From NCBI RefSeq assembly GCF_001808555.1, contig NZ_KV793791.1, forward strand, positions 2,567 to 58,881: 56,315 bases of DNA, written 5' to 3'. Under the pieces are notes generated by a model. That model saw only the letters and a list, made by a program, of their open reading frames with translations, was not told the DNA's origin and made no database searches. The stretch is from Porphyromonas sp. HMSC065F10 (GTDB lineage Bacteria; Bacteroidota; Bacteroidia; Bacteroidales; Porphyromonadaceae). The first letter of the stretch is position 1. Each line of letters opens with the position of its first letter. The translations under genes and the position numbers were made by a program. This document shows positions 1 to 56,315 of this stretch, piece by piece.

Positions 1-205
1 AGACTTGCTGAAGTATTGCGATCCTATCCTCAAGGTCTACCTTGACAATATGCTTCTCATCAACCCCACTCTGCTTCAAGTGCTCTGCGAAAAGCTTGAA
101 TAGTAGTGTCGACTTACCACATCGACGAATTCCAGTGACGATTTTAATCATCCCGTTGTGTTTCAAGGCAATAAGTCTCTTCAGATGTATGTCTCTATCA
201 ATCAT
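1..205 (-). CDS. AAA-family ATPase, N-terminal part (truncated by window edge)
   Basis: Reading the minus strand from ATG at 205 gives about 68 residues running off the window. The segment GIRRCGKST at about residues 26-34 is a Walker A loop, preceded by IKIVTG. This matches the start of the widespread prokaryotic AAA ATPases that often carry a C-terminal DUF4143 domain; the C-terminus is outside the window, so that assignment is inference. ATG 205 is preferred over ATG 211 because an AAGGA sits about 7 bases before it. The DNA is visibly less G+C rich than its neighbours, which would fit recent acquisition. The true cellular role of this family is poorly known. Confidence 0.7.
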   Translation of the reverse strand, partial: MIDRDIHLKRLIALKHNGMIKIVTGIRRCGKSTLLFKLFAEHLKQSGVDEKHIVKVDLEDRIAILQQV

Positions 206-294
206 ACCCATTTCCTTTTTCAGCGTATTTACGCACTTTTGTGAATCAGAAATACAGACAATATACTCTGAGATCAAAAAATCTACTCCTATGG

Positions 295-1749
295 CTACTT
301 GATGACAAAGGACTTGGCGAGGTGGGCGACGGACCTGGCGCGGGTGAGGGCGGTGTAGACCCAGCGGTAGGCCTCGCTCTTGGGCTCCTTCATGAGCCAG
401 ACCGGCAGGTCGATGAAGACCTCGGGCCACTCGCCACCCTGCGCCTTGTGGCAGGTGAGGGCGTAGCCATAGCGGCAGTGGAGTGCATTGAGGTAGGGAT
501 CCTCCCGGAGGGACTTCCGGAAGCCCCGAGAGCCGGGCTTGGTCCCCTCCTTCCGCATCCGGACAGCGAAGTCCTTGTAGAGCGCCTTGTAGTCGGCGGA
601 GGAGAGTCCCGGGGCGTCCTGCTCCAGCAGGTCGAGGATCAGCAGGGTCTCGTACTCAGCGCTGTCATCGATATTCCGCACCCGGACGGGGACGAAGGTG
701 ACCCCACCGCGGACTCTCTTCCGTGAGAGGGAGACCTCGAGCACCTCGATGAGGTCGCCATTGGCGAGGCCGGTGGTGAGGTCGTTTTGGGTCACAAGGA
801 GGAGGTCGTCCACCTCCACGGGCGCCATGTAGCCGTAGAGCTCCCTCGCGCGGCGGGAGACCTCGGCGCAGCGCTTATTGGAGAGAGAGATGAAGGTGCA
901 GCGGTCGAAGTCCTTGTCGCCAATCGCCGTGAGGTAGTCGCTCACGAGCGTCTCCTGATCGTCGCAGATCACAATGTCGTCGTAGCCCTTGAGGGGAAGG
1001 GTGCCCCACTTCACCTCCGGGGGATCGAGGTAGAGGGCGCGGATCTCAGCGGCGGCGAGGACGATGCCACTCCGGCTATCCTGCCGGACGATCTCCGTGA
1101 GCTGGCAGCCTGTGGCGCGGACATCGTAGAGCATCTCCATATACTCCGGCACGAGGGCGGGCGAGTAGTCCTGCCCCACGGGTGGGAGCTGGCTGTCGTC
1201 ACCGACGAAGACGAACTTCCCCTCGGGGTCGTACTTAAAGAGGTCTGCGAGGACGTTGCCGCTGCCGAAGCTGAGCATCCCGCCCTTCGTCTCCCGGTCG
1301 GAGATCATCGATGCCTCGTCGATGAAGTAGACCCGCAGCCCCCACTGCCGGTCATCGTCGGAGATGGTGGAGGCGCTGAAGAGGGAGAGCATCTCCTCCG
1401 ACTCGTCCTCGTCCGGCACGGGGTGCCGCTGCTCCCCCTTCTCATCCTCGAGGAGGTCCTTGATGCTGTCGCCATAGCGGTGGAAGTGGTAGATGAGCGA
1501 GTGGAGCGTCTGTGCCTCCATACTGGTGCGGAGGGTGAGCATCTTGGCCGCACGACCGGTACTGGCGGCAAGCACATAGAGTGCACCGAGGTCGCTGACG
1601 TAGTCCACGAAGGAGCGGAGAAGGGTGGTCTTGCCGGTGCCGGCGTAGCCACGGAGGACGAAGACGGTCTCCTCGTCACTACTGATGAAGGAGCGGAAGC
1701 ACTCCATCGCCTCCCGCTGTCCGGGCGTCATCCAAGAGCTGTCGGTCAT
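295..1749 (-). CDS. RecD-like / superfamily 1 DNA helicase
   Basis: A 484-residue protein with helicase motifs in order: a Q-like segment TPGQREAM (8-15), Walker A GYAGTGKT (34-41), Walker B YFIDEA (141-146), motif III VGDDSQLPPVG (182-192), and C-terminal GYALTCHKAQGGE (428-440) with YTALTRAR (465-472). The last two are typical of the UvrD-like C-terminal domain in RecD and AAA_30 helicases. It lacks the RecD2 N-terminal domains and is much shorter. Role: probable ATP-dependent DNA unwinding in repair, in the cytoplasm; the substrate is not deducible. It starts 3 bases after the uvrB stop, so it is almost certainly cotranscribed and perhaps translationally coupled with uvrB. Confidence 0.88.
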   Translation of the reverse strand: MTDSSWMTPGQREAMECFRSFISSDEETVFVLRGYAGTGKTTLLRSFVDYVSDLGALYVLAASTGRAAKMLTLRTSMEAQTLHSLIYHFHRYGDSIKDLLEDEKGEQRHPVPDEDESEEMLSLFSASTISDDDRQWGLRVYFIDEASMISDRETKGGMLSFGSGNVLADLFKYDPEGKFVFVGDDSQLPPVGQDYSPALVPEYMEMLYDVRATGCQLTEIVRQDSRSGIVLAAAEIRALYLDPPEVKWGTLPLKGYDDIVICDDQETLVSDYLTAIGDKDFDRCTFISLSNKRCAEVSRRARELYGYMAPVEVDDLLLVTQNDLTTGLANGDLIEVLEVSLSRKRVRGGVTFVPVRVRNIDDSAEYETLLILDLLEQDAPGLSSADYKALYKDFAVRMRKEGTKPGSRGFRKSLREDPYLNALHCRYGYALTCHKAQGGEWPEVFIDLPVWLMKEPKSEAYRWVYTALTRARSVAHLAKSFVIK

Positions 1750-1752
1750 GAG

Positions 1753-3891
1753 TCAGCGCCTTTTCTTCCCCAGTTTATTCGCCTCGTGCGCCGACCGCTC
1801 GTGGTCACGGGCGGCGATGCGCTTGGCGGCACTCCTCTCCAGCTCTGTCGCCGCCTCTGAGCCGCCCTCCTCCGCCTGTAGCTCGAAGAGGATGTCTCTC
1901 AGCTGTGCGGCGGCAACGAAGTCGAGCGCCTTGGCGGCCGCCTGCATGGCCTCGCGGGTCTTCTCGATCTTGTCGGCGAGGTTATCCGTCCTGAGGAAGT
2001 CGAGGCTCTTCTCTGCGGCTGACTCCTTGGCGTGCTCGATGCGGTACTCCCTCGGGGTGGTGGCATCGATGGTCTTGCTCGGCCCGGTCATGTCGAGGAT
2101 CGAGCTGGTGGAGGACTTGATCGCCTGATGGGGCGTGATGCCGTGCTCCTCATTGTACGCCATCTGGATCTTTCGCCGCCGCTCAGTCTCGTCCATCGTC
2201 ATCCGCATACTGTCGGTGATCTTATCGGCGTAAAAAATGACGAGACCATTGACATTACGTGCGGCACGACCGGCGGTCTGGGTGAGGGAGCGGTGGTTGC
2301 GGAGGAAGCCCTCCTTGTCGGCGTCAAAGATCGCGACGAGCGACACCTCCGGCAGGTCGAGTCCCTCACGGAGGAGGTTGACCCCCACGAGGACGTCGAA
2401 GTCTCCGCGCCGAAGCCCCTCCATAATCTCCACCCGGCGGATCGTCACCACCTCGCTGTGGAGGTACTCCGTCTTGATCCCGAGGTCAGCGAGGTGCTCC
2501 GCCAGCTCCTCAGCCAGCCGTTTCGTCAGCGTGGTGACGAGCACCCGCTCACTTCGCTCAATGCGGGTATTGATCTCATCGACGAGGTCATCGATCTGAT
2601 TCTCAGTCGGGCGAACCTCTATCCTCGGGTCGAGGAGTCCTGTCGGGCGGATCAGCTGCTCGACGATGATGCCGTCGCTCTTCTCCAGCTCATAGTCGCC
2701 CGGCGTGGCGGAGACGTAGATCACGTCGCCCTGCATCTGCTCAAACTCGTCGAAGCGGAGCGGGCGATTGTCGATCGCCGCCGGGAGGCGGAAGCCGTAG
2801 GAGACGAGGTTTTCCTTCCGCTGCCGGTCGCCACCATACATCCCTCGCACCTGGGGGATCGTGACGTGGCTCTCATCGATGATCATCAGGTAGTCCTCGG
2901 GGAAGTAGTCGAGGAGGCAGTAGGGCCGCTCGCCCGGCTGGCGTCCATCGAAGTAGCGGGAGTAATTCTCGATGCCGGAGCAGTAGCCAAGCTCCTCGAG
3001 CATGGCGAGGTCGTTGGTGACCCGTTCGTAGAGTCGGTCAGCCTCCATCTTTTTCCCCTCCTGCTCAAAGAGGCTCGTCTGCTTGTCGAGATCCTTCTTG
3101 ATCTCCGCCATTGCCCAGTCGGTCTGCTCCTTGGTGGTGACAAAGAGATTGGACGGGTAGACAAAGACCTCGTCCAGCTCCTCGATCTCCTCACCGGTGA
3201 GGGGGACAAAGGAGGAGATCCGGTCAATCTCGTCGCCCCAAAACTCGATCCTGTAGGCGATCCCCTGGTAGTCCTCCACGGCGGGGAAGAGATCGACGGT
3301 GTCGCCCTTGGAGCGGAAGGTGCCGGGCTTAAACTCCCCCTGAGCGGTCGTGTAGTAGATCTGTACCAGCTGATGAAGCAGCTCGTCCCGCTCGATCTGC
3401 TGACCGGTCCGGATGAGGATCTTCTTGGCGGCATAGTCCTTAGGATTGGCCATACCGTAGATGCAGGAGACGGAGGCGACGACGATGATGTCGCGCCGAC
3501 CGGAGAGCAGCTGGGTGGTGGTGCGGAGTCGGAGCTTCTCGATCTCGTCATTGATCGACATGTCCTTGGCGATGTAGAGATCGTTGGTGGGGAGATAGGC
3601 CTCCGGCTGGTAGAAGTCGTAGTAGGAGACGAAGTACTCGACAGCGTTGTGGGGGAAGAAGCTCTTAAACTCTCCGTAGAGCTGCGCCGCCAGTGTCTTA
3701 TTGTGTGACAGCACTAATGTCGGTCGCTGCACCTCGGCCACTACATTAGCCGCCGTAAAAGTCTTACCGGAGCCGGTGACGCCGAGCAGCGTCTGGAAGC
3801 GCTGCCCCCGCTCTACGCCGTGGACCAGGTCAGCGATCGCCCGAGGCTGGTCGCCGGTCGGCTTGTAGCTTGATATGAGTTCAAAGTCCAT
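1753..3891 (-). CDS. uvrB: Excinuclease ABC subunit UvrB
   Basis: UvrB is the damage-verifying helicase-like subunit of UvrABC nucleotide excision repair. The 712-residue product begins MDFELISSYKPTGDQP, has Walker A GVTGSGKT (37-44), the UvrB beta-hairpin segment SYYDFYQPEAYLP, the DEAD-like IIDESH, and a C-terminal UVR (UvrC-binding) helix pair (AKALDFVAAAQLRD), then a basic tail ending GKKRR. The frame stays open upstream to 4074, but ATG 3891 matches the family start, has AGGAG 8 bases before it, and lies downstream of a promoter box at 3917-3924; the extra 61 residues would be translated repeat DNA. First gene of a uvrB-helicase pair. Confidence 0.97.
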   Translation of the reverse strand: MDFELISSYKPTGDQPRAIADLVHGVERGQRFQTLLGVTGSGKTFTAANVVAEVQRPTLVLSHNKTLAAQLYGEFKSFFPHNAVEYFVSYYDFYQPEAYLPTNDLYIAKDMSINDEIEKLRLRTTTQLLSGRRDIIVVASVSCIYGMANPKDYAAKKILIRTGQQIERDELLHQLVQIYYTTAQGEFKPGTFRSKGDTVDLFPAVEDYQGIAYRIEFWGDEIDRISSFVPLTGEEIEELDEVFVYPSNLFVTTKEQTDWAMAEIKKDLDKQTSLFEQEGKKMEADRLYERVTNDLAMLEELGYCSGIENYSRYFDGRQPGERPYCLLDYFPEDYLMIIDESHVTIPQVRGMYGGDRQRKENLVSYGFRLPAAIDNRPLRFDEFEQMQGDVIYVSATPGDYELEKSDGIIVEQLIRPTGLLDPRIEVRPTENQIDDLVDEINTRIERSERVLVTTLTKRLAEELAEHLADLGIKTEYLHSEVVTIRRVEIMEGLRRGDFDVLVGVNLLREGLDLPEVSLVAIFDADKEGFLRNHRSLTQTAGRAARNVNGLVIFYADKITDSMRMTMDETERRRKIQMAYNEEHGITPHQAIKSSTSSILDMTGPSKTIDATTPREYRIEHAKESAAEKSLDFLRTDNLADKIEKTREAMQAAAKALDFVAAAQLRDILFELQAEEGGSEAATELERSAAKRIAARDHERSAHEANKLGKKRR

Positions 3892-3916
3892 CTTGTCTCT
3901 CCTCTGTCTCTCCCGA

Positions 3917-3924
3917 CAAAGGTA
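3917..3924 (-). promoter_or_regulatory. Bacteroidota -7 box for uvrB
   Basis: TACCTTTG on the minus strand fits the TAnnTTTG consensus of the primary Bacteroidota sigma factor. It lies 25 bases upstream of the uvrB ATG. No clear TTG -33 box at normal spacing was seen. Confidence 0.6.
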
Positions 3925-3965
3925 CCAAAATAGCGCCCAAGGGAGCGGGGAAAGCCGGGAGGCCA

Positions 3966-4117
3966 GGGGTGACGCATTAGAGCGGTGCCCTCTTATCGGA
4001 CGAGTCGGACAGGTCGGACGGGTCGGACGAACTGCGCCGCACCTCTCCGGGGTGCCTCGTTCTTTATTCTTCATAATAAGTCAAGTGTCTTCAGTAGCTC
4101 TCAGATGCGTCACCCCT
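3966..4117. mobile_element. Family D repeat, copy 1 (152 bp)
   Basis: Bounded by AGGGGTGACGCAT at 3966 and its reverse complement ending at 4117. The same ends bound the 411-bp island at 20347-20757 and begin the partial copy at 56271. The interior is unrelated to copy 2 and holds a 9-bp tandem array. Downstream of both copy 1 and copy 2 lies the shared segment TTGTGGGAGAGACTCCA (4133-4149 here). No coding capacity, so a non-autonomous element or a repeat hotspot. Confidence 0.55.
3997..4032. repeat. Four 9-bp tandem repeats (TCGGACGRG-like)
   Basis: Four consecutive 9-mers, TCGGACGAG, TCGGACAGG, TCGGACGGG and TCGGACGAA, inside repeat element D copy 1. Read in frame they would give a Pro-Thr-Arg repeat in the spurious uvrB extension. 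Confidence 0.75.
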
Positions 4118-4340
4118 GCCCCCTGCACTCCTTTGTGGGAGAGACTCCAATCCCGTAGGGATGGGACACATCTGCAAGAGCTTAGACCGCCATCGGCACC
4201 ATAGGGTCATCACCGCACCAGGCCGACCCGCAATGCGGCAGAGTCGTCATGCGCCTATGGGCTTGTAGTCATCCTTTATGAGTATAAAGCAGGATGGGAA
4301 ATACCAATAAGTAAGGATGGAGTAGCGCCAAATTAGCTCC
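4118..4340. other. Non-coding region between uvrB and the TonB receptor
   Basis: No plausible gene. It contains the family D flank TTGTGGGAGAGACTCCA, a long-range inverted repeat CCATAGG (4199-4205) / CCTATGG (4254-4260) enclosing CCGCAaTGCGG, and a strong hairpin at 4270-4296 (CATCCTTTAT...AGGATG). All lie upstream of the receptor promoter box, so they are not part of its leader. No riboswitch consensus was recognised. Confidence 0.5.
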
Positions 4341-4348
4341 TACCTTTG
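4341..4348 (+). promoter_or_regulatory. -7 box for the TonB receptor/lipoprotein operon
   Basis: TACCTTTG followed by GC, about 91 bases before the receptor ATG. The leader holds a small hairpin ATTGCC-tctaac-GGCAAT (4398-4415) ending 24 bases before the start codon. Confidence 0.6.
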
Positions 4349-4439
4349 CAGCAGTGTAAAATAAATCACACTTGGTATAAAAAAGTCATAAAACCGCATT
4401 GCCTCTAACGGCAATCACCACTCGTAAGGATACATCCCC

Positions 4440-6818
4440 ATGCACAAGTCACCACTACACAGCATCTGCAGGATCCTTGTCCCGCTGCTCCTGACGCTGT
4501 CGCTCCTGACATCGGAAGCGAGGGCGACAGAGGCGACCCCCAAGGATCTCTTGCTCGTCATCACCGTCGTGGAGGCGGACAGTGGAGAGCCCGTCGTCGG
4601 AGCCATCGTCAAGTCGCCCTCTGCTCGTCGCACCCAGGTAACCGATCCTCAGGGGCGATGCACGCTCGCCTTTGCTCCCGGGACAGGGAGAGTAAAGATC
4701 TCCGTCTCGTTTCTCGGCTTCAGACCTTACGAGAAGACGATCACACTGGGCAAGGAGGGCCAACTGACGATCCGACTGGAGGAGGATGCCACCCTATTTG
4801 ACGAATTAGTCGTCGAGGGTCAGCTCAAGCACACGACCAACCTCCAACAGGCAGTGGCTGTGCAGGCGGCGACGCTCGAGAAGGGGACATCGCTCAACCT
4901 TGCCAAGCTCCTTGAGTCGGTCCCCGGAGTCAGCACCATCAGTGCCGGAAGCAGCATCTCCAAGCCGGTGATCCAGGGAATGCACAGCAGCCGCATCGTG
5001 CTGGTCAACAACGGTGTCCGCCTCGAGAGCCAGAGCTGGGGTGAGGACCACGCTCCGGAGATCGACCATACCGGTGCCTCGATCATCGAGGTGATCAAGG
5101 GGGCGGAGAGTGTCCGCTACGGTCAGGGTGCCCTCGGTGGCGTCGTGCTCTTCAATCAAGCGACCCTACCCTATGGACACAAGCGACTCTACGCACGGAG
5201 CAAGATCAACCTCGGATATGCCACCAATGGGCGAGCCTTTGATGGTGCGGGATCGGTGGAGGTCGGCTACCGAGACTGGGGGCTGCGTCTCCACGCGATG
5301 TACAATAAGTCCGGCGACTATGGGACGGCGGAGTATCTGCTCAATAACACGGGATTTAACAACATCGGCTTCTCCGCCTACGCCGGCTACGAGCATGGCC
5401 CTATCACGGCGACGCTCTTCTCAAGCCTCTACACGTCTCGCAGCGGGATCTACTTCTTCAGCTCCGTCTCCGACCTGGAGCAGCTGATGACACGCTTCGA
5501 GATCGGATGCCCGGATGAGAGCATGATCAAGCCTTTCTCTTACGAGATCAAGCCGCCCTTCCAGCAGACACAGCACTTTACCCTCAAGGGTGAGGTGGAC
5601 TACCGCGTGGCGGAGGGACACAATCTGGAGCTGAAGGTATCGTATCAGGATAACCTGAGGCAGGAATTTGAGAACCGTAAGCGGGATGACCTCAGCTGGC
5701 TGCCGATGCAGGACCTCCTCCTCACCACCATGACCTCTGACCTGGCGTGGGAAGGCGACTGGAAGGTGCTCGGCATGTCAACTCAGGCGGGTCTCTGCTC
5801 CAGCTATCAGTACAACTACAATGTCCCCGGGACGAAGCAGCCCGCCTTTATCCCCAACTTTGCCGCACTGACCCTCGGTGGCTTCGTGATCCACAAGATG
5901 AAACTCGGCAACCTCAACCTCTCGGGAGGTCTGCGGTACGACTACAAGGCCATGGACGTGCATGGTTACACGAGTCTTGCCTCCTTTAAGTACTACAGGG
6001 ACTTTAAGGTCTACGCCGCCATCACGGGCAGTCTGGCAGCACACTACAGACTGAACGACAACTATGACGTCCGGCTCAATGTCGGTCTTGCCTGGAGACC
6101 GCCGGACATCAACGAGCTCTACGCCACCGGTCTCCACCACGGCACCTACTGGGTGGTGGGAAATAAGGACCTCCTCCCAGAGGTGGGCGTGAAGCCGGTC
6201 CTCGGTATGGGCTACCGCAACGAGTGGCTGCTGATAGAGCCGAGTGCATTCTTCCAGTACGTACACAACTACATCTACGACAATATCGGGCAGGGGGCGA
6301 GACGCTTCCACAATCACCCGAGCGGGAAGTACCCGCAATTTATCTACGGTCAGGACAATGCCCGACTCTTTGGTGGGGACCTCCTCGTCAGGGTGGAGCC
6401 GCTGAGCGGTCTCTCGATAGAGATGACCGGTGAGTGGATCAACGCCCGCAACCTCACGCAGAATTGCTGGCTGCCCTTTATGCCGTCGGATCGCTATGGT
6501 CTGGCCGCCAATTACCGGATCGACTTCGGTAAGGAGCGGAAGTGGCACGCCGATGTGACGCTGGACGGTAAGTATGTGACAAAGCAGGTGCGCTTTGATC
6601 CGGAGAAAGATCTGGCACCAGACTCTCCGGACCCCTACTTCCTCCTCAATGCCAATGCAGAGCTGAAGTATGATCTCCCCGGCGGACGAAGCGTCAAGCT
6701 GATGCTGGTGGCTGACAATATGCTGAATGCGCTGTACAAGGAGTACACCGATCGCTTCCGCTTCTTTGCTCACGCGATGGGAGCCAAGTATACGATCCGC
6801 ACCGTAGTAGAGTTTTAA
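4440..6818 (+). CDS. TonB-dependent outer membrane receptor
   Basis: A 792-residue outer membrane gated channel. Order: signal peptide (1 to about 29, ending SEARA), carboxypeptidase-regulatory-like domain (about 38-115; SGEPVVGAIV, TDPQGRC), TonB plug (about 120-240; VPGVSTISAG, VIQGMHSSRIVLVNNGVR, YGQGALGGVV) and a 22-strand-type barrel ending in a terminal Phe (TVVEF), as outer membrane barrels do. It lacks the long size and partner of SusC, so it is the cation/siderophore/haem receptor type. The plug segment SWGEDHAPEID recalls ZnuD-like receptors, which is only suggestive. First gene of a run with four lipoproteins; the next start is 6 bases after its stop. Ligand unknown; a metal or haem is the best guess. 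Confidence 0.92.
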   Translation: MHKSPLHSICRILVPLLLTLSLLTSEARATEATPKDLLLVITVVEADSGEPVVGAIVKSPSARRTQVTDPQGRCTLAFAPGTGRVKISVSFLGFRPYEKTITLGKEGQLTIRLEEDATLFDELVVEGQLKHTTNLQQAVAVQAATLEKGTSLNLAKLLESVPGVSTISAGSSISKPVIQGMHSSRIVLVNNGVRLESQSWGEDHAPEIDHTGASIIEVIKGAESVRYGQGALGGVVLFNQATLPYGHKRLYARSKINLGYATNGRAFDGAGSVEVGYRDWGLRLHAMYNKSGDYGTAEYLLNNTGFNNIGFSAYAGYEHGPITATLFSSLYTSRSGIYFFSSVSDLEQLMTRFEIGCPDESMIKPFSYEIKPPFQQTQHFTLKGEVDYRVAEGHNLELKVSYQDNLRQEFENRKRDDLSWLPMQDLLLTTMTSDLAWEGDWKVLGMSTQAGLCSSYQYNYNVPGTKQPAFIPNFAALTLGGFVIHKMKLGNLNLSGGLRYDYKAMDVHGYTSLASFKYYRDFKVYAAITGSLAAHYRLNDNYDVRLNVGLAWRPPDINELYATGLHHGTYWVVGNKDLLPEVGVKPVLGMGYRNEWLLIEPSAFFQYVHNYIYDNIGQGARRFHNHPSGKYPQFIYGQDNARLFGGDLLVRVEPLSGLSIEMTGEWINARNLTQNCWLPFMPSDRYGLAANYRIDFGKERKWHADVTLDGKYVTKQVRFDPEKDLAPDSPDPYFLLNANAELKYDLPGGRSVKLMLVADNMLNALYKEYTDRFRFFAHAMGAKYTIRTVVEF

Positions 6819-6824
6819 AGCAAA

Positions 6825-8207
6825 ATGAATATGACGAGACAGATATTACCTGCCTTCGCTATCCTCCTCCTGGCTCTCATGGGCTGCAAGGATACGATGC
6901 AGAAGATAGTGAAAGCGCCCGCCCCCTTCATCGAGACCGTGGTGGTGGGACACGAGCAGATCTACACCGTGCAGGCCATCCTGAGACTGGCGGTGCGGCA
7001 CGCCGATCCGGCGGGCGAGGTGAGCGATGAGCCTTACTACTTCACCGCCTACGATCTAGATGACCAAAAGCCCACACCGGTGCCACTCTACCAAGAGATC
7101 AAGATCTCCAAGGATGAGGACGGGAATATGACGATCGTCTCACCGAGGGAGCACTTCGATGTGGTGAAGAGCAGCAGGTACTGCTATGCGCTCGAGCTGA
7201 AGTACTACGATATGAATGGTCAGCTGATCAACCACCAATTCACTCGCTGGCACGCCATGGAGGGTAAGACACCGAGGGACGTCGGCTACGATGACCCCAA
7301 CTCGACCATCCTCGTGCACCAGCACTTCTTCACCATCGACAATTACTCCCTCTCCGGACTGCCGATCGCCTTCCCTATGACGCCGGACAGCCTCTACATC
7401 GATCGCTACACCTTTGAGACCGATGGTGCCGGTGGATTGCTCCCGGCGACCCGTATGTCGCAGGCAAATGTCTTTGTCCCCACTGAGGGTCATAAGCCCA
7501 ATGGTCTGCGGTACGACTACGCTCTGGCCCTCGAGTCGGAGCGCCGCACCTCTACCAAGAGTGTGGAGGAGACCTACCGGTACCAAGGGAGGGACTATCG
7601 GCTCTACAAGACGCTTGACTCCTATGCACTCAATAAGCTCACGCCGGAGATCTTCAACTACGAGTACCGCGACACCGACCCTGTGGAGGAGTCTCTCGGG
7701 ACAGTCCTGGAGGATCAGGACGACCTCGGACGGATCCGGACGGGACACATCGTCAATCTCCTCCGCTTCCGCCGCGGGATCTACGAGGAGGGTGACGGCG
7801 GACTGTACCCACTGGAGCCGATGGGGATGAAGGGGATACTCAACTTTAAGAAGTCGGACATCCTCTTCCAGCTCAAGGTCTCCATCGCACACATCCTGAC
7901 ACAGCCGAGCAATGGGGAGAGCACCCGATTCCTCTTTGGGAAATATATGACCAACGGAGGCAACCAGGCTTCACCCTTTGACGGCGTGACCACCTATAAG
8001 TCCTACGAGATCTCTCGCTCGTGGAATAGCTTTGATATGTGCTACCCGATCTCCGTGCGGGTGATCGCTGATGCTGACGGACCGGTGGAGCGACTGGTGA
8101 GCGATGTCAAGCGGTACTACCCCGACGCCTCGGAGACGGAGCTGAGGGATATGTTTTACGGAGAGGACAATAGCTACTATCGTCGCCGTCCGAGTGTATT
8201 ATTCTAA
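6825..8207 (+). CDS. Lipoprotein of TonB receptor locus, paralogue 1
   Basis: A 460-residue predicted lipoprotein with signal peptide and lipobox ALMGC (Cys21). No family was recognised with certainty. It starts 6 bases after the receptor stop and is surely cotranscribed. Its segment around residues 102-135 (HFDVVKSS, ALELKYYDMNGQLIN) matches the next gene (YFRIIGGT, GLCLYFYDKKGNPIN). Further parallels are HFFTIDNYSLSG / LFFSVSDRDDKG and FNYEYRDT / FTYTYRDT, so the two are distant paralogues. The last 25 residues include YYPDASETEL and YYRRRPSVLF. Likely anchored in the outer membrane, possibly at the surface as a ligand-capture partner of the receptor; that role is inference from position. 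Confidence 0.75.
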   Translation: MNMTRQILPAFAILLLALMGCKDTMQKIVKAPAPFIETVVVGHEQIYTVQAILRLAVRHADPAGEVSDEPYYFTAYDLDDQKPTPVPLYQEIKISKDEDGNMTIVSPREHFDVVKSSRYCYALELKYYDMNGQLINHQFTRWHAMEGKTPRDVGYDDPNSTILVHQHFFTIDNYSLSGLPIAFPMTPDSLYIDRYTFETDGAGGLLPATRMSQANVFVPTEGHKPNGLRYDYALALESERRTSTKSVEETYRYQGRDYRLYKTLDSYALNKLTPEIFNYEYRDTDPVEESLGTVLEDQDDLGRIRTGHIVNLLRFRRGIYEEGDGGLYPLEPMGMKGILNFKKSDILFQLKVSIAHILTQPSNGESTRFLFGKYMTNGGNQASPFDGVTTYKSYEISRSWNSFDMCYPISVRVIADADGPVERLVSDVKRYYPDASETELRDMFYGEDNSYYRRRPSVLF

Positions 8208-8219
8208 GATCACACAGTC

Positions 8220-9668
8220 ATGCAGACCATCAAGACTCCCATACTCCTGATGCTTACCTCGCTGCTCTTACTCTGCAGCGGGTGCCGCAAGTTTATGCTC
8301 TTTGACGTCTCCGTCCCGGAGGATCGCAACCCACTGATCAATAAGAAGACCCCGACGACCAAGGCGGACCTCTACTTCCTCGACAAGCACCTCGCCACCG
8401 AGGAGGACCACGGACCCGTGGTGGAGGGGACACTCCCTAATCCCGACCCCGACGGAGCCTTCGCCGACTGGGCCACCTGCCTCGTGATGATCAAGGAGGG
8501 GCATGACCATGGTCAGGGCAAGCTCCACGGCAACTACGTCTACCCCAATGCGCCCTGGAAGCAGGAGCAATTCTGCGTCATCCACAATACCCCCGACGGC
8601 ATCCGCGTGGAGATGGATCGAGAGTCGACAGCCACCTTCCTGGAGTTGGAGGCAGCGAAGGAGAAGGGACAGGCGCTTGACACCGTGGGACCTGAGTACT
8701 TCCGCATCATCGGCGGGACGAAGAAGCTCTGGGGACTCTGCCTCTACTTCTATGACAAGAAGGGGAACCCGATCAACGACAAGATCTACAACGCCTCAGA
8801 GGAGTATCAGCTCTTCTTCTCCGTCAGCGACCGAGACGACAAGGGTCAGCCCTACAATGTGATGGACGTGCGCTTCCGCAATGGTCTCTCACCCGAGGCG
8901 ATGACCATGATCGACCGACCGATGGCGCTGGATGAGCGTGCCTTCATGGAGGAGAAGCCTGTCCCGGCCGCTCTCTTTGCCGGTGCGAAGAGCCTGGAGG
9001 AGCGAAGGGCTCTGACGCGACCCTACATCTTCACCTACACCTATCGTGACACCTGGACACAGGACGATATGGCGGATGGCGTGCGGACGCTCTACAACAT
9101 CCGCCTCCTGCCACCACTGATCCGGAGCCAGTACTACCTCGCCTCGCTGCCCCAGGACCAGGACTATGTAGGGCTGAAGGGGCACCTCGAATTTGACTTC
9201 CAGGATGAGGGCGCCGACTACCGCCAGTGGCCTCTGGCACGAACGAAGCCACATATGGGCGGTGGGATAAAGTATGAGCGGGGCAGCTACCTCCAGCCCC
9301 AGTTTTACCTCGCCATACAGGTGATGAAGTGCGAGAAGGGCAAGAAAAGAGTCATCCCTGCGGATAAGGATGCGGAGCATGCGCGCAATGGCAAGGCCCC
9401 TCACAACGACTTCGTCTGCGCTGACTTCGACGATCTGCGACCCGAGTCGGGCTGGCAGGAGATCATCCGGATCAATATCCCGATGAAGCAGTATGCCACC
9501 GTCTTTGATAGCGACCCTACGGACCCGGATCCCAATGAGCCCTACTACTTCCAGCTGGGACGGGAGATCGGGCTGAAGCCTCAAGAGGCGTATGAGGCGG
9601 TCTCCAACCTCAAGACCCACGGTGTGACCGGTACCGGTGGCAACGGCTACGGGTCATGGTTTCTCTGA
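8220..9668 (+). CDS. Lipoprotein of TonB receptor locus, paralogue 2
   Basis: A 482-residue predicted lipoprotein, lipobox LCSGC with Cys22, 12 bases after the previous stop. It is a distant paralogue of the preceding gene (shared YFYDKKGNPIN-type and FTYTYRDT blocks, and a following GLKGHLEFDF block that parallels GMKGILNFKK). A histidine cluster at about residues 95-103 (GHDHGQGKLHG) is a possible metal-binding patch; this is not conserved in paralogue 1. Two nearby acidic/His stretches (EEDHGP; HNDFVCADFDD) add to that impression. Function unknown; probably exported to the outer membrane and working with the receptor. Confidence 0.75.
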   Translation: MQTIKTPILLMLTSLLLLCSGCRKFMLFDVSVPEDRNPLINKKTPTTKADLYFLDKHLATEEDHGPVVEGTLPNPDPDGAFADWATCLVMIKEGHDHGQGKLHGNYVYPNAPWKQEQFCVIHNTPDGIRVEMDRESTATFLELEAAKEKGQALDTVGPEYFRIIGGTKKLWGLCLYFYDKKGNPINDKIYNASEEYQLFFSVSDRDDKGQPYNVMDVRFRNGLSPEAMTMIDRPMALDERAFMEEKPVPAALFAGAKSLEERRALTRPYIFTYTYRDTWTQDDMADGVRTLYNIRLLPPLIRSQYYLASLPQDQDYVGLKGHLEFDFQDEGADYRQWPLARTKPHMGGGIKYERGSYLQPQFYLAIQVMKCEKGKKRVIPADKDAEHARNGKAPHNDFVCADFDDLRPESGWQEIIRINIPMKQYATVFDSDPTDPDPNEPYYFQLGREIGLKPQEAYEAVSNLKTHGVTGTGGNGYGSWFL

Positions 9669-9686
9669 TTACACAATCCTATTGAC

Positions 9687-11087
9687 ATGAAAACGAAGAT
9701 ACATCCTTCCTGCCTCCTTCCGCTACTGGTGCTACTCCTCAGTAGCTGCCTCGGACTCACTCGACCTGAGGAGGAAGAGAAGCGGGTCAGCGACGACCAC
9801 TTGATGATCAAGGAGGTATTCAGCTCCGGCACCTACACCCCCGATGTAAAGTGGGGCAGCGGCTTTGTAGGACCGGCATCCTACGACTACGACAAGTACA
9901 TCATCATCTACAATCCCACCTCCAAGGTGATCTACCTCGACAGTCTCTGCATAGCCAGGACGGCATTCCAGATGGACCTGGCGATCGACCTCAAGGGGGA
10001 CGAGGAATTTACCGAAACCCACTGTCCGGTGGATAACATCATGATGTTCCCCGGGAGCGGACACGACTATCCCATCAATCCGGGAGAGGAGAAAGTCCTC
10101 ACAGCGGTGGCGGTCAATCACACGCTGAGCCGAGAGGAGATGATGAAGAAGTACACCTTCGTCAGCGAGAGCTTCTTCATCGGTGGTACCTCGACGGAGA
10201 ATAAGAAGGCGTGCGACCTGTCAGGTGCCGACTTCGAGTGGCTCACCCCATCACAGATGCGGAACAATTACTTCTACTACCTCGAGGACACCAATACGGT
10301 GCCCAACTTGATCCCCGTCTTTGCGGGCTTTCAGTACAATAATCCGGAGTGCGAGGGACAATTTGATGTCCCGGAAAACCGGACCCTCCTCCTCGTCAAG
10401 CTGGGAGTCCCCCCGACAGACCTTGATCAAGAGAAGTACTGGTGGGACTACGAGACAGGACACGAAAACTCCTTCCACAGCCTCGAGACACCCCACCACA
10501 AGGCGCACGTCAAGGGCGATGCCCACTGCGTCAAGCTCCCCAATGAGTGGGTCATCGATGCGGTCTCGATCTGCCCCCAGAAAAACTATAAGCGCACCCG
10601 TGTCTCCAAGGAGATCGATGCCGGATACAATAGCGTCCGGGAGGGAAGGGAGAGCGATGCACAGCAGGGGAGCTGGCGAGGTTACTCCCTGCAGCGGAAG
10701 TATAATGGCGAGCGCTTCCAGGACACGAACAACTCGACCACAGACTTCGAGAAGCAGGCAGCGACACTCCTCACCATCCCTCCGAAGAAGCTCTACAACC
10801 CCAATGTCACCCTCGTCGACGGGCATAGCTACCGGATGACTGTCGGGCAGAAGGAATTCTTCATCCGTGCCAAAGTCTCTCCGCGTAATGCCAAGGAGAC
10901 CGCTGTCACATGGACCAGCTCCGACCCATCAATCGCGGAGGTGAAGGGGACCCCGACCAAGCCACGCACCGGCATCAGTGCCGCCTGGATCACCGGCCTC
11001 AAGCCCGGCACCGTCACCATCACCGCCTCCCTCGCCAATGGCGCAGAGGATGTCTGCACGCTGGTCGTAGAGGCTCCCAAGGAATGA
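9687..11087 (+). CDS. DUF4876-like lipoprotein with C-terminal Ig-like (Big_2) domain
   Basis: A 466-residue lipoprotein (LLSSC, Cys21), followed by PEEEE. An acidic run soon after the lipid-bearing Cys is reminiscent of Bacteroidota lipoprotein surface-export signals. The N-terminal two-thirds (IKEVFSSGTYTP, YDYDKYIIIYNPTSKVIYLDSLCIA) resembles DUF4876 proteins, known from Bacteroidota beside TonB receptors. Residues about 375-466 form a bacterial Ig-like fold (ETAVTWTSSDPSIAEVKG, PGTVTITASLANG). Eighteen bases separate it from the previous gene, and a terminator follows immediately, so it closes the first transcript. Probable cell-surface protein; ligand unknown. Confidence 0.78.
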   Translation: MKTKIHPSCLLPLLVLLLSSCLGLTRPEEEEKRVSDDHLMIKEVFSSGTYTPDVKWGSGFVGPASYDYDKYIIIYNPTSKVIYLDSLCIARTAFQMDLAIDLKGDEEFTETHCPVDNIMMFPGSGHDYPINPGEEKVLTAVAVNHTLSREEMMKKYTFVSESFFIGGTSTENKKACDLSGADFEWLTPSQMRNNYFYYLEDTNTVPNLIPVFAGFQYNNPECEGQFDVPENRTLLLVKLGVPPTDLDQEKYWWDYETGHENSFHSLETPHHKAHVKGDAHCVKLPNEWVIDAVSICPQKNYKRTRVSKEIDAGYNSVREGRESDAQQGSWRGYSLQRKYNGERFQDTNNSTTDFEKQAATLLTIPPKKLYNPNVTLVDGHSYRMTVGQKEFFIRAKVSPRNAKETAVTWTSSDPSIAEVKGTPTKPRTGISAAWITGLKPGTVTITASLANGAEDVCTLVVEAPKE

Positions 11088-11089
11088 CA

Positions 11090-11122
11090 TACGGCCGTAA
11101 AGGTATCAGCCGTACTTTTTTT
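11090..11122 (+). terminator. Rho-independent terminator
   Basis: TACGGC (11090-11095) pairs with GCCGTA (11109-11114), followed by C and seven T. It starts three bases after the stop of the DUF4876-like gene. Confidence 0.75.
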
Positions 11123-11154
11123 GCTAACCAAAACAATCAAGAATAATGTACACC

Positions 11155-12204
11155 ATGAAGAAAATCAAACTCCAAGCCCTCCTCTCAGTCACCCTGCTCC
11201 TCCTGACCTTACCCGGCTGTAAAAAGCCCGGCGAGGGGTCCGAGCCGACGCCGGAGAGCGCCACCGTGACCATCAGTCCCAGCACCGCCAAGCTCAAGGT
11301 GGGCGAGACACTCAAGCTCACCGCCACCATCACCCCGAAGGACGCCAAGGGGATCAAGCTCACCTGGAGTTCATCCGACCCCGAGGTGGCTCAGGTCGAC
11401 AGGAGTAGCGGTGAGGCGAAGGGGGTCAAGGCAGGCAAGGCGATCATTACCGCCCGTCTCTCCAGCGGCAAGTCCGCCTCCTGCACCCTCGAGGTGATCG
11501 ATGAGGGCGGGAAGACACCGGAACCCACGCCCACGCCCACACCGGAGCCCACACCCACACCCACACCCACGCCCGGGGAGTACACCTACACCATCACAAC
11601 GGACCAGACTGAGTACACCGTCGAGGTGGGGAAGAAGATCACCATCAAGCCTACCCTCACTCCGACTCCGAAGGAGGGGGAGACAGTCTCTTTCACCTTC
11701 AATGGGGGCAAGAAGTACATCGAGGGGAAGGGTGAGATCATGATTGCGCTCGTCAACATCGACGGCTCCGTCGAGGGTGTAAACGAAGGGGAATGCACCG
11801 TCACCATCTCAGCCAAGGGCGCCAAGCCGGTCGAGTGCAAGGTGATCGTGAAGAAAGCCACGCAGGAGACCGTAACGCTCCCCGAGGGTGCCCGCGTCGC
11901 CATCATGCGTGAGGTGGACGGCGTGGACGAGGAGGTGAAGTCGAAGATCACCTTCAACACCTACACCTCTTCCTTCACCCTCACACCGGTAGTGCTGGAT
12001 AAGGACGGACAGGTACTCGAGAGCGACACAGCATACGAATTTGACTGGAGCTCCTCCAACACCGAATTAGTGGAGTACAATGCTCTTATGGGGAACTTTA
12101 ATCTCCCGAGCGGTAAGACCGGTACCTGCAAGCTGACCGCCACTCTCAGGGGATCGGACGCCTCGGCCTCGGTAGAGGTGGAGATCGTAGCCCCGAAGAA
12201 GTAA
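11155..12204 (+). CDS. Lipoprotein with Ig-like domain and Pro-Thr linker
   Basis: A 349-residue lipoprotein from ATG 11155 (MKKIKLQALLS..., lipobox LPGC, Cys22); the frame also allows ATG 11146. Residues about 35-113 are a Big_2-type Ig domain (TVTISPSTAKLKVGETLKL, LTWSSSDPEVAQVD, KAIITARLSSGKSASC), the same fold as the end of the preceding protein. A Pro-Thr-Glu linker follows (about 119-141, repeats of PTPTP), then a second Ig-like region (TYTITTDQTEYTVEVGKKI) and a C-terminal third with ASVEVEI. It follows a terminator, so it may be read from read-through or its own promoter. Likely a surface or periplasmic adhesion or structural lipoprotein. Confidence 0.78.
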   Translation: MKKIKLQALLSVTLLLLTLPGCKKPGEGSEPTPESATVTISPSTAKLKVGETLKLTATITPKDAKGIKLTWSSSDPEVAQVDRSSGEAKGVKAGKAIITARLSSGKSASCTLEVIDEGGKTPEPTPTPTPEPTPTPTPTPGEYTYTITTDQTEYTVEVGKKITIKPTLTPTPKEGETVSFTFNGGKKYIEGKGEIMIALVNIDGSVEGVNEGECTVTISAKGAKPVECKVIVKKATQETVTLPEGARVAIMREVDGVDEEVKSKITFNTYTSSFTLTPVVLDKDGQVLESDTAYEFDWSSSNTELVEYNALMGNFNLPSGKTGTCKLTATLRGSDASASVEVEIVAPKK

Positions 12205-12211
12205 TCTCCTT

Positions 12212-12386
12212 GAGACCTTTGCATAACACCCCATCTGCAGCGTCACTTTCGAGATTCGGGCTTGGTCATGTGCGTAAGCACACTCCCTTCGCCCTCACTC
12301 TCAGTCCCTTGCATCTGGGGCGTTCTGCAAAGTCCCTGCCGAAAAAGCGGTACTTTTTCGGCTAAAGACCATTTTGCAAAGGTCTT
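12212..12386 (-). mobile_element. MITE subfamily A, copy 1
   Basis: 175 bp, about 16 differences from copies at 48341 and 54093, in inverted orientation. Ends GAGACCTTTGCA / TGCAAAGGTCTT are terminal inverted repeats. It is flanked by the perfect 5-bp direct repeat TCCTT (12207-12211 and 12387-12391), the footprint of transposition. It holds a GCCGAAAAAG/CTTTTTCGGC hairpin and no gene. It lies 7 bases past the lipoprotein stop. Confidence 0.88.
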
Positions 12387-12401
12387 TCCTTACATAAAGC
12401 A

Positions 12402-12437
12402 GAAGACCGCACCACAGGATCCTGTGGTGCGGTCTTC
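12402..12437. terminator. Perfect 36-bp palindrome, likely bidirectional terminator
   Basis: Two 18-bp arms (12402-12419 and 12420-12437) match without mismatch around GGATCC. It lies between the convergent lipoprotein gene and rfbC, 7 bases past the rfbC stop. There is no proper T-run on either side, so termination is inferred from position and stem strength. Confidence 0.6.
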
Positions 12438-12444
12438 CTATTTC

Positions 12445-13023
12445 TCAGAGGGGGAAAAGGGGGATCCGGGTGCCGAGATCCTGACTGGAGAGGCGAGGAT
12501 TGTGGAGGTCCTTCTCCGAGAGGATCATCTCCTCCGGGCGGATGGGCCATGGTATGGCGAGCGTCGGGTCGTCCCACGACACCGCTCCCTCGCTCTCGGG
12601 GTGGTAGTAGTTATCCACCTTGTACTGGAAGACCGCCACGTCGCTCAGCACACAGAAGCCGTGCGCAAAGCCTCGCGGGATGAAGAATTGCCGGTGGTTG
12701 TCCTCCGTCAGTTCGACAGCGATATGCTTCCCATAGGTCGGGGAGTCGGGGCGAAGGTCCACCGCCACGTCCCACACACGCCCCACGATGACGCGCACCA
12801 GCTTCGCCTGAGCGTGGGGGTCGCGCTGGTAGTGGAGCCCCCGCACCACCCCGTAGGAGGACCTCGACTCATTGTCCTGCACAAAGGTCGTCCCGCAGAT
12901 CGCCTCGTACCTCTCGCGGGAGTAGCTCTCCATGAAGTACCCGCGCTCATCGGTGTAGACTCGCGGCTCGAGGATCAGCACGCCCTCGATCTCCGTCTCT
13001 GTCACCCGTACCTTCTCATCCAT
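12445..13023 (-). CDS. rfbC: dTDP-4-dehydrorhamnose 3,5-epimerase RfbC
   Basis: A 192-residue cupin enzyme that epimerises dTDP-4-keto-6-deoxyglucose at C3 and C5 on the way to dTDP-rhamnose for surface polysaccharide. Visible family hallmarks: EPRVYTDERGYFMESY near the N-terminus, QDNESRSSYGVVRGLHYQ with the catalytic His, KLVRVIVGRVWDVAVDLR, FIPRGFAHGFCVLSD and the Tyr-bearing YKVDNYYHPESEGAVSWDDP. Length is normal. It follows rfbB by 77 bases that contain a strong hairpin, and is the last gene of the rfbA-rfbB-rfbC run. No rfbD reductase follows, so rhamnose synthesis must be completed by a gene elsewhere. Confidence 0.96.
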   Translation of the reverse strand: MDEKVRVTETEIEGVLILEPRVYTDERGYFMESYSRERYEAICGTTFVQDNESRSSYGVVRGLHYQRDPHAQAKLVRVIVGRVWDVAVDLRPDSPTYGKHIAVELTEDNHRQFFIPRGFAHGFCVLSDVAVFQYKVDNYYHPESEGAVSWDDPTLAIPWPIRPEEMILSEKDLHNPRLSSQDLGTRIPLFPL

Positions 13024-13046
13024 AAGTCAGTCCTTTTCTGGTCATT

Positions 13047-13089
13047 TTTTGCAGGGTAAGTGGTATCAGATACCATTTTCCCTGCAAAA
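13047..13089. other. Hairpin between rfbB and rfbC
   Basis: TTTTGCAGGG (13047-13056) pairs with CCCTGCAAAA (13080-13089), with an inner stem TGGTAT-cag-ATACCA. It sits in the rfbB-rfbC gap, inside the presumed transcript, and could act as a partial terminator or mRNA-stabilising stem that sets the rfbC level. Confidence 0.65.
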
Positions 13090-13100
13090 TCTGACGGATC

Positions 13101-14174
13101 TCAGCGGTGTGAGTACATATCCTGGTAGTAGGAGCGATAGGCTCCGGAGGTGACGTGGGCGAGCCACTGCTCATGGGTCAGGTACCAGTCGACCGTCTTC
13201 CGAAGCCCCTCCTCAAAGGTATGCTCCGGTCGCCAGCCCAGCTCCTGCTCGATCTTGGAGGCATCGATGGCGTAGCGCACGTCATGCCCCGGGCGGTCGC
13301 CCACGTGGCGGATCAGCCGCTCGGAGCTTCCCTCAGGGCGTCCCAGTGCCTCGTCCACGAGACGGATCAGAGTGTGGATCACGGCGATATTCTCCCGCTC
13401 GCAGTGACCACCTATATTGTATGTCTCGCCTATCCTGCCCTTATGGTAGATCAGGTCGATCGCCGCAGCGTGGTCATCGACATAGAGCCAGTCGCGCACC
13501 TGACGGCCGTCGCCGTAGACCGGTAGCTCACGCTCCTCACGGATATTGTTGATGAAGAGAGGGATAAGCTTCTCGGGGTGCTGGTAGGGGCCGTAGTTAT
13601 TGGAGCAATTGGAGATCAGCGTGGGCAGCCCGTAGGTGTCGTGGAAAGCGCGCACAAAGTGGTCACACGACGCCTTGGAGGCGGCGTAAGGTGAGTGAGG
13701 GTCGTACCGGGTGGCCTCGGAGAAAGGGGGATCCTCCGGCCCGAGCGACCCATACACCTCGTCCGTGCTGATCTGGTAGAAGCGCTTGCCGTCAAAGCCG
13801 CCCTCCTGCCGCCACACCTTGCAGGCTGCCTGCAGGAGTGAGACACAGCCGCGGACATTGCTCCGGACGAAAGCGAAGGGATCCTTGATGCTCCGGTCGA
13901 CATGGCTCTCGGCGGCAAAGTTGATGATCCCATCGATCCGGTACTCCTGCATTATCCGGAGGACGAAGTCGTAGTCAGCGATGTCGCCCTGGATGAAGTG
14001 GTAATTGGTGTGCGCCTCTACCGAAGCAAGGTTCTCGAGATTGCCGGCATAGGTGAGCGCGTCAAAGTTGTAGAAATGGCTCTCCGGGTAGCGCTCCACC
14101 ATACGGCGAAGCAGCGCACTGCCGATGAAGCCAGCCCCGCCGGTGACGAGGATATGAGCATTAGGGGTATTCAC
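13101..14174 (-). CDS. rfbB: dTDP-glucose 4,6-dehydratase RfbB
   Basis: A 357-residue extended SDR enzyme converting dTDP-glucose to dTDP-4-keto-6-deoxyglucose. NAD-binding loop TGGAGFIGS (11-19), [34 protein letters not shown] with the catalytic Asp/Glu, [10 protein letters not shown] (Tyr-x-x-x-Lys), [17 protein letters not shown] and [12 protein letters not shown] are all in the canonical order. The start is GTG at 14174, overlapping the rfbA TGA by four bases (GTGA), which implies translational coupling. Second gene in the dTDP-sugar operon. Confidence 0.97.
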
Positions 14175-15052
14175 GATTCTTCTTCTAATAGAGAGATTAA
14201 GTACTGACCATATTCGTTCTGTCGCATCGGCTCAGCGATCCGGCGCAGCTCCTCCCCCGTGATGTATCCACGGCTGTAGGCGATCTCCTCGAGGCACGCC
14301 ACCTTCAGCCCCTGACGCTTCTCGATCGCCTCGATGTAAGCGCCCGCCTCACTCAGCGACCTGTGGGTGCCGGTGTCGAGCCAGGCAAAGCCCCTCGGGA
14401 AGCGCTCCACACGGAGACGCCCCTCAGCGAGGTAGTGCTGGTTGACGCTCGTGATCTCCAGCTCCCCGCGAGCCGAGGGCTTCACCCCCTCCGCCACCCG
14501 GATGACGTCATTGGGATAAAAGTAGAGCCCCACCACGGCAAAGTGAGACCGCGGCACCTTGGGCTTCTCCTCGATGGAGAGCACACGCCCCTCGCTGTCG
14601 AAGTCCACCACCCCGTACCGCTCCGGGTCGCTCACCCGGTAGCCGAAGACCACCGCCTGACGCTCCCTCTCGACCGTCCGGACAGCCGACTCCAGCAGAC
14701 CGGTAAAGGTGGCACCGTGGAAGATATTATCTCCCAGCACGAGGCAGACATCCTCCTCTCCGATGAAGTCGCGCCCTATGAGGAAAGCCTGAGCCAGCCC
14801 CTCCGGTGCCGGCTGCACGGCGTAGGAGAAGCGCACGCCGAGCGACCGCCCGTCCCCGAGAAGTCGCTCGTAGGAGGCGCGATCCTCCGGTGTGGTGATG
14901 ATAAGGATCTCCCGGATCCCCGCCAGCATGAGGGTGGAGATCGGGTAATAGATCATCGGCTTATCGTAGACCGGTAGCAGCTGCTTGGAGACCCCTCTCG
15001 TGATCGGGTAGAGACGGGTGCCGCTCCCGCCGGCAAGTACTATTCCTTTCAT
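14171..15052 (-). CDS. rfbA: Glucose-1-phosphate thymidylyltransferase RfbA
   Basis: A 293-residue nucleotidyltransferase making dTDP-glucose from glucose-1-phosphate and dTTP, the first step of the pathway. It begins [20 protein letters not shown] with the signature nucleotide-binding loop, then [41 protein letters not shown] and the sugar-binding [16 protein letters not shown]. Length is typical (about 290). The ATG lies about 20 bases downstream of a good -7 box, so this heads the rfbABC transcript. The C-terminus reads [16 protein letters not shown]; its stop overlaps the rfbB GTG. Confidence 0.97.
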
Positions 15053-15071
15053 CGTCTATAGTGGTATGTAG

Positions 15072-15079
15072 CAAAGATA
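15072..15079 (-). promoter_or_regulatory. -7 box for rfbABC
   Basis: TATCTTTG on the minus strand, 20 bases before the rfbA ATG, with a TTG 17 bases further upstream (15097-15099), close to Bacteroidota -33/-7 spacing. Confidence 0.65.
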
Positions 15080-15207
15080 GCACTTTACCCCCACACCAAG
15101 TCGAGCTGAGACAGACCGAGCATCAAGAAAAAAATGCTCGGACAAATGCCGACACTAACCTATGGGACACAACGATACCTTGTCTCCTCATCCGCTACGG
15201 AAGTCTC

Positions 15208-15717
15208 TTAGTAGAGACTGCTGAGGTAGTCGTACTCCCTACGATAGCGCTCCAGTCTGTCGAGGTCTTGCCGAGTGGGACTTGAGAGACGGGAGAGATC
15301 CATATTGTGGGTCAGGTCGTGTAGCTTGACCCGGGTGGCGAGTGGACAGGTGCCCACAGCCGTGATGTAGCTCTCACGGTCCGGTGAGGCGTGATGATCA
15401 AGCAGACGGAGAGCATCCGCAAGCCGAGCCACGCACTCCTCAGGCAGAGGGGTGCCAACCTCCTCAGCGAGCATGTGTAGCACCTCGTCCACCGTGTGAG
15501 GCGTATCCTCTGCGGCATCATGGAGATAGCCCACCACTCTCTCCTCCCAAGTACTGCCCATAGAGGCAACAGTCGTGAGGTGACCGGAAAAGTAATCAAC
15601 GCCTGCCTTATCGACTTGCCCGTCATGAAGTCGCCGAGCCAGACGAGCCGCTGCATGGACGATGCGCTCCTGCGCGCTCTCTTTCAGAGGATAGCAGAGA
15701 GATGAAGAGTCAGTCAT
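15208..15717 (-). CDS. HD-domain phosphohydrolase (RelA/SpoT-hydrolase-like)
   Basis: A 169-residue stand-alone HD protein. ARRLHDGQVDKAG...YFSGHLTTVA (27-51) aligns with the start of the SpoT/MESH1 hydrolase domain, GYLHDAAEDT (63-72) carries the HD pair and the ED, and VKLHDLTHNMD matches the last metal-binding Asp and HNM of that fold, so the metal ligands H, HD and D look intact. It has no synthetase, TGS or ACT domain, so it could be a small hydrolase of (p)ppGpp or of another nucleotide; which one is inference. It starts 20 bases after the comEC stop, at the end of the ppk1-ppx-comEC run. Confidence 0.78.
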   Translation of the reverse strand: MTDSSSLCYPLKESAQERIVHAAARLARRLHDGQVDKAGVDYFSGHLTTVASMGSTWEERVVGYLHDAAEDTPHTVDEVLHMLAEEVGTPLPEECVARLADALRLLDHHASPDRESYITAVGTCPLATRVKLHDLTHNMDLSRLSSPTRQDLDRLERYRREYDYLSSLY

Positions 15718-15737
15718 ACGAGAAAATCAGTTTTTTC

Positions 15738-17240
15738 TTATAAAAAGTCGTAGGGTGTCCGGCGGTTGTAGAGCCGGACGAAGAGCTCGCGGGCGGTGAG
15801 GACGATGGCGTAGTAGAGGACGACGAGGACGAGGTCGTACTGCATCGTCACCGTGAGGCTCAGCGCCGGCGTGCCGAAAGTCTCCGTCACCGCACGCATC
15901 CCTCCGGAGAGGAGGCTTAGCAGCCGAGGGAGACCCGGCAGCGAGGGGAGGGCAAGCGTCAACAGACCCACTGGGATGAGCAGACCACTCAGCGCCACCA
16001 CCGGGATGGCACTCCAGAGCATACTCCCCGCTGCCCTACCAAAGAAGAGGAAGAGAAAGGGCAGCACGCCTATCTGTGCCGAGATGCAGGCTGCGAGGCT
16101 GCTCCAGACGAAGCGAAGCGACCTGAGCGAGGGGCTGACAAGCCGGAGCAGGATGGGCATAAAGCTCATCAGTCCCCAGACCGCACTGACGCTGAGGAGC
16201 AGACCGACGCTTAGGATCGAGAGAGGGTTGAGGAAGAGGAAGAAGAGGAGCGTCAGCGACAGCACCTGCACCGGGTCGGCTCGTCGCCCGAGGAGCTTGG
16301 CGAGGAGGTAGATGCCACTCATGACGAAGGCGCGCATCGTGGCGGTCGAGGCACCTGTCAGTAGTGTGTAGACGAGCAGCCCGAGGAAGATCAGCAGGTA
16401 GCGCAGCCTCCTGTGACGGTAGGCGGGGAGGAGCAGTCCCAAGAGTCCGCTCAGCAGACCGAAGACGATCCCGAGATGATACCCGCTCACCGCCAGCACG
16501 TGTGCCACGCCGGAGGAGGTAAAGTCGGACTTCACCGACCGAGGTAGGTGAAGTCGCTCGCCAAGACAGAGCGCATAGACCAGTCCCTTATCCTCTGCCG
16601 AGAGCCGATCACCGACAGCCGAGTCGAAGCGGCTGATCAGGTGATGCCGCCCCTCCATCAGCCGGCAGCGGATGGTCCGGGCCCGCCCGGCGGTCTCTAA
16701 GCTCTGCCCATACGCCTGCGCCACATACCCCTCTCCGAGGAGGTAACGTCCGTAGGAGTCGGGAAGTGTGTCGCCAAGTAGGGCCACCAGGTCGAGGTCA
16801 CCCCGCAGCATCATCCCATAGAGCTCCGCCGACTCTCCCGGCAGGGTGAGGAGGATAGGGATCTCCCCTCCATCGCTCGTCAGTAGAGCCGCATCGTACC
16901 GGATGGCGCTCTCAGCCGAGGAGGCAACGGGATAATTGACTCTCACCGAGGCGTCGTAGAGCGTCACCGCACGGGGCATTGACCTCAGCGAGCGTAGCCG
17001 CTGATCGGCATAGATGCCGTAGGCAATCACGAGGAGTGGCAGAAGGAGGAAGAAGCGATCCGGCCTCCACCCTCGCCTCCGAGAGAGGAGAAAAGCGGCG
17101 ACTGCGAGTAATCCCAGCGCCACTCCCCCATAGAGCAAGAGATGATGGTAGGCAAGGATCCAGCCGACGAGACAGGCGACCAGCACCCAGAGGGCGGGCC
17201 GATCGCCATACCTCAGCGAGCGTATCCTCTCCTCACTCAC
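15738..17240 (-). CDS. comEC: ComEC/Rec2-family inner membrane DNA-uptake protein
   Basis: A 500-residue polytopic membrane protein. Two N-terminal hydrophobic spans (about 17-50) and one at about 61-77 are followed by a soluble DUF4131-like segment, then the Competence domain beginning LVYALCLGERLHLPRSVKSDFTSSG...HVLAVSGYHLGIVFGLL, a signature of ComEC. At least eight hydrophobic spans follow, ending LYNRRTPYDFL. There is no C-terminal metallo-beta-lactamase domain, as is common in this phylum. In other bacteria ComEC carries single-stranded DNA across the inner membrane. It begins 5 bases after the ppx stop. Confidence 0.88.
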   Translation of the reverse strand: MSEERIRSLRYGDRPALWVLVACLVGWILAYHHLLLYGGVALGLLAVAAFLLSRRRGWRPDRFFLLLPLLVIAYGIYADQRLRSLRSMPRAVTLYDASVRVNYPVASSAESAIRYDAALLTSDGGEIPILLTLPGESAELYGMMLRGDLDLVALLGDTLPDSYGRYLLGEGYVAQAYGQSLETAGRARTIRCRLMEGRHHLISRFDSAVGDRLSAEDKGLVYALCLGERLHLPRSVKSDFTSSGVAHVLAVSGYHLGIVFGLLSGLLGLLLPAYRHRRLRYLLIFLGLLVYTLLTGASTATMRAFVMSGIYLLAKLLGRRADPVQVLSLTLLFFLFLNPLSILSVGLLLSVSAVWGLMSFMPILLRLVSPSLRSLRFVWSSLAACISAQIGVLPFLFLFFGRAAGSMLWSAIPVVALSGLLIPVGLLTLALPSLPGLPRLLSLLSGGMRAVTETFGTPALSLTVTMQYDLVLVVLYYAIVLTARELFVRLYNRRTPYDFL

Positions 17241-17245
17241 GCCCT

Positions 17246-18139
17246 CTACTCTTCGTCCTCCTCGTAGAGGCGGTCAATGATGCTGTCGGCGAGGCCCAGC
17301 TTGGGGACCATGATTTTGGTCGTCCCGAGGCGGTCGGCAGCAGCGATGAAGATGCGAGCCGCCGGGATGATCACATCGGCGCGGTCGGGCTTCATCCCGT
17401 ACTTTGCCATCCGCTCGTCGAGGTCCATCCCCTCGAGTATGTCGTAGATCTCGTGGAGCTGAGGGGTGGTGATCTCCTTGCCCCACGGGGTCTGGGTGCC
17501 ATTGATCTTGGCGAGACGATTGATATTCCCCCCGGTGCCGAAGATCTCCAGATCTCTGCAACGCTCATGTATCGAGTCGAGGAACGTGTGGTACTCCTCC
17601 AGCTCCGACTTGCGGACCAGACCACTCAGCAGTCGCACGGTACCGATATTGAAGGAGCGGGAGTCCACCTTTTGGCTCCCTCTCAGGATCGACACCTCGG
17701 TCGAGCCACCCCCGACGTCCACCATGACGTAGTAGGTCTCCTCATCCCGGACAAGCTGTCTTACCCGGTTGTGTCCCACGAGACGAGCCTCCTCACCTGA
17801 GATCACCTCGATCCGAAACCCCGTCGCCGCCTCGACCTCGTCGACTACCTTGGCGGCATTGGTCGCATCGCGCATCGCAGACGTGGCGCAGATCCGATAG
17901 TGAGACACCTCGTAGATCTGCATGAGGTACTTGTAGGCGAGCATCAGGCGGATCAGGTCTTTTGCCTTCCCCTTGGAGATCTTCCCCTTCACGAAGGCAT
18001 CCTCACCGAGACGGAGGGGGACGCGGAGGAGCTGCACCTTAGAGAGTGGCTGCTCCGGATCATCGGTGAGACACTTGATGAGCAGGCGGACCGCATTGGA
18101 TCCGATATCGATGGCGGCGTAGTGCTTTTTCTTAAACAT
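17246..18139 (-). CDS. ppx: Ppx/GppA-family phosphatase
   Basis: A 297-residue ASKHA-fold phosphatase of the short Ppx/GppA type: AAIDIGSNAVRLLIK (phosphate loop 1, about 8-22), SGEEARLVG, YYVMVDVGGGSTEVSIL (phosphate loop 2), GTGGNINRLAKI, and VIIPAARIFIAAADRLG near the end. It lacks the C-terminal HD-like domain of long exopolyphosphatases. Predicted action: release of phosphate from polyphosphate, or pppGpp to ppGpp. It starts 12 bases after the ppk1 stop, so polyphosphate synthesis and breakdown are encoded together. Confidence 0.9.
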   Translation of the reverse strand: MFKKKHYAAIDIGSNAVRLLIKCLTDDPEQPLSKVQLLRVPLRLGEDAFVKGKISKGKAKDLIRLMLAYKYLMQIYEVSHYRICATSAMRDATNAAKVVDEVEAATGFRIEVISGEEARLVGHNRVRQLVRDEETYYVMVDVGGGSTEVSILRGSQKVDSRSFNIGTVRLLSGLVRKSELEEYHTFLDSIHERCRDLEIFGTGGNINRLAKINGTQTPWGKEITTPQLHEIYDILEGMDLDERMAKYGMKPDRADVIIPAARIFIAAADRLGTTKIMVPKLGLADSIIDRLYEEDEE

Positions 18140-18151
18140 AATGCTATCCCT

Positions 18152-20251
18152 TTATATTTCCTCCAAATAATGCTGGTAGAGCGCCTCCTGACTGCGGAAC
18201 CACGGCTTCTCCGCCGACAGTCGACGCGGACAGCGACCCTTCTCATTGACAAAGTGTCCCTGGGAGACATCCCGCAGCCCGTAGTCGACCACCAGCTCCA
18301 ACTCGCGCTTGAGGTCGGGGTCGTAGACGGGGGTCACCACCTCGACCCGCCGGTCTAAGTTTCGGCTCATCCAGTCAGCGGAGCCGAGGAAGTACTTCGG
18401 TCTCCCTCCGTTGCAGAAGATGAAGATCCGCGAGTGCTCTAAGTAGCGGTCGATGATCGCATTGACGTAGATATTTTCACTCACCCCCTTGATCCCGGGT
18501 ACGAGGGAGCAATTGCCACGCACCAGCAGCCGCACCTCCACCCCCGCCTGCGAGGCTTGGTAGAGATGCATCACCACCTCCTCATCGACGATGTGATTTA
18601 CCTTGACGTGGATATAGGCGGGCAGTCCCTGCTCCGCATTCCTGATCTCCGTGTCGATCAGCCGGATGAAGCGGCTACGCATGGAGTTGGGCGAGACCAT
18701 CAGCTCCCTAAAGTGGGTCGCCAGGTAGGGCTGCTCGATGAAGTCAAAGACCCGCTCCACATCATTGACGATGCCACGACGCGAGGTCATCATCATAAAG
18801 TCGGTGTAGGTCTTGGCATTCCCCTCGTGCATATTACCGGTGCCGATGCAGGCGATGTTGCCCTTCCGTGCCTTGATGAGCGCCAGCTTGCTGTGGATCT
18901 TGAGGTACCCTGGGCCAAAGAGCACCCGCACGCCGGCGTCCCGCATCTTCTGGGCAAAGGAGATGTTGCTCTCCTCATTAAATCGCGCCAGCAGCTCGAT
19001 CACACAGGTCACCTCCTTGCCATTGCGCGCTGCCGCCGTCAGTGCCTTGACGACAGAGGAGTGGCGCGGCACGCGGTAGATCGTCGCCTTGATCTCCTGC
19101 ACGTCCTCACTGATCGCCGCCTCCTGCAGCACCCGGACAAAGGTGTCAAAGCTGTGGTAGGGGAAGTGGAGCCACTGATCCTTACGCCGGATAGAGTCAA
19201 GCATACCGGTCTCAAAGTCTGCATGCCGACTGATGATCGGGTGCCACGGGGTGTAGAGGAGGTCGGTGCGACCGCAGTCGGGGAAGTCCATCAGGTCCCG
19301 GGTATTGTGGTACCTCGATCCGGCGACGCGGGCATCGTTCTTATCCAGGTCGGCAGTCTCAAAGAGCATCTGCCGGATCCGCTTAGGCATCTCGCGGTCA
19401 TAGACCACGCGAAGCGTCTCCCCGAGGCTCCGCTTCTTCAGCCCTCGGGAGACCTGCTGCAGGAGACCGAGAGAGGAATTGTCCTCCACCAAGTCCTCGT
19501 CGGCATCCTTGGTGAACTTGAAAGTATACCCCTCGTAACAGTTGTATGGCAAGCCACCGAAGATATTCTTAAGATTGAACCGGATCACGTCATCGATGAA
19601 CATAACGCACTTATTCCCCTCCGGGTCATCCGGCAGTCGGACGAAGCGCTCCTCCCCGGACTGCGGCAGACGGATGACAGCGATGTCGCTCCTCTGCTCC
19701 CTGCCCTCGTCATCGACCTGTCTTAGGTCCACTGCGAGGTAGTTGCTCTCATCGAGCTGCTCCTGAGGGTCAGGGATGCGATCAAGGAAGAGGGGATTGA
19801 TCGTCGAGCTCAGCTTACGCGCATAGATATCGAAGACCTGATGCTCCTGCTCGGGTGTCAGCATCGTCTCATCGACCACATGGATACGCTCCTCCCGGAG
19901 CTCCTTCATCAGTCTGCGGAAGGTCCGGTCCACCTCCTGCCTGTACGCTTCGTTGAGCTCATAGATCTTGGAGAGTAGCTTCTTGCTCCGCTTGACCTTG
20001 CCGGTCCCGCTGTCGTCATCCTCGATATTGCGCTGGATCGAGGCGACGCGTACGCGAAAGAATTCGTCAAGGTTATTCGAGTAGATACCGAGGAAGTGGA
20101 CTCGCTCTAAGAGAGGAATATCCTCCCGCTGGGCCTCGAAGAGGATGCGGTGATTGAAGTACATCCAGCTCTCATCTCGATCCACGTAGTTGTCATCATC
20201 GAGCTTGATCTCGCGATCGACATAGAGTTCGGTGGGATGAAGTTCAGCCAT
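18152..20251 (-). CDS. ppk1: Polyphosphate kinase 1
   Basis: A 699-residue PPK1 that polymerises the gamma phosphate of ATP into polyphosphate. The N-terminal domain has SWMYFNHRILFEAQREDIPLLERVHFL with YSNNLDEFFRVRVASI; the middle has FPYHSFDTFVRVLQEAA and IKATIYR; the catalytic half has KIHSKLALI (phospho-acceptor His), ACIGTGNMHEGNAKTYTDF, and EHSRIFIFCNGG with the second catalytic His, then SADWMSRNLDRRVEVVTPV. Length matches the family. The ATG at 20251 follows a leader containing TAAATTTA, one base off the promoter consensus. First gene of ppk1-ppx-comEC-HD. Confidence 0.96.
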   Translation of the reverse strand: MAELHPTELYVDREIKLDDDNYVDRDESWMYFNHRILFEAQREDIPLLERVHFLGIYSNNLDEFFRVRVASIQRNIEDDDSGTGKVKRSKKLLSKIYELNEAYRQEVDRTFRRLMKELREERIHVVDETMLTPEQEHQVFDIYARKLSSTINPLFLDRIPDPQEQLDESNYLAVDLRQVDDEGREQRSDIAVIRLPQSGEERFVRLPDDPEGNKCVMFIDDVIRFNLKNIFGGLPYNCYEGYTFKFTKDADEDLVEDNSSLGLLQQVSRGLKKRSLGETLRVVYDREMPKRIRQMLFETADLDKNDARVAGSRYHNTRDLMDFPDCGRTDLLYTPWHPIISRHADFETGMLDSIRRKDQWLHFPYHSFDTFVRVLQEAAISEDVQEIKATIYRVPRHSSVVKALTAAARNGKEVTCVIELLARFNEESNISFAQKMRDAGVRVLFGPGYLKIHSKLALIKARKGNIACIGTGNMHEGNAKTYTDFMMMTSRRGIVNDVERVFDFIEQPYLATHFRELMVSPNSMRSRFIRLIDTEIRNAEQGLPAYIHVKVNHIVDEEVVMHLYQASQAGVEVRLLVRGNCSLVPGIKGVSENIYVNAIIDRYLEHSRIFIFCNGGRPKYFLGSADWMSRNLDRRVEVVTPVYDPDLKRELELVVDYGLRDVSQGHFVNEKGRCPRRLSAEKPWFRSQEALYQHYLEEI

Positions 20252-20346
20252 AGTCTAAGGTGTGTGTGTTTTATCTATTCCGTTTTTTGATGGGATAAAT
20301 TTAGCCAAAAACCGCCACTTCCATCCCGGCTATGGGATCGTCCTTC

Positions 20347-20757
20347 AGGGGTGACGCATTTGAGCGGTACAGAAGCTATTCAACTCATCGTGAAGAGTGG
20401 TGAACTAAGCACCCCGACAGGGGTGCCCGCTTTTTAGCCCCGGGTCGAGGGGTGTAGCCCCGACGACCCGGGGATCAAGCATTGCAAGTGATCCCACGAC
20501 CCCGCTAGGGTGTCGCACTGATTGGCTGACCGGTAAGTGCGACACCCTTGCGGGGTCGTATATCTTAAATGCGTCGTCGTTTCCCGCGGTCTTCGGCACT
20601 TCGTGCCTCGACACGCGGGCTAAGAAGCGATGATCCCTACGGGGCTTCGCCCCTGCGGGATCGGCAGGGGGAGCATCAGAAGATGGATCAGTCGATGGAA
20701 AAGCACAGCGATAGGGGTTATCACTTCTTAGCTGTAAAGCTCAAATGCGACACCCCT
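20347..20757. mobile_element. Family D repeat, copy 2: hairpin island with 19-bp inverted ends
   Basis: AGGGGTGACGCATTTGAGC (20347-20365) and its reverse complement (20739-20757) differ at one base, defining a 411-bp unit. Inside are five consecutive stem-loops: GCACCCC-gaca-GGGGTGC with TTTTT (20409-20435), CCCCGGGTCG/CGACCCGGGG (20438-20473), a 23-bp stem (20496-20559), CCCGCG/CGCGGG with inner GGCAC-ttc-GTGCC (20583-20619) and GATCCC/GGGATC with inner GGGGC-ttc-GCCCC (20632-20662). No gene or obvious target duplication. It fills the ppk1-cobO gap. Confidence 0.7.
20496..20559. repeat. 23-bp-arm inverted repeat with 18-base loop
   Basis: Arms 20496-20518 and 20537-20559 pair at 22 of 23 positions (ACGACCCCGCTAGGG... 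against its complement), with loop 20519-20536. It is the longest stem of the hairpin island. Confidence 0.85.
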
Positions 20758-20803
20758 GGACCATCCTCAGGGCATGCGGGGTAGTCTCTTGTGGGAGAGA
20801 CTC

Positions 20804-20913
20804 CAGTCCCGTAGGCTTGGAACTACAGTCCCGTAGGCTTGGAACTACAGTCCCGTAGGCTTGGAACTGCAGTCCCGTAGGGATGAAACTCCAGTCCCGA
20901 GGGGATGGGACTC
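20804..20913. repeat. Five 22-bp tandem repeats
   Basis: Unit CAGTCCCGTAGGCTTGGAAC plus two bases, five contiguous copies; the last two diverge to the CAGTCCCGTAGGGATG form. The unit begins in the segment GGGAGAGACTCCAGTCCC that also follows family D copy 1, so the array is an expansion of the family D flank. There are no spacers, so this is not a CRISPR. Confidence 0.9.
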
Positions 20914-20966
20914 CAGGGGTGAGCCGTGAGCCTGTCGACCGGATTGTCTATCTATCTGACATTTAC

Positions 20967-20974
20967 TACTTTTG
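20967..20974 (+). promoter_or_regulatory. Promoter of cobO
   Basis: TACTTTTG fits TAnnTTTG, with TTG at 20944-20946 exactly 20 bases upstream, the expected -33/-7 spacing. The leader to ATG 21003 is about 28 bases. Confidence 0.7.
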
Positions 20975-21002
20975 TTTTCGTCAAGTGGAGAGACAATCTA
21001 TT

Positions 21003-21524
21003 ATGAGAGAGAAGAAGGGATACCTCCAGGTATACACCGGAGATGGGAAGGGGAAGACCACCGCTGCCATCGGGCTGGCGGTGCGTGCCGCCTTGGCCGG
21101 GAAGCGGGTCTTCGTGGGGCAATTCGTCAAGAATATGCGGTATCACGAGTGCCGGATAGAGGAGCTGCTGCCGGCGATTCACTTTGAGCAATTTGGTCTC
21201 GGGTGCGCACTGATCCACGAGCCGTCTGAGGAGGATGTGCGCCACGGACGGGAGGGGCTGGCTCGGGCCGCGGAGGTGATGGCCTCAGGGGAGTGGGATG
21301 TGGTGGTGCTGGATGAGGTGACGATAGCACTCTACTTCCACTTCTTTACCGTGGAGGAGCTGCTCGAGGTGATCCGTGCCCGAGAGCCACACGTAGAAGT
21401 GGTCTGCACTGGGCGCTATGCCCCGGCAGACTTAATCACCGCTGCTGACTTGGTGACCGATATGCAGTGCGTCAAGCACTACTACGATGCCGGGGTGCCG
21501 GCGCGCTCCGGCTTTGAGCGGTAG
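21003..21524 (+). CDS. cobO: Corrinoid adenosyltransferase CobO/BtuR
   Basis: A 173-residue cob(I)yrinic acid a,c-diamide adenosyltransferase that transfers the 5'-deoxyadenosyl group from ATP to cobalt, making or salvaging adenosylcobalamin. P-loop GDGKGKTTAAIG (13-24), GQFVKNMRYHECR, DVVVLDEVTIALYF and the C-terminal VKHYYDAGVPARSGFER match the family. ATG 21003 was chosen over the upstream frame start at 20883 because the family begins KGYLQVYTGDGKGKT and a promoter box lies at 20967. The last 43 bases overlap the convergent antiporter gene. No cobalamin biosynthesis neighbours, so salvage is the likely role. Confidence 0.93.
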   Translation: MREKKGYLQVYTGDGKGKTTAAIGLAVRAALAGKRVFVGQFVKNMRYHECRIEELLPAIHFEQFGLGCALIHEPSEEDVRHGREGLARAAEVMASGEWDVVVLDEVTIALYFHFFTVEELLEVIRAREPHVEVVCTGRYAPADLITAADLVTDMQCVKHYYDAGVPARSGFER

Positions 21525-22897
21525 GTGAGCTGAGGCAAGGCGCGCCGCCCGGGATAGGGGAAGCGAAGGAGGATCGAGAGCAGGAGCACTCCGGAGAGGA
21601 TCATCGGGTAGTACATGAAGGGGAGGATCTCCGTCACGGAGAGCCCTGTGAGCCCAGAGGCGATCAGCATCTGAGCGCCATAGGGGAGGACAGCCTGTAC
21701 GATGCAGGAGGTGATATCGAGGATGCTGGCTGTCCGCCGTGGGTCGACATCGAGCCTGGTGCCGAGATCTCGCACGATCCCGCCGGTGGTCAGGATGGCG
21801 ATGGTATTATTGGCCGTGCAGGCATTGGCCAGTCCCACAAGGGCGGCGAAGGAGAGTTCGCCCGACCTCTTTCCGGACACACGCTTGGTCAAGCGCTCGA
21901 CGATGAAGTCTATCCCGCCCCGCTGCCGGATTAGCTCCAGCAAGCCACCGGCAAGCAGCGTCACGATGATCAAGTCGCTCATCCCGGCGATCCCCTTGCC
22001 TGCCGTCGTCATCACTTCGACCGAGGTAACGGAGCCACTGCCGAGGCCCACCAGCACCGAGAGGAGGATGCCTGCGGTCAGGGCGACGAGGACATTTACC
22101 CCACTGACAGCGAGGAGAATCACCGCCAGGTAGGGCAGCATCAGATACCACGAGCCGGTGGTGCTGACCATCGCCTCCGGCACTTCCTGACCGAGCATCA
22201 GGTAGAGCAGGAGCGTGAGTAGAGCAGCCGGTAGTGCTATCAGGACATTGGCGCGAAACTTATCCTTCATCCGCACGCCTATCGTGCGGGTGGCTGCAAT
22301 GGTGGTGTCAGAGATGAATGAGAGATTGTCGCCGAAGAATGCACCACCGACGATGATCGCTGTGATCAGCCCGGCGCCCCCGCCCATCTCCGTTGCCATC
22401 CCGCTCGCTATAGGTACGAGAGCAGCGATCGTGCCGACACTCGATCCGAGGGCAAAGGAGATGAAGCAGCTGACGACAAATAGCCCCGCATACATTACCC
22501 TCGACGGGAGCAGTGACAGCAGCAGCCCCACCGTCGCATCAATGGCTCCGATCGCCTGTGCCACGGAGGAGAATATCCCCGCAAGGATGAAAACCCAGAT
22601 CATCAGCAGGACGTTGCTGTCGCCCGCACCTCGGGCAAAGATCTCTAAGCGCCTCTCGAGAGAGTGCCCATCAGGCAACACCATCGCATAGATCGCCGTA
22701 AGGCAAAAGGCGACCGTGATCGAGACGGCATAGAAGTCGCGGACCAGTAGGCTGACTCCAAGGTAAAAAAAGAGGAAGAAGAGGAGGGGCGAGAGGGCAA
22801 GCAGCCCCTTGGTCATCGGCATTGACCGGTGCGCAGAGGATTGCCGACCTGCCACTGCCTCCTCGTGCAAGATATTCTTATTCGGTATAATTCCCAT
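21482..22897 (-). CDS. nhaC: NhaC-type Na+/H+ antiporter
   Basis: A 471-residue inner membrane protein with about 11-12 hydrophobic spans. Segments ISFALGSSVGTIAALVPIASGMA, GGAFFGDNLSFISDTTIAATRTIG, NACTANNTIAILTTGGIVRDLG and SCIVQAVLPYGAQMLIASGL are characteristic of the NhaC branch of the ion transporter superfamily. Predicted activity is sodium export in exchange for protons, but some relatives exchange malate/lactate or amino acids, so the substrate is not certain. The first 28 residues are hydrophilic, and ATG at residue 26 or 28 (MPMTKG) is an alternative start. The tail (PERAGTPAS) lies antisense to the end of cobO. Confidence 0.85.
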   Translation of the reverse strand: MGIIPNKNILHEEAVAGRQSSAHRSMPMTKGLLALSPLLFFLFFYLGVSLLVRDFYAVSITVAFCLTAIYAMVLPDGHSLERRLEIFARGAGDSNVLLMIWVFILAGIFSSVAQAIGAIDATVGLLLSLLPSRVMYAGLFVVSCFISFALGSSVGTIAALVPIASGMATEMGGGAGLITAIIVGGAFFGDNLSFISDTTIAATRTIGVRMKDKFRANVLIALPAALLTLLLYLMLGQEVPEAMVSTTGSWYLMLPYLAVILLAVSGVNVLVALTAGILLSVLVGLGSGSVTSVEVMTTAGKGIAGMSDLIIVTLLAGGLLELIRQRGGIDFIVERLTKRVSGKRSGELSFAALVGLANACTANNTIAILTTGGIVRDLGTRLDVDPRRTASILDITSCIVQAVLPYGAQMLIASGLTGLSVTEILPFMYYPMILSGVLLLSILLRFPYPGRRALPQLTYRSKPERAGTPAS

Positions 22898-22905
22898 ATC
22901 GCAGG

Positions 22906-22913
22906 CAAATATA
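22906..22913 (-). promoter_or_regulatory. -7 box for nhaC
   Basis: TATATTTG on the minus strand, 8 bases before the annotated ATG. So short a leader fits either a nearly leaderless message or use of the internal ATG at residue 26. Confidence 0.5.
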
Positions 22914-23022
22914 CCACAAATAATTTATTTCTTGCGAAAATTTGCCTGAAAAGCCAGCTCGTGCAGTGATACAAATGGTCTGTCAAAGTCCATTATGTGG
23001 GCCGAGGAGTAGCCTCGTAAGG

Positions 23023-25629
23023 TCACTTCATGCCTATCAAGCGGCGAATGTCAGAGAGCTTATTGAGTGCCTCGAGGGGGGTAAGGTTGTCGATGTCGAG
23101 CCCCTTGATCTCATCGCGGATCGCGGAGAGGGTCGGATCGTCGAGCTGGAAGAAACTGAGCTTCATCGGACCATCGGTGGTCTCGTCGGCGGTAACGGAT
23201 GATGGCGAGCTGTGTCCCGTCTTGCGCTCGAGCTGACTGAGGATCTCCTCAGCCCGGCTCACGATCTCGCGCGGCATGCCCGCCATCCGTGCCACATGGA
23301 TGCCGAAGCTGTGCTCGCATCCTCCGGGGACCAGTTTCCTAAGGAAAATCACCTTGCCATCGGCCTCTTTCACAGAGACATTATAGTTTCGGATCCTCGG
23401 CAGGACGCCCTCCAGCTCGTTTAGCTCGTGGTAGTGGGTGGCAAAGAGGGTCTTAGGGTGAGCGCGATGATTATTGTGCAGATACTCCACGATCGCCTGT
23501 GCCAGCGAGATGCCATCGTAGGTGGAGGTGCCGCGTCCCAGCTCATCCACGAGGACGAGGCTATTGGGGGTGATGTTATTGAGGATGATCGCCGACTCGG
23601 TCATCTCAACCATAAACGTACTCTCGCCACGCGAGATATTATCCGATGCCCCCACGCGGGTGAAGATCCGATCCACGATGCCGAGGTGCGCCTCACGTGC
23701 CGGGACAAAGGAGCCCACCTGAGCCATCAGCACGATGAGGGCGGTCTGCCTCAGGAGTGCACTCTTACCCGACATATTGGGTCCGGTGATCACCATGATC
23801 TGGTCTGTCTCCGGGTCGCAGAAGACGTCATTGGGGATATACTCCTCACCCGGAGGCATCATCCGCTCGATCACGGGATGGCGCCCCTCCTTGATGTCAA
23901 TGACAGCGCTTCGGTCCACCACCGGACGGTGGTAATCGTATGTAACCGCATCGTAAGCAAAGGTACTCAGCACGTCGATCTCGGAGAGAGCTGCTGCATT
24001 GCTCTGCAGGACGCGGATATGCCCCATCACCTCCCGGATCAGATCCTGGTAAAGCTCCGCCTCGAGGATGCTGATCCGCTCCTCGGCACCGAGGATCTTC
24101 TGCTCATACTCCTTCAGCTCCGGGGTGATGTATCGCTCGCTATTGACCAAGGTCTGCTTCCGGATCCAGTCCTCCGGCACCTTATCCTTGTGCGCATTGG
24201 TCACCTCGATGTAGTAGCCAAAGACGTTATTGAAGGCAATCTTCAGCGATGGGATCCCGGTCTCACGACTCTCCCGCTCACGCATCTCAAGGAGGTACTT
24301 CTTGCCCCCACCGGCGATGGCGCGCAGCTCATCCAATCGGTTGCTCACGCCGGTACGGATCACCCTTCCCTTACCCACCTGTGCCGGTGCATCGGGGTCG
24401 ATGGACTGCTCGATCTTTGACGCCAACTCCTCCGCCGGGTCAAGCCTGAGGGACAGCTCGCGGAGTGCCTGCTCACCCGAGTCGGTGAGGAGACTCATCA
24501 TCGGGCGTATCAGTCGCAGCCCGGCTGCCGTCTGGAGTAGCTCACGGGGCGAGATGCGCCCCACTGCCACCTTACTTGCCAGTCGCTCCAGGTCACCGAT
24601 GCCGGCCAGGTGATCCGCCACCGATCGGGTCAGCTCCGACTGCTCACAGAAGGCAGTCACACAGGCCTGGCGTCGCTCGATCTCATGCAGGTCGAGGAGG
24701 GGAAAGGAGAGCCAGCGCTTCAGCAGGCGACCGCCCATCGGGGTATGCGTGTGATCCAGCACCTGTAGGAGGCAGGAGCCGTCCTCCGTGAGCGGGCGCA
24801 TGATCTCAAGGTTGCGCCGAGTGAAATTGTCCAGCCGGACAAAGTGGTCCTCCTCGATCAGGTGAAGCGTCGTCACGTGGCTCAGCTGGGTGTGCTTCGT
24901 CGCCTCGAGGTAGTAAAGGATCGCCCCGCAGGCGATGATGGCGAGCGGCTTCTCCTCTATGCCGAAGCCCTTGAGCGTGCGGGTATTGAAGTGCCTCTCA
25001 AGCCGCTCCCTGCCGTAGTCAACAGTGAAGACCCAGTCCTCAAGGGGGTAGTAGTGCCACTGCTCTCCCATGGCGGCCGCCACGGATGCCTCCCGACCCC
25101 GCTCCAGGAGGATCTCCTTTGGACCAAAGGAGACGACCATCTTCGCCACATCCTCCTCGACACCCTCGGCGGTGCAAAACTCGCCCGTGGAGAGATCAAG
25201 GAATGCGGCACCGGTGCGCCCGCCCTTCGACACCAAGGCACCGAGGAAGTTATTGGTCCCGGCATCCAGCACCGTATCCTCCATCGTCAGTCCCGGGGTC
25301 ACCAGCTCCGTCACATCCCGCTTTACCAGGGTCTTGGTGAGCTTGGGATCCTCAATCTGGTCACAGATGGCGACTCTCTTCCCTTGCGATACCAGCTTAG
25401 GCAGGTAGACATCGAGTGCATGGTAAGGGAAGCCGGCGAGGGGGACCTCAGAGGCACCACCGTTGGACCGCTTGGTCAGTGTGATCCCCAGTAGCTGGGA
25501 AGCGGCGACGGCATCATCGGAGAAAGTCTCGTAAAAGTCCCCTACGCGGAAGAGCAGTATTGCGTCAGGGTACTTTCTCTTAAACCGGTTGTACTGAGAC
25601 ATCATCGGTGTCTCCTTCACTTTTGCCAT
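23023..25629 (-). CDS. mutS: DNA mismatch repair protein MutS
   Basis: An 868-residue mismatch-recognition ATPase. Domain I carries the mismatch-probing FRVGDFYE motif (Phe32 with Glu34), followed by the connector, lever (about 260-550) and ATPase domains. Walker A GPNMSGKS (616-623), the ABC-like signature region ISRGESTFMVEM (665-676), Walker B LVLVDELGRGTST (691-703) and the ATFATHYHEL-type LFATHYHEL His loop are all present. Length is normal for MutS1. It stands alone on its transcript. The promoter box at 25695 leaves a leader of about 66 bases. Confidence 0.98.
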   Translation of the reverse strand: MAKVKETPMMSQYNRFKRKYPDAILLFRVGDFYETFSDDAVAASQLLGITLTKRSNGGASEVPLAGFPYHALDVYLPKLVSQGKRVAICDQIEDPKLTKTLVKRDVTELVTPGLTMEDTVLDAGTNNFLGALVSKGGRTGAAFLDLSTGEFCTAEGVEEDVAKMVVSFGPKEILLERGREASVAAAMGEQWHYYPLEDWVFTVDYGRERLERHFNTRTLKGFGIEEKPLAIIACGAILYYLEATKHTQLSHVTTLHLIEEDHFVRLDNFTRRNLEIMRPLTEDGSCLLQVLDHTHTPMGGRLLKRWLSFPLLDLHEIERRQACVTAFCEQSELTRSVADHLAGIGDLERLASKVAVGRISPRELLQTAAGLRLIRPMMSLLTDSGEQALRELSLRLDPAEELASKIEQSIDPDAPAQVGKGRVIRTGVSNRLDELRAIAGGGKKYLLEMRERESRETGIPSLKIAFNNVFGYYIEVTNAHKDKVPEDWIRKQTLVNSERYITPELKEYEQKILGAEERISILEAELYQDLIREVMGHIRVLQSNAAALSEIDVLSTFAYDAVTYDYHRPVVDRSAVIDIKEGRHPVIERMMPPGEEYIPNDVFCDPETDQIMVITGPNMSGKSALLRQTALIVLMAQVGSFVPAREAHLGIVDRIFTRVGASDNISRGESTFMVEMTESAIILNNITPNSLVLVDELGRGTSTYDGISLAQAIVEYLHNNHRAHPKTLFATHYHELNELEGVLPRIRNYNVSVKEADGKVIFLRKLVPGGCEHSFGIHVARMAGMPREIVSRAEEILSQLERKTGHSSPSSVTADETTDGPMKLSFFQLDDPTLSAIRDEIKGLDIDNLTPLEALNKLSDIRRLIGMK

Positions 25630-25694
25630 GGTTAGCAGCCTACTGTCTGTTATACTATTCTGTGGTGAGAGGACCTTCCCTCAAGGTCTTACGG

Positions 25695-25702
25695 CAAATT
25701 TA
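25695..25702 (-). promoter_or_regulatory. -7 box for mutS
   Basis: TAAATTTG on the minus strand, about 66 bases before the mutS ATG. No convincing -33 element. Confidence 0.5.
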
Positions 25703-25774
25703 GTGATTTTCAATCGTCCGGTCCCACCCTCCGCCATAGGAGGTGGGGCGATCGGGGTCAGCAGCATCGTGGAC

Positions 25775-25816
25775 AAAAAAAAACATCCCCGAGAGGTGCG
25801 TGACCTGTCGGGGATG
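25775..25816 (-). terminator. Rho-independent terminator after ompH
   Basis: On the minus strand CATCCCCGA (25808-25816 complement) pairs with TCGGGGATG, followed by nine T (25775-25783). It lies 55 bases past the second ompH stop and closes the uppS-bamA-ompH operon. Confidence 0.88.
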
Positions 25817-25871
25817 ACTTATGAGTGTGTGACCTTCGAGGGAAGGTGCGAGCGGTGAGCTCGGACGGAGA

Positions 25872-26372
25872 TCAGAGACCGAGCTTAGACTTCACGAGAG
25901 AAGTGACATCCTCACTGCCGCTGCCCACATAGAGCATCTGGCTGGCATCCATAATATAGGTGAAGCCACCATCGTTGCCTACCTTATTGATCGCCTCGCG
26001 AAGCTTGGTCTGGATCGGGGCGAAGAGCTCTACCTGCTTCTTCTGCATATCCTGCTGAGCCACGTTATTGAGATCCTGGATGCGCTTGGAGAGGTCCTCC
26101 AGCTCCTGCTGCTTGCGACTCTTGATGGACTCGACCATAGTCTCCTGCTCCTTGACGAAGTCCTGGTACTTGGTCTGAAACTCCTTCTGCAACTGCACGA
26201 GGGTATCCTCGTACTTCTTGGCGAGGTTGTCAAGCTCAGCCTGCATGGACTTCATCTCAGGCATCTCGCTGAGTACCTTCTGAGAGTCTACGATACCGAT
26301 CTTGTGGCTCTGCGCACCGGCAAAGATGGGGAAGAGCATGGCAGCACAGAGGATGAGAAACGTTCTTTTCAT
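25872..26372 (-). CDS. OmpH/Skp-family periplasmic chaperone (second copy)
   Basis: A 166-residue protein with a signal peptide (1 to about 20, ending FAGAQS), then KIGIVDSQKVLSEMPEMKSMQAELD, the N-terminal beta strand and helix start of Skp. A long charged coiled coil follows (about 45-125, rich in K, E and Q) and the strand ...GGFTYIMDASQMLY. Skp trimers hold unfolded outer membrane proteins in the periplasm. It is downstream of bamA and a first ompH, has its own promoter box at 26421-26428, and is followed by a strong terminator. Confidence 0.93.
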   Translation of the reverse strand: MKRTFLILCAAMLFPIFAGAQSHKIGIVDSQKVLSEMPEMKSMQAELDNLAKKYEDTLVQLQKEFQTKYQDFVKEQETMVESIKSRKQQELEDLSKRIQDLNNVAQQDMQKKQVELFAPIQTKLREAINKVGNDGGFTYIMDASQMLYVGSGSEDVTSLVKSKLGL

Positions 26373-26420
26373 GAAAATGTATCTTACGTTATTGATTTAT
26401 ATTCAGGGTTATGAGACGCA

Positions 26421-26428
26421 CAAAGGTA
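26421..26428 (-). promoter_or_regulatory. Internal -7 box between the two ompH genes
   Basis: TACCTTTG on the minus strand, just past the stop of the upstream ompH and about 49 bases before the second ompH ATG. It could raise expression of the second chaperone independently of bamA. Confidence 0.5.
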
Positions 26429-26430
26429 CG

Positions 26431-26982
26431 TTATTTCACAGAGATGCCAAGGATCTTCAGGATGTCATTACTGATATCGGCAGCGGGGTCGGCATAGACA
26501 ATGGTGCCCATGCCGGAGGCGCGGTCAAGGACCATATAGACACCATACTTGCGGCTGTAGAGCTTGATCGCCTCGTAGACCTTGTCCTGGATCGGCTTGA
26601 TGCGCTGCTCCTGGAGCTTCGCCATCTCGCCCTTGGGACCGAAGTACTTCTGCTGCAGCTCGGCGGCGCGATTCTCCACCTCGACGATCTGCTTCTCGCG
26701 AGAGGCGCGTTGGTCGGCGGAGAGGGAGCCCATCTGCTTGCGGTAGTCGGCATAGAGGGTGCCTGCCTGGTCCTGGAGCTTCTTCACCTCAGCCGTGTAG
26801 CCCTTGGCGGTCTCCTGGAGCTGTTCCGTTGCCTCCTTGTACTGAGGGATATTGGTGAGGATATACTGCATATCCACCAGAGCGTAGGTGATGTAGTCCT
26901 GCGCCCGAGAGGGGAGCGTCATCCCGACCGATGCCACGAGGGCAATGAGCGCGAGGAGAGCCGTTTTTCTTATCTCTTTCAT
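26431..26982 (-). CDS. OmpH/Skp-family periplasmic chaperone (first copy)
   Basis: A 183-residue protein from ATG 26982 (MKEIRKTALLALIALVASVG...PSRAQ signal peptide, cleavage near residue 27). It continues YALVDMQYILTNIPQYKEATEQLQ, a coiled coil (about 50-130) and YMVLDRASGMGTIVYADPAADIS, as in Skp. The frame is open upstream to 27114, which would overlap the bamA end; the signal peptide fixes the start. It is the direct partner of BamA in outer membrane protein assembly and lies 43 bases after the bamA stop. Confidence 0.94.
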   Translation of the reverse strand: MKEIRKTALLALIALVASVGMTLPSRAQDYITYALVDMQYILTNIPQYKEATEQLQETAKGYTAEVKKLQDQAGTLYADYRKQMGSLSADQRASREKQIVEVENRAAELQQKYFGPKGEMAKLQEQRIKPIQDKVYEAIKLYSRKYGVYMVLDRASGMGTIVYADPAADISNDILKILGISVK

Positions 26983-27025
26983 AATGGTTGCTGTCTTAAT
27001 GTAGGTTGTACCAAATGCCCGGGGA

Positions 27026-29839
27026 TCAGAATTGCTGACCGAGGACGAAGTGGACGTTGCTACCACCGATCTGAGCGGTTCCGTCCGGGGCGTCAAAGCC
27101 GTAGCCCCAGTCAATACCCATCAGACCAATCTGCGGCAACATTATTCTGACGCCCAGACCGGCAGAACGTTTAAGCTGGAAGGGGTTAAAGTCCTTCTGG
27201 TACTCCCAGGCGTTACCGGCCTCAGCAAAGCCGAGTACCCAGATCGTTGCCTGATTCTCAAAGATCACCGGATACCGCAGCTCCATAAAGACCTTGGAGT
27301 AGACATAGGCACCTCGTCCGCTGGCACCCGAGATGGAGCCGTTGCGATAGCCGCGGAGGCCTATCATCTCATTGAGGTATCCGTAGTAGGAGGACATACC
27401 GTCACCACCCATATAGTAAGTACCGAAGGGGGAGCGCTTATAGGGGCTGAAGGAGCCGATCGTACCGGACTCCGCACTCGCCATCAGGACGGGGGTGCGC
27501 TTGGTATTGATCGGGTCCATAAGGGGGATAAAGAGCTGAGCCTTGCCCTTCACCTTATAGTACTCGATGAAGCGGTACCGGTCGGCATCGGGGAGCTTCG
27601 GGTCGGAGTAGTCGACGCCATCCCAGAGGGAGTACGGCAGGGTCGACTGCGCCTCGAAGGTGAAGCTGGATCCTCGACGGGTGTAGATCGGGTTGTCGAT
27701 CGAGGAGCGGGAGAGATTGAGCGAGAGGTTGATGTCATTGGCGACACCATTCTCCATACCGAAGTTGTAGTAGTAGGCGCCCCAGTTGTGCATCCGGTAC
27801 ATATTGTAGGTAAGCCCGAGGGAGACTTGCCAGTTGTCGTCCGGCCAGGTGAGTCGCTTACCATAGCCGATATTGAAGCGGAGCATATCAAGGGTCTTAT
27901 CCGGGTCAAGAGCGCGCTCGTAGAGGTTGGTCATCGCCTCGCGGTAGTACTGGTTGTAGTACCCCATGCCGTAGCCACCCATGCCTCCGTAGCCGTACCC
28001 TCCGGGATAGCCCATGCCATAGCCGTACCCACCCGGATAGCCCATACCGTAGCCATAGCCACCATAGCCATAGCCGGGATAGCCGTATCCATAGCCGCCG
28101 TAGCTATTCATCAGACTCTGCTGCTGACCGGAGTAGAATCGGCGGTTGATGTCTGTCTGACGGGAGTAGGAGACTGAGACGCTAAACATATTGGGTCGCT
28201 TGCGGCCAAACCAGGGATCCATAAAGCTGATGCCGTAGCTCTGGTAGTAGCGAGCATTGGTCTGGACATTGAGCGAAAGCGTCTGCCCATCGCCACGGGG
28301 GAGGAAGTTGTGGTAAGTGGAGCGATCAAGCAAGTTGCGGAGGGAGAAGTTGGTAAACTTCAGTCCTGCCATCAGCAGTAGACCGGTCTGGCTCCATCCC
28401 ATCGACAGCTGGACCTGGTCATTGGACTTCGGCGTCAGCTGCCACTCGATGTCCACCGTACCGCTCTCCTCGTGAGGAACTATGTTGGGGACGATCTTCT
28501 CTTGGTCGAAGTGGCCCATCTGAGCGATCATACGCATAGAGCGCATAACGTAGTCGCGATTGAAGAGCATGCCCGGCTTCGTGTAGAGCTCGCGGCGAAC
28601 CACCTCGTCGTAGATCTGCGAGTTGCCTCGGATCGCCACCTTATTGATCGTCGCCGGCTTGCCCTCGTGGATGCGGATGTCGAGGGCGACGGAGTCACCC
28701 TTCACCTCGGTCTCCACGGGGACCATGTAAGCAAAGAGGTAGCCGTTATTGGAGTAGAGGTTGGAGACCGCATCCTCATCCTGAGAGATACGCTCCATCA
28801 GCTTCTTCTGATTGTAGACATCGCCGGGGCGCATGCCGAGAACCTGCTGGAGCTGGAGAGTCGGGTACTTGGTATTGCCGACGAAGTTGATCGCCTTGAT
28901 GTAGTACTTCGGGCCCTCGTAGACCTCGATGTCGATATTGATCTTCTTCCCGTCGTCCGCCTTGTAGATCGTGTCCCGCAGGATCTCTGCGTCACGGTAG
29001 CCCTTGGCGTGATAGGCCTTGAGGATATTCTTCAGGTCCTCCCTGTACTCCTTCTCCACGAACTTCTTCGTACCAAAGATCTCGAGGATACTGCTCCAGG
29101 GGCGCTTGGAGAGATTGAAGACCTCATTCGTCTTCTTCATGGCGCGCCTCAGGGCATTGTCGCTCAGCATCTCATTGCCGATGAAGTTGATGGTCGAGAT
29201 CTTCGTCTTCGCATTCTTATTGACATCAAAGATCACCACCACATAGCCGGGGCGAGAGTTGTCCTCAAGGACGGAGGTGTGTACCTCGACGTTGCTAAAT
29301 CCCTTGGCATCGTAGAAGCGCTTAATCTCTATCTCGGATCGATCGAGGATATTGGGAGTGATAAAGGTCCCCTGAGCAAGTGGCTGGAGTCTACCGGTGC
29401 GGAGGTCCTTCTCCTCGCTCTTCTTCACCCCATTCATCTCAAAGCGTGTCAGGCGCGGCCGCTCGGTGATATGGATCGAGAGCCACACCGAGTCCCCCTC
29501 CATGCGGTCGGCATCGATGCGGACATTGGAGAAAAGCCCGTTGCGGAGGTAGTTGCGCACCGCTTGGCTGATCTCCTCACCCGGTACGGTAACCCGCTGA
29601 CCTACACGGAGACCAGAGACGTTGCGCACCACCACATCCTCGTAGCTCTCATTGCCGACCACCCTCAGTCCGGCGATCACCCTTGAGACAGGGCGGGTGT
29701 AGGAGACATCCGGCAGAGCTGCCAGGCTGTCCGATGAGGCGATCGTGTGCTCCGACTGTGCCATGGCGACGCCACTGACGAGCAGAGTGGCAATGAGGGC
29801 GAGCAGCCGAGAGGGTGTGGTATTCAAGCTTCTTGTCAT
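27026..29839 (-). CDS. bamA: Outer membrane assembly factor BamA
   Basis: About 937 residues from ATG 29839 (MTRSLNTTPSRLLALIATLLVSGVAMA signal peptide); ATG 29878 is an in-frame alternative. Periplasmic POTRA repeats fill roughly 50-440 (INFIGNEMLSDNALRRAM, INFVGNTKYPTLQLQQVLG, VAIRGNSQIYDEVVRREL), then the Omp85 barrel (MGGDGMSSYYGYLNEMIGLRGYRNG, RYPVIFENQATIWVLGFAEAGNAW) and a C-terminal Phe (VLGQQF). BamA inserts beta-barrel proteins into the outer membrane. Unusual: a Gly-Tyr-rich stretch at about residues 580-629, in what should be a barrel loop. Fifty-eight or more bases after uppS, in operon with two Skp genes. Confidence 0.96.
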   Translation of the reverse strand: MTRSLNTTPSRLLALIATLLVSGVAMAQSEHTIASSDSLAALPDVSYTRPVSRVIAGLRVVGNESYEDVVVRNVSGLRVGQRVTVPGEEISQAVRNYLRNGLFSNVRIDADRMEGDSVWLSIHITERPRLTRFEMNGVKKSEEKDLRTGRLQPLAQGTFITPNILDRSEIEIKRFYDAKGFSNVEVHTSVLEDNSRPGYVVVIFDVNKNAKTKISTINFIGNEMLSDNALRRAMKKTNEVFNLSKRPWSSILEIFGTKKFVEKEYREDLKNILKAYHAKGYRDAEILRDTIYKADDGKKINIDIEVYEGPKYYIKAINFVGNTKYPTLQLQQVLGMRPGDVYNQKKLMERISQDEDAVSNLYSNNGYLFAYMVPVETEVKGDSVALDIRIHEGKPATINKVAIRGNSQIYDEVVRRELYTKPGMLFNRDYVMRSMRMIAQMGHFDQEKIVPNIVPHEESGTVDIEWQLTPKSNDQVQLSMGWSQTGLLLMAGLKFTNFSLRNLLDRSTYHNFLPRGDGQTLSLNVQTNARYYQSYGISFMDPWFGRKRPNMFSVSVSYSRQTDINRRFYSGQQQSLMNSYGGYGYGYPGYGYGGYGYGMGYPGGYGYGMGYPGGYGYGGMGGYGMGYYNQYYREAMTNLYERALDPDKTLDMLRFNIGYGKRLTWPDDNWQVSLGLTYNMYRMHNWGAYYYNFGMENGVANDINLSLNLSRSSIDNPIYTRRGSSFTFEAQSTLPYSLWDGVDYSDPKLPDADRYRFIEYYKVKGKAQLFIPLMDPINTKRTPVLMASAESGTIGSFSPYKRSPFGTYYMGGDGMSSYYGYLNEMIGLRGYRNGSISGASGRGAYVYSKVFMELRYPVIFENQATIWVLGFAEAGNAWEYQKDFNPFQLKRSAGLGVRIMLPQIGLMGIDWGYGFDAPDGTAQIGGSNVHFVLGQQF
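27955..28103 (-). repeat. Repetitive Gly-Tyr coding segment in bamA
   Basis: About 50 codons made almost only of Gly, Tyr, Met and Pro, including GMGYPGGYGY twice. The DNA repeats in units of about 36 bases (GGATAGCCCAT recurs on the + strand). Slippage between units could change the loop length between strains. Confidence 0.85.
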
Positions 29840-29936
29840 AGAGAAAAGTCGGCGAAGCGGTGAGGGTAGGATATTCATGCGTTAGGATGAAGCGTTTCTT
29901 CCGGGGAAAGGGATGTATGGTGGTGCGCGGTGATCA

Positions 29937-30719
29937 TCAGGAGCGGTCGGAGGTCTTGTCACCACAGTCGACATCAACCACCTGATCACCGGTGCGACCG
30001 AAGCGTCGCTGGCGAGACTGATAGTCGATGAGGGATCGGTAGAGGTCTGCAGCATCGAAGTCAGGCCAGTAGCAGTCGCAGAAGTAGAGCTCGGTATAGG
30101 CAAGCTGCCAGAGGAGGTAATTGCTGACCCGACACTCCCCCCCGGTGCGGATCAGTAGGTCGGGATCCGGCAGGTCGGGCAGGTCGAGGTGCGCGCAGAT
30201 GTCTTGCGGGGTGATGGGCTCCTCACTGCCGTGACGCTCAGCCAGGAGCCTATTGAAGGCCCTGGTCAGCTCGGAGCGTGAGGAGTAATTGACGGCAAGC
30301 ACGAGAGTGATGCCGGTATTTGACTTCGTACTCTCCACCAGCCCCATCAGTGCCACCCTCGGCTCCTCGGGCAACTCCTCAAGGTCTCCGATGGTACGCA
30401 GGCGGACGTTATTCTCCTCCAGCGTGGCGAGCTCCTCTACCGCAGAGCGGACCAGCAGGGTCATCAGCGCATCGACCTCAGCCTTGGGGCGGCGCCAGTT
30501 TTCTGTGGAGAAAGTGTAGAGCGTCAGGTAGCGTATCCCGCAGCGGGCAGCGGCACGGACGATGCGACTGACCGACTGTACACCGGCACGATGTCCGTCT
30601 CTTCGCTCCAGACCCCTCTCACGAGCCCAGCGACCATTGCCATCCATAATTATGGCAACGTGTCCGGGGATGCGGTCAGGGTCAAGCTGAGCTAAGAGCG
30701 TATCGGCGGGAGAGGGCAT
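29937..30719 (-). CDS. uppS: Isoprenyl transferase (undecaprenyl diphosphate synthase)
   Basis: A 260-residue cis-prenyltransferase making undecaprenyl diphosphate, the lipid carrier for peptidoglycan and surface glycans. HVAIIMDGNGRWARERG (19-35) holds the catalytic Asp and the phosphate-binding DGNGRWA; RYLTLYTFSTENWRRP, DLLIRTGGECRVSNYLLWQLAYTELYF and WPDF follow in family order. A C-terminal tail beyond RFGRTG (DQVVDVDCGDKTSDRS) is extra. It starts 9 bases after the DUF6242-like gene and precedes bamA, an arrangement conserved in the phylum as I recall it. Confidence 0.96.
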   Translation of the reverse strand: MPSPADTLLAQLDPDRIPGHVAIIMDGNGRWARERGLERRDGHRAGVQSVSRIVRAAARCGIRYLTLYTFSTENWRRPKAEVDALMTLLVRSAVEELATLEENNVRLRTIGDLEELPEEPRVALMGLVESTKSNTGITLVLAVNYSSRSELTRAFNRLLAERHGSEEPITPQDICAHLDLPDLPDPDLLIRTGGECRVSNYLLWQLAYTELYFCDCYWPDFDAADLYRSLIDYQSRQRRFGRTGDQVVDVDCGDKTSDRS

Positions 30720-30728
30720 ACGTATGGC

Positions 30729-32129
30729 TTACTTCCGGGTGAAATCATTGATGATGCCGGCGGAGCGATCGATCGTCCCACGCCAGACACGGCGCGTAGA
30801 CTCTCCGTCGTGTCCCACTCGGCCACCGAAGATGAAGAGACTCTCCCCCTTAGGCGACTCGTAGTAGTATCCACCGGCATGAGAGATCGGGAGGAAGTCC
30901 TTACCCGGAGCCTTCTCGGTCTCCATCCGAGTCCAGGTGACCCCATTGTCGTCACTCTTGTAGATAGTAGACTGAGGACCTTTATCATAGACTCCACCGA
31001 TACGATAGAGCGTCTCCCGGTCGGCCGTGGTGACGTAGAGAGCACCCTCGTGGGGGTAGACCACCTTGGAGGGCAGTGCGCCCCACTCCACCAAGTCGGA
31101 GGAGAAAAAGCCGGTGCTGATGGGGAGACCGGAGGCAAGCGAACCTCCGAAGAGGAGCATGTGAGGCGTCGAGGCGATCTCATACTCATGGACATAGCTG
31201 TCGCGGACCGGGAACTTCTCCCTCACCTGACCGACCTCCGTCGTGACCTTGCTCTGCTTATCGAGCTGATAGATCGAGTAGGTCTTACCATCCTCTGTGC
31301 CCACCATATAGACCGCCCCGGTCCTGACACTCAGGAGCTGTGTCACCGTAACCCCTGCCGGAGTGGCCGGGAGCCACGTCACGAGATCGGTGGAGGTAAA
31401 GAGGTGTCCCTCGGCATCAAGCGCCCAAGTATCGCCCTTAGGCGAGGTGTAGGCGGTATAAGGTCTCAGCCCCTCAGGCAGGTGAGCCTCCGTGACCTGA
31501 CGTATGTCAAGCGGGTCGAGGGTCGTGATCTCGAGGAGAGAGGTCTCCCTCCCGAGCCGACTAAGGAGGTAGCGCCTGTCGCCCGGCAGGACGACCATAC
31601 GGGTCTCCTCCGTCTCAATCGGGAGACCATTGGACATATCGGTCCAGACGATCTTATTGGGGTCGTACCCATAGGTGAGCACACGGAAGTCGTACGTGAC
31701 CGACTGATTGTCCTTCTTCTTATCCGTCTGGATCGTCAGCTCCATCCGTCCGCCCTTGAAGCTGATCAGCGTTGTGTCGCTACCGGCCACATTCCATGCG
31801 ACCCTCTTGTCGGAGCTCACGTTACGAAGCGTGACCTTGAGCTGGTTGCTCACCGCCATGGAGAGGTAGGCGGAGTCAATCTCCGATCCATAGGGGAGGG
31901 GCGTCTTATTGTATATCCGGTGGTTGATGTGGTCGATGCTGAAGCGGGCTGCAGGAATCTGCTTACCCTTGACCTTAGGGAAGGAGAGGACCACCTGACC
32001 CGGCACCGTGTAGTCGGTATAGACCGGACGGACATAGTCTCCCATATCCCGATTGCAGGAGTATAGGAGCATTACGAGCAAGAGAAGAGCTGAGACCGGT
32101 CCGACCGGCTTACGGCTACGTATAGACAT
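30729..32129 (-). CDS. DUF6242-like lipoprotein
   Basis: A 466-residue lipoprotein, lipobox YSC with Cys25 (LLYSCNRDMGDY). The N-terminal part (FSIDHINHRIYNKTPLPYGSEIDSAYLSMAV, about 65-95) resembles the conserved start of DUF6242 proteins. The rest looks like a six- to seven-bladed propeller with repeats ending near W or Y: TDMSNGLPIETEE, STDLVTWLPATPAG, SSDLVEWGALPSK, YKSDDNGVTWTRME. Those blades resemble BNR/kelch-type repeats. It heads the uppS-bamA-ompH operon, which suggests an envelope role, but its activity is unknown. The family name is my recollection, not a database match. Confidence 0.7.
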   Translation of the reverse strand: MSIRSRKPVGPVSALLLLVMLLYSCNRDMGDYVRPVYTDYTVPGQVVLSFPKVKGKQIPAARFSIDHINHRIYNKTPLPYGSEIDSAYLSMAVSNQLKVTLRNVSSDKRVAWNVAGSDTTLISFKGGRMELTIQTDKKKDNQSVTYDFRVLTYGYDPNKIVWTDMSNGLPIETEETRMVVLPGDRRYLLSRLGRETSLLEITTLDPLDIRQVTEAHLPEGLRPYTAYTSPKGDTWALDAEGHLFTSTDLVTWLPATPAGVTVTQLLSVRTGAVYMVGTEDGKTYSIYQLDKQSKVTTEVGQVREKFPVRDSYVHEYEIASTPHMLLFGGSLASGLPISTGFFSSDLVEWGALPSKVVYPHEGALYVTTADRETLYRIGGVYDKGPQSTIYKSDDNGVTWTRMETEKAPGKDFLPISHAGGYYYESPKGESLFIFGGRVGHDGESTRRVWRGTIDRSAGIINDFTRK

Positions 32130-32218
32130 GAGTCCTGTGACTTGGTTTATCTACTGAATATCATCGGAGTGACCCTCCCCTGCACACGATGGGCAAGAGG
32201 GAGTCCGGTCACTTCGGG

Positions 32219-32226
32219 CAAAGTTA
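32219..32226 (-). promoter_or_regulatory. -7 box for the DUF6242-uppS-bamA-ompH operon
   Basis: TAACTTTG on the minus strand. The leader to ATG 32129 is about 90 bases and can fold through GTGACC/GGTCAC and CCCTC/GAGGG (32169-32212). Confidence 0.5.
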
Positions 32227-32343
32227 CCTTATTTCTGTGAGTTGTGGACACATCCTATTCTTATAGAATGCAAAAGAGGACGATGTTGCGGACAATTAAG
32301 ATACAGAATTCATTAAGCACGCCCGCAACAAACAGAAAAAGAA

Positions 32344-32378
32344 CTGAGGGATAGGAGACCTCATCACCTACCCCTCAG
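32344..32378 (-). terminator. Terminator after the orphan lipoprotein gene
   Basis: Arms CTGAGGG-a-TAGG (32344-32355) and CCTA-c-CCCTCAG (32367-32378); on the minus strand the stem is followed by TTCTTTTT. It is 23 bases past the stop of the gene at 32402. Confidence 0.65.
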
Positions 32379-32401
32379 ATCTAAGTCAGAGACGCGAGCA
32401 A

Positions 32402-33130
32402 TCAGTAGGATCCCAGAGTGGATATGACTGACAAGGAGGGGAACCACCCAAAGCCCGGAGAGAATACCCGAGTATTGTCCCCCTCGAGTATGTTTCCCCA
32501 TAGATAATAGCCCATCAGACCGGCCTCCAGCCCCAGAGCGCTAAAGCCCTCCGAGATCCTCCAGTGAGCCCGAAGCCCTATCCTAAGGTAAGCTCCATTC
32601 CTACCCTGCTGTCTCCACTCGCCATCAATTACGTAGGGGGAGAAGCTTCGCATATACCCCACGGAGTTGACCACGCCAATAGTCGTAGACCGGCTCACCT
32701 CACCACCGTATCCACCTTGGGCGAGTCCCACGGTGAGGAGCCCCGCTATGTGCTTGGAAGAGCTTATCCGGTCTCCCCTAAAGCCTATCTCAGGACCCAG
32801 CCGACCTAAATGTGGAAATCTCCACATCCACCTGATCGAGACCTCAGGAGTGACGATCGGAGTCCCCGATGTCCTCACTCCTGACGCGCCACGTCCCTGC
32901 TGCTCAATGCGAAGCACGGGACTAATGCCGACGGAGGTCTCACGAATACTACCCATCTGTGAGAGGGGCGTTGTCTTCGTTTTCTCCTCTCTCTCTTGCG
33001 CTGCAGCATAAGCACGCTTGTATACCGGGCTACTCTTCATTGAGCCACAACAGCTTAGGAAGCTCACAAGACCCAAAAAGACCAAGAAAAAGACGACAGA
33101 TGGACAAGCGACCCTAACTCTTTGTTTCAT
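32402..33130 (-). CDS. Putative outer membrane lipoprotein, unknown function
   Basis: A 242-residue protein with an N-terminal hydrophobic segment and lipobox-like FLSCC (Cys27/28). After a short charged linker (about 40-60) it alternates polar and apolar residues in strand-like blocks (GIVTPEVSIRWMWRF-like, GRNGAYLRIGLRAHWRISEG, GLEAGLMGYYLWGN, WFPSLSVISTLGSY). The composition, Gly and aromatic rich with a terminal Tyr, suggests a small beta-barrel. I do not recognise the family. It is a single-gene transcript with its own promoter box at 33202 and terminator at 32344, and the DNA is less G+C rich than its neighbours. Confidence 0.65.
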   Translation of the reverse strand: MKQRVRVACPSVVFFLVFLGLVSFLSCCGSMKSSPVYKRAYAAAQEREEKTKTTPLSQMGSIRETSVGISPVLRIEQQGRGASGVRTSGTPIVTPEVSIRWMWRFPHLGRLGPEIGFRGDRISSSKHIAGLLTVGLAQGGYGGEVSRSTTIGVVNSVGYMRSFSPYVIDGEWRQQGRNGAYLRIGLRAHWRISEGFSALGLEAGLMGYYLWGNILEGDNTRVFSPGFGWFPSLSVISTLGSY

Positions 33131-33201
33131 TATTATAGCTATGGTTTGTTAGTATACCTGAGGCGTGGCAGTCCATCGGACGAGTCATGTTGCTCAACAC
33201 C

Positions 33202-33209
33202 CAAAGTTA
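33202..33209 (-). promoter_or_regulatory. -7 box for the orphan lipoprotein
   Basis: TAACTTTG on the minus strand with a TTG 17 bases upstream of it; leader about 70 bases. Confidence 0.5.
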
Positions 33210-33295
33210 GCCATATTAAATTGAAACAACCATTTTCGAGTCACCCGTAGTCCGGGTACGAGATTGTCACAAAACCCGCCAAAACTGTTGGCCAA

Positions 33296-33333
33296 CTAAT
33301 ACCGATATTAGTCGCGCCTAATATCGGTATTAG
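33296..33333. repeat. Pair of CTAATACCGATATTAG palindromes
   Basis: CTAATACCGATATTAG (33296-33311) and its reverse complement CTAATATCGGTATTAG (33318-33333), 6 bases apart (TCGCGC). The same 16-mer and spacer recur in the array at 56156-56237. It lies between the pdxB 3' end and the orphan lipoprotein promoter. Confidence 0.85.
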
Positions 33334-33404
33334 AGATGTCTCTCAGCCGAGATGATCTATTCCTTGCGGGGAGAGAGATTCTTTGTCCCCCACCCAGACC
33401 TAAC

Positions 33405-34523
33405 TTACGGGCGGAGGGCGAAACCAAGCGATGAGAGGATCTGTCCCTCCTCAGGACGATAGTTGGTGACCACGTAAGCCCTTGGCTCGCGCGGAAAGGG
33501 GTACCCGCTCCGCATTGCCTCAAAGTCGGTGTCGTATCTCCGGCGAAAGTCCTCATCCACCTTCTTGGGATCAAAAGTACGGAGCATCGCCCCCCAGATG
33601 CGCTTACCCTCCTCAAAGTCATTGAGATCAATGAGGGGATCCACCGGCGGCTCGGGGCGGATCTCATCGACACGGCTTGAGGTTAGGCCAAAGAAGCGAA
33701 GCCCCCAGAGGAGGCAGGTGCGGGCGCCATTGGCCTTGCCATCTGCGCTGAAGCCGGCGATGTGCGGCGTCGCCTGCCAGGCTGCCTCCACCAGCTCCGG
33801 TGAGGGATGTGGCTCGCCCTCCCAGCAGTCGATGATGACATTGGAGAGACGGCGCTCCCGCAGCCCCATCAGGAGAGCGGAGGTGTCCGTGACTCCACCT
33901 CGACAGGCATTGATGAGGACAGGCATCCGTCGAAGGCTCTTGATAAAAGTGCTGTCCACCAAGTGGTAGGTGGGATAGTCTCCGTCATAGGTGAGCGGGA
34001 CATGCAGGTCGATGTAGTCGCACTCATCGGCGAGTGTCTGGAGGGAGACAAACTTCCCCCTACCCTCCTCATCGGCTCGCGGAGGATCATTGAGCAGCAC
34101 CTCCATACCCAGCACCTTGGCGTAGTGTGCCGCTGCCATACCGGTATGACCGGCACCGACGATGCCGTAGGTCTTGCCGATGAGGCTGCCACCCTTCTCG
34201 CTGCAGCAGCGGGCGAGTGAGCAGCCGACATACTGACCTACCGACTGAGCGTTACAGCCCGGGGCATTGTACCAGGTGATCCCCGCCTCCTCGCAGAAGT
34301 CGGTGTCGATGTGGTCGATGCCGATCGTGGCGGAGGTGATGAGCTTGACGGAGGAGCCCTCGAGGAGCTCTCTACTGCACTTCGTGATGCTCCGTACAAT
34401 GAGCCAGTCGGCATCACGTACCGCCTCAGGAGTGATCTCAGGATTGGGGAGGTAGCGCACCTCTCCCAGCTCATCCAGCACCCCTCTGAGATAGGGGATG
34501 GAAGCTTCGGCTATGATCTTCAT
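33405..34523 (-). CDS. pdxB: Erythronate-4-phosphate dehydrogenase PdxB
   Basis: A 372-residue D-isomer-specific 2-hydroxyacid dehydrogenase acting in DXP-dependent pyridoxal phosphate synthesis. It starts MKIIAEASIPYLRG, then NPEITPEAVRDADWLIVRSITKC, TSATIGIDHIDTDFC, NAPGCNAQSVGQYVGCSL, the Rossmann GIVGAGHTGMAAAHYAKVLG (about 122-141), HVPLT, LINACRGGV (catalytic Arg) and HIAGFSADGKANG with the catalytic His. The C-terminal PdxB dimerisation part is present. Last gene of the M16-cyclase-SufE-PdxB run, four bases past sufE. Confidence 0.93.
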   Translation of the reverse strand: MKIIAEASIPYLRGVLDELGEVRYLPNPEITPEAVRDADWLIVRSITKCSRELLEGSSVKLITSATIGIDHIDTDFCEEAGITWYNAPGCNAQSVGQYVGCSLARCCSEKGGSLIGKTYGIVGAGHTGMAAAHYAKVLGMEVLLNDPPRADEEGRGKFVSLQTLADECDYIDLHVPLTYDGDYPTYHLVDSTFIKSLRRMPVLINACRGGVTDTSALLMGLRERRLSNVIIDCWEGEPHPSPELVEAAWQATPHIAGFSADGKANGARTCLLWGLRFFGLTSSRVDEIRPEPPVDPLIDLNDFEEGKRIWGAMLRTFDPKKVDEDFRRRYDTDFEAMRSGYPFPREPRAYVVTNYRPEEGQILSSLGFALRP

Positions 34524-34527
34524 TACC

Positions 34528-34947
34528 CTACTTGACGAGAGAGGTGGCAGCGATGAGCTTGATGTCGCGGATCATGGCGAGGACGCCATTGGATCTCGTG
34601 GGGGAGAGATTTTCCTTAAGCCCGATCTTGTCTATGAAGTAGAGGTCAGCCTCAGCCACCTCCTTTGCCGGCTGTCGGTCGACGACACGGAGGAGGAGGG
34701 CGATGATCCCCTTGACGATGATGGCATCGGAGTCCGCCTCGTAGTGGATCGTCCCATCGGGCTGAGGGTGACCCACCACCCACACGCGGCTCTGGCACCC
34801 CTCGATGATATGCTCGGGGGTCTTCTCCTCATCGGGGAAGGGAGGGAGGTCATTTCCCATCTCGATGATCATCTCGTAGCGCTCCATCCAGTCATCGGTG
34901 AGCCCAAAGTCGTCGACGATCTCGTCTTGTATCTCGTTGATAGTCAT
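34528..34947 (-). CDS. sufE: SufE-family sulfur acceptor
   Basis: A 139-residue SufE: it accepts persulfide sulfur from the SufS desulfurase and stimulates iron-sulfur cluster assembly. IQDEIVDDFGLTDDWMERYEMIIEMGNDLP opens the fold, the acceptor Cys is in HIIEGCQSRVWV (about residue 50), and GIIALLLRVVDRQPAKEV follows. Length is normal. The suf operon is not nearby. It sits between the glutaminyl cyclase (21 bases upstream) and pdxB. Confidence 0.92.
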   Translation of the reverse strand: MTINEIQDEIVDDFGLTDDWMERYEMIIEMGNDLPPFPDEEKTPEHIIEGCQSRVWVVGHPQPDGTIHYEADSDAIIVKGIIALLLRVVDRQPAKEVAEADLYFIDKIGLKENLSPTRSNGVLAMIRDIKLIAATSLVK

Positions 34948-34968
34948 TTTTCTCTCTTATCTACTCAT

Positions 34969-35982
34969 TCACTTCTTCGTCAGCACAGTCCAGACCGTGG
35001 AGCCTACCGCCTGCAGTGTCTCTCGGCTGATATGCTCCATGGTGTCGTCTAAGGTGTGCCAGGTGGCGGGAAATCCCGTCGTGCGTGCCGGGTCGTAGTC
35101 AACGATGTCGAGGCAGGGGATGCGGCGGTGACGGATCACGAAGACATGGTCATCCACCAAGCCACCCCCCACAGCGTTGTGGAAGTAGCTCCCGTACCCC
35201 AGGTCGTGTGCCGTCTGCCACACCTCCGTCACAGCGCGGCCGGCACTCTCCTGCGAGAAGTACTCGCGATAGAATGCCGCCCCCTCACCGCCGACCATAT
35301 CGAGGAGGATGCCGAGGTCGGCCCGGTAGTCGGGCGTGTGGGGATTCTTGGCCCAGTACTGAGCACCCAGGCCCCAGGTTTTCTCCGTGTCGCCGTCATA
35401 CTCGGCAAACTGTGGCACTCCATAGTCCTCTGCGTCAAAGAAGATGATGTCCACGCCCAGCCCCTCGCGCAGCCCCTTCGTCTGCAGGAGCCGACCGATC
35501 TCCAGCAGCACACCGACACCCGACCCGCCGTCGTTGGCACCATCGATCGGGGTGCGCCACTTGGCGGGGTCGCTCTCCGCATCCGCATAGGGACGCGTGT
35601 CCCAGTGAGCGAAGAGCAGGATCCGCTCCGATGCCTCAGGGCGATACCGACCGATGATATTGACGCACTCCAGCCGGGTGCCATCGTAGGCGGTCAAGGT
35701 CATCGGCTGCTCGATCACGTCGAGACCATGGCGGGTCAACTCCGCCGAGAGGAAGGTGGCACACCTCTTATGCGCCTCGCTCCCAGGCACACGGGGACCA
35801 AAGGCGACCTGATGCGCCACAGCAGCGTAGGCGGAGTCTGCTGAGAAGGGCGTCTCCGCCACCACCCGGGTCTCGCCCTCAGTGGTGGTCTCGCGACGGC
35901 TCTCATTCTTTCCCCCGCAGGAGGCGGACATCAAGATCAGGCTCATGAGGCAGGGGAGAAGGGTTAGCTTATTTCTTACCAT
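34969..35982 (-). CDS. Type II glutaminyl-peptide cyclotransferase (M28 fold lipoprotein)
   Basis: A 337-residue zinc protein with signal peptide and lipobox SASC (Cys22). LLFAHWDTRPYADAESDP and GANDGGSGVGVLLEIGR (metal-binding Asp), FFDAEDYG (Glu/Asp ligands) and ATWHTLDDTMEHIS (His ligand) define the M28-like metal centre of bacterial type II QC. This enzyme converts N-terminal Gln to pyroglutamate; in P. gingivalis many exported proteins begin with that residue after signal cleavage. Its ATG overlaps the end of the M16 protease gene by 14 bases. Confusion with an M28 aminopeptidase is possible but the size and motifs fit QC better. Confidence 0.85.
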   Translation of the reverse strand: MVRNKLTLLPCLMSLILMSASCGGKNESRRETTTEGETRVVAETPFSADSAYAAVAHQVAFGPRVPGSEAHKRCATFLSAELTRHGLDVIEQPMTLTAYDGTRLECVNIIGRYRPEASERILLFAHWDTRPYADAESDPAKWRTPIDGANDGGSGVGVLLEIGRLLQTKGLREGLGVDIIFFDAEDYGVPQFAEYDGDTEKTWGLGAQYWAKNPHTPDYRADLGILLDMVGGEGAAFYREYFSQESAGRAVTEVWQTAHDLGYGSYFHNAVGGGLVDDHVFVIRHRRIPCLDIVDYDPARTTGFPATWHTLDDTMEHISRETLQAVGSTVWTVLTKK

Positions 35983-37213
35983 TATATATCAGTGTAAAGG
36001 GGTGGGCAAAAAGGCGACGAGCCGTCTCCATCAGGCTCTCCGTCGTGACCGAGTCTATGCGGTCGAAGTACTCCTCCAGCGTCTCATACCGACCACGGAG
36101 GAGCATCTGGCGACCAAAGGAGAGGAAGGTGGACTCCGACTGCTCGGAGGAGACGAGGGCAAGCCCCTTCGTCTGCTTTTTCCACGCTCTCAGCACCTGC
36201 TCACGGAGAGGCTCCTGCATCAGGCGATCAAGCTGCTCACGGACGACACGCAGCGCCTCCTCGGCATGGTCGTCATCGCTGCCGAAGTAGATCTGCCACC
36301 AGCCCACATCGGGGAAGCAGGTGACGGAGGCCTCGACATTGTAGACCCAGCCGCGACGCTCCCGCAGCTCGACATTCAGGAGGGTATTCATCCCATCGCC
36401 GGCCAAGAGCTGTAGGAGGAGGTTCTGCGCAGCTCGGTCGGGGTCATTGTAGGTAGCGCCAAGACCACCAAGGAGCGTATGCGCCTGATGGGTGCGGCTG
36501 TGGACGATATGGGGAGACTCGTCGGCAAGGGCTATGGGGAGCGACAGCTCCGGACGAGTAGAGGGCTTCACCTCGGAGGGGAAAGGCTCAGAGAGGTACC
36601 GGCGACAGAGCTCCTCAAAGCGCTTCGGTGTCACCTGCCCCATCACGAAAAAGAGGAGTCTCTCGGGACGAAAGGTGCGCTCCGCATAGCTCAGCAGATC
36701 CTCCCGCCGCATCCGATCGAGGCTCCGAGTGTCACCGAGGATGGGATGGGCGAGGGACCGATCACGGAAGAAGCGCTCGTCCCACTCGTCGAAGATCCGA
36801 TCCGAGGGCGTATCCCGGTAGAGGTTGATCTCATCGCGAACCACCCCCCGCTCCGGCTCCAGCTCCTTGTCAGGGAAGGTGCTGTGCCGGATCAGGTCTC
36901 CGAGCAACTCCACAGCGCGGGACATTTCGCCTCGCGGACCGACGGTATAGACGACCGTCTCATCCTTGGTGGTATAGGCGTCGATGGAGCCGCCCACCAC
37001 CTCCATCCGATTGCGGATGTGATCCGCGCGGCGATGGATCGTCCCCTTAAATATGGTGTGCTCAACAAAGTGAGCAAGCCCAGGCAACTCCTCCGGGTCG
37101 TCTCGGCTCCCCGAGTGGATCCCAAAGCCACACCACACCACTCGGCTCCGGGTGGGCAGGAGAGCGCACCGTAAGCCATTGTCAAGCGTCACCGTATGAT
37201 ATACAGCTGTCAT
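35969..37213 (-). CDS. M16-family zinc peptidase
   Basis: A 414-residue pitrilysin-fold protein. GLAHFVEHTIFKGT (about 45-58) holds the inverted zinc motif HxxEH, and the downstream zinc Glu is probably in ERGVVRDEINLYRD. The C-terminal M16 domain has AHTLLGGLGATYNDPDRAAQNLLLQLLAGDGMNTLLNVELRERRGWVYNVEASVTCF. It has no signal peptide. Relatives process peptides or transit sequences; the substrate is unknown. First gene in the operon with glutaminyl cyclase, SufE and PdxB; the cyclase ATG lies inside its 3' end. Confidence 0.92.
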   Translation of the reverse strand: MTAVYHTVTLDNGLRCALLPTRSRVVWCGFGIHSGSRDDPEELPGLAHFVEHTIFKGTIHRRADHIRNRMEVVGGSIDAYTTKDETVVYTVGPRGEMSRAVELLGDLIRHSTFPDKELEPERGVVRDEINLYRDTPSDRIFDEWDERFFRDRSLAHPILGDTRSLDRMRREDLLSYAERTFRPERLLFFVMGQVTPKRFEELCRRYLSEPFPSEVKPSTRPELSLPIALADESPHIVHSRTHQAHTLLGGLGATYNDPDRAAQNLLLQLLAGDGMNTLLNVELRERRGWVYNVEASVTCFPDVGWWQIYFGSDDDHAEEALRVVREQLDRLMQEPLREQVLRAWKKQTKGLALVSSEQSESTFLSFGRQMLLRGRYETLEEYFDRIDSVTTESLMETARRLFAHPFTLIYNGKK

Positions 37214-37232
37214 AGTCCTCGTATTTTCGCCA

Positions 37233-37240
37233 CAAAGGTA
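37233..37240 (-). promoter_or_regulatory. -7 box for the M16-QC-sufE-pdxB operon
   Basis: TACCTTTG on the minus strand, 19 bases before the M16 ATG. Confidence 0.6.
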
Positions 37241-37330
37241 CCCTTTTTGCCATCCTCTCCCTAAATGGAGTCCTACTCAATTATCTGCTCACAGGATCAC
37301 CCCGCCACTTCATCTAAGACTCCAGCAGCA

Positions 37331-37366
37331 ATGAGGAGACATCCAGTCGCCCGGAGGTCTCCTCAT
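37331..37366. terminator. Stem-loop after susD
   Basis: ATGAGGAGAC (37331-37340) pairs perfectly with GTCTCCTCAT (37357-37366), 27 bases past the susD stop. No T-run follows on the minus strand, so it may rather stabilise the mRNA end. Confidence 0.55.
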
Positions 37367-37393
37367 CGCATAGGTGGTATGATCACCTTTGTG

Positions 37394-38806
37394 TTACTTC
37401 TGATGCTCCCAGAAGGCAAGTACCTTGGCGGGGAGCGGCACCCTCAGGTAGTCCGGTGACGAGGGCGAGGCAACGACCGGATTGCCCTGCTCGTCATGGT
37501 GGGTGACGGTGACGGCAAAGTCGGGATCCTGAGCGCGTCGCTTCAGGTCGACGATGCGGAAGAAGCCACGGAAGAGGAACTCTCTCTGCCGCTCATCGAG
37601 CACCGCCCGGATGAGCTCGGTCTTGTCACTGATCCGGAGGGGCTTATTGTCCACGATGCGGTAGTCTCGCAGATGATTGAGCAGACGAAGTGCCTCATCT
37701 GTGCTGCCGACCCGAGCCTCGCACTCTGCGGCGATAAGGTACATCTCAGGGGTGGAGATGCCGAGATTGAAGTAGATGGCAGGCTCCCAGACCAACTCTC
37801 CCGGAGGACAAGCATTGGGATCACCATCAGGGGCATCGGTGATGAAGATCTTGCGTCGCATATCCTCCGTCCCGTCGAAGAGGGAGAGGACGGAGTGACT
37901 GACGAGGGCATATATGTTCAGCCCCTCCGGGGGAGAGAGGAGTCGGATGAGGATATTCTCAGGATTGAGAAGAGGGGTGGGATAGTTATTTCGTGCCCCT
38001 ACAGCCCACTCTTCTTCATGGAGCTCAAGCTTCTTGTAGTCTACCAGTTCGCTATTCAGCTCCAGCGCTTTCCGAGCATTGACGAGGGCGGTCTTGTAGT
38101 CCTTCATCTGCCAGGCAGCACGGGCATAGATACCGTAGCCGGCAGCCTTGCTCATACGATAAGCATTGCCCACCGGCTTCTCCGGCAGGAGGGGGATCGC
38201 CTCCTCCAGATCTGCGATGATCTGCCGATAGACCTCCTGCTGAGAGGCGGGGGAGAGATCCTTGTGATTGATGTCGTTGTCGGTCAGCAGGGCGATGGTC
38301 TTGATCTCCGACGCATGCTCGCTGTCGTAGCCGGGACCATAGATGCCGACGAGGGTGAGGTACTCTAAGGCGCGACAGGCAAGAGCCTCTGCCCGCACGC
38401 AAGAGATCTCCTTCTCGTCCCCGGAGGCTGTCTTCAGGCCTGTGAGGATGGAGTTGTAAGTAAAGATCCGCTTGTAGGCCGCATCGTAATTGGTGTCTGA
38501 CTTGTCAGGACCATAGAAGGGTGTCTGGTAGAGGTAGATCCTTCTCCACTCAGGATTCATGTTCCTTAGCGTCGTCTGATAGTAGAGATTACCATCGAGT
38601 GTGACAGGGACATTGATCTCGTCAGCCATCAGGTCAATCTCTTTTCCTGAGAGCTTGACGAGGTTGTCGTCATTGAGCAGCAGCTCGTACTCCTCCACCT
38701 TGGTAGGGATCTGGTAGCCCTTAGGCACATTACCAAGGAAGTCCTTGCAGCTACTGAGCAGCGTGAGCAGCAGGAGTAGCGGGAGGGTCTTATATATCAC
38801 TTTCAT
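37394..38806 (-). CDS. SusD/RagB-family nutrient-binding lipoprotein
   Basis: About 470 residues from ATG 38806 (MKVIYKTLPLLLLLTLLSSC, lipobox Cys20); ATG 38818 is a weaker alternative. It begins KDFLGNVPKGYQIPTKVEEYELLLND, then the SusD-like TPR helices (RVEALACRALEYLTLVGIYGPGY-type segment CVRAEALACRALEYLTLVG, LPEKPVGNAYRMSKAAGYGIYARAAWQMKDY) and the C-terminal LIAAECEARVGSTDEALRLLNHLR and LDERQREFLFRGFFRIVDLKR. SusD caps the SusC channel and captures the ligand at the cell surface. It begins 15 bases after the susC stop. The ligand may be glycan or peptide. Confidence 0.93.
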   Translation of the reverse strand: MKVIYKTLPLLLLLTLLSSCKDFLGNVPKGYQIPTKVEEYELLLNDDNLVKLSGKEIDLMADEINVPVTLDGNLYYQTTLRNMNPEWRRIYLYQTPFYGPDKSDTNYDAAYKRIFTYNSILTGLKTASGDEKEISCVRAEALACRALEYLTLVGIYGPGYDSEHASEIKTIALLTDNDINHKDLSPASQQEVYRQIIADLEEAIPLLPEKPVGNAYRMSKAAGYGIYARAAWQMKDYKTALVNARKALELNSELVDYKKLELHEEEWAVGARNNYPTPLLNPENILIRLLSPPEGLNIYALVSHSVLSLFDGTEDMRRKIFITDAPDGDPNACPPGELVWEPAIYFNLGISTPEMYLIAAECEARVGSTDEALRLLNHLRDYRIVDNKPLRISDKTELIRAVLDERQREFLFRGFFRIVDLKRRAQDPDFAVTVTHHDEQGNPVVASPSSPDYLRVPLPAKVLAFWEHQK

Positions 38807-38821
38807 AATAAATTGCATCGA

Positions 38822-41800
38822 TCAGAGTGTAACAGAGAGACCAAGGGTAAGGGAAGTGGGCGTCTGAGGCAGACGGGCGGGAGTTCCCATCCCGAAGGAG
38901 TAGGCCTCGGGGTCGATCCCCTTATCGTTGGCCGCATGGAGCCAGATGTCACTGACCTGGAGACGCAGGGTCAGGTCGCTCAGTCGCATGGATCGAAGGA
39001 GGGTGGACGGCAGCCTGTAGGCAAGCACCACATCCTTGAGCTTGATGTAGTCTCCCGAGATCACGTGGATGTCCGCACCATACCATGAGACACGCTCTCC
39101 CTCCGTGGGAGGAAACTCTGACAGAAGCGGTGTCGTGAGGGGGTTGTCCTCATCGCCCTCCTTACGCCAAGCGTGGATCAGGTCGGCATCCGTATTGGTC
39201 CCGGCAGTGACAAAGGAGAGGCCTTCTGTATAGGGTGCGATGACATTTCGCAGCTTATGACCACCGTAGTAGACCAGCGAGAAGGAGAGCGACAGATCCT
39301 TATACTCAAGAGTATTCGTGAGCCCGCCATTCCACACCGGCGTGAGGCTGCCGACGTGGATCAGGTCACTCATGCTCTGCGTCTCGGTGACGGCCTCTCT
39401 CTTTCCGTCCGGGGAAGTGGTGTAGACGTGAGGGTGTCCCTGCTCAACCCGATTACCCTCCTCATCGGTGGTATAGAGTCCGGCCCAGGGAAGAGCAAAG
39501 AGGCTGTTGACCGGGTGTCCGGAGGTCTGCACACCATAGTTGCTCATGATGTAGCCATTGACACTCTTGTCAGGCTCATCGATGTTGAGGATACGATTGC
39601 GGTTGTAGGCAAAGGTGAAGTCCGTGCTCCATCGGAAGTCGGACTGCTGGATATTGATGGTATGGAGAGTCAGCTCCACGCCGCGGTTATTCATCGAGCC
39701 ATAGTTCATCAGGAGGTTAGCCCATCCGAGGGTGGGGTCGGCGGAGCGGGTACCGAGGAGATTGCTGGTCGCCTTGTCATAGAGGTCGATGTAGCCGCTG
39801 ATGCGATTGTGGAGGATGGCGAAGTCAAGACCAAGGTTGAGCGTCGCTGTCCGCTCCCAGGTGAGTGAGGGGTTGGGCGGTGTCACTATGGTGCTTCCGG
39901 AGAGTCTGTTGAATCTCCCGTACTGCCCGGTCTTGACGATCATATAGGGACCGCCCACCTTCGGGATGTTTCCACCGATACCATAGGTGAGGCGAGGGGT
40001 AAGACGGTCGACCCAGGTCACCTCTTTCATAAAGTCCTCCTTATGCATCGCCCAGGCGGCACCGAGAGACCAGAGTGGCTTGTATTGGATCTTTGGGTCG
40101 GTACCGAAGAGATTGGACTGATCGATGCGGATGCTCCCAGTGAGGTTGTACCTATCTAAGTAGTCGTAGGAGAAATTGGCGTACATCGAGACAAACCGAT
40201 CGTCGTGGTCGGAGACATTATTGTCCTGACTGTAGTCAAAGGGGAAGCTTTCGCTCACAGACAGTGTCCCCTCAAGGTTCGCCAGCTTGGCGGCATCGTA
40301 CGGCACCGTCCCAAGGGAAATATCATCGTATCCCATCAGGTAGGACGAGGTGGAGGTGGAGTGGATCCTGCGCCACTCCGTACCGGCGAGGGCGGTCAGG
40401 CGGTGATCCTCGCCGAAGCCGGTGTCGTAATTGGCCTGCAGCCTCGCAGTGTAGCCGGTCATGCCACCCCTCGTCTCGCGGAGCTGCCCTCCCTTGGGGA
40501 TATAGGAGACGTATGCGCCATTCTCAAAGACGGTGGCACTATTACGCATCTGCCGGACCGTGTAGGAGGTAGCGTCGGAATAGCTCTTACGGTAGTTGGC
40601 ACCCTTCTCTACCTGCAGCTGAGCATCCAGCGCCAGACCATCGAGGAGCTTGTAGGAGAGCTTTGAGTTGATGCGGGTGTAGCTATCCTCACCTCTCGTC
40701 CACTCAAGACTGCGATCGCGGAGAGGATTGTATGCCTCACTCTCCAGTCCCTTGGCAAGGAGATCAGCCTTGGAGTGTTCACTGCGCTCCGTGGGGAGAT
40801 AAAGGTATTCCCCGCTCTCGGAGCGGAGGCGGAGGTATGACGGGGTGGAGTAAAGCATTGTCAGTGCATCGGGTGACCCATCGTCAGAGTAGGAGCGGGC
40901 ATAGTTTCCCGCCACAGAGAGATCGCTCGAGAGGCGGTCCGAGAGGTCGGTCAGGTTGCGTACAGAAAAGCCCACGGAACGATCCTTGGAGAGGACATCC
41001 GTCGGGTGGTTGCCGACATAGTTTACCGAAGCGATGAATCGATTGCTCTTGCCGGACTTGGTCATGCTGAGATTGTGCGTCTGCCTCAGACCGGTGCGGA
41101 GAAGCGCTGATCGGATCTCCTCGGTATTGTCATAGTTTGCCAGCCTATCCCGCTCAGCCTGATACTCTGCATCTGTGATCAGTCCCTCGGTATGCTTAGC
41201 GTAGAGACCCAAAAAGTAGGGATACGCCATTTTCTGGGTCAAAAGGGATGACCAGGTGACTCCCGGCAGTTGGTTCTCCATCACATACTCCGACAGATCC
41301 ACCAGCTGAGCAGAGGAGAGACGGTGAAGATAGTCGTACGAGGGCTTCGCCGTCACCTCCACTGTCCCATCATAGGTGAGGCTGAAGCCTCCCTCCTTAG
41401 AGCCACTCACGGTATTGATCACGATGACGCCATTAGCTGCTCTCGCGCCGTAGATAGAGGCGGCGGCCGCATCCTTAAGCACTGTCACCCGCTCAATCAT
41501 CGAGGGATTAATGCTCGAGAGATCCCCCTCGAGTGGCATCCCGTCCACTACGATCAGAGGCTTGGAGGAGCCCATAAGGGAGGTGACACCACGGATCTGC
41601 AGTTCACTCCCCCCGCGCGACTGCAGTCCGGCGATCCCGCCCTCGAGCCGCTTAAGCAGTGAGGTGTCGAGCTTCTTGCTGATATCGTCTTTACCCATGA
41701 TGGCAAAGGATCCGGTCGCCCGCTCCTTCGAGATCGTCTGGTAGCCGGTGACCACAAACTCGTCCAATTTAGCCACATCCTCGTAGAGGGTGACCTTGTA

Positions 41801-42094
41801 GTAGGACTTATCCGGCTTGAGATTGAGTACCACGGTCGACATCCCTACATAAGTGACGGAGAGGGTCTTCTCACTCAGAGAGACCTCAATACTGAAGGAG
41901 CCGTCTACCTTAGAGATCGCCCCCTTGGAGGACTCCGGAGCGTAGAGTGTGGCCCCGGGGATCGGCTCCCCATTCGCCTCGATCACGAGACCGGTAATGA
42001 CCCGGCGCTCGCTCCCTGACTGAGCACTCGCCACCGTAGTGAGGGCGGTCATCAGAAGGAGTGAAAAGAGTATATAAAGTCTTCGATTCATCAT
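38822..42094 (-). CDS. SusC/RagA-family TonB-linked outer membrane transporter
   Basis: About 1090 residues from ATG 42094 (or 42091; MNRRLYILFSLLLMTALTTVASAQ signal peptide). Order: carboxypeptidase-like domain (VITGLVIEANGEPIPGATLY, VDGSFSIEVS), the SusC hallmark LDEFVVTGYQTISKERATGSFAIM, plug (LQIRGVTSLMGSSKPLIVVDGMPLEG, VLKDAAAASIYGARAANGVIVI), then a large barrel. No N-terminal STN domain, so no anti-sigma signalling. The gene begins about 137 bases after fur, with TATCTTG just upstream, a near-miss of the -7 box. With SusD it forms a TonB-driven importer of large surface-bound nutrients; a nearby GH13 gene hints at glucans. Confidence 0.95.
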   Translation of the reverse strand: MMNRRLYILFSLLLMTALTTVASAQSGSERRVITGLVIEANGEPIPGATLYAPESSKGAISKVDGSFSIEVSLSEKTLSVTYVGMSTVVLNLKPDKSYYKVTLYEDVAKLDEFVVTGYQTISKERATGSFAIMGKDDISKKLDTSLLKRLEGGIAGLQSRGGSELQIRGVTSLMGSSKPLIVVDGMPLEGDLSSINPSMIERVTVLKDAAAASIYGARAANGVIVINTVSGSKEGGFSLTYDGTVEVTAKPSYDYLHRLSSAQLVDLSEYVMENQLPGVTWSSLLTQKMAYPYFLGLYAKHTEGLITDAEYQAERDRLANYDNTEEIRSALLRTGLRQTHNLSMTKSGKSNRFIASVNYVGNHPTDVLSKDRSVGFSVRNLTDLSDRLSSDLSVAGNYARSYSDDGSPDALTMLYSTPSYLRLRSESGEYLYLPTERSEHSKADLLAKGLESEAYNPLRDRSLEWTRGEDSYTRINSKLSYKLLDGLALDAQLQVEKGANYRKSYSDATSYTVRQMRNSATVFENGAYVSYIPKGGQLRETRGGMTGYTARLQANYDTGFGEDHRLTALAGTEWRRIHSTSTSSYLMGYDDISLGTVPYDAAKLANLEGTLSVSESFPFDYSQDNNVSDHDDRFVSMYANFSYDYLDRYNLTGSIRIDQSNLFGTDPKIQYKPLWSLGAAWAMHKEDFMKEVTWVDRLTPRLTYGIGGNIPKVGGPYMIVKTGQYGRFNRLSGSTIVTPPNPSLTWERTATLNLGLDFAILHNRISGYIDLYDKATSNLLGTRSADPTLGWANLLMNYGSMNNRGVELTLHTINIQQSDFRWSTDFTFAYNRNRILNIDEPDKSVNGYIMSNYGVQTSGHPVNSLFALPWAGLYTTDEEGNRVEQGHPHVYTTSPDGKREAVTETQSMSDLIHVGSLTPVWNGGLTNTLEYKDLSLSFSLVYYGGHKLRNVIAPYTEGLSFVTAGTNTDADLIHAWRKEGDEDNPLTTPLLSEFPPTEGERVSWYGADIHVISGDYIKLKDVVLAYRLPSTLLRSMRLSDLTLRLQVSDIWLHAANDKGIDPEAYSFGMGTPARLPQTPTSLTLGLSVTL

Positions 42095-42230
42095 AAAACA
42101 AGTGGAAAAATCGGTGTAGAAACAGAGGCGCAAGATACTTATTTTATTTGTTATCTACGTTCATTCCGATATGGCGATTACCCTTTATCCAAAAGAGGAC
42201 AAAGGGTAGACCGCTACGAAAACCGCCTAA

Positions 42231-42659
42231 TCAGTCGCTCTCGTGCTGACGACGGCACCTCGGGCACTCGCCCTTGATGACAAAGGAGAGCGAGTGGGGC
42301 GTATAGCCCTCCGGCAGCTCCATCTCCGGCAACGGGAGATCCTCCATACAGAAGGACTGGCGACACGACTCGCAGTAGAAGTGGATGTGCTCGTCTCGCC
42401 GGTCGCAGGGGCCCTCGCTGCCACAGAGCTCGTAATTGAGCAATCCTCGACCGTCCTCAAAGGCGTGGACGATGTCTTGCTCTAAGAAGAGCGTCAGCAC
42501 ACGGAAGATGCTGGACTTATCCATCGGACTGAGTGTCAGCTCCAGATCCGTCAGCGTCACCGGGTGCTCCTCGCCACGCAGTGCCTTCAGCACAAGTATG
42601 CGATTGGCGGTGGGCTTGACCCCTTTTTGCTCAAAGTAGCTCTCGATGTCTTGCTCCAT
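42231..42659 (-). CDS. Fur-family transcriptional regulator
   Basis: A 142-residue metalloregulator. The winged helix is PTANRILVLKALRGEEHPVTLTDLE and the recognition helix region KSSIFRVLTLFLEQDIVHAFED. The dimerisation half has the metal-binding HIHFYCESCRQSFCMED and the second structural zinc pair in KGECPRCRRQ, giving two CxxC sets. It may be Fur, Zur or PerR; the sequence does not decide. Its ATG is 1 base after the amylase stop, so the two are cotranscribed. No obvious inverted-repeat box was recognised upstream of susC. Confidence 0.88.
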   Translation of the reverse strand: MEQDIESYFEQKGVKPTANRILVLKALRGEEHPVTLTDLELTLSPMDKSSIFRVLTLFLEQDIVHAFEDGRGLLNYELCGSEGPCDRRDEHIHFYCESCRQSFCMEDLPLPEMELPEGYTPHSLSFVIKGECPRCRRQHESD

Positions 42660-42660
42660 A

Positions 42661-44346
42661 TCACTCGTGAAAGTAGGGGCTGAGTGGGCTAAAGAGTACG
42701 ACGCTGTAGTCGTGTGGGCGTACCTTGATGCGGTACGGTCGGTTGCTCTCTAAGGTCACCACCTCCTCCTCTCCCGTGCCGAGATCCAGCTGACGGCAGC
42801 TCTTCCCCTGGGGACACCTAAGGGTCTCAAAGGCATGCTTCGGGATCGGTAGGGCGAGGTCGGCGGAGTGATCAGCAAAGTTCGCCACGACGAGTGCCAG
42901 ACAGCCCGGTCGGTAGCGGAGGAAAGCGTATTGCTTACGGGGATCCAGCCTGTCACCCACAACGTACATAAGGTCAAAGAAGAGCCCGTGGTGAAAGACC
43001 GGATAGCGTGCCACCTCCAGTAGACGACGATACCGCTCTCGAAGATCCTGCTGCTCCTCCGACAGCAGGACAGGGTGGTGTAGCGCTCGCATGGACTCCA
43101 TTGACCAGTAGTCGTAGATCGTGGTCCGACCATTTCGTCCTGAGAAGCCCTCCTCATCCATACCATGCTCCCCGAGCATCTGCCCGAAGTAGATCATCAT
43201 CGGTCCGCCATCGATTAGGGCAGAGACGGCAACGGCAGGGATCGCCTTTGATCCCGTGCCGACGATGAAGTCGCTGGCGAGGCGTTGCTCATCGTGATTT
43301 TCCATAAAGTGGAGCATCAGCCCCGACAGTCCCTCTTGCGACTGCCAGACGGAAGTGATGTCAGAGGCAGCACGCTCACCCTTCAGGATCCCTACAAGGG
43401 TGTCGTAGAGACCGACCTTGTCGTAGAGGTAATCCAACCCGGCATCCAGATACTCCCGGTAGCGCCACGGCTGGTAGATCTCGCCGATAAAGAGCAACTG
43501 CGGGAAGTCGGGACGGAGCTTTCTGATGACCCAGCGCCAGAAGGGGACCGGCACCATCTCCGCCATATCGCAGCGGAAGCCATCGACACCGAGCACAGAC
43601 CAGTAGTAGAGGATGTGGTACATCTTGGTCCAAGTGTCCGGAACCGGCTCCTCGAAGTGTGTCTCACCGGTGTCGGGGTCGACGCCATAATTGAGCTTCA
43701 CCGTATCGTACCAGTCGTCCCGAGTGGGCTGCGCGTGGAAGACATCATTGCCCGTCGCCCGTGCGGGATACTCCGAGTAGGCGGTTGGCTCAGGACCGTA
43801 GTCTGAGCCGATCACCAGCATCTGGTCGGTGAGGTAGTAGAAGTTGTTGTCCCGACGGAATCGCATCCCCCGATCGTCCTGCTCCCCGAAGTCCTCCTCC
43901 AGCGGCGGTCTGCAGTCCGAGTGGTACTGTCGGGCGACATGATTGGGGACAAAGTCAATGATCACCCCCAGTCCGGCAGCGTGCGTCCGGTCCACCAGTC
44001 GGCGAAAGTCGTCCCGCCTCGCAGCCGGGTCATCGGCCAAGTCGGGATCGACATCGTAGTAGTCCTTGATCGCATAGGGGGAGCCGGCACGACCCTTTAC
44101 CACATCGGGGTGATCGTGCGTGATCCCGGGGTAAGGGGTGGTGGTGGCATGCTCGAGGATGCCGGTATACCAGACATGGGTAAAGCCCAGCCCCTTGAGG
44201 TCAGCGAGTCGCTCACGGGTGACGTGACTCAGCTTACCACAGCCATTCTCCTCGATAGAGCCACCGGGGCGATTTTTCCCGCTCACGTTGCCGTAGAGTC
44301 GGGGCAGTACCTGATAGATCAGCAGCTTGCCATTATCTCCATTCAT
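42661..44346 (-). CDS. GH13 alpha-amylase family protein
   Basis: A 561-residue GH13 enzyme from ATG 44346 (MNGDNGKLLIYQVLPRLYGN); the frame opens at 44370. The four conserved regions are visible: DFVPNH (I), GFRCDMAEM with the nucleophile Asp (II), FIGEIYQP with the acid Glu (III) and HFMENHDEQR with the third Asp (IV). The C-terminal all-beta domain ends SVVLFSPLSPYFHE. There is no signal peptide, so it is likely cytosolic and acts on imported or stored alpha-glucan. Porphyromonas are mostly asaccharolytic, which points to glycogen or a mild role. Cotranscribed with the Fur-family gene. Confidence 0.93.
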   Translation of the reverse strand: MNGDNGKLLIYQVLPRLYGNVSGKNRPGGSIEENGCGKLSHVTRERLADLKGLGFTHVWYTGILEHATTTPYPGITHDHPDVVKGRAGSPYAIKDYYDVDPDLADDPAARRDDFRRLVDRTHAAGLGVIIDFVPNHVARQYHSDCRPPLEEDFGEQDDRGMRFRRDNNFYYLTDQMLVIGSDYGPEPTAYSEYPARATGNDVFHAQPTRDDWYDTVKLNYGVDPDTGETHFEEPVPDTWTKMYHILYYWSVLGVDGFRCDMAEMVPVPFWRWVIRKLRPDFPQLLFIGEIYQPWRYREYLDAGLDYLYDKVGLYDTLVGILKGERAASDITSVWQSQEGLSGLMLHFMENHDEQRLASDFIVGTGSKAIPAVAVSALIDGGPMMIYFGQMLGEHGMDEEGFSGRNGRTTIYDYWSMESMRALHHPVLLSEEQQDLRERYRRLLEVARYPVFHHGLFFDLMYVVGDRLDPRKQYAFLRYRPGCLALVVANFADHSADLALPIPKHAFETLRCPQGKSCRQLDLGTGEEEVVTLESNRPYRIKVRPHDYSVVLFSPLSPYFHE

Positions 44347-44501
44347 GATGATGTTGTCTCTGCGTACCACTTATAGACTAACGCTTTATCACAATAGCCC
44401 AATACAATGTCAAATGTAGCTATTTTCCCAATGATCCAAGACAGTGGCACCCTCGTCCAAGTTGAGACAAATACTGGACTTCTTGGAAAGCTTTAGCGGT
44501 G

Positions 44502-44509
44502 CAAATATA
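44502..44509 (-). promoter_or_regulatory. -7 box for the amylase-fur transcript
   Basis: TATATTTG on the minus strand, giving a leader of about 155 bases. The 44371-44501 stretch otherwise holds nothing recognisable. Confidence 0.5.
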
Positions 44510-44607
44510 CCACCCTCACATATGGGGATTGTCTCCAGGGGTCTCCCAAGGCCTCTTACTGCCTATTAAGGGTCAAAAAATGTAGACTGCGGGATGAGAC
44601 ACATAGC

Positions 44608-44648
44608 AAAAAAAGAGAGGTCCCACAGGCTGTCCTGTGAGACCTCTC
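44608..44648 (-). terminator. Rho-independent terminator after the ompA-like gene
   Basis: GAGAGGTC (44615-44622) pairs with GACCTCTC (44641-44648), with an inner CCACAGG/CCTGTG, followed on the minus strand by seven T (44608-44614). It lies 33 bases past the stop. Confidence 0.88.
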
Positions 44649-44681
44649 GGTAGATTAGTGATTGTCCCTTAAGGGATCAGA

Positions 44682-45890
44682 TCACTTGCTCTTCATGATG
44701 ACTACGCGGTTCCAAGCGTTGATGTCATAGGGCTGTACGTCAGAGCCCTTGTAGTCGATCGTGATCAGCTCAGAAGGTACACCATACTCGTTGATGAGCT
44801 TGTCAGCAACGTTGCGGGCACGCTTCTCAGAGAGCTGCATGTTGTAGTCAGAGGTACCGGTCTGTACGTCTGCGTAGCCGGTAACGGTGATCGGGGTGTT
44901 GTTGGCCTTTACGTACTCAGCGGTGTTGTAGAGGTTGATCTCCTGGTTCTTGTCGATCTTAGAGCTGTCGATACGGAAGTAAACGACATTCTCATAGTTC
45001 TGAGCAACAACGGGCTGTACCTCGGGGCACTCAGGGCAGCGTACGGGACGCTTGCTGAGCTCAGCATTCTGGCTGCGGAGATCGTTGATCTGGCTCTGGA
45101 GGCCATTAACGAGATCCCAGTCCATAGGCTGTACGCCATTGAACTCTACGTCACCTACATTGAAGGTAAGACCACCACGAACGCCGGTGATGATGTCGCC
45201 ATGACCAAAGCCAGGCACGAAGGTAGCCTGGGGAGCGATGGTCAGAGCCACACGCGGGGTGAAGTTGATATTGAAGTCAATACCAAGGTTTGCAGAGACT
45301 GCGTGATCAATCTCACCAAAGAACTTATCCTTAGTACCCTTCACCTGCTTGTCGGTGAAGATAGCCTTGAAATTCTCATCAGACATCTTCTGATCATCTC
45401 CCATGAGATTAGAGCCAAAGTAGCCAAGACCAACGTAGGGAACTACGTGGAAGACACGATTGGCATCGTAGGGAGCAAAGTAATTGGTGATGTCGAAGAG
45501 GAAGTCAAAGTGAGGATTGATGGCGCGAAGCTCGATAGGCTTAGCGGCACCAAAGGCCTTGATGTTGTTGTAGTCGATAGCCAGACGGGTACCGAAGTAG
45601 GGGCTGTGCCACTGACCTACGGCAATGCCGGCACTCCAGCTAAACTTGTCACCAAAGGCAGCGTCTCTCTGAGCCTTTACGACAGCACCATCCTTCCAGT
45701 GAGTGTAGAAGGGAACGTTGATGCCACCGAGAGCCTGGATGAACCAGTGGCTGCTGGTGGGCTCAAAAGCCACCTTGTTGGCGGGAGTCTCAGCGAGGTA
45801 CTCCTCGTTGGACTTAACCTCCTGTGCGTTTACTGACATGCCGATGAGACCTGCAGCAACTACGGAGAGAGTAAGAAGAGTCTTTCTCAT
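44682..45890 (-). CDS. OmpA/PgmA-like major outer membrane protein
   Basis: A 402-residue protein: signal peptide (MRKTLLTLSVVAAGLIGMSVNAQ), N-terminal eight-strand barrel (about 40-255, VPYVGLGYFGSN, RGGLTFNVGDVEF), a coiled segment LQSQINDLRSQNAELSKR, a Cys-rich linker RCPECPEVQP, and the OmpA C-terminal peptidoglycan-binding domain (NYENVVYFRIDSSKID, TVTGYADVQTGTSDYNMQLSEKRARNVADKLI). It closely resembles P. gingivalis Pgm6/Pgm7 (OmpA-like heterotrimer), where the linker Cys residues may form intermolecular bonds. P. gingivalis has two tandem copies; here there is one. Codon choice looks more restricted and less GC3-rich than its neighbours, as in abundant proteins. Confidence 0.93.
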   Translation of the reverse strand: MRKTLLTLSVVAAGLIGMSVNAQEVKSNEEYLAETPANKVAFEPTSSHWFIQALGGINVPFYTHWKDGAVVKAQRDAAFGDKFSWSAGIAVGQWHSPYFGTRLAIDYNNIKAFGAAKPIELRAINPHFDFLFDITNYFAPYDANRVFHVVPYVGLGYFGSNLMGDDQKMSDENFKAIFTDKQVKGTKDKFFGEIDHAVSANLGIDFNINFTPRVALTIAPQATFVPGFGHGDIITGVRGGLTFNVGDVEFNGVQPMDWDLVNGLQSQINDLRSQNAELSKRPVRCPECPEVQPVVAQNYENVVYFRIDSSKIDKNQEINLYNTAEYVKANNTPITVTGYADVQTGTSDYNMQLSEKRARNVADKLINEYGVPSELITIDYKGSDVQPYDINAWNRVVIMKSK

Positions 45891-46000
45891 AATTTCCTAA
45901 GTTCGTTAGTGTATGTTATAATGTATGTAATCTACTTCGGTTAGGCTTTCTCGCACCTCTCAGTCATGAGTCGGCTTGAGGACTACCTGCCATTTCGGTA

Positions 46001-46008
46001 CAAAGGTA
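46001..46008 (-). promoter_or_regulatory. -7 box for the ompA-like gene
   Basis: TACCTTTG on the minus strand, about 110 bases before the ATG, giving a long leader as expected for a highly expressed outer membrane protein. Confidence 0.6.
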
Positions 46009-46098
46009 GTAAATAAAATCTTATTTCATCGAAACCGATGTCACTCCACCCCGACAGGACGCTGATCTGGTGAGGTCAGAGCACTCCTCCTTCGAGAC

Positions 46099-46599
46099 TT
46101 ATACCTCTCTCCGCCTCAGGATCTCTGCTCTCAGGATCGCATCGCGGAGGGTCCGACTCCGGTCCTCGGTGTCGAAGAGCTCGCTCCCAAGGCACCCCTC
46201 CGGCTCGTTAGCCGCAGAGTGAGAGAGGTGCTCCATCTCATCCTGACGCCGCCGTAGGATATACTCGCTCGGCCTAAGCGTGCTGTGGTAGTCTCTCATC
46301 CGCATCGTCGTATCGGTGGAGGCCGGGGTCATCGCAGGTTCTCTCATCTCGTCCACGACCTGAGGCACCGGAGGCATCTGCTTGGCCCGCTTCCTCCGCT
46401 GAGGCTTCTCGGGCTCTGCCGCTGGCTTTAGGAGTTCGCTCAGCACCTGCCGGAGATCACCTGGCTCCTCCTCACCCCCCTTATCCTCGCCCCTCATCTT
46501 ACCACGAGTCGGCTTTCCCGTCCTCGCCCGATCGCGCTTCGGAGAGGAGAGGAGCTTGCTTACTACGATGAGAGCGACGATGATCAGTAGATTGTGCAT
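46099..46599 (-). CDS. Small membrane-anchored protein of unknown function
   Basis: A 166-residue protein with one N-terminal hydrophobic span (MHNLLIIVALIVVSKLLSS), then a basic stretch (SPKRDRARTGKPTRGKMRG), an acidic/basic low-complexity middle and a helical C-terminus ending SRTLRDAILRAEILRRREV. I recall similar LRxAxIxxEILxRK endings in other Bacteroidota membrane-tethered proteins; that is memory, not a match. It probably has its tail in the cytoplasm. Divergent from miaB, with a promoter box at 46634. Confidence 0.6.
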   Translation of the reverse strand: MHNLLIIVALIVVSKLLSSPKRDRARTGKPTRGKMRGEDKGGEEEPGDLRQVLSELLKPAAEPEKPQRRKRAKQMPPVPQVVDEMREPAMTPASTDTTMRMRDYHSTLRPSEYILRRRQDEMEHLSHSAANEPEGCLGSELFDTEDRSRTLRDAILRAEILRRREV

Positions 46600-46633
46600 T
46601 GTCTCAGGTGCTTCTAAGTCAGTGATTGTGATC

Positions 46634-46641
46634 CAAATTTA
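46634..46641 (-). promoter_or_regulatory. -7 box for the small membrane protein
   Basis: TAAATTTG on the minus strand, 34 bases before the ATG of the small membrane protein. Confidence 0.5.
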
Positions 46642-46727
46642 AGCAAATAAGCGACACCATCCACCTTTCCTCCCTATGCGTCTGATGCCAAAAGGGAGGG
46701 ATGGTTTAAGCCCCCCACCCTTTTTCG

Positions 46728-46735
46728 TACCTTTG
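46728..46735 (+). promoter_or_regulatory. -7 box for miaB
   Basis: TACCTTTG followed by C, 24 bases before ATG 46760. It lies inside the in-frame upstream extension, so it rules out the longer start at 46676. Confidence 0.65.
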
Positions 46736-46759
46736 CGGTCGCTAAAGAGACGCTATAAG

Positions 46760-48094
46760 ATGCAGACAACGAAATACCTATACTTAGAGACTTACGGTTG
46801 CCAGATGAACGTCGCTGACTCCGAGGTGATACGCGCTGTGATGCAGACCATAGGGTACGAGATGACTGAGGAGATCGACCAGGCCGATGCGATCTTCCTC
46901 AATACCTGCTCTGTGCGAGAGAATGCGGAGCAGAAGATCTATACCCGCATCTCCCAGCTGAGAGCTCTGCGGGAGAGACTCGCCCGCCCCATCGTCATCG
47001 GTGTGCTGGGCTGTATGGCAGAGAATGTGAGGGAGGCACTCATCACCGAGCACCACGCCGACCTGGTCGCCGGGCCAGACTCCTACCAGGATCTGCCCAA
47101 TCTCGTCAGCGCCGCCGAGGCGGGTGAGCCGGCAGTCAATGTCACCCTCTCCCGCTCCGAGACCTACGCCGACATCGTGCCAGTGAAGCTCCCCGGTGTC
47201 CACATCTCGGGATATCTATCTATCATGAGGGGGTGTGACCAATTCTGCACCTACTGCATCGTCCCCTACACTCGAGGGCGCGAGCGGAGCCGGGAGGTGG
47301 AGAGCATCCTCTCCGAGCTCGACATGATGCGGGAGATGGGCTACCGGGAGGTGGTGCTCCTCGGACAGACGGTTGACGCCTACTCCTACACGGACGAGGC
47401 GGGAGTGACGACCGACTTCCCACGTCTCCTCAGTAGGGTTGCCGAGCAGGCCCCTGAGATGCGCATCCGCTTCACGTCACCCAATCCTATGGACATGACC
47501 GATGAGACGCTCCACGCCATGGCAGCGCATCCCAATATCTGTCGCCACATCCACCTACCCCTCCAGAGTGGATCCGATGCCGTGCTCAAGCGGATGCGCC
47601 GCGGGTATGACGTCGCTCAGTACAAGAGGCGGGTGGAGGCGATCCACCGGATCCTCCCCGACTGTGCCATCACCACCGATATGATCACCGGCTTCTGTGG
47701 CGAGACGGAGGAGGACTTCCGCGAGACCCTTGAGCTGATGGAGTGGGTCCCCTTCGACAGTGCCTATATGTTCTACTACTCGGAGCGCCCCGGCACCTAC
47801 GCCGCCAAGTACCTCGCCGATGATGTGCCGGAGGAGGTCAAGATCGACCGGCTCAATCGTATGATCAACCTGCAGCGACGACTCTCCGAGGAGTCGAATA
47901 GGCGCCAGATCGGACTGGAGGTGGAGGTGCTCGTGGAGGGCTTCTCCAAGCGGTCCCGAGCCCAGCTCTCCGGCCGCACCTCGCAGGATAAGGTGGTGGT
48001 CTTTGACAAAAAGGAGGGCATACACTTCGGTGACACGGTCCGCTGCCACATCGATGACGTCACCAGCGCCACCCTCCTCGGGCACCTCGTCTGA
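46760..48094 (+). CDS. miaB: tRNA-2-methylthio-N6-dimethylallyladenosine synthase MiaB
   Basis: A 444-residue radical SAM methylthiotransferase that adds a methylthio group to i6A37 of tRNA. The N-terminal UPF0004 domain binds an extra cluster through Cys in YGCQMN, LNTCSVRE and LGCMAE; the radical SAM cluster is bound by GCDQFCTYCIVPYTRGRERSR; HLPLQSGSDAVLKRMRRGY and a C-terminal TRAM domain (VEVLVEGFSKRS...FGDTVRCHIDD) follow. The frame opens at 46676, but ATG 46760 fits both the family start (MQTTKYLYLETYGCQMN) and the promoter. Followed by a MITE and a strong terminator. Confidence 0.96.
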   Translation: MQTTKYLYLETYGCQMNVADSEVIRAVMQTIGYEMTEEIDQADAIFLNTCSVRENAEQKIYTRISQLRALRERLARPIVIGVLGCMAENVREALITEHHADLVAGPDSYQDLPNLVSAAEAGEPAVNVTLSRSETYADIVPVKLPGVHISGYLSIMRGCDQFCTYCIVPYTRGRERSREVESILSELDMMREMGYREVVLLGQTVDAYSYTDEAGVTTDFPRLLSRVAEQAPEMRIRFTSPNPMDMTDETLHAMAAHPNICRHIHLPLQSGSDAVLKRMRRGYDVAQYKRRVEAIHRILPDCAITTDMITGFCGETEEDFRETLELMEWVPFDSAYMFYYSERPGTYAAKYLADDVPEEVKIDRLNRMINLQRRLSEESNRRQIGLEVEVLVEGFSKRSRAQLSGRTSQDKVVVFDKKEGIHFGDTVRCHIDDVTSATLLGHLV

Positions 48095-48118
48095 CCGACC
48101 GGTATACCATATAATATA

Positions 48119-48291
48119 GAGAATGTTGCACGAAGTGCCATTCTCGCACATTTGTTTCAAATGTGCTGAGACTTTGCACGAAGGATGAGATGCAAGGCGC
48201 TGAGGATGAGGTCGAAGGGAGCGTACTCACGTACGTGACCGAGACCGAATTCCGAAAGCAACGCAGCAGATCGCCTTCGTGCAACAGTCTC
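48119..48291 (+). mobile_element. MITE subfamily B, copy 1
   Basis: 173 bp with terminal inverted repeats GAGA-A/C-TGTTGCACGAAG and its complement, flanked by the perfect 5-bp duplication ATATA (48114-48118 and 48292-48296). Nearly identical to the copy at 50382 in the opposite orientation. The core is homologous to subfamily A. Inserted between the miaB stop and the miaB terminator. Confidence 0.88.
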
Positions 48292-48295
48292 ATAT

Positions 48296-48336
48296 AAGGA
48301 GATCTGACCCACGATGCGATCAGATCTCCTTTTTTT
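48296..48336 (+). terminator. Rho-independent terminator of miaB
   Basis: AAGGAGATCTGA (48296-48307) pairs perfectly with TCAGATCTCCTT (48320-48331), followed by T to 48336. Placed between two MITEs. Confidence 0.9.
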
Positions 48337-48340
48337 ATGG

Positions 48341-48515
48341 AAGACCTTTGCAAAAAGGTCTTTCGCCGAAAAAGCACCGCTTTTTAGGCAGGAAGTTTGC
48401 AGAATACCTCAGATGCAAGGAACTGAGAGTGAGGGCGAGGGGAGTGTGCTTACGCACATAACCAAGCCCGAATCTCGAATGTGACGCCACAGATGGGGTA
48501 TTATGCAAAGGTCTC
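48341..48515 (+). mobile_element. MITE subfamily A, copy 2
   Basis: 175 bp, one base different from the copy at 54093. Flanked by the perfect 5-bp repeat TATGG (48336-48340 and 48516-48520); the left repeat begins at the last T of the miaB terminator, so the insertion hit the end of the T-run. Contains AGACCTTT-gcaa-AAAGGTCT and GCCGAAAAAGC-acc-GCTTTTT hairpins. Confidence 0.88.
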
Positions 48516-48543
48516 TATGGATAAAAGAGGCTCGCCTCCTATC

Positions 48544-50301
48544 TCACTCCTCCGAGTCCTTCTCTCGACGACGAGGGCGGAAAGAGCGGGGACGCTCCTC
48601 CCGATCACCATAGCGTCGAGGCCGACGCTCATGGCGATCATCATCGCCTAATTTTGCCCGGAATGCAGGCTGCCTGTCGTCTCTGCGGTCAGAGCGACGA
48701 TGGCGGAAACCCTCCCCACCGGGACGGCGCTCAAAGCGACGCGGACGATCCTCTGACTGCTCGCCATCCCGATCTCTATACGGGCGGCGCTCAAAGCGAT
48801 GTGGACGATCCTCCGACTGCTCACCATCCCGATCCCTATACGGACGGCGCTCGAAGCGACGTGGACGATCCTCCGACTGCTCGCCATCCCGATCTCTATA
48901 CGGGCGGCGCTCGAAGCGACGTGGACGATCCTCTAACCGCTCACCATCACCAGCGGGACGCTTGCCATAGGGCTTGCCACTCCTATGTGGACGACGCTCC
49001 CGGTCGCTGTCAAAGGTCTGATCATCCTTACGGTAACCAGTCATCGACCGACGGAAGTCCTCCTGCTCTCTGTAGAATGAGCCACGCTCCTCTACCGGCG
49101 TCAGCTCACCCGCATCTGACAGCTCCTGGAGATGCTCGTCACGCTTCCCGGCAAAGAGCTCGTAGCCACGCAGCTCACACGGGATCGATCCGTTGTACAG
49201 CTCCTGCCTTACAGACTGCTTCAGCCCCACGGCGTCAAAGCCCTCCTGACCCGAGGAGATGATCCACGCCTTCCAGCCCGAGAAGGCGTGCTTAAGCGTC
49301 GAGCCGATAGAGCCATACAGCCCCTCGACCGACTCAGGGCGCATACGCTCCCCATACGGCGGATTCATCACGATAAGTCCTGTATCAGCAGGTCGGCTGT
49401 CGAGCGTATAGGCATCAATAGGGCAGACATTGAGGTCAATGTACTTCTGCACGCCGGCACGCTGGATATTCGCCCGAGCGATAGCGATCGCCTTGGGATT
49501 GATGTCCGATCCATAGATCTTATGCTTCGGCTCCACCTCGTCCCACTCCTCAAGCACCTCATCGAGTAGCGCCCGGTCAAAGTCGAGCCACCGCTCAAAG
49601 GCAAAGTGATCCCTGAAGATACCCGGTGGCACGTGGGCCGCCATCAGCGCCGCCTCGGTCAGGAAGGTCCCCGAGCCACACATCGGGTCCAGCAGCACAC
49701 AGCTGTCATCCCATCCGGCACGCATCAGGATCCCCGCTGCCAGCACCTCACTGATCGGTGCCGGTCCCTGCGCCACCCGGTAGCCCCGCTTATGGAGCGA
49801 CTCCCCGGAGGAGTCAAGCGCCAGCGTCACCACCGTGTCAGCGATATGGACGTGAAAGCGCACGTCCGGATCCGAGACAGCCACATTGGGGCGACGATCG
49901 GCATGCTCCCGGAAGAAGTCCGACACCGCATCCTTAGCGCGGTAAGCGACAAACTTACTGTGGGTGAAGACATCCGAGTAGACCACCGTATCGAAGGCGA
50001 AAGAGCTATTGGGCTCCAGGAAGTCTCCCCAGTTGACATCATTATGCAGATGCTCATAGAGCTCGTCCGCATTCGTAGCCTCAAATTGATCAATCGGGAC
50101 CAGCACCCTCAGGGCGGTGCGCAGGTGGACATTGGCTTTGTAGAGAAGGCGCTTATCGCCCTTAAAAGCAACCATTCGTCGCCCAGGCTTAATATCAGAT
50201 GCGCCCAGGGCTTCCAGCTCTTTACAGAGGATATCCTCCAGACCCGCCATCGTCTTGGCGAGCATATCGAAGGTGCCCTCGGTATGACTTACACTCATCA
50301 A
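48544..50301 (-). CDS. THUMP-domain class I RNA methyltransferase with repetitive charged tail
   Basis: A 585-residue enzyme. THUMP (about 60-165) plus UPF0020/RlmL-type methyltransferase: VLLDPMCGSGTFLTEAALMA (SAM site), DINPKAIAIARANI and catalytic IVMNPPYGERM. It most likely makes 23S rRNA N2-methylguanine, by analogy with RlmL; it lacks the RlmK half. After about residue 395 comes an unusual tail of roughly 190 residues rich in Arg, Asp and Glu, including RRFERRPYRDRDGEQSED repeated about three times. That tail resembles RNA-binding RGG/RD-rich regions. It has its own promoter at 50328; MITEs lie on both sides. Confidence 0.88.
   Translation of the reverse strand: MMSVSHTEGTFDMLAKTMAGLEDILCKELEALGASDIKPGRRMVAFKGDKRLLYKANVHLRTALRVLVPIDQFEATNADELYEHLHNDVNWGDFLEPNSSFAFDTVVYSDVFTHSKFVAYRAKDAVSDFFREHADRRPNVAVSDPDVRFHVHIADTVVTLALDSSGESLHKRGYRVAQGPAPISEVLAAGILMRAGWDDSCVLLDPMCGSGTFLTEAALMAAHVPPGIFRDHFAFERWLDFDRALLDEVLEEWDEVEPKHKIYGSDINPKAIAIARANIQRAGVQKYIDLNVCPIDAYTLDSRPADTGLIVMNPPYGERMRPESVEGLYGSIGSTLKHAFSGWKAWIISSGQEGFDAVGLKQSVRQELYNGSIPCELRGYELFAGKRDEHLQELSDAGELTPVEERGSFYREQEDFRRSMTGYRKDDQTFDSDRERRPHRSGKPYGKRPAGDGERLEDRPRRFERRPYRDRDGEQSEDRPRRFERRPYRDRDGEQSEDRPHRFERRPYRDRDGEQSEDRPRRFERRPGGEGFRHRRSDRRDDRQPAFRAKLGDDDRHERRPRRYGDREERPRSFRPRRREKDSEE
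48721..48955 (-). repeat. 60-bp tandem repeats in the methyltransferase tail
   Basis: About 3.8 exact-register 60-bp units encoding RRFERRPYRDRDGEQSEDRP-type blocks; the outermost unit on the + right is partial. Unit-to-unit differences are few, pointing to recent expansion. Confidence 0.9.
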
Positions 50302-50327
50302 ATAAGTATTCTATATTAATAGTCCGA

Positions 50328-50335
50328 CAAAGGTA
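50328..50335 (-). promoter_or_regulatory. -7 box for the THUMP methyltransferase
   Basis: TACCTTTG on the minus strand, 26 bases before the ATG at 50301. Confidence 0.6.
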
Positions 50336-50381
50336 CAAAGAATTGCCTGCTTTCTATCATCCACGCAAGCCCCACTCATGG

Positions 50382-50554
50382 GAGACTGTTGCACGAAGGC
50401 GATCTGCTGCGTTGCTTTCGGAATTCGGTCTCGGTCACGTACGTGAGTACGCTCCTTTCGGTCTCATCCTCAGCGCCTTGCATCTCATCCTTCGTGCAAA
50501 GTCTCAGCACATTTGAAACAAATGTGCGAGAATGGCACTTCGTGCAACACTCTC
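50382..50554 (-). mobile_element. MITE subfamily B, copy 2
   Basis: 173 bp inverted copy of the element at 48119. Flanked by the perfect 5-bp duplication CATGG (50377-50381 and 50555-50559). It lies upstream of sppA and between two promoter boxes; the sppA frame stays open through it but the translation there is not protein-like for the family. Confidence 0.88.
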
Positions 50555-50591
50555 CATGGGGGCTGCATTTCTATCATTTCATAAAGATTGG

Positions 50592-50599
50592 TAAGTTTG
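50592..50599 (+). promoter_or_regulatory. -7 box for sppA
   Basis: TAAGTTTG, 62 bases before ATG 50662 and 38 bases downstream of a MITE end, so the MITE lies at or just upstream of the -33 region. Confidence 0.45.
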
Positions 50600-50661
50600 T
50601 GGGTGAGGGTGGAGGGAGTATCATCCGGGATATAAATCAAAGACATCATACAACTTCGGCA

Positions 50662-52518
50662 ATGAAAGATTTTCTCAAAATGGTGGGCGCATCCTGTCTG
50701 GGATTTGTGCTGGCCAATGTGGTAGTCATCATCCTCTCGATGCTGATCCTCGGGGCGATGATCGGTGGGATCACCGACCTGATCAAGAGCAACAAGACCA
50801 AGACGGAGACCACCCTCTCCTCCGGCAGCGTCCTGCTGCTCGACCCTGTGGGCGAGATAGCAGACACCTCCACGGACGACGCCTTCAGTTCGTTCCGTGC
50901 TTTCGGTGGTGATGGTGACCAAAAGAGCTACACCCTCCCGGAGATCGTCCGCGCCATCGAGGAGGCACGGACCAGCCCCAAGGTGGATGCCATCGTGCTG
51001 AGGTTGGACCAGTGCTTCATGAGCTTTGACACCGCACAGGCGATCCGTGATGCGCTGCTGCGCTTCAAGGAGGGAGGCAAGCCGATCTATGCGTATGGGA
51101 AGGCCTTTACCCTCGGCAATTACTACATCTCCTCCGTGGCAGATAAGATCTACGCCGGACCGGAGGCGATGATTGCGCTGTCGGGACTGAGCTCGCAGAT
51201 CCCCTTCTACACCGGTCTCCTGCAGAAGCTCGGGGTGAAGTTTCAGATCTTCAAGGTCGGTACCTTCAAGAGCGCCGTCGAGCCCTACATGCTCGACCAT
51301 ATGAGTGAGGCCAATAGGCTCCAGACGCAGACTTTCTTGGACGGTCTCTGGCAGGGGACCGTGAGCGAGATGGCCGAGGCACGTGGGATCGATGAGGCGG
51401 TCTTCCACCGCTATGCCGATGAGGGCCTCTTCATGAGCCGCATCGATACCGCCTTAGTGTACGGACTGGTCGACTCGCTCGTCTACGAGACCGACATCGA
51501 GCAGGTGCTCGCCTCCAAGATCTACGAGGATGAGTATGCTGACGAACTGGACGAGGTGCGGGCTAATCTTGTGCTCAATGCACGCAAGCCGGTCAAGTCG
51601 ATCAATAAGATCGCCGTCGTCTACGCCGAGGGCAATATTGTGGATGGTCGTCCGTCCAGCGACAACCCCTTCGCAACGCAGTCCAAGCTGATCGACCAGC
51701 GCATCGCTGACAAGCTCCACGAGATCGCCGATGACGATGACATCGATGCGGTCGTCCTGCGCGTCAACTCCGGTGGTGGCTCCGCCTCCCAGTCGGAGCT
51801 GATCTGTCGCGAGGTGATCCGTCTCAAGGAGCAGAAGCCGATCGTCGTCTCCATGGGAGGCATGGCCGCCTCGGGCGGGTACTACATCTCGTCCAATGCG
51901 AGCGAGATCATCGCCGGTCCCTACACGCTGACCGGCTCGATCGGCATCTTCGGGATGTTCCCCACCTTCAAGGGCACGGCTGATAAGCTGGCACTCACCT
52001 TTGACACCGTCAAGACGAATAAGATGTCAGACTTCGGCGACGCGACGCGAGAGATGCGCCCCGAGGAGCAGGCGCTGATGCAGAAGTATGTGGAGGAGGG
52101 GTACGACCAATTCCTCACCCGCGTCTCTGAGGGGCGCGGGATGACGAAGGAGCAGGTCGACTCCATCGGTCAGGGCCGCGTATGGCTCGGGCAGGATGCC
52201 CTGCGGCTCGGTCTCGTCGATAAGCTCGGTACCCTCGAGACAGCCATCCAGGAGGCAGCCCGCCTCGCCGACCTCGATGACTACAAGGTGGTTGATATGG
52301 TGGAGAAGGAGGACTTCTGGGAGTCTCTCTTCGGCACCAGCTTAGAGACCCGCCTACGGATGATGACCGCCAGCCGGGAGGACCGACTGATGGAGTACGC
52401 CGCCCGGATGCTGGACAGCCAGATGGGTGTCCGTGCCCAGGTGCCCTACGAGCTGCAGGAGGGTCTCTGGATCAGCAAGCCACGGGAGAGCAGCCTGCTA
52501 CCGTCACTGCTGCGGTAA
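50662..52518 (+). CDS. sppA: Signal peptide peptidase SppA (67K type)
   Basis: A 618-residue inner membrane serine protease that clears cleaved signal peptides. One N-terminal span (about 8-36), then two tandem S49 domains. The catalytic Lys is in GTFKSAVEPYML (Lys203) and the Ser in VNSGGGSASQSE (about 372-380), an E. coli-type arrangement. SMGGMAASGGYYISSNASEIIAGPYTLTGSIGIFG completes the domain. ATG 50662 is chosen over the 91-residue upstream extension, which reads through the MITE. Followed by lpxK whose GTG start is 25 bases past the stop. Confidence 0.93.
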   Translation: MKDFLKMVGASCLGFVLANVVVIILSMLILGAMIGGITDLIKSNKTKTETTLSSGSVLLLDPVGEIADTSTDDAFSSFRAFGGDGDQKSYTLPEIVRAIEEARTSPKVDAIVLRLDQCFMSFDTAQAIRDALLRFKEGGKPIYAYGKAFTLGNYYISSVADKIYAGPEAMIALSGLSSQIPFYTGLLQKLGVKFQIFKVGTFKSAVEPYMLDHMSEANRLQTQTFLDGLWQGTVSEMAEARGIDEAVFHRYADEGLFMSRIDTALVYGLVDSLVYETDIEQVLASKIYEDEYADELDEVRANLVLNARKPVKSINKIAVVYAEGNIVDGRPSSDNPFATQSKLIDQRIADKLHEIADDDDIDAVVLRVNSGGGSASQSELICREVIRLKEQKPIVVSMGGMAASGGYYISSNASEIIAGPYTLTGSIGIFGMFPTFKGTADKLALTFDTVKTNKMSDFGDATREMRPEEQALMQKYVEEGYDQFLTRVSEGRGMTKEQVDSIGQGRVWLGQDALRLGLVDKLGTLETAIQEAARLADLDDYKVVDMVEKEDFWESLFGTSLETRLRMMTASREDRLMEYAARMLDSQMGVRAQVPYELQEGLWISKPRESSLLPSLLR

Positions 52519-52543
52519 GGACGAGGAAGAAGCATCGCTCATC

Positions 52544-53620
52544 GTGAGGATCGGAAGCCGCAATATCCTACTCAAGGTCCCTGCCCTACTCTATGGGTGG
52601 GGCGTGGGGGTGCGCAACTTCCTCTACGATGAGGGGATGCTCAAGGGCTATAAGTCCTCTATCCCGGTCATCTGCATCGGCAACGTCGCTGTAGGGGGGA
52701 CCGGCAAGACACCTCACGTCGAGCGGGTGATCCGGATGCTCCGAGACGAGTATCGGATCGCAGTGCTGACGCGGGGCTATGGCCGCTCCGGCAAGGGTCC
52801 TGCGGTGGTCTCCGTAGACGATGATGCCTCCATGGTGGGGGATGAGCCGCTCCAGATCAAGCGGAAGTTTCCCGAGGTGATTGTCTATGTGGATGGCGAT
52901 CGGAAGCGAGCCCTGCAGACCCTCGAGCAGATGCCGGTGGAGCTACGCCCCGAGGTGGTGGTGATGGACGACGGATTTCAGCACCGGGCGGTGATCCCTG
53001 CTTACAGCATCGTCCTCACAGCCTACGACCACCCATTCACACGCGACAGCTTTATGCCCTATGGTACGCTCCGCGATGCTCCCTCCTCCACAGACAGGGC
53101 GGAGTCGATCATCGTCACCCACACCCCGGACGACTGCAAGCCGATCGACCTAAGGATGATGATGGGCGAGCTTCCGCTCAAGGACTACCAGGATGTCTAC
53201 TTCAGCCGTCCCGTGTATGGCGCAGTGACTCCTCTCTTTGACACCGATCAGCCCGGCCCGGCCCCGACCCCGGAGTCACGCGTCTCCGCTGTCGCAGGCA
53301 TCGCCGACCCGGAGCACTTCTTCGACAAGGTACGGGAGCTCTACCCGGAGACGGAGGAGCTGATCGTCTACGACGACCACCACAGCTACGACGAGGATGA
53401 CCTGGAGGAGCTCAGGGAGCTGATCCGGGAGCCGGACTGCTATCTCATCACCACGGAGAAGGATGGGATGCGGCTCCTGAGCCACGCTGACCACCTCACG
53501 CCCGAGGAGCGTAGCCGGATCCTCTACCTCCCGATCGAGGTGAGCCTCTCACCCAAGCAGGAGCGGCGCTTCCGGGAGCGACTGCAGCGGGCGATCAAGA
53601 ATAATGGACTCCACCTCTGA
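52544..53620 (+). CDS. lpxK: Tetraacyldisaccharide 4'-kinase LpxK
   Basis: A 358-residue inner membrane kinase that adds the 4'-phosphate of lipid A. Near the N-terminus [19 protein letters not shown] is followed by the Walker [64 protein letters not shown] and [16 protein letters not shown] are LpxK hallmarks. The start is taken as GTG 52544, the first codon after the sppA stop that gives a family-like N-terminus; the frame itself opens inside sppA. P. gingivalis remodels lipid A phosphates, so this enzyme supplies the 4'-phosphate that may later be removed. Confidence 0.9.
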
Positions 53621-53645
53621 CCCCACTCACACCCCCTTTTTACCC

Positions 53646-54086
53646 ATGTCTACGACCATTCGGATAGTGAATAAGAGCGGACACCCGCTCCCCACCCACG
53701 CCACCGCCGGCTCAGCAGGGCTTGACCTCCGTGCCGCTCTCGAGGAGCCGGTGACGCTGGAGCCACTCGATCGGGCGCTGATCCCGACCGGACTCTACTT
53801 CGCCATCCCGGCGGGGTACGAGGTGCAGATACGCCCCCGTAGCGGACTCGCGATGAAGCACGGCATCACGGTACTCAATACCCCCGGCACCATCGACAGC
53901 GACTACCGCGGAGAGATCCGTGTGGCGCTGATCAACCTCTCCCGTGAGCCCTTCACGATCGAGCCGGGAGAGCGGATCTGCCAGATGGTCCTGGCGCGCT
54001 ACGAGCAGGTGGAGTGGGTCGAGACCGAGCAACTCGACGACACTGACAGGGGCGAGGGTGGCTTCGGTCACACCGGTCGTAACTGA
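53646..54086 (+). CDS. dut: dUTP diphosphatase Dut
   Basis: A 146-residue trimeric dUTPase that hydrolyses dUTP to dUMP. The five motifs run in order: [12 protein letters not shown] (1), [11 protein letters not shown] (2), [15 protein letters not shown] with catalytic Asp and Tyr (3), [11 protein letters not shown] (4) and [12 protein letters not shown] (5). ATG 53646 follows the lpxK stop by 25 bases and is preferred over an in-frame ATG inside lpxK. A MITE begins six bases after the stop. Confidence 0.96.
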
Positions 54087-54092
54087 CAGCGA

Positions 54093-54267
54093 AAGACCTT
54101 TGCAAAAAGGTCTTTCGCCGAAAAAGCACCGCTTTTTCGGCAGGAAGTTTGCAGAATACCTCAGATGCAAGGAACTGAGAGTGAGGGCGAGGGGAGTGTG
54201 CTTACGCACATAACCAAGCCCGAATCTCGAATGTGACGCCACAGATGGGGTATTATGCAAAGGTCTC
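54093..54267 (+). mobile_element. MITE subfamily A, copy 3
   Basis: 175 bp, one base different from the copy at 48341. Ends AAGACCTTTGCA / TGCAAAGGTCTC. Flanks AGCGA and AGAGT do not match, so the target duplication has decayed or the element arrived by recombination. Begins six bases after the dut stop. Confidence 0.85.
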
Positions 54268-54372
54268 AGAGTAGGAGATAGTCGGGCAGTCTGGTACCCT
54301 TTTTGCATACCAAAGGATGCCGACCGCCTCTCTTGTGCGGTCACGTAAGAGACAATAGTATTTTATCGAGAT

Positions 54373-54945
54373 ATGAAGGAGAATAAGAAGCATAAGAATG
54401 ACCCCCACCGGAAGGATCCGGAGGAGCAGATAGAGCAGCAGAAGACCACCCCGACAGACGACGAGACCCCCACCCCGGAGCCCAAGGATGAGGAGGAGTC
54501 GAGGGTAGACGATCTGCTCGACAAGTACGCCGAGCTGCAGGACAGCTACCTGCGACTGAGGGCGGAGTTTGATAACTACAAGAAGCGCACCCTCCGGGAG
54601 AAGTCGGACCTCATGAAGTACGGCGCCGAGCGGACCGTGGTAACGATGCTCGATGTATTGGATGACTTTGACCGCGCCATTGAGAGCATGGACCAGGCGA
54701 CGGACGTCGATGCGGTGAAGGAGGGCGTGCTACTGGTGAGAGATAAGTTTATCAGCGCCCTCCGCTCCGAGGGCGTGCACGAGATGGAGGTACAGGGCGT
54801 CGACTTTGACCCCGAGCTGCACGAGGCTGTCGCCATAAGCGATGGCACGGAGGAGCAGAAGGGGAAGATCATCGACTGCGTCCTCAAGGGCTATGTGCTC
54901 AATGACAAGGTGATCCGCCATCCTAAAGTGGTGGTCGGCAAGTAA
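54373..54945 (+). CDS. grpE: Nucleotide exchange factor GrpE
   Basis: A 190-residue DnaK nucleotide exchange factor. A charged disordered start (about 1-45, Lys/Glu/Pro/Thr rich) is followed by a long helix [27 protein letters not shown] and the beta-rich head: [47 protein letters not shown] and [22 protein letters not shown] (54333) and TAGTATTT (54356) with 20 bases between form a weak promoter candidate. No CIRCE element was seen. dnaJ follows 5 bases past the stop. Confidence 0.96.
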
Positions 54946-54950
54946 GGGAT

Positions 54951-56114
54951 ATGGCGACGAAGAGAGATTACTACGAGATACTGGGGCTCACCAAGGAGGC
55001 CTCAGCCGATGAAATCAAGAAGGCGTACCGCAAGACTGCCCTCAAGTACCACCCGGACCGCAATCCGGGCGACAAGAGTGCCGAGGAGAAGTTTAAGGAG
55101 GCCGCCGAGGCGTATAGCGTCCTGAGTGACCCGGAGAAGCGTCAGCGGTATGACCAGTTTGGCCACGCCGGTGTCGATGGTGCTGCCGGGGCGGGTGGCT
55201 TCAGTGGCGGAGGTATGTCTATGGAGGACATCTTCAGCCAGTTTGGCGATCTCTTCGGTGGCTTCGGAGGCTTTGGCGGCTTCGGTGGCTTCGGCGGAGG
55301 TGGTGGCAGCTACAGCCGTCAGATGCGCGGGTCTGACCTGCGCATAAGGGTCCACCTGACCCTCGACGAGGTGCTCAAGGGGACGACGAAGAAGCTGAAG
55401 ATCAAGAAGCAGGTCCCCTGCGAGCACTGCCACGGCTCCGGTGCCGAGAGCCCGAGTGACGTCGTCACCTGCTCCACCTGCCACGGATCGGGTACCGTGA
55501 TCCGCACTCAGGAGTCCTTCTTCGGTCAGATGCAGACCCAGAGCGTCTGCCCCACCTGCCACGGCACCGGCAAGGAGATCCGGAAGAAGTGCTCCCACTG
55601 CGCCGGCCAAGGGGTAAAGTCGGGCGAGGAGGTACAGGAGATCCGCGTCCCCGCCGGCGTTGAGGACGGCATGCAGATGCGCGTCCGCGGTGGTGGTAAT
55701 GCAGGCCCCAACGATGGCGTGAGCGGTGACCTGATCGTCGAGTTTGCCGTCCGCCCCGACGAGCGCTTCGTGCGCCACGGCAGTGACCTGCTCTACAGCC
55801 TCCTCCTGCCGATCGACGAGGCGATCCTCGGTGGCAAGGTGATCGTGCCGACCCTCGAGGGGGATGTCAAGGTGACGATCAAGCCGGGGACCCAGCCCGG
55901 GGAGATCCTGCGACTGCGCAATAAGGGACTACCCTCCGTCGATGACGCCCGGAGGGGGGACGAGCTGATCTCGATCCAGGTACACATCCCCTCACGGCTC
56001 AGTGGCGATGACCGCAAGCTGGTGGAGCAGATGGCGACACGGTCGGCATTTCACCCCACGGAGGCGGACCGCAAGGCACACGCCGCCAAGCAGCGCAGCC
56101 GTATGGAGCTGTAA
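54951..56114 (+). CDS. dnaJ: Molecular chaperone DnaJ
   Basis: A 387-residue type I J-protein that delivers substrates to DnaK and stimulates its ATPase. J domain (1-70) with [11 protein letters not shown]-rich region (about 75-125, with [18 protein letters not shown]), and four zinc-binding CxxCxGxG repeats [24 protein letters not shown] and CSHCAGQG (about 160-225). The C-terminal substrate domain has [23 protein letters not shown] and [11 protein letters not shown]. It is in a bicistronic unit with grpE; dnaK is not in the window. Confidence 0.97.
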
Positions 56115-56155
56115 GGGAAGCCCCTTCGCCAAGCGTCAGATAATCAGCACCCGAA

Positions 56156-56237
56156 CTAATACCGATATTAGACTCATCTAATACCGATATTAGGCTCATC
56201 TAATATCGGTATTAGTCGCGCCTAATATCGGTAAAAG
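56156..56237. repeat. Four-unit array of CTAATACCGATATTAG with 22-bp period
   Basis: 16-mers at 56156-56171, 56178-56193, 56200-56215 and 56222-56237, the first two in one orientation and the last two reversed, the last partly degraded (GTAAAAG). Spacers are ACTCAT, GCTCAT and TCGCGC, the last shared with 33312-33317. It lies 41 bases past dnaJ. Confidence 0.9.
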
Positions 56238-56270
56238 AAATTTCCCTCTCCCCGTAAGGCACCAGCGCAT

Positions 56271-56315
56271 AAGGGTGACGCACTTGAGTTTCACAGCTAA
56301 GAAGTGATAATCAGT
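56271..56315 (+). mobile_element. Family D repeat, copy 3 (truncated by window edge)
   Basis: Starts AAGGGTGACGCACTTGAG and continues CACAGCTAAGAAGTGATAA, matching the reverse complement of the right end of copy 2 (20757 leftward) with few differences. The rest is outside the window. The 56115-56315 stretch otherwise contains only the palindrome array. Confidence 0.65.

Follow-up and report, generated by a model that had tools for sequence, protein, structure and literature searches.

A conserved Bacteroidales operon encoding a TonB-dependent receptor and lipoproteins, with a candidate iron operator

Growth of the Bacteroidales of mouth and gut is controlled by the supply of iron, yet little is known of their non-haem uptake. 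Several described systems combine a TonB-dependent receptor (TBDR) with surface lipoproteins. HmuR-HmuY, which takes up haem in Porphyromonas, is one such pair. The Bacteroides xenosiderophore uptake system XusABC associates an iron-regulated TBDR with a ligand-binding surface lipoprotein, XusB, which is a DUF4374 β-propeller with a PepSY partner (PMC13142918). The hallmark of IhtAB is the chelatase-like lipoprotein IhtB. One or more DUF4876 lipoproteins adjoin a TBDR in PG1019-22 and BT3625-33, which are strongly induced under iron depletion, as are PG1175-81, the hmu operon at PG1551, the flavodoxin PG1858 and BT2473-82 (PMC10434189). The zinc receptor ZnuD of Neisseria is without lipoprotein partners. 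Its buried zinc site is formed by the plug Asp/His, E340 and H499, and it was initially misannotated as a haem receptor owing to shared motifs (PMC4557270).

The locus presented here was found in a window of 56,315 nucleotides from Porphyromonas sp. HMSC065F10 (contig NZ_KV793791.1, positions 2,567 to 58,881). Five open reading frames (ORFs) on the + strand are separated by gaps of 6, 12, 18 and 58 nt, in agreement with the operon of one receptor and four lipoproteins proposed in a preliminary description. The lipid anchors proposed there were also found, as each of the four lipoproteins has an N-terminal hydrophobic stretch with a Cys at its end. The features are, in window coordinates:

4300 to 4319, + strand: putative iron-regulator operator AATACCAATAAGTAAGGATG, with three mismatches to the consensus AATACYYANNNNTRRGTATT, at a position shared with 16 other cassette promoters
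4341 to 4348, + strand: -7 promoter element of the Bacteroidota type, TACCTTTG (TAnnTTTG), recognized by its sequence and its fixed position relative to the operator
4440 to 6818, + strand: TBDR, 792 aa, with Pfam CarboxypepD_reg_2 (N-terminal), Plug (D203-H204) and β-barrel domains
6825 to 8207, + strand: lipoprotein LpA, 460 aa, a new family with conserved GHxQ and HQxxF motifs
8220 to 9668, + strand: lipoprotein LpB, 482 aa, a remote paralogue of LpA as judged from sequence, with a conserved EGHxHx5HGN motif
9687 to 11087, + strand: DUF4876 lipoprotein, 466 aa (Pfam PF16215), with a C-terminal Big_2 domain
11146 to 12204, + strand: accessory Ig-domain lipoprotein, 352 aa, with Pfam Big_2 repeats
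12401 to 12438, strand unspecified: strong bidirectional hairpin with a stem of 16-17 bp and a loop of 4 nt, probably the operon terminator

The third lipoprotein had been described as DUF4876-like with a C-terminal Ig domain and the fourth as a repetition of the Ig fold. Both assignments are borne out by Pfam; the DUF4876 match reaches 86 bits for a cut-off of 27.9, and 4q1z is a solved relative of this protein. A sigma-70 promoter scan was set aside as ill-suited to Bacteroidota. An interspersed repeat is present at 12262-12440, just 3' of the operon, and at 53712-54344, as well as at loci L021, L122 and L123. It reads LRPLHNTPSxASHSRFGLGxVRKHTPxALTLSxLHLG in false ORFs and recurs throughout the genome.

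The first four genes form a conserved cassette. TBDR, LpA, LpB and DUF4876 genes follow one another in the same order at 29 of 29 named loci bearing LpB, so that receptor and lipoproteins are co-conserved. These loci belong to Porphyromonas, Bacteroides, Prevotella, Hoylesella, Segatella, Alloprevotella and Ca. Cryptobacteroides, and the hosts include many mouth and gut bacteria. Profile searches detected LpA and LpB at full strength in 13 of 38 family genomes, which were identical for both proteins; scanning genome contigs with a single LpA sequence returned no matches, and the LpB alignment succeeded as a query. Two cassette loci (L087 and L090) have broken frames. As the flanking genes vary from species to species, the cassette is free-standing, and no conserved flanking gene able to name the ligand was found among the cassette loci. 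The fifth gene does not belong to this unit, contrary to the preliminary description. The Ig lipoprotein adjoins the cassette only in the window, in P. somerae and, more distantly, at L028; it is accessory and lies outside the conserved cassette. Likewise, the Big_2 tail of the DUF4876 protein occurs only in the window and in P. somerae. Two DUF4876 genes, instead of one, occur in P. pasteri, P. levii and oral taxon 278. A second copy of the cassette is present in the genome of the window (contig C19, L021), where a 151-aa ORF with no named family match (3136-3591) separates the receptor gene from its operator/promoter. No description of the cassette or of the palindrome presented below was found among the papers searched.

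LpA and LpB have no relative in Pfam, NCBIfam or the PDB, and the cassette thereby yields two protein families without a database entry. They had been regarded as apparently duplicated ligand-binding subunits on account of shared blocks; the duplication is upheld by profiles. The pairwise BLAST comparison is weak (best HSP with E of 4e-4); profile-profile alignment gives a probability of 96.9% and an E of 1.4e-10 over 48 columns. The blocks YYD.NG..IN, Y.YRDT and G(F/L)KG, shared beyond chance, are collinear in both proteins. On this sequence evidence LpA and LpB are remote paralogues. His residues are conserved in both, and the His cluster previously noticed in LpB is retained as EGHxHx5HGN in 41 of 44 LpB ORFs, the remaining three being broken ORFs; it is a candidate metal motif. 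AlphaFold (AF2) models, with pLDDT of 76 for LpB and 74 for LpA, predict a similar order of secondary structure elements, with strands followed by two final helices. Foldseek had been proposed for assigning folds to the lipoproteins. Comparison of LpA and LpB with the PDB by Foldseek and VIA-align gave no convincing match, the best Z values of 6.4 (LpB) and 5.2 (LpA) corresponding to generic β-sandwiches. The missing match is neither proof of a new fold nor a case against one.

The nearest solved structure to the receptor is ZnuD (profile E of 2e-23). The region of the ELYAxG motif and the Asp-His pair of the zinc site in the plug are retained, the latter in 42 of 46 receptor ORFs. In contrast, the position of H499 is variable (H 13, E 3, N 6, Q 19). 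E340 fell outside the alignment, and D90 is printed in PMC4557270 where the alignment suggests D99. The receptor also differs from ZnuD by its lipoprotein partners, by its iron-linked operator, and by a score of 78 bits against the NCBIfam ZnuD model, far under the cut-off of 950, so that membership of this family by that model was rejected. The best-scoring NCBIfam model, TonB-hemin (TIGR01785), gives 144 bits for a cut-off of 317, and membership was rejected here as well.

The preliminary description had set the locus apart from SusCD and HmuRY, and the comparison agrees. No SusD domain was found, and the RagA/SusC model gives 48 bits for a cut-off of 368. A surface lipoprotein accompanies the receptor in HmuR-HmuY, and the gene hmuY of a relative is preceded by the same palindrome as the cassette. 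However, the HmuY domain (PF14064) was matched neither by any of the five proteins nor elsewhere in the genome of the window; instead, the cassette encodes two unrelated paralogous lipoproteins and a DUF4876 protein. XusABC was rejected, as no protein of the cassette has a Pfam match to DUF4374 or PepSY. With regard to IhtB, LpA and LpB gave no match in Pfam or NCBIfam, the comparison being made through family models alone. The DUF4876 proteins bring PG1019-22 and BT3625-33 closer, but no LpA or LpB is named there according to the annotation in PMC10434189, and an operon of the BT3625-33 type, without LpA and LpB, is separately present in the genome of the window. The cassette thus appears, from its sequence, to be a conserved, undescribed member of the kind formed by TonB receptors with surface lipoproteins. 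The separate operon (L022, G000:C87:22000-38000) is preceded by the palindrome and resembles the iron-induced BT3625-33; it encodes a PepSY_TM protein, a large CarboxypepD-type outer-membrane protein, a DUF6850 protein, two DUF4876 lipoproteins and an ABC ATPase.

The palindrome AATACYYANNNNTRRGTATT starts exactly 41 nt 5' of the -7 element (TAnnTTTG) in 17 of 30 cassette promoters. The copy of the window, AATACCAATAAGTAAGGATG, is degenerate, yet it stands at this exact position (p of about 0.007 versus shuffles of its upstream region). The box is absent from several cassette promoters, such as those of B. pyogenes and B. heparinolyticus. With a consensus derived from the cassette promoters plus the first matches in the same genome, there are 13 sites in the genome of the window versus 2 for the reversed control, and 190 versus 60 when summed across the genus; some matches are intragenic and are probably chance occurrences. 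In the genome of the window, the palindrome precedes FeoAB, the second cassette, a TetR-MMPL pair, rubrerythrin, an imelysin-DHOR operon and a PepSY-TBDR-DUF6850-2×DUF4876-ABC operon. In related species it is found upstream of feoAB (three more genomes), TetR-MMPL, rubrerythrin, flavodoxin and hmuY; sites lie just 5' of hmuY (L166 3306, G011), flavodoxin (L170 3091, G008) and feoAB (L159 3147, G003). One box adjoins a CDF efflux gene. The kinds of genes preceded by the box are among those responding most strongly to iron depletion in P. gingivalis and B. thetaiotaomicron (PMC10434189), the PG and BT loci being matched to them by description. The palindrome is a candidate general iron operator of Porphyromonas. 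Iron repression of the cassette is therefore probable, given a box that also stands before feoAB, hmuY, flavodoxin, rubrerythrin, imelysin/DHOR and TetR-MMPL in Porphyromonas genomes.

A candidate for binding the palindrome is encoded in the window itself (42231-42659, - strand). This Fur-family protein, with CxxC pairs and a weak match to PF01475, is the sole one detected in the genome, where a DtxR-type regulator has no match. It resembles the non-canonical PgFur type; PgFur reportedly fails to bind a Fur box of the classical kind (PMC6613475).

The capture-and-import system proposed in the preliminary description stands in outline: it withstands the refutation suggested there, as receptor and lipoproteins are co-conserved, and the paralogy is upheld. 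For the ligand, and for the way in which the parts cooperate physically, we infer the following. With reasonable but limited confidence, the operon is an outer-membrane uptake system induced by iron starvation, and probably an undescribed route of iron uptake. Upon iron shortage, a repressor would leave the palindrome, which overlaps the -33 region, and the receptor, LpA, LpB and the DUF4876 protein would be produced jointly. The lipoproteins, presumably anchored in the outer membrane and exposed at the surface, would capture a ligand that contains iron, for which conserved His of LpB, and of LpA, are candidate binding residues. They would pass the ligand to the receptor, the plug Asp-His pair of which would face the channel, and TonB would drive it into the periplasm. 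FeoAB, from the same regulon, could then import Fe2+.

Among the ligands initially put forward (metal, haem or cobalamin), iron is favoured because the operator is common to iron genes. Several observations count against this reading: the degenerate operator of the window, the boxless cassette promoters, the zinc carried by ZnuD, the box next to a CDF gene, and the lack of a match of LpA or LpB to a known ligand-binding fold. Non-haem iron, as an ion or a small complex, is somewhat preferred to haem on account of the kinship with ZnuD, the plug Asp-His pair, the LpB motif and an association with the lack of HmuY: the cassette is present in 5 of 6 HmuY-less near-complete family genomes versus 8 of 26 others (one-sided p of 0.029, kinship ignored). 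Uptake of haem or haemoproteins, with LpA and LpB as His-ligating haemophores and an HmuR-like receptor, is a possible but doubtful alternative. TonB-hemin and TonB-hemlactrns are the top NCBIfam models for all 13 receptors, the box of the cassette recurs before hmuY in one relative, and both lipoproteins have conserved His. However, the haem score lies far below its cut-off, ZnuD was itself once mistaken for a haem receptor through shared motifs, HmuY is absent, and the loop residue of the outer ligand (H, E, N or Q) is atypical of a haem ligand.

An importer of zinc or another divalent metal, of the ZnuD kind with added metal-binding surface lipoproteins, would account for the nearest solved relative, the nearly invariant Asp-His of the high-affinity site and the His-rich motif of LpB. 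It is judged improbable in view of an operator common to feoAB, hmuY, flavodoxin and imelysin, the variable H499 position and the low ZnuD score. Import of cobalamin or another organic cofactor deserves hardly any credence: the receptor is weakly similar to BtuB models, but no cobalamin riboswitch was matched by Rfam within the window, no BtuG/BtuH-like domain was found in the cassette proteins, and the operator is of the iron type.

In a bolder and rather unlikely version of the iron reading, LpA and LpB would pair as a heterodimer of new fold and serve as a surface receptor that strips iron from a host or microbial iron carrier and feeds it to a ZnuD-like channel. The pair would then be a Bacteroidales counterpart of transferrin/lactoferrin piracy, built from unrelated proteins.

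The iron-induced genes PIOMA14_I_0804-08 of P. intermedia are a candidate for the same cassette. More distant relatives of the cassette were also encountered. In addition to its regular copy, P. pasteri has a divergent cassette that lacks DUF4876 (L034/L092); the lipoproteins encoded at L034 (3409-9117) are remote relatives of LpA and LpB. At L035 (5825-10047), another divergent operon of receptor plus lipoprotein, likewise lacking DUF4876, encodes a receptor that retains the plug motif DHAPE.
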